Assembly (NCBI GenBank): GCA_008501545.1
Contig: QQUM01000002.1
Location: 1 to 15,164 of the forward strand
From: Calditrichota bacterium
GTDB taxonomy: Bacteria; Zhuqueibacterota; Zhuqueibacteria; Zhuqueibacterales; Geothermadaptataceae
Direction of reading: 5' to 3'
DNA: 15,164 nucleotides
Every line of letters begins with the position of its first letter. Within the stretch, counting starts at the first letter, position 1. A program made the position numbers and the translations under genes. The notes under the pieces were generated by a model. It made no database searches and was not told the origin of the DNA. It worked only from the letters and a program-made list of their open reading frames with translations. This document shows positions 1 through 15,164 of this stretch, in pieces.

Positions 1-151
1 GTCTCTTCCTCGAACAGGCATTCATCTGTTCATCACCAGCCATGTTTTCATTTCGAATCAACGAACCGATGGCATACGTTTTGCTTTATTCGTATTTCTA
101 CAGCCACATCTCCTATCTGGACTTTATTCTATATTTAAAACCGCAACAAGC

Positions 152-157
152 GGGGAG
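152..157 (+). promoter_or_regulatory. Ribosome binding site deciding the TTG start of the pseudokinase gene
   Basis: GGGGAG lies 8 nt before the TTG at 166 and is the only good Shine-Dalgarno match near the start of the frame. It overlaps the right arm of a small CCGC-AACAA-GCGG hairpin (141-153), which could partly mask it. Any regulatory effect of that hairpin is speculative. Confidence 0.6.
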
Positions 158-165
158 CCTGAAAA

Positions 166-3100
166 TTGCCGAATCCAAATTCACCATTTTCTGAAAAATA
201 CACTCTCTACCAAGAATTCTCCCGTGATATCGCGAGCCAGAGCTTTCTCGCCAAAAACAAAGATAATGATGAGCTTGTTGAAGCAAAATTGTTGTCTCCG
301 CAACTGTCGACCGTGCATATAGCGGATATCACAAATTCCTACAAAGAATTCAAGCACCACAATATTCTTTCTTACAAGGAATCACTGCCCGCAGAAAACG
401 GCAAAATAGCGCTCATTTCAGAATTTTCAGAAGGTATCACACTCGAAAACCTGTTTACCTTCATGGTGAATTCAGGTAAAAAAATGCCAATTCACCTTGT
501 TTCATTTATCATCACTGAAATTTGTACCGGCCTGGATTATATTCACTCCAGGCGGATGCAGCAAAATGGCTTGGCGAACACCAGTGCATACCATGGGCTA
601 AGCAAACGAAATATTTTCATTTCAAAAAATGGTGGCGTTAAAATTCGCAGCGTCGAACTATCCGCAATCCGTTACCAGCTAATTCAAGATGAGCTCAACA
701 GAAATGCAGGGCAGCAGCAACTAAAAATTGCACCAGAATATTTTGATAAAGATGCGAAAATAGACTTTCGTGCAGATATTTATTCGCTCGGCATTTTGTT
801 TCTCGAACTCATGCTCGGAGATGATTTTAACCTCGACGAACCACCTGCTGCACTTATTGATGATATTTTCAAAAACAATGCAACTTATTTTGCGGATCAT
901 CCGCTCGAAGTCATGGATAAACTGCGTTTAATTCTGACGAAAATTCTTGCAGAGCATCCAACGCAGCGCTACGCCGCAACAAATCAATTGTACATGGATT
1001 TGCTCCATCAACTCATTTTAACCGCATCCAACGCCAATTTTACGGAAGAACTTGCTGACTTCATCAAAGAAAGCGGCATCGAACTGCTCGGCCAAACATT
1101 AAATACAACAAGTGATGCAAATATGCCTGTGCCGGAAGTAAGTATGAATGAGGAAAATGATACGGCATCCACAATTGAAAATGCGCCACCGGAACCAAGT
1201 GCTGCACAGGATGAACCGGATGAGCACATCGATAATGAAGCGCTTTCCTACTTGCAGAATCTATTGAAAAAACGCAAACCCCATCCTGATAATGAAGAAG
1301 CTGAGCAGCAACCGAAGAATCTACCGGATGATCAAGTAAGTGAAAGCACAACTGGAACAGATAGGGACGCGCCAGCCGCGATGTCATCCGACGCAGAAAA
1401 AACCGAGACGACATCCCGGGACGGAGAGCAGGAAGAGCACAAAGAAGATGACGCCACAGAAAATCTGCACCACCGGGATTTATTCGAGCAATCGGAACAA
1501 GCTGGTGAAATAGAAAAAGATGAAGAATTCTCGGTAGAAGCGGAAACTGAACCCGGCGAAACAAATGACAGGAGTGAGACCGTAAGTGATAAAGATTCGT
1601 CTTCTTCAGACAGTGAGGTTTTAAATCAAGACGATGATTTTCTCATGTCTGAAGACTATGTGGAAATGGCAGAGGTAGCCGAAAACGAGGAGATGGAAAT
1701 CAACATTGATCTCAATGAAACAAGTTCGGATACAACTGAATTAAAACCACAGGATGACGACGAAACCGATTATATCGAAATTATCTCTGAGAGTGAAGAG
1801 AATACGAATAAAAAAGCAATAGCGGATGAACATGAGATTGTAGAAACGAAAACTGAACCGGAAAGCCCAAACGAAGAAAACAACTTTACTATTGAGAAGG
1901 ATTCCGACTCTGGTGAAGATGATCCCCTAAAACCAGTTTTGGGCGAAGCAACAGACACGGCTTATTTCATCCCGCCAAATTCAAATAAAAATGAAGAAAC
2001 CGAAGATACGGATATTTTTGAACATAGTCATAAATCTTCCCCAAAGGACGTCAAGGAACCACAAGAGGAAACACCTGCCAGCTCAAATCCAGAAAAACGC
2101 TTTACGTTAAATGAAGAAGTCATCACCCATCTGGAAAAGGAAGAAGAAAAACTGAACGATGAGCCTGGCGCAAATGGGACGGTAGAAACAAAATCCAATT
2201 TCCAACAACCAGGCGACACTGAGGTTAACGTACCAGAACACGAAAGTGTGACCGACGAGGATGAGATCAACATCCCCTTTTTCGAAGAAGACCAAAAAAA
2301 CGAATCATTTGAGACAACTGAAATAAACTCGGTACCGGAAGAGCCCGATTTTTCCGAGGAAAAAACCGAAGCTAAAGCGAAGGATAAAGTGCTTGATGAG
2401 AAGGAAGCACATGCACCGCCTGAAGAGAAGAATGAAGCATCGGCTGAACAGAAGAAAGAAGAGGCTTCCGACCATTCAACTCCTTTAAATTTTGCCGGAA
2501 ATAAAAAAACCGACGACGCCAATATAGATATTGAATCGGATGACGATGTCCCGGAACAAAAAACTTTTCAAACTGAGAAATCCGACAAATCAAGTCACGG
2601 CTCAAAGAGTTCGAATGTCTTTACGCCAGGGAAAAAACAATCCCGCAAATCATCACTGAGAGAAAAACATGGTTTCTCGCCAAAGAATTTTTTCTCAAAG
2701 AAAAAGGGCAAGAAGTCAGCTGAAGAACCCCTGGTAAAAATACTGGAAAACTCCCAAAGCGGGGCAGCATCGAAATCGGCTTCACGTTTTTACAGCATCA
2801 TCGATGAGCCTTCTCAGGGTCCGGCACAGACCGACGGCGAAGAAATCAAAACCATCATCGATGTCGTCCGCTTGTCTGCACGTTCAAATCCAAAAGCGTT
2901 CATATTTGGCGCTGCGATGATTCCACTTTTGTTCATCTTTTTTACGATAGCAGATACTTTTGCACAAATCACACCGTACGGTACCGGCATTTATGATTAT
3001 CTTTTCCCACCGGCTATTCGAATCGAAACCATACCCGCCGGTGCACAGGTCTATCTCGATGACAAGCCCCTGGCATCAAAAACCCCATTGCAGTTGGATG

Positions 3101-4230
3101 AAATCGATCCGGGTGTTCACAAGCTAAAGCTGGCTTTGCCGAAATTTGAGCCGATCACAAAATCATTTAATGTGCTTAGCAAAGGTGAGCTGCAAGTTGC
3201 CGGTGAAGAATCGCGGCATGGCAGCATTCCCTATTCGTTTAAATTCAAAGTGCAGCTGGAACTCTCGTCACAACCACCCGGTGCGACGATCTACATCAAT
3301 GAAACAAAGTTGGCAGATAAAACCCCGACCACCGTTTTTTGGGAAGTCGATAAAGAACCCATTCAGATTAAAATGGAAAAAGGCAGTTATCCAGGCATTG
3401 ACGGTTTAAAATTCGATGCACAAAAAGACCTTGAAACCATAAATGACAAACGGTTTTGGCGGTTTCAGCGCCTCAATAAAATGAAGCATCATATTGCTGT
3501 TGAGGGAGTCTTTCGTAAGGAAGTCAAGATCGAATCCATTCCGCCGAGAGCGGAAATTTTTATCGATGACAACACCACACCTTCCGGTATTACCGGTATA
3601 AATGGCACATTATTTTTTACGGAAGGCGAACATATAATCACACTCCAAAAGCCGGGATTTATCAGCCGCAGATTCAGTTTAGCGATCACTGAGGATTCAC
3701 CAACTTTCGTGACAGAAACCTTGTACCGATACGTCACCATCGGCGCACGAAATACAGAAAGCAACAGTGAGGGCGATATCGCAGCGACAGTAGTGCAAAT
3801 TGCCGGAAGAGGAAAAACGATTGAAATAAACCGGGAAACACCGGTAAATGTTCGGTTGCTACCATACACTTATACTGCGCTCGTTCGTAAAAATGATTTT
3901 GAGGAAATTGCCATTCGTATTGCACCAAATGATCGGAATGTGGTTGCGAACATGGTCCCAATTCCAACAGATGTTGTGATCATTGCACAAGATGCGTCAT
4001 CGATGGAGCCGATCCCCGGCGTGTCAATTGTATTCAACACTCGCCGGGCGCTGGAGGGCGCTTCAACACTCGGCACGACGGATCCACAAGGAAGACTCAT
4101 TGCCAAAGTACCGGACGGAAGTTTTGCCATCATTGCCAGCAAAGATGGTTACAGCATGACGATGAAAAACATGCAATTTGAAAAAGGCAGAAGAAATCGT
4201 GCTGTTATCCGAATGAAAAAGCAGAATTGA
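166..4230 (+). CDS. Single-pass membrane pseudokinase with acidic linker and C-terminal PEGA-like domains
   Basis: Seen: 1354 residues from a TTG start, chosen because GGGGAG lies 8 nt upstream. Residues ~12-290 read as a Ser/Thr protein kinase fold: a beta3-type lysine (K41 in VEAK), APE (A189-P190-E191) and the subdomain IX motif D204-IYSLG are all present. The catalytic loop reads YHGLSKRN (142-149), so the HRD aspartate position is G144. An ungapped alignment puts S162-V163-E164 where DFG should be, and the glycine-rich loop (~18-24) has no glycine. Only the loop asparagine N149 survives. Residues ~310-810 are rich in Glu/Asp/Ser and look disordered; ~821-850 is a Lys/Arg patch; ~911-930 is one transmembrane helix. 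Beyond it come three PEGA-type repeats (~950-1005, ~1028-1090, ~1119-1175, each with a 'IPxxAxxxxDD'-like core), a fourth degenerate one (~1189-1262), and a carboxypeptidase-regulatory-like end (~1268-1354). Inferred: the kinase-like part is cytoplasmic and acts by binding rather than phosphorylation, while the PEGA part is extracytoplasmic and binds envelope or surface partners. Substrates and partners are unknown. The membrane and PEGA assignments are firm; loss of activity is likely but unproven. Confidence 0.9.
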   Translation: MPNPNSPFSEKYTLYQEFSRDIASQSFLAKNKDNDELVEAKLLSPQLSTVHIADITNSYKEFKHHNILSYKESLPAENGKIALISEFSEGITLENLFTFMVNSGKKMPIHLVSFIITEICTGLDYIHSRRMQQNGLANTSAYHGLSKRNIFISKNGGVKIRSVELSAIRYQLIQDELNRNAGQQQLKIAPEYFDKDAKIDFRADIYSLGILFLELMLGDDFNLDEPPAALIDDIFKNNATYFADHPLEVMDKLRLILTKILAEHPTQRYAATNQLYMDLLHQLILTASNANFTEELADFIKESGIELLGQTLNTTSDANMPVPEVSMNEENDTASTIENAPPEPSAAQDEPDEHIDNEALSYLQNLLKKRKPHPDNEEAEQQPKNLPDDQVSESTTGTDRDAPAAMSSDAEKTETTSRDGEQEEHKEDDATENLHHRDLFEQSEQAGEIEKDEEFSVEAETEPGETNDRSETVSDKDSSSSDSEVLNQDDDFLMSEDYVEMAEVAENEEMEINIDLNETSSDTTELKPQDDDETDYIEIISESEENTNKKAIADEHEIVETKTEPESPNEENNFTIEKDSDSGEDDPLKPVLGEATDTAYFIPPNSNKNEETEDTDIFEHSHKSSPKDVKEPQEETPASSNPEKRFTLNEEVITHLEKEEEKLNDEPGANGTVETKSNFQQPGDTEVNVPEHESVTDEDEINIPFFEEDQKNESFETTEINSVPEEPDFSEEKTEAKAKDKVLDEKEAHAPPEEKNEASAEQKKEEASDHSTPLNFAGNKKTDDANIDIESDDDVPEQKTFQTEKSDKSSHGSKSSNVFTPGKKQSRKSSLREKHGFSPKNFFSKKKGKKSAEEPLVKILENSQSGAASKSASRFYSIIDEPSQGPAQTDGEEIKTIIDVVRLSARSNPKAFIFGAAMIPLLFIFFTIADTFAQITPYGTGIYDYLFPPAIRIETIPAGAQVYLDDKPLASKTPLQLDEIDPGVHKLKLALPKFEPITKSFNVLSKGELQVAGEESRHGSIPYSFKFKVQLELSSQPPGATIYINETKLADKTPTTVFWEVDKEPIQIKMEKGSYPGIDGLKFDAQKDLETINDKRFWRFQRLNKMKHHIAVEGVFRKEVKIESIPPRAEIFIDDNTTPSGITGINGTLFFTEGEHIITLQKPGFISRRFSLAITEDSPTFVTETLYRYVTIGARNTESNSEGDIAATVVQIAGRGKTIEINRETPVNVRLLPYTYTALVRKNDFEEIAIRIAPNDRNVVANMVPIPTDVVIIAQDASSMEPIPGVSIVFNTRRALEGASTLGTTDPQGRLIAKVPDGSFAIIASKDGYSMTMKNMQFEKGRRNRAVIRMKKQN

Positions 4231-4352
4231 TATTCTTCAGTGCGAAATGCAACGCGTACTGGTTTCCAAAAGCAAGTTCTGAAGCTTTCTTCTCTCGCCC
4301 CGGCTGTCATTCCCAAATGTCCAGATTGTGTGAAAAGTCAAATTCCACCTTT

Positions 4353-4414
4353 ATGCTGAGCGAAGTCGAAGCATATCTTGAGGCTAACGAATGCTCCCTC
4401 GACTCCGCTCGGGA
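4353..4414. repeat. Inverted pair of REP-like palindromic units
   Basis: The left unit (4353-4374) contains TGAGCGAAGTCGAAG with ATGCT/AGCAT outer arms. The right unit (4395-4414), read on the other strand, is TCCCGAGCGGAGTCGAGGGA, closely matching the left unit in inverted orientation. Each unit can fold by itself (for example TCCC.CGA with TCGGGA) and the two can also pair across the ~20-nt spacer. This head-to-head arrangement of short GC-rich palindromes is typical of REP/BIME-type intergenic repeats. A related core, CCTGAGCCTGTCGAAGG, occurs at 10841-10857. Confidence 0.65.
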
Positions 4415-4659
4415 TGAAGGAAGTGTATTTTCACCCAGTCAGGTCTTTGCCTTCAATTCAGGCTGATATAAAGAACGGCGCTCTGATCGAAACATTTTGG
4501 GAGGACAAAACATAACACAATGTGAGATCGATTTAAAAAACATGTATTAATATCCGGCCTCTCAAGTCTTTTACTCATTTCCTGGTTTTCCACCCAAATG
4601 TCTATAAAAAAATGAGTTAACATCCCCGAACCAAACCGTTTTTACGGTAGTGTACTCGA

Positions 4660-4671
4660 CGAAGTACTTCG
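4660..4671. repeat. Perfect 12-bp palindrome CGAAGTACTTCG
   Basis: CGAAGTACTTCG is exactly self-complementary and is followed by a run of T. It overlaps a second small inverted repeat, GTACT..AGTAC (4652-4667). The adjoining 14-mer CTTCGCTTTTTTCG (4667-4680) recurs as its reverse complement at 10804-10817, so this is probably part of a dispersed repeat. It could instead be an operator or terminator stem; nothing in the sequence decides this. Confidence 0.45.
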
Positions 4672-4933
4672 CTTTTTTCGAAGGAATTAAATAAAAATTA
4701 CGACATTAATTTGTTTAAATTAAAAAATCGTTTATCTTATCTGTTTGCGCTGCACTGTGCTTTTATGTATAGGCAGAGTCGAGTACAGCTTTCTAATAAG
4801 GTTTCCGCTCCACTTAATCCGCACGGAGCCGCATACAATGCAACTGAATGCTGCTGCGTCCATTTAATATTATATCATACCGGAATTGAAATCCGGCTCA
4901 TCATTTTCAACTACTTAAATTTAAGATAAATAC

Positions 4934-7900
4934 GTGTCCTGGGAAAAACTAACCAAACTATACTTACGTGAACAAGCTGACGATCGAATCTATAGCCGTG
5001 GCCGCAGCTATTTTCTCGAAGACAAAGTGACGATCATTCGCCGTACAGATGAATCCATCGAAGCCCGAGTTGTGGGAAATTCCATCTATCAAGTGACAAT
5101 TTCAATCGAAGCCGATGGCTATCAGTTCGATTGTTCCTGCCCTTGTGATTTCTTTTGTAAACACATGGTTGCTGTAGGTCTAAAAGTCGATGCCAGCCAT
5201 GCATCAAAAGGTGGACCCGCAATTACGCCGCAGCGAGCACAGGTCCGGCGTCTGCCAGGCTGGGAAAAATTTGTTCGCGTCGTTGAAAAACCGATTGAAG
5301 ATATTGATCAAGCCTGGCAACCCGTTTTCCATCTCGAACTTAACAGGAACCATTGGACATTTCTCGTCGAAAAGGCTTTTTTACGCAAGGATAGGCAACT
5401 TGGCCGTCGTTCCCGGCTGAAGATCAATGATATCGGTACAGACAATCTTATTCTAAATCAAAAAGAGCGATTTGTTCTATCCTACGTGTTCGCACATGAG
5501 AACCACGGCTTTGGTGGTTTGAATATGAAATATCTGTACACCAAACACGTGGCCATCCGTCATTCACTCGGCGCAGATTGCGGATTTCTTTTCAACCTTC
5601 TCGATGAAAGCCATCTCTATCTTGAAAAAGATGGGCACGGCGCTATTCCGCTCAAGCGGAGCGAGACAATTGCTTCGATTCGATTTAAAACCTCAGTCGA
5701 GGGACGTGATGTCGTTTGCAGACCATTTCTCATTTGGGGTGACATTGAAGAACCCATCGATCCGAAGCACTTTATTTTAACAAAAAATCCCGTCTGGATT
5801 TTGCGTGATACGACACTTATTAAATTACAGGGCGCGTCAAATGCCGATATGCTTTTGCCATTTACAGAACCGCGGTATATCCTGCGTGTCCCACAAAATG
5901 AATTTCCATCTTTCCTGCAACGCGTCGCGACAAACACAGATTTTGCAAAAAGCATTGATCTCGATGATGAATTGGAAATTGTACAAATCAACGATACGCC
6001 AACAGCACGGCTCTACTTGCACGAAGTGGACAGTGAGCTGCAAATCACGCTAAAATATGCTTACGATAACCTGGAGGTATCAGCGAACCGTAACCAGGAC
6101 ATCAATTTTCTGACCAATGCATCAGCAAGAAAAATAATCAAGCTGATTCGGCACACGGAAGATGAGCAGAAAATGCAAAGCCTTTTACAGCACAGTGGAG
6201 CCGCGACAGCTGATTATTCTGTATTCAAAGTGGATCAGGCCAGGGCAGTCGAGTGGTTGCATCTTCAAGCACCCGAGCTCATGGCGGCTGGCTTTGAACT
6301 CTATGGTGAAAGTGAATTGAAAGATTTTCGTATTCGACGAAGTGCACCGACGATTCACACCGAAGTTTCATCGTCCATCGATTGGTTTGACTTGCGTGTA
6401 AGTTTTGATTTCGATGGCATTCTTGTTTCACTGGCCGCATTGAAAAAGGCCGTTCGCGAAGGCAAACAATTCATAACACTTTCTGATGGCAGCACCGCTT
6501 TAATTCCGGAAGATTTGCAGCGAAAATTTCGACAGCTCTTTCTGCTGGGTGACGTCACCGACGAGGCTATCCGGTTATCACGCTATCACATAACACTGAT
6601 TGATACACTGGCCGAAATTGCAGATCAACGCCTGGCTGACAAAGATTATTTAAGATTTATCAGTAAGCTGCGCAATTTTCAGGGAATTGAACAACAAACC
6701 GTACCTGAAACGCTCAATGGGACATTGCGTCCGTACCAGTATGCAGGCTATAACTGGCTTTTGTTTTTGCAGGAACACAATTTCGGTGGTTTTCTTGCAG
6801 ACGACATGGGGCTGGGAAAAACCATTCAGGCAATCGCTATTCTGCTGCGAGAAAAAAGTAAAAATGTGGAAGAGCCAAATTTGATCGTTGCGCCCAGCTC
6901 CGTGGTTTTTAACTGGTCCCACGAATTACAGAAGTTTGCTCCTTCCCTGCGCATATTCCTGCAAATTGGACAAAACCGGCCGCGCTCAGTTGCAGAATTC
7001 AAAAAATATGATATCGTTCTTACAACTTACGGCACCCTGCGCCGGGACATCGGGTTCATGAAAGATTATGTATATAATTATGCAATTCTCGATGAAAGCC
7101 AGAACATCAAAAATCCCAACTCGCAAACTGCCAAGGCAGCCAGAATTATCAAAAGCCGCCACCGTCTGGTGCTCACGGGAACCCCAATCGAAAACAACAC
7201 GCTGGAGTTATGGTCACAAATGTCCTTTCTCAATCCGGGAATTCTCGGCACACAAAGGCAATTTCAGGAAAATTTCGCTGCGCCAATCGAAAAGACGGGC
7301 AGCACAGCTGCTGCGGAATTATTGCAAAAATTAATTTATCCATACATCCTTCGACGGACAAAAGAACAGGTCGCTTCTGAATTGCCGCCGAAAACAGAGT
7401 CCGTTTGCTACACAAATATGACAGACGCGCAGGCAAAATTCTACCACTATTGGAAAGATTATTATCGGGCGACTATCTTGCAAGAACTGGATAAAAAAGG
7501 CATCGACAAAGCGCGGTTTACGGTTTTGGAAGGCTTAATGCGATTGCGCCAGATCGCCTGCCACCCAATGCTGGTGGAACCGGAAACCACACGGGATTCC
7601 GGAAAATTCAATGCGCTAACCGAGCAACTTGAGGAAATTATTGCAGAGGGGCACAAAGTACTGGTCTTTTCACAATTCGTAAAAATGCTGACGATCATGC
7701 GTAAAAAGTTGGACGAGAGTGGCATTTCCTACAGCTACCTCGACGGGCGAACGCGGGATCGCGCGAAGAAGGTCAATGATTTCCAGTCCGATGAGAACAT
7801 CAAAGTGTTTCTCATCAGTTTGCGCGCTGGCGGAGTTGGACTTAATCTTACAGCGGCTGATTATGTTATCCACTTTGATCCCTGGTGGAATCCGGCTGTT

Positions 7901-8104
7901 GAAGTGCAAGCAACAGACAGGGCCCACCGCATTGGGCAGGATAAACATGTTTTTGTGTATAAATATATCACCGAGGGTACGGTTGAGGAGAAAGTCCTGC
8001 AACTGCAGCAAAAGAAACGGCAACTCGTCGATCAACTCATTTCCACGGACAGGGCTTTCTTCAAGCAATTGACGCGGGACGATATTCGCACGCTTTTTGA
8101 TTGA
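4934..8104 (+). CDS. SWIM zinc-finger SNF2-family helicase-like ATPase
   Basis: 1056 residues from a GTG start, the first usable start after an in-frame stop at 4922; the ribosome binding site is weak. Residues ~60-85 form a SWIM zinc finger with the CxC...CxH pattern (C67, C69, C75, H77). Residues ~100-560 are unassigned by eye and occupy the place of the bacterial SNF2-associated region. The SNF2 motor fills the rest: motif I with Walker A (MGLGKT, 625-630), motif II as D720-E-S-Q instead of the commoner DEAQ/DEAH, motif III LTGTP (747-751), and motif VI Q992-ATDRAHRIGQ. A helicase C-terminal lobe with RAGGVGLNL and FDPWWNP precedes motif VI. Known for the family: ATP-driven translocation on double-stranded DNA that remodels protein-DNA or polymerase complexes rather than unwinding strands. 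The SWIM finger probably adds nucleic-acid or protein binding. All catalytic motifs are intact, so an active cytoplasmic ATPase is expected. The substrate is unknown, and no restriction or defence partner lies beside it. Confidence 0.95.
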   Translation: MSWEKLTKLYLREQADDRIYSRGRSYFLEDKVTIIRRTDESIEARVVGNSIYQVTISIEADGYQFDCSCPCDFFCKHMVAVGLKVDASHASKGGPAITPQRAQVRRLPGWEKFVRVVEKPIEDIDQAWQPVFHLELNRNHWTFLVEKAFLRKDRQLGRRSRLKINDIGTDNLILNQKERFVLSYVFAHENHGFGGLNMKYLYTKHVAIRHSLGADCGFLFNLLDESHLYLEKDGHGAIPLKRSETIASIRFKTSVEGRDVVCRPFLIWGDIEEPIDPKHFILTKNPVWILRDTTLIKLQGASNADMLLPFTEPRYILRVPQNEFPSFLQRVATNTDFAKSIDLDDELEIVQINDTPTARLYLHEVDSELQITLKYAYDNLEVSANRNQDINFLTNASARKIIKLIRHTEDEQKMQSLLQHSGAATADYSVFKVDQARAVEWLHLQAPELMAAGFELYGESELKDFRIRRSAPTIHTEVSSSIDWFDLRVSFDFDGILVSLAALKKAVREGKQFITLSDGSTALIPEDLQRKFRQLFLLGDVTDEAIRLSRYHITLIDTLAEIADQRLADKDYLRFISKLRNFQGIEQQTVPETLNGTLRPYQYAGYNWLLFLQEHNFGGFLADDMGLGKTIQAIAILLREKSKNVEEPNLIVAPSSVVFNWSHELQKFAPSLRIFLQIGQNRPRSVAEFKKYDIVLTTYGTLRRDIGFMKDYVYNYAILDESQNIKNPNSQTAKAARIIKSRHRLVLTGTPIENNTLELWSQMSFLNPGILGTQRQFQENFAAPIEKTGSTAAAELLQKLIYPYILRRTKEQVASELPPKTESVCYTNMTDAQAKFYHYWKDYYRATILQELDKKGIDKARFTVLEGLMRLRQIACHPMLVEPETTRDSGKFNALTEQLEEIIAEGHKVLVFSQFVKMLTIMRKKLDESGISYSYLDGRTRDRAKKVNDFQSDENIKVFLISLRAGGVGLNLTAADYVIHFDPWWNPAVEVQATDRAHRIGQDKHVFVYKYITEGTVEEKVLQLQQKKRQLVDQLISTDRAFFKQLTRDDIRTLFD

Positions 8105-8292
8105 GTTGATGAATGGGAGCTCAAAGAATCGGGGATTGCTGCTCCGGGTAGTCAGTTTACACAGGAGAAAAGCAGTTTTATTAAGATTTTGTCCACGAAT
8201 TACACAAATCTACAGTAATTTTAACAAAATCCATCTCCCTCGCAGCCACGGTCTCCGTGCTTACAAATGAAGGCAAACGGCGGGGAAATTTA

Positions 8293-9123
8293 CTATTTTA
8301 CTTCAAAAATGGCGTCTTGTTTTTTTAAGGGTAATTTTAAAAAATTTGGAGCAAACGCCAATGTGTTCTGCCCGATGCTTTCAATAAGTCCACCCGGAAT
8401 TTGCTGATGGAAAATCAAAAAATACGGGACGAAACGATATTGTGCTCTTGGCAAATTCAACGTAATAAATTCAAATGTTAGTGAGCGGGTAATTTTTACC
8501 TTGCCCACAATCAACGTTGTGGATGTTGTTACGGGCAAACTGCTGTATAAATACAGTTCCCCTGTTTCGATATTTTCAATAAAAACCCCGCCCAGGAGCC
8601 CGGGGACTGATCTCGGAATCACTATTGTTGTGGAATCTATAAGCGAAGTAAAATCGACTGAAATCTTAACATTTTCACGTACATTTGGTGCAGTCACAAC
8701 ATTCTCAGGCAAAACTGTTGTGACAATTTCCAAAAATTTATCCAGTTTTTTGGTTCCAATCAAACGGCCATTTGAGTCAATTTCCTGATCACCGAAAATA
8801 AATTCACCATTATTAATCGCAACCCTGGCCGAGTCGATAGCATAATTGGCAACAAAAAAGTAGAGATTAAAGGTTCCGCTGGTTTCTGCATTACCAGGCG
8901 GAAGCGTCAGTTTGAAGTCACCATTTTGGCCAGAAAAAGTTCCTACACCAAATGATTCCAACCAAATGTAAACACCTTCCGGCTCATCTCCACTTAATTC
9001 CACCCTGCCGGAAATCGTATCACGGTTGCCCGAAATTACATTGCTACTAAACGGATTCGAATCGCAACTGAAAAAGAGTACGCTTATAAACACGATAAAA
9101 GAATGTTTTTTAAAATCGATCAT
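8293..9123 (-). CDS. Predicted lipoprotein with carboxypeptidase-regulatory-like domain
   Basis: 276 residues from an ATG. The N-terminus (MIDFKKHSF...VLFFSC) is a short, slightly basic, hydrophobic lipoprotein signal with the modified cysteine at C20. Around residues 36-110 the segment 'ISGRVELSG...VYIWLESFGVGTFSGQNGDFKLTLPPG' (shown broken) resembles the beta-sandwich of carboxypeptidase-regulatory-like domains, where a G-x-F-x-L-x-L-P-P-G turn is typical. The remainder is beta-rich and not recognised. The gene begins 46 nt after the SUMF1-like lipoprotein gene on the same strand, so co-transcription is likely. It ends facing the helicase gene across a 188-nt convergent gap. A structural or binding role in the periplasm or at the outer membrane is inferred; no enzymatic motif is visible. 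Confidence 0.8.
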   Translation of the reverse strand: MIDFKKHSFIVFISVLFFSCDSNPFSSNVISGNRDTISGRVELSGDEPEGVYIWLESFGVGTFSGQNGDFKLTLPPGNAETSGTFNLYFFVANYAIDSARVAINNGEFIFGDQEIDSNGRLIGTKKLDKFLEIVTTVLPENVVTAPNVRENVKISVDFTSLIDSTTIVIPRSVPGLLGGVFIENIETGELYLYSSLPVTTSTTLIVGKVKITRSLTFEFITLNLPRAQYRFVPYFLIFHQQIPGGLIESIGQNTLAFAPNFLKLPLKKQDAIFEVK

Positions 9124-9169
9124 CTCTATTTATCTCAATTGAAAATAAAAAGCGAAAATTGTATTAATT

Positions 9170-10639
9170 TCAGTTCACTGAACGTGCAACACGAAATCCG
9201 GCCCATTCAACTATGACAACATTGTCGTGAGGTTCATCGATTATATTCCGCGTCGTTGACCGCGAACCAATGGCATTGCGGAGCCAGGATCCCCCACGGA
9301 TTATTGTAATATCCGCATCAGCAAGACCTGTCCACAGCGGCTCACCAGGGCCGATGGGATTTTCTGCCGGGCTGTGCTGATAAAAGTCAGCCGCCCATTC
9401 ATCAAAAACGATTTCGTCCACATTACCACACATGTCAAATATTCCCAGCGGATTGGCAGGAAAAGAACCGACGGGCGCTCCAGTTTCATAAATATCCGCT
9501 CCCGACGTTTCCGCCAGGTTTGCCAAATCAGGTGAAATAGTCCCATCTTTTGTACCGTATTCCAGGTTTTGATCAGCACGACAGGCACGTTCCCATTCAG
9601 CCTCTGTTGGCAAACGGTAGCCGTAAAAATCACAAAATGCTTTGGCGCCGTACCACGTCATTCTACCAACCGGATGATTTTCATAACCGGATCGCACCAC
9701 AAAGTCCCCCAATTCGCCGGGAGATCCGTTATAAATTATAAAGGGTTGCCCCAATCCTGGCTGATTGATTCGCGTGTACATAGCATATTGGTGCGGTGCA
9801 TTTTTCCCAAATATGAATCCGTCTTCATGCCGAATTTCGTCCAGATGCAATGCTTCTGTCAGATAAGCTGCGTATTGTGCATTGGTAACTTCGTATTTTC
9901 CTACTTCATAAGAATCGAGAAAAACGGAGTGCACCGGACGTTCATTTTCAGCACCGCTTTCGCTGCCCATCGAAAAAGATCCCGCAGGAATTGTAACCAT
10001 TTCAAAGATTGAAACTGGATTTTCTTCAATGGTAATTTCAGCGGTTGCTGACTCGGACTGATAGGATGCTGTGACTATTTCAATCCCGGAACGCCCGGAA
10101 ATTGAACGCAGGTTGCCAAGAGAGTCGATAGTTGCCGCAGTTCCGGGAGATACCGACCACTTTGCCAATTCACTCACATAAGCCTGGCTACCGTCCTGAT
10201 AGGCGGCAACTGCCTGACACTGCAAGGAACGGCCGGCCATCAATTTATTGACACGCGGCAATACAGAAAAAAATGAGGCTCGTTTTGTAATCGTAACCGC
10301 AACAGAATCAATTAATTCACCGTAGCGTGCAAAAACGGTTTCGATGCCGGTTACCAAATTGACGGATCGAAAGATGCCGTTTTCATCAATTGTGCCGACA
10401 AGGACAGGAGTATTCAGCCAGGTTGTTTCCGTCGTTAAATCAATCCGTTCCCCGGAACCGGTCAGGCCGATTGCTGTGAATTGAATAATACTCCCTGAAT
10501 AAATTTCATTCATCCCGGGTTCGATTTGAATAGCAACAATATTTTTATCGGTATCCACGGGATTATTTTTGCAGGTTAAAAGTAGAGAAAAAATGAGTAT
10601 TCCCCAAAGAAACCACAAAAAATAAAGTGCTTTGAACAA
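9170..10639 (-). CDS. Lipoprotein with two Ig-like domains and a SUMF1/FGE-type domain lacking the copper cysteines
   Basis: 489 residues from a TTG preceded by GAGGG at 6 nt. The hydrophobic signal ends in LLLTC, giving a lipid-modified C23. Residues ~33-117 and ~118-205 are two bacterial Ig-like (BIG2-type) repeats, each ending near 'GI..V.A.Y/RYG'. Residues ~209-487 form a formylglycine-generating-enzyme / SUMF1-type fold: PAGSFSMGS near its start, YEVTNAQYAAYL, RLPTEAEWERACR, DMCGNVDE, IIRGGSWLRN (446-455) and the terminal GFRVARS. In true FGE the segment after GGSY carries two Cu-binding cysteines; here those positions are R454 and S459. The usual GNVWEW is GNVDEI. Formylglycine synthesis is therefore unlikely. 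The domain is more like the non-FGE SUMF1 members, such as GldJ/GldK-type lipoproteins. It is likely surface or periplasmic and co-transcribed with the following lipoprotein gene. No sulfatase gene is nearby. Confidence 0.88.
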   Translation of the reverse strand: MFKALYFLWFLWGILIFSLLLTCKNNPVDTDKNIVAIQIEPGMNEIYSGSIIQFTAIGLTGSGERIDLTTETTWLNTPVLVGTIDENGIFRSVNLVTGIETVFARYGELIDSVAVTITKRASFFSVLPRVNKLMAGRSLQCQAVAAYQDGSQAYVSELAKWSVSPGTAATIDSLGNLRSISGRSGIEIVTASYQSESATAEITIEENPVSIFEMVTIPAGSFSMGSESGAENERPVHSVFLDSYEVGKYEVTNAQYAAYLTEALHLDEIRHEDGFIFGKNAPHQYAMYTRINQPGLGQPFIIYNGSPGELGDFVVRSGYENHPVGRMTWYGAKAFCDFYGYRLPTEAEWERACRADQNLEYGTKDGTISPDLANLAETSGADIYETGAPVGSFPANPLGIFDMCGNVDEIVFDEWAADFYQHSPAENPIGPGEPLWTGLADADITIIRGGSWLRNAIGSRSTTRNIIDEPHDNVVIVEWAGFRVARSVN

Positions 10640-10645
10640 AACAAA

Positions 10646-10650
10646 CCCTC
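10646..10650 (-). promoter_or_regulatory. Ribosome binding site deciding the TTG start of the SUMF1-like lipoprotein
   Basis: On the - strand GAGGG precedes TTG (10639) by 6 nt. The signal peptide begins directly at this TTG, and no in-frame ATG within the signal peptide offers a better start. Confidence 0.55.
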
Positions 10651-10802
10651 AGTACAATTAATTTTAGTTATTAAAAATTATTTACAACTAAAGGATATTT
10701 TGTTTCAAATGCAAGAGCAAGTCGGTGTAAACACGAGCAGATGAATTTTAGGAACGGATTGAAAATCTGCTTTTAAATTCCATCTCGGGAGGGGACAGAT
10801 CA

Positions 10803-10857
10803 GCGAAAAAAGCGAAGCGGTTTTTCGCGATCAGGCGATGTCCTGAGCCTGTCGAAG
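10803..10857. repeat. REP-like cluster: two hairpins plus a TGAGC-GTCGAAG core
   Basis: GCGAAAAA (10803-10810) pairs perfectly with TTTTTCGC (10821-10828) around a 10-nt loop. TCAGG (10831-10835) pairs with CCTGA (10842-10846) around a 6-nt loop. The second arm runs into CCTGAGCCTGTCGAAGG, related to the units at 4353-4414. The 14-mer CGAAAAAAGCGAAG (10804-10817) also occurs inverted at 4667-4680. The shared pieces point to a dispersed repeat family. Confidence 0.6.
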
Positions 10858-10918
10858 GGGGTGGGTTTTGCACAACACTTGATAATTTACATAAATGGTT
10901 GAGCTCAAAACTTACCTA

Positions 10919-10983
10919 CCCCGAGCCCTATCGGGCCCACCCCTTCCAGAAGGGGAATTGACTGGCGTTCGCTTTGCTCCGCC
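10919..10983. repeat. Tandem GC-rich hairpins
   Basis: Three successive inverted repeats: CCCGA (10920-10924) with TCGGG (10931-10935); CCCCTT (10940-10945) with AAGGGG (10950-10955) around a 4-nt loop; and GGCG (10964-10967) with CGCC (10980-10983). They sit downstream of the - strand prodomain gene and could slow or end transcription, but no T-run follows any stem on the - strand, so a standard intrinsic terminator is not supported. A dispersed intergenic repeat is the better reading. Confidence 0.5.
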
Positions 10984-11074
10984 TATTTTTACGGGCTTAA
11001 ATATGTATATACATTGAATTGCATACTTATTTACTGAAATCATGTTTTGACTCAGCCCCGAACATCCGCCAAAT

Positions 11075-11299
11075 CTACAATGCATGAAACGTTCCGCTTT
11101 CCACAATTTCAACGAAGACGCCTTCAATCTGCTCCGGAATAAGGCTAACAAGGCTGACATCATATTTATCAACACTGATAACAATGCCGGTTTCACCGTT
11201 TTTGAGTAAACCGATGCCAACTGCCTGTACACGGGAGAGCGCCATCCAATTGTCCTCATGTGCCGCTTTAATTTCTTTTATTTTTTCCAGTGGTTTCAT
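11075..11299 (-). CDS. Stand-alone homologue of the adjacent protease's prodomain (possible inhibitor or chaperone)
   Basis: 74 residues from an ATG; no signal peptide, no cysteine. It starts 7 nt after the protease stop on the same strand, so it is almost certainly co-transcribed and may be translationally coupled; its own ribosome binding site is poor. By eye it matches the N-terminal part of the upstream protease: AVGIG (26-30) against ATGVG, KNGE (33-36) against VNGK, the strand ending in ISV against CSV, LIPEQIEG (53-60) against LIPEKIQN, then a hydrophobic strand and the terminal ESGTFHAL against PTGVIHAL. The small protein stops exactly where the protease's prodomain ends and its catalytic domain begins. 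Inferred: a duplicated prodomain retained as a free protein, which could inhibit the protease or assist its folding. It could also be a functionless remnant, although the intact frame and conserved motifs argue against decay. Confidence 0.75.
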   Translation of the reverse strand: MKPLEKIKEIKAAHEDNWMALSRVQAVGIGLLKNGETGIVISVDKYDVSLVSLIPEQIEGVFVEIVESGTFHAL

Positions 11300-11306
11300 A
11301 ACTCAC

Positions 11307-12356
11307 TCAAGGGAGAATGTTGATATCCAGCGCAGTGAAAACATTTTGAATCCGGTTTAAAATGGTGCTGTTGCTACTTCCGGCGAACAACAAGCCAACG
11401 AGCTCGTTTTGCTCATTGAGAATCGTCGAGCCGCTATCACCACCTGCACTCATCCCGCCACCTGTCATTAATTGATCAACGAAGGTCGCGATTTTATTCG
11501 TGCCATAGCTCACATCCACCGTCACATCGATTTGCAGGATTGTACCGGTCGTGAATCCCGTCGTGCGGCCACTTTTTTTCACAGCCATTGCGAGGGTGCC
11601 TTCGGCAACACCTGCTATTTTTCCAATATTGAGTATTTCATTCTTTACGAAATCGTCCGACAAAGGCTTGGCGATTGCACAATCAACAAGATTTTCACCA
11701 GCCTGCGTTACAACCTGTTTTTGAGCGACAAGGCGCGTTTTACTGCCGAGCAACGCCGCAACTGCATTCAACACACCTGCTGTACTGTTGGCTATTTTGC
11801 AGTCACTTCCGCCGCCTCCACCACCACCGCCGCCCCCGCCGCTTCCGCCTTGAAACTGGATGGGCACGAATTCACTCAACTCTGCAATTCGATCTTCCGG
11901 AAAACTCCCCCCATCTGCGGCTCCCGGTTGAATAATATTATCACCGATGCTTGCGTCGTTGCTGTTCGCCAATACGTGGTTATTGGAAAGAATATACTGC
12001 TGTCCATTTTTTTCCACCAGACAACCAAGTGTCCCGGCCGTAATTGAAACATGGCCAATGCTTACACCACCGGGTGCAGGACGAAATTTACGCTTGGGAT
12101 CCTGCAGTGCATGAATGACGCCTGTTGGGTAGACATCTGTCGCAATATTTTGAATTTTTTCTGGAATAAGTTCATGCTGTGACAGAAATTTTTTCGCTTT
12201 TTTTGTACTGACTGAACAAATCAATGCGGGTTCTTCGGTTGGTTTTCCATTAACAACTTTATACCCAACTCCGGTTGCCACGATATTTGGTTTGTTACGA
12301 AGTTCCTGTCTCACATCTGCGAGAAGCTGTCGTACGTTTTGAATTTGAGTAGCCAT
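11307..12356 (-). CDS. Trypsin-like (S1/chymotrypsin-fold) serine protease with N-terminal prodomain
   Basis: 349 residues from the ATG at 12356. This start is chosen over an in-frame ATG at 12386 because GGAGG lies just upstream and the ten extra residues look non-coding. Residues ~24-84 form a small alpha/beta prodomain ('GVGYKVVNGK', 'SVSTKK', 'LIPEKI', ending in HAL). The catalytic domain follows from ~95, with H127 in SNNHV, D225 in LVDCAIAKP and S308 in GGDSGS, so the triad is complete. An 11-glycine run flanked by serines (~172-184) lies between the His and Asp elements. This resembles bacterial S1-like peptidases that carry the same N-terminal segment. No signal peptide or membrane segment is seen, so it is probably cytoplasmic or exported by another route. 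The substrate is unknown. The stand-alone prodomain gene follows immediately. The upstream gap of ~275 nt to the sensor kinase suggests its own promoter. Confidence 0.9.
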   Translation of the reverse strand: MATQIQNVRQLLADVRQELRNKPNIVATGVGYKVVNGKPTEEPALICSVSTKKAKKFLSQHELIPEKIQNIATDVYPTGVIHALQDPKRKFRPAPGGVSIGHVSITAGTLGCLVEKNGQQYILSNNHVLANSNDASIGDNIIQPGAADGGSFPEDRIAELSEFVPIQFQGGSGGGGGGGGGGGSDCKIANSTAGVLNAVAALLGSKTRLVAQKQVVTQAGENLVDCAIAKPLSDDFVKNEILNIGKIAGVAEGTLAMAVKKSGRTTGFTTGTILQIDVTVDVSYGTNKIATFVDQLMTGGGMSAGGDSGSTILNEQNELVGLLFAGSSNSTILNRIQNVFTALDINILP

Positions 12357-12360
12357 GGTT

Positions 12361-12365
12361 CCTCC
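12361..12365 (-). promoter_or_regulatory. Ribosome binding site deciding the protease start
   Basis: GGAGG on the - strand, 4 nt before the ATG at 12356, is the strongest Shine-Dalgarno match among the genes here. It lies inside the longer alternative frame from 12386, which argues that 12356 is the true start. Confidence 0.7.
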
Positions 12366-12402
12366 ATTTGCATAATTCAACTGCATGATCGGTTTGCATA
12401 CT

Positions 12403-12432
12403 ATTACAATGCATCAATACATCCGGATTCAA
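12403..12432 (-). promoter_or_regulatory. Possible promoter for the protease operon
   Basis: On the - strand TTGAAT (12427-12432) and TGTAAT (12403-12408) are separated by 18 nt, a fair match to -35/-10 boxes of the housekeeping type, leaving a leader of roughly 40 nt before the ATG at 12356. Such matches arise by chance in AT-rich DNA, and the organism's promoter consensus is unknown. Confidence 0.25.
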
Positions 12433-12631
12433 ATCACAGAGCAATAAGTTGATTCATTTCGATTTCAGGAGGAAGAGTCGTTCAAAAAATTCCAAGGGTG
12501 CGCTAGCGTACGTAAAGAGGTCGGATCATATGATTTGCTTAAATCGGTCGATTAACCACAGGGCCGGATTTGCCTTAAATATACATTTATATTAATGATA
12601 AATGCAACAAGGTTTTATTCAATGTAAGCCA

Positions 12632-15164
12632 TCACGTTATTTCTTTTATCATGACTTGCCTGATCAGTTCTGCTATTTCGCGTGCAGTTGCCGGTTTAAT
12701 GATATATCCCTTAATGCCCAAAGTTCTTAATTCATCTGGATCAATCTTCTCACTGTAGCCTGAGGTCAGTATGATTGGCATATCCGGGCGAATAGTAAGG
12801 ATGTCCTTTGTTAGCTGGAGCCCTGTCATCTCAGGCATAATTTGGTCTGTGATAATTAAATCATATTGGAATGGATCATTTTTAAAGTGCTCAAGCGCTT
12901 CCCGGCTATTGTGTTCTACCGAAACCGTGTAGCCCAGGCGACTTAATATCTGTTTGACAACTTTCGCGACCGATACTTCATCATCAACGAGTAAAATCCG
13001 CTCATTGCCACCTGGAATATTATTTGTAATTGCAATTTCTTCAATATCTTCAGCTTTCGCTACAGGCAAATAAACATGAAATGTGCTGCCAACATTGATT
13101 TCACTTGTAACCTGAATGGTTCCCCCGATGGAGTGGATAATTCCATGAACAGCAGACAAGCCAAGCCCCGTTCCTTTGCCGACGGGTTTTGTCGTAAAGA
13201 AAGGATCAAAAATTTTATCGAGTGTGATCGGATCCATGCCGTTGCCGGAATCCTTAATTTTGAGCATAACATACTGCCCATCTTTCAAGTTAAAATTTTG
13301 ATCCCAGGATGGCTCAACACAACTTAATTCGATGTGTATCTTGCCAACATGCTCGCCAATGGCCTGATACGCGTTCGTCCCCAAGTTCATAATCACCTGG
13401 TGAATTTGAGATGGATTTGCCAGTACATGTGGGATATTTTTATCGATATTGGAGATCAATTCGATAGATGAGGGAATGGATGATCGCAAAAACTTTAGCG
13501 CCTCTTTTACAATGCTATCAACCTTTACGGGTTTGATTTCATCGGCTTTTTTACGGCTGAAAGAAAGGATTTGCCGGACGAGATCTTTCGCACGAAATGC
13601 AGCATCATTAATCGCTTTGATGTTTTTGTAAAGCATGCTTTCCTTGGCCACTTCAGCCAGGGAAATATCAGCATATCCAATAATTACTGATAGAATATTG
13701 TTAAAATCATGCGCGATACCTCCAGCCAGCACACCGATCGATTCCATTCGCTTTGCTCTGCCGAGCTGCTCTGTCAATTGTTGCCGTTCGGTGACGTCCT
13801 TTAAAATACACCGGATTTCTGTCATTTCGCCGTTATCATCTTTAACAGCGTAAGCAGATAAAATCAGGTAAACCTTACTCCCTGAATTCGAATTTACAAT
13901 GACATCCGCATTTTGAATATATCCATTTTGCACAATGTTCGCGCGTAGTTTATCCCTTTCCGATTCGTTTTCGACCAGGTGAAGCAAAAAATTCTTTTTA
14001 AAAATTTTTTCTTTTACTTCAAATCCAAAAATATCCAGACCTGCCGGATTGATATCAAGGAAATCCCACTTTGCTGAACAGATAAAAATGATATCCCTGG
14101 ACTGGTTAAACATTTCTTGCAGTTTTTGCTCGGTGCTGGCTAACTCGGCCGTTCTTTCGTCCACGAGCAGTTTGAGCAATTCAGCCTGCTTGCGCCGGGA
14201 ATTTTGCAAATAAATCAGAAAAACGAATGAAGTGAAAAGAATGGCGACCAGAGCATAAAACCACGCCTGCTTATAGAGCGGAAGATTTATGCGAAAATAC
14301 GGTGAATAGACAATCTCGCTCTGTATTCCGTCGACATTTTCCGCACGAATTTGAAAACGGTATTTTCCAGGTGCAATATTTGTATATTGAATTTCCGGTT
14401 TGAGTAAAGGGCTTTCAACTTGCCAATTCTCCCCTGCTCCATCGAGTTTATAGCTTATTTTGATATTTTTTTCATCGGTGAACGCAATGCAGCGAACATG
14501 AATATGAATATTGTTTTGACCGGCTTCGAGATTTAACTGATGGGTTTCAAGGATATCTAATGAATCCACATGGACTCTCGTAAGCTCAAGTCGTGGAGCA
14601 ACCGGTGGCTTGCTGTCGTATTTCGGCTGGTAATTTGAGATACCATGATCGGTCCCGATCCATACTGTATTTTTACTATCGAGATATCCTGCTGAACGGT
14701 TGGTTTCGTGTCCTGCGAGACCGTGTAGATGGCTGAAGTGTTTCAGGGTCGAGCCATTCCAGCGCGACACACCACGATCCGTTCCGAACCACAATCGTTC
14801 ATCCTTATCTTCAAGAATAAAATAAACCGGTGAATCAATATGAAATAGCTCATCAAATTTTACCAGGGAGTCACCGGAAAGATAATACAAACCACCTAAT
14901 GTTCCGCAAAGAATTTGTCCATTTGATCGTTTGAAAACATTATACAAATTCATCGCTGCAGGATCCGGCCCCTGAACCAATTTTTCGACGCCATCTTCGT
15001 AATAAGCAAGGCCTTTTGATGAACAGGCAAACAAACGATCGTCTATTATAACGAGTTTACGAATAGCATCAGAAGTGTCGAATTCGAAATTATATATCTT
15101 TACAAATTGGTCGTTTTCCAATTTAAAGAGATCACCAGACTCAACACACCACACGTTCCCCTGA
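12632..15164 (-). CDS. Hybrid histidine kinase, Reg_prop propeller / Y_Y_Y / PAS / HisKA / HATPase / REC (N-terminus cut by window edge)
   Basis: The frame is open to the right edge, and a propeller-like 'GNVW' lies upstream of a GTG at 15154, so that GTG is internal and the gene is partial. Numbering from that GTG as residue 1: ~1-180 are two-component-regulator propeller repeats (LWFGTDRGVSRW and VWIGTDHGISNY are typical); ~205-290 a Y_Y_Y domain; ~296-316 a transmembrane helix; ~320-348 a linker coil; ~345-460 a PAS domain; then the H-box GGIAHDFNN with phospho-acceptor H482. The ATPase shows an N-box around N590, DSGNG (635-639) and GTGLGL (661-666). A C-terminal receiver has VDDE (723-726), phospho-acceptor D770 (ITDQIMPEMTG) and K820. 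All key residues are present, so it should autophosphorylate and pass phosphate to its own receiver. The propeller is expected in the periplasm, sensing a ligand such as a glycan or other nutrient (family knowledge). It has no DNA-binding output domain, unlike the classical one-protein systems of Bacteroides, so a separate response regulator or phosphotransfer protein must exist elsewhere. Confidence 0.95.
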   Translation of the reverse strand, partial: QGNVWCVESGDLFKLENDQFVKIYNFEFDTSDAIRKLVIIDDRLFACSSKGLAYYEDGVEKLVQGPDPAAMNLYNVFKRSNGQILCGTLGGLYYLSGDSLVKFDELFHIDSPVYFILEDKDERLWFGTDRGVSRWNGSTLKHFSHLHGLAGHETNRSAGYLDSKNTVWIGTDHGISNYQPKYDSKPPVAPRLELTRVHVDSLDILETHQLNLEAGQNNIHIHVRCIAFTDEKNIKISYKLDGAGENWQVESPLLKPEIQYTNIAPGKYRFQIRAENVDGIQSEIVYSPYFRINLPLYKQAWFYALVAILFTSFVFLIYLQNSRRKQAELLKLLVDERTAELASTEQKLQEMFNQSRDIIFICSAKWDFLDINPAGLDIFGFEVKEKIFKKNFLLHLVENESERDKLRANIVQNGYIQNADVIVNSNSGSKVYLILSAYAVKDDNGEMTEIRCILKDVTERQQLTEQLGRAKRMESIGVLAGGIAHDFNNILSVIIGYADISLAEVAKESMLYKNIKAINDAAFRAKDLVRQILSFSRKKADEIKPVKVDSIVKEALKFLRSSIPSSIELISNIDKNIPHVLANPSQIHQVIMNLGTNAYQAIGEHVGKIHIELSCVEPSWDQNFNLKDGQYVMLKIKDSGNGMDPITLDKIFDPFFTTKPVGKGTGLGLSAVHGIIHSIGGTIQVTSEINVGSTFHVYLPVAKAEDIEEIAITNNIPGGNERILLVDDEVSVAKVVKQILSRLGYTVSVEHNSREALEHFKNDPFQYDLIITDQIMPEMTGLQLTKDILTIRPDMPIILTSGYSEKIDPDELRTLGIKGYIIKPATAREIAELIRQVMIKEIT

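Follow-up and report, generated by a model that had tools for sequence, protein, structure and literature searches.

Small stand-alone proteins that resemble protease propeptides are known as regulators of cysteine proteases. In the SpeB/Spi and staphopain/staphostatin systems the inhibitor gene lies just downstream of the protease gene, with Spi said to resemble the propeptide. Subtilases also have stand-alone propeptide-like regulators, as described in a published account (PMC6993865), which places the SUB1-ProM locus in synteny, beside subtilisin genes. These stand-alone subtilisin propeptide-like inhibitors, grouped as MEROPS family I9, include Plasmodium SUB1-ProM, Toxoplasma MIC5 and members from Pleurotus, yeast and Arabidopsis. 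A further relevant enzyme is the plant protease NAL1 (NARROW LEAF 1), which is reported to affect leaf shape in rice and flowering in maize. An open-access literature search covering titles and the beginnings of abstracts returned nothing about NAL1_N as a free-standing protein or about NAL1-like proteases in bacteria. Plant NAL1 is not known to have a free-standing NAL1_N partner.

The window, meaning the whole 15,164-nucleotide stretch of contig QQUM01000002.1 that was analysed, carries on its reverse strand a gene for a NAL1-like, trypsin-fold serine protease of 349 amino acids plus stop (11307..12356) and, behind it, a gene of 74 amino acids plus stop (11075..11299) whose product stands alone and is homologous to the N-terminal domain of the protease, a proposed trans-acting regulator. 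The stop codon of the first and the start of the second are separated by the 7-nt spacer GTGAGTT (11300..11306, reverse strand), so that both open reading frames and their spacing are as the first-pass annotation had given them. An in-frame ATG is also present at 12386, however the protease start at 12356 is favoured because GGAGG stands 4 nt upstream of that ATG. Within the genome (G000; 4.13 Mb, 838 contigs, 68% complete) the protease and the small protein each have a single match. The small open reading frame behaves as a real gene, since differences from two same-genus copies fall mostly at the third codon position (23/16/47 and 24/15/43 at positions 1/2/3 over 74 codons), a purifying pattern which rules out a spurious frame. 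Other genes of the window encode a hybrid sensor kinase upstream of the protease (12632-15154, reverse strand; Reg_prop, Y_Y_Y, PAS, HisKA, HATPase and receiver domains), a protein of 1354 aa in which a protein kinase domain occurs with three PEGA matches and a long acidic middle (166-4230, forward strand), and a protein that combines a domain of the sulfatase-modifying-factor (FGE) type with a hydrophobic N-terminal stretch (9170-10639, reverse strand).

The catalytic domain of the protease (residues 94-349; 11310..12077, reverse strand) adopts the trypsin (chymotrypsin, S1-like) fold that the first-pass annotation had proposed for the partner enzyme, with an intact triad of H127 (codon 11976-11978), D225 (11682-11684) and S308 (11433-11435). 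Each of these residues is invariant in a 45-row alignment, and across a set of 89 proteases the histidine and serine are present in all and the aspartate in 87, the other two showing an alignment gap. In alignments with alpha-lytic protease and SGPB, residues 92-94 correspond to chain residues 15A/16. The overall fold agrees with that of rice NAL1. The Pfam domains recovered are NAL1_N, a narrow pass at 28.1 bits against a cut-off of 27, Trypsin_2 and Trypsin; in the genome scan NAL1_N scored 30.7 bits, in a search which also matched 5 of 14 control genomes, one of them above the cut-off. By these domain matches the 349-aa protein is a relative of plant NAL1, a trypsin-like serine protease, and is not claimed as its orthologue: the bacterial protein is shorter and stays below the Nal1_C (PF25819) cut-off, at 17 bits against 26.1. 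It further matches PHROG 20754, annotated "protease" (7.5e-74), and the closest named protein, 84% identical, comes from a "Deferribacteres bacterium" metagenome-assembled genome (MAG), with many other relatives labelled Calditrichota, Caldithrix or KSB1.

Ahead of the catalytic domain lies the N-terminal, NAL1_N-type domain (residues 1-84, ending in ...VIHAL; 12105..12356, reverse strand), delimited by homology and predicted structure. It is predicted to comprise a helix (residues 2-20) and strands at 25-35, 38-49 and 71-77, followed by an interdomain linker at residues 80-86 (12099..12119, reverse strand) with pLDDT below 50. The small protein has a predicted topology in agreement with this, namely helix 4-19, strands 24-31 and 37-43, helix 48-53 and strand 61-67, ending in a tail (residues 70-74, TFHAL; 11078..11092, reverse strand) which likewise has pLDDT below 50 and is the counterpart of the protease linker. 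The shared G..HAL end is therefore of low confidence in both models, where it is predicted to sit next to the start of the catalytic domain.

BLASTP between the two proteins recovers only a 22-residue match at the last residues of the small protein (41% identity, E 1e-4). Profile-profile comparison of 8 small proteins with the N-terminal parts, to window residue 84, of 120 homologous proteases gave a probability of 97.4% and an E value of 9.2e-12 over 75 columns at 24% identity, bearing out the nearly full-length resemblance noticed by eye in the first reading. The same profile found no match in the catalytic part of those 120 proteases (probability 0.1%), and the similarity is therefore not due to chance. 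The alignment finishes at "..AL" on both sides, as expected from the common end at the catalytic-domain start that the earlier reading had pointed out. On sequence comparison, then, the homology of the 74-aa protein with the protease N-terminal domain spans the small protein from end to end.

The description of the small protein as a copy of the protease's own prodomain is not supported, as worded, in either of its parts. With regards to the copy, a hidden Markov model (HMM) of free-standing copies gives the small protein 74 bits, and one of protease N-terminal domains gives it 23 bits, a contrast that is overstated because the former model was trained with the window protein among its 146 sequences. 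In the tree described below, the window protein also stands apart from the N-terminal domain of its partner. The 24% identity, the HMM scores and this separate position together rule out a recent tandem duplicate, and by sequence the small protein is a divergent relative of its partner's N-terminal domain rather than a recent copy of it. As to the second part, a low-confidence linker follows the domain at residues 80-86, but the solved structures of rice NAL1, which include entries titled "open" and "close", contain a domain equivalent to the protease N-terminal domain, so that it counts as no more than a putative prodomain. Being present in these structures, the domain has its place in the enzyme's mature form, and this in turn lends something to an alternative in which the small protein is an assembly partner or substrate adaptor, replacing or competing with the N-terminal domain in an oligomer and thereby setting assembly or substrate choice. 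That the small protein ends where a catalytic domain would begin fits such a role, but its flexible C-terminal tail would have no obvious part in it, and we regard this alternative as unlikely.

The family to which the small protein belongs is named in none of Pfam, NCBIfam, PADLOC or PHROGs. For the window protein itself, no Pfam or NCBIfam model reached its cut-off, and PADLOC and PHROGs yielded no match at E 1; the protease, too, had zero matches up to E 1 among the PADLOC models of anti-phage defence. At E 0.01, no Pfam family, NAL1_N and PF02983 included, matched any of 68 free-standing copies. A PDB sequence search with a profile of the copies returned chance-level matches only (best E 0.077), and Foldseek with the predicted model had no match at E <= 0.001; NAL1 and pro-region chains are found among its weak matches (E >= 0.04), becoming prominent only in a second look with VIA-align. 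A database search with 27 small proteins gathered 1407 relatives at E <= 0.01 among 2854 candidates. The 120 of these that were listed carry no precomputed Pfam domain, and all source-given names seen read "hypothetical protein". One relative of 182 aa (P0123) combines a leader with two tandem free-standing domains in a single protein and has no Pfam match.

Within the phylum of the window, a protease search of 99 related genomes found matches at E 1e-10 in 50. A free-standing copy accompanies all eight of the closest proteases (window included, identity at least 58%), starting no more than about 110 nt past the protease stop codon in seven and 488 nt downstream in the eighth (L009, G068). None of the 22 more distant proteases of the phylum (L011-L032, at most 52% identity) has a free-standing copy by HMM scan of the fetched flanks. 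This distribution bears on the possibility that the small protein is a folding helper in trans, a foldase comparable to what the alpha-lytic pro region is in cis, with inhibition secondary or absent. Every protease retains its own N-terminal domain, making a second foldase seem redundant, and the 22 distant relatives do without an adjacent copy altogether; a primary folding role is accordingly given little probability.

Several of the distant proteases have a different neighbour. In L011, L013, L023, L025, L027, L028 and L031 the protease is followed after 6-17 nt by the start of a large membrane-type protein, and in L029 after 25 nt; this protein measures 724 aa in L128 (the same record as L011) and 715 aa in L133 (the same as L029), and carries a GAF domain in L011, the one tested. 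This neighbour is possibly a second kind of partner for distant NAL1-like proteases.

The small-protein alignment, run against 82 genomes of the phylum, matched 50 at E 0.001, fused and free forms taken together. Among 28 loci with a free copy fetched from that search, a protease lies alongside in 21 and is absent from the locus in 5 (L044, L048, L050, L051, L060); L039 is cut by a contig end, and in L053 the open reading frame next to the copy probably represents the last part of a long protease. In four of the five (L048, L050, L051 and L060, from genomes G058, G047, G053 and G023) the proteases of the same genomes are found elsewhere (L025, L027, L011 and L028, respectively) and adjoin the membrane-type protein. 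The gene beside the L050 copy encodes hexapeptide repeats.

Recurrence of the gene pair had been set beforehand as a test of the proposal, and it was found well beyond the phylum. When GTDB genomes were scanned with the protease alignment, the best 80 of 582 confirmed relatives, chosen by similarity to the window protease, were retained and analysed with an HMM of 146 small proteins. A free copy lies within 800 nt downstream of the protease in 63 of the 80, a proportion that does not extend to all NAL1-like proteases because of the way the loci were chosen, and within 800 nt upstream in a further 8; 7 have no copy despite at least 500 nt being available, and 2 are cut by a contig end. All 71 free-standing matches in these loci adjoin the protease, with none elsewhere. 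As 8 of the 80 records (L062, L063, L064, L065, L074, L128, L133 and L136) also occur in the phylum search, the two surveys are not independent. By record title, the 80 loci belong to Calditrichota, KSB1, Gammaproteobacteria, Betaproteobacteria, Deltaproteobacteria, Desulfobacterota groups, Myxococcales, Bacteroidota, Chlorobaculum, Spirochaetales, Armatimonadetes, Gemmatimonadetes, Actinomycetes, Coriobacteriia, Anaerolineae and relatives, and candidate divisions. The upstream copies (L121, L125-L127, L131, L132, L138 and L140, from seven Chloroflexota MAGs and one Syntrophaceae MAG) are of the protease-domain type.

In 33 of the 63 downstream pairs the protease stop and the first possible start of the copy overlap by 4 nt (GTGA 17, ATGA 12, TTGA 4); much larger overlaps of -259 (L094) and -478 (L105) are spurious, arising from the use of the first possible start. 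A larger conserved operon was ruled out within the fetched flanks of the relatives: of the groups of shared flanking open reading frames, the two biggest run antisense to the protease (judged on one example each), the third consists of response regulators in 12 of the 80 loci, and the others occur in at most 3 loci. None of 75 loci from viral contigs with relatives of the protease (L142-L216) contains a free copy, a weak negative control because these proteases are mostly more distant from that of the window.

The two partners also appear to have been inherited together. Distances between catalytic domains and between small proteins correlate with r 0.71 over 58 pairs, a value reached by none of 5000 permutations in a Mantel test (highest 0.24), although a high r can come from shared ancestry alone. 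The test covered 58 of 64 downstream pairs, leaving out L097 and L117 (truncated open reading frames) and L122, L135, L137 and L141 (Chloroflexota-type copies). A tree built from the N-terminal domains of 89 proteases together with 80 free copies (169 rows, 90 columns, midpoint root, bootstrap not settled) requires at least two changes between the fused and the free form, the starred branches forcing two and 0% of 200 bootstrap trees needing just one. Eight copies of a clade with lipoprotein-like proteases group with the N-terminal domains of eight such proteases (99/96), and twelve Chloroflexota-type copies (11 Chloroflexota, 1 Syntrophaceae) branch with the other 81 N-terminal domains (100/99), leaving two groups of free copies only, one of 39 rows (100/99) and one, weak, of 21 rows that includes the window (80/86). 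The tree thus needs at least two interconversions of free and fused forms and, with 90 columns and a midpoint root, gives no direction to them. A functionless relic, that is a detached domain still sitting beside the protease, is most improbable under these observations: the 7 of 80 proteases lacking a copy despite room for one would suit it, however the purifying codon-position pattern, the conservation across several phyla, which by itself already disfavours a relic, and the co-inheritance all stand against it.

Neither partner in the window has an export-like leader, in keeping with the cytoplasmic enzyme envisaged at first, and all six copies labelled Calditrichota lack one. A crude hydrophobicity rule applied to 71 copies nevertheless assigns a strong hydrophobic N-terminal leader to 29, comprising 20 of 21 gammaproteobacterial copies, 6 other proteobacterial ones in the old sense, one each from Chlorobaculum and Gemmatimonadetes, and one from an unlabelled MAG (L074, the same as L010, genome G075) that belongs to the phylum of the window. 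Of the 29 corresponding proteases, 27 fall below the hydrophobicity threshold, L072 is marginally above it and L097 has no N-terminus. By these predictions, most proteobacterial pairs consist of a small protein with an export-like leader and a protease without one, a mismatch which is a puzzle for the regulator reading. A Met stands at the domain start of 22 of the 29 leader-bearing copies, preceded by a ribosome-binding-like motif in 12 of the 22 (background 31%, binomial P 0.017) as compared with 9 of 29 at the first start, which leans towards a second, leaderless product of these genes. The lipoprotein-like clade, whose loci are among the 28 fetched in the phylum search, was compared over 12 pairs, omitting L047, L053 and L058 whose protease N-terminus lies outside the locus. 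Both N-termini could be inspected in 11 of the pairs: in 8 of these each partner carries a lipoprotein-like leader, and in 3 (L043, L049 and L054) the protease alone does; the twelfth, L061, has it on neither.

The leader mismatch also speaks for an immunity-type explanation, by which the proteobacterial protease leaves the cell without an N-terminal signal and the exported small protein shields the producer's own envelope. That 29 of the 71 copies bear leaders while 27 of the 29 proteases beside them have no clear one, and that the gene is small, downstream and often overlapping, accords with this. On the other hand, the window copy and the six labelled Calditrichota lack leaders (although a copy from G075, within the same phylum, does carry one), the loci have no secretion-type gene in common within 3 kb, and the homology to a domain of the protease itself would lead one to expect a regulator and not an unrelated immunity fold, altogether making such a role rather improbable. 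A broader proposal, held tentatively and slightly short of even confidence, is that free-standing NAL1_N-type domains form an unnamed, widespread family of regulators acting in trans on bacterial NAL1-like proteases, which passed between free and fused forms at least twice and in which, in Proteobacteria, the regulator is exported and the protease is not.

For the window, the preferred reading is, by a modest balance of probability, that the protease and the small protein constitute a two-part protease-regulator module in which the latter inhibits the former in trans. Its basis is the homology, the shared predicted fold, the gene order, the recurrence and the co-inheritance. The same predicted fold, together with the pairing in many bacterial groups, makes the small protein probably a dedicated protease regulator; judged from sequence and predicted structure, it is most likely trans-acting and probably an inhibitor. 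In the proposed mechanism, the first gene would give a NAL1-like chymotrypsin-fold protease with a helix-plus-sheet N-terminal domain ahead of its catalytic domain, and the second, presumably from the same transcript, the same type of domain as a stand-alone protein, translation of the small gene presumably being coupled in many relatives. Acting in trans, the stand-alone protein would bind to the catalytic domain on or close to the site of the N-terminal domain, and its flexible C-terminal tail (G.[IF].A[LQ]) would follow the course of the interdomain linker towards the catalytic domain. The protease would thereby be kept inactive or damped until the regulator disappears or is titrated out. 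Co-transcription, binding, the binding site and the inhibition itself are inferred. Since the pair is small and found in named strains, among them Sinomicrobium weinanense (L085), Fodinibius roseus (L106), Geofilum rubicundum (L108) and Methylobacter psychrophilus (L098), binding and inhibition are quickly testable.

Compared with known systems, the module resembles the I9 members in that a separate small gene product has the fold of a protease propeptide. Two features of stand-alone propeptide-type inhibitors are found, a separate small gene homologous to an N-terminal domain and its genetic linkage to the protease. It differs in that their partners are subtilases (S8) and its partner is of chymotrypsin fold, and in that inhibition was measured there and is inferred here; with 0 of 68 copies matching Pfam and a trypsin-fold rather than subtilase partner, the small protein does not fall into I9 itself. 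The alpha-lytic protease pro region (PF02983), compared alongside PDB 4hlb of Desulfovibrio piger, titled "alpha-lytic protease prodomain-like protein", exceeds the small protein in length and belongs to the precursor of its protease, and none of the 68 copies matches it or any other Pfam family. SpeB/Spi and staphopain/staphostatin share the downstream small gene with the window pair, but theirs are cysteine proteases. The present survey shows such an arrangement as a conserved gene pair in many bacterial groups, where the protease is NAL1-like and of chymotrypsin fold and the partner family has no Pfam match. The pair provides a direct route to the role of the NAL1 N-terminal domain, as the bacterial version also exists apart from the enzyme. 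If the proposal is true, trans-propeptide-type control would extend to chymotrypsin-fold proteases, as a case separate from those of the subtilisins and the cysteine proteases.
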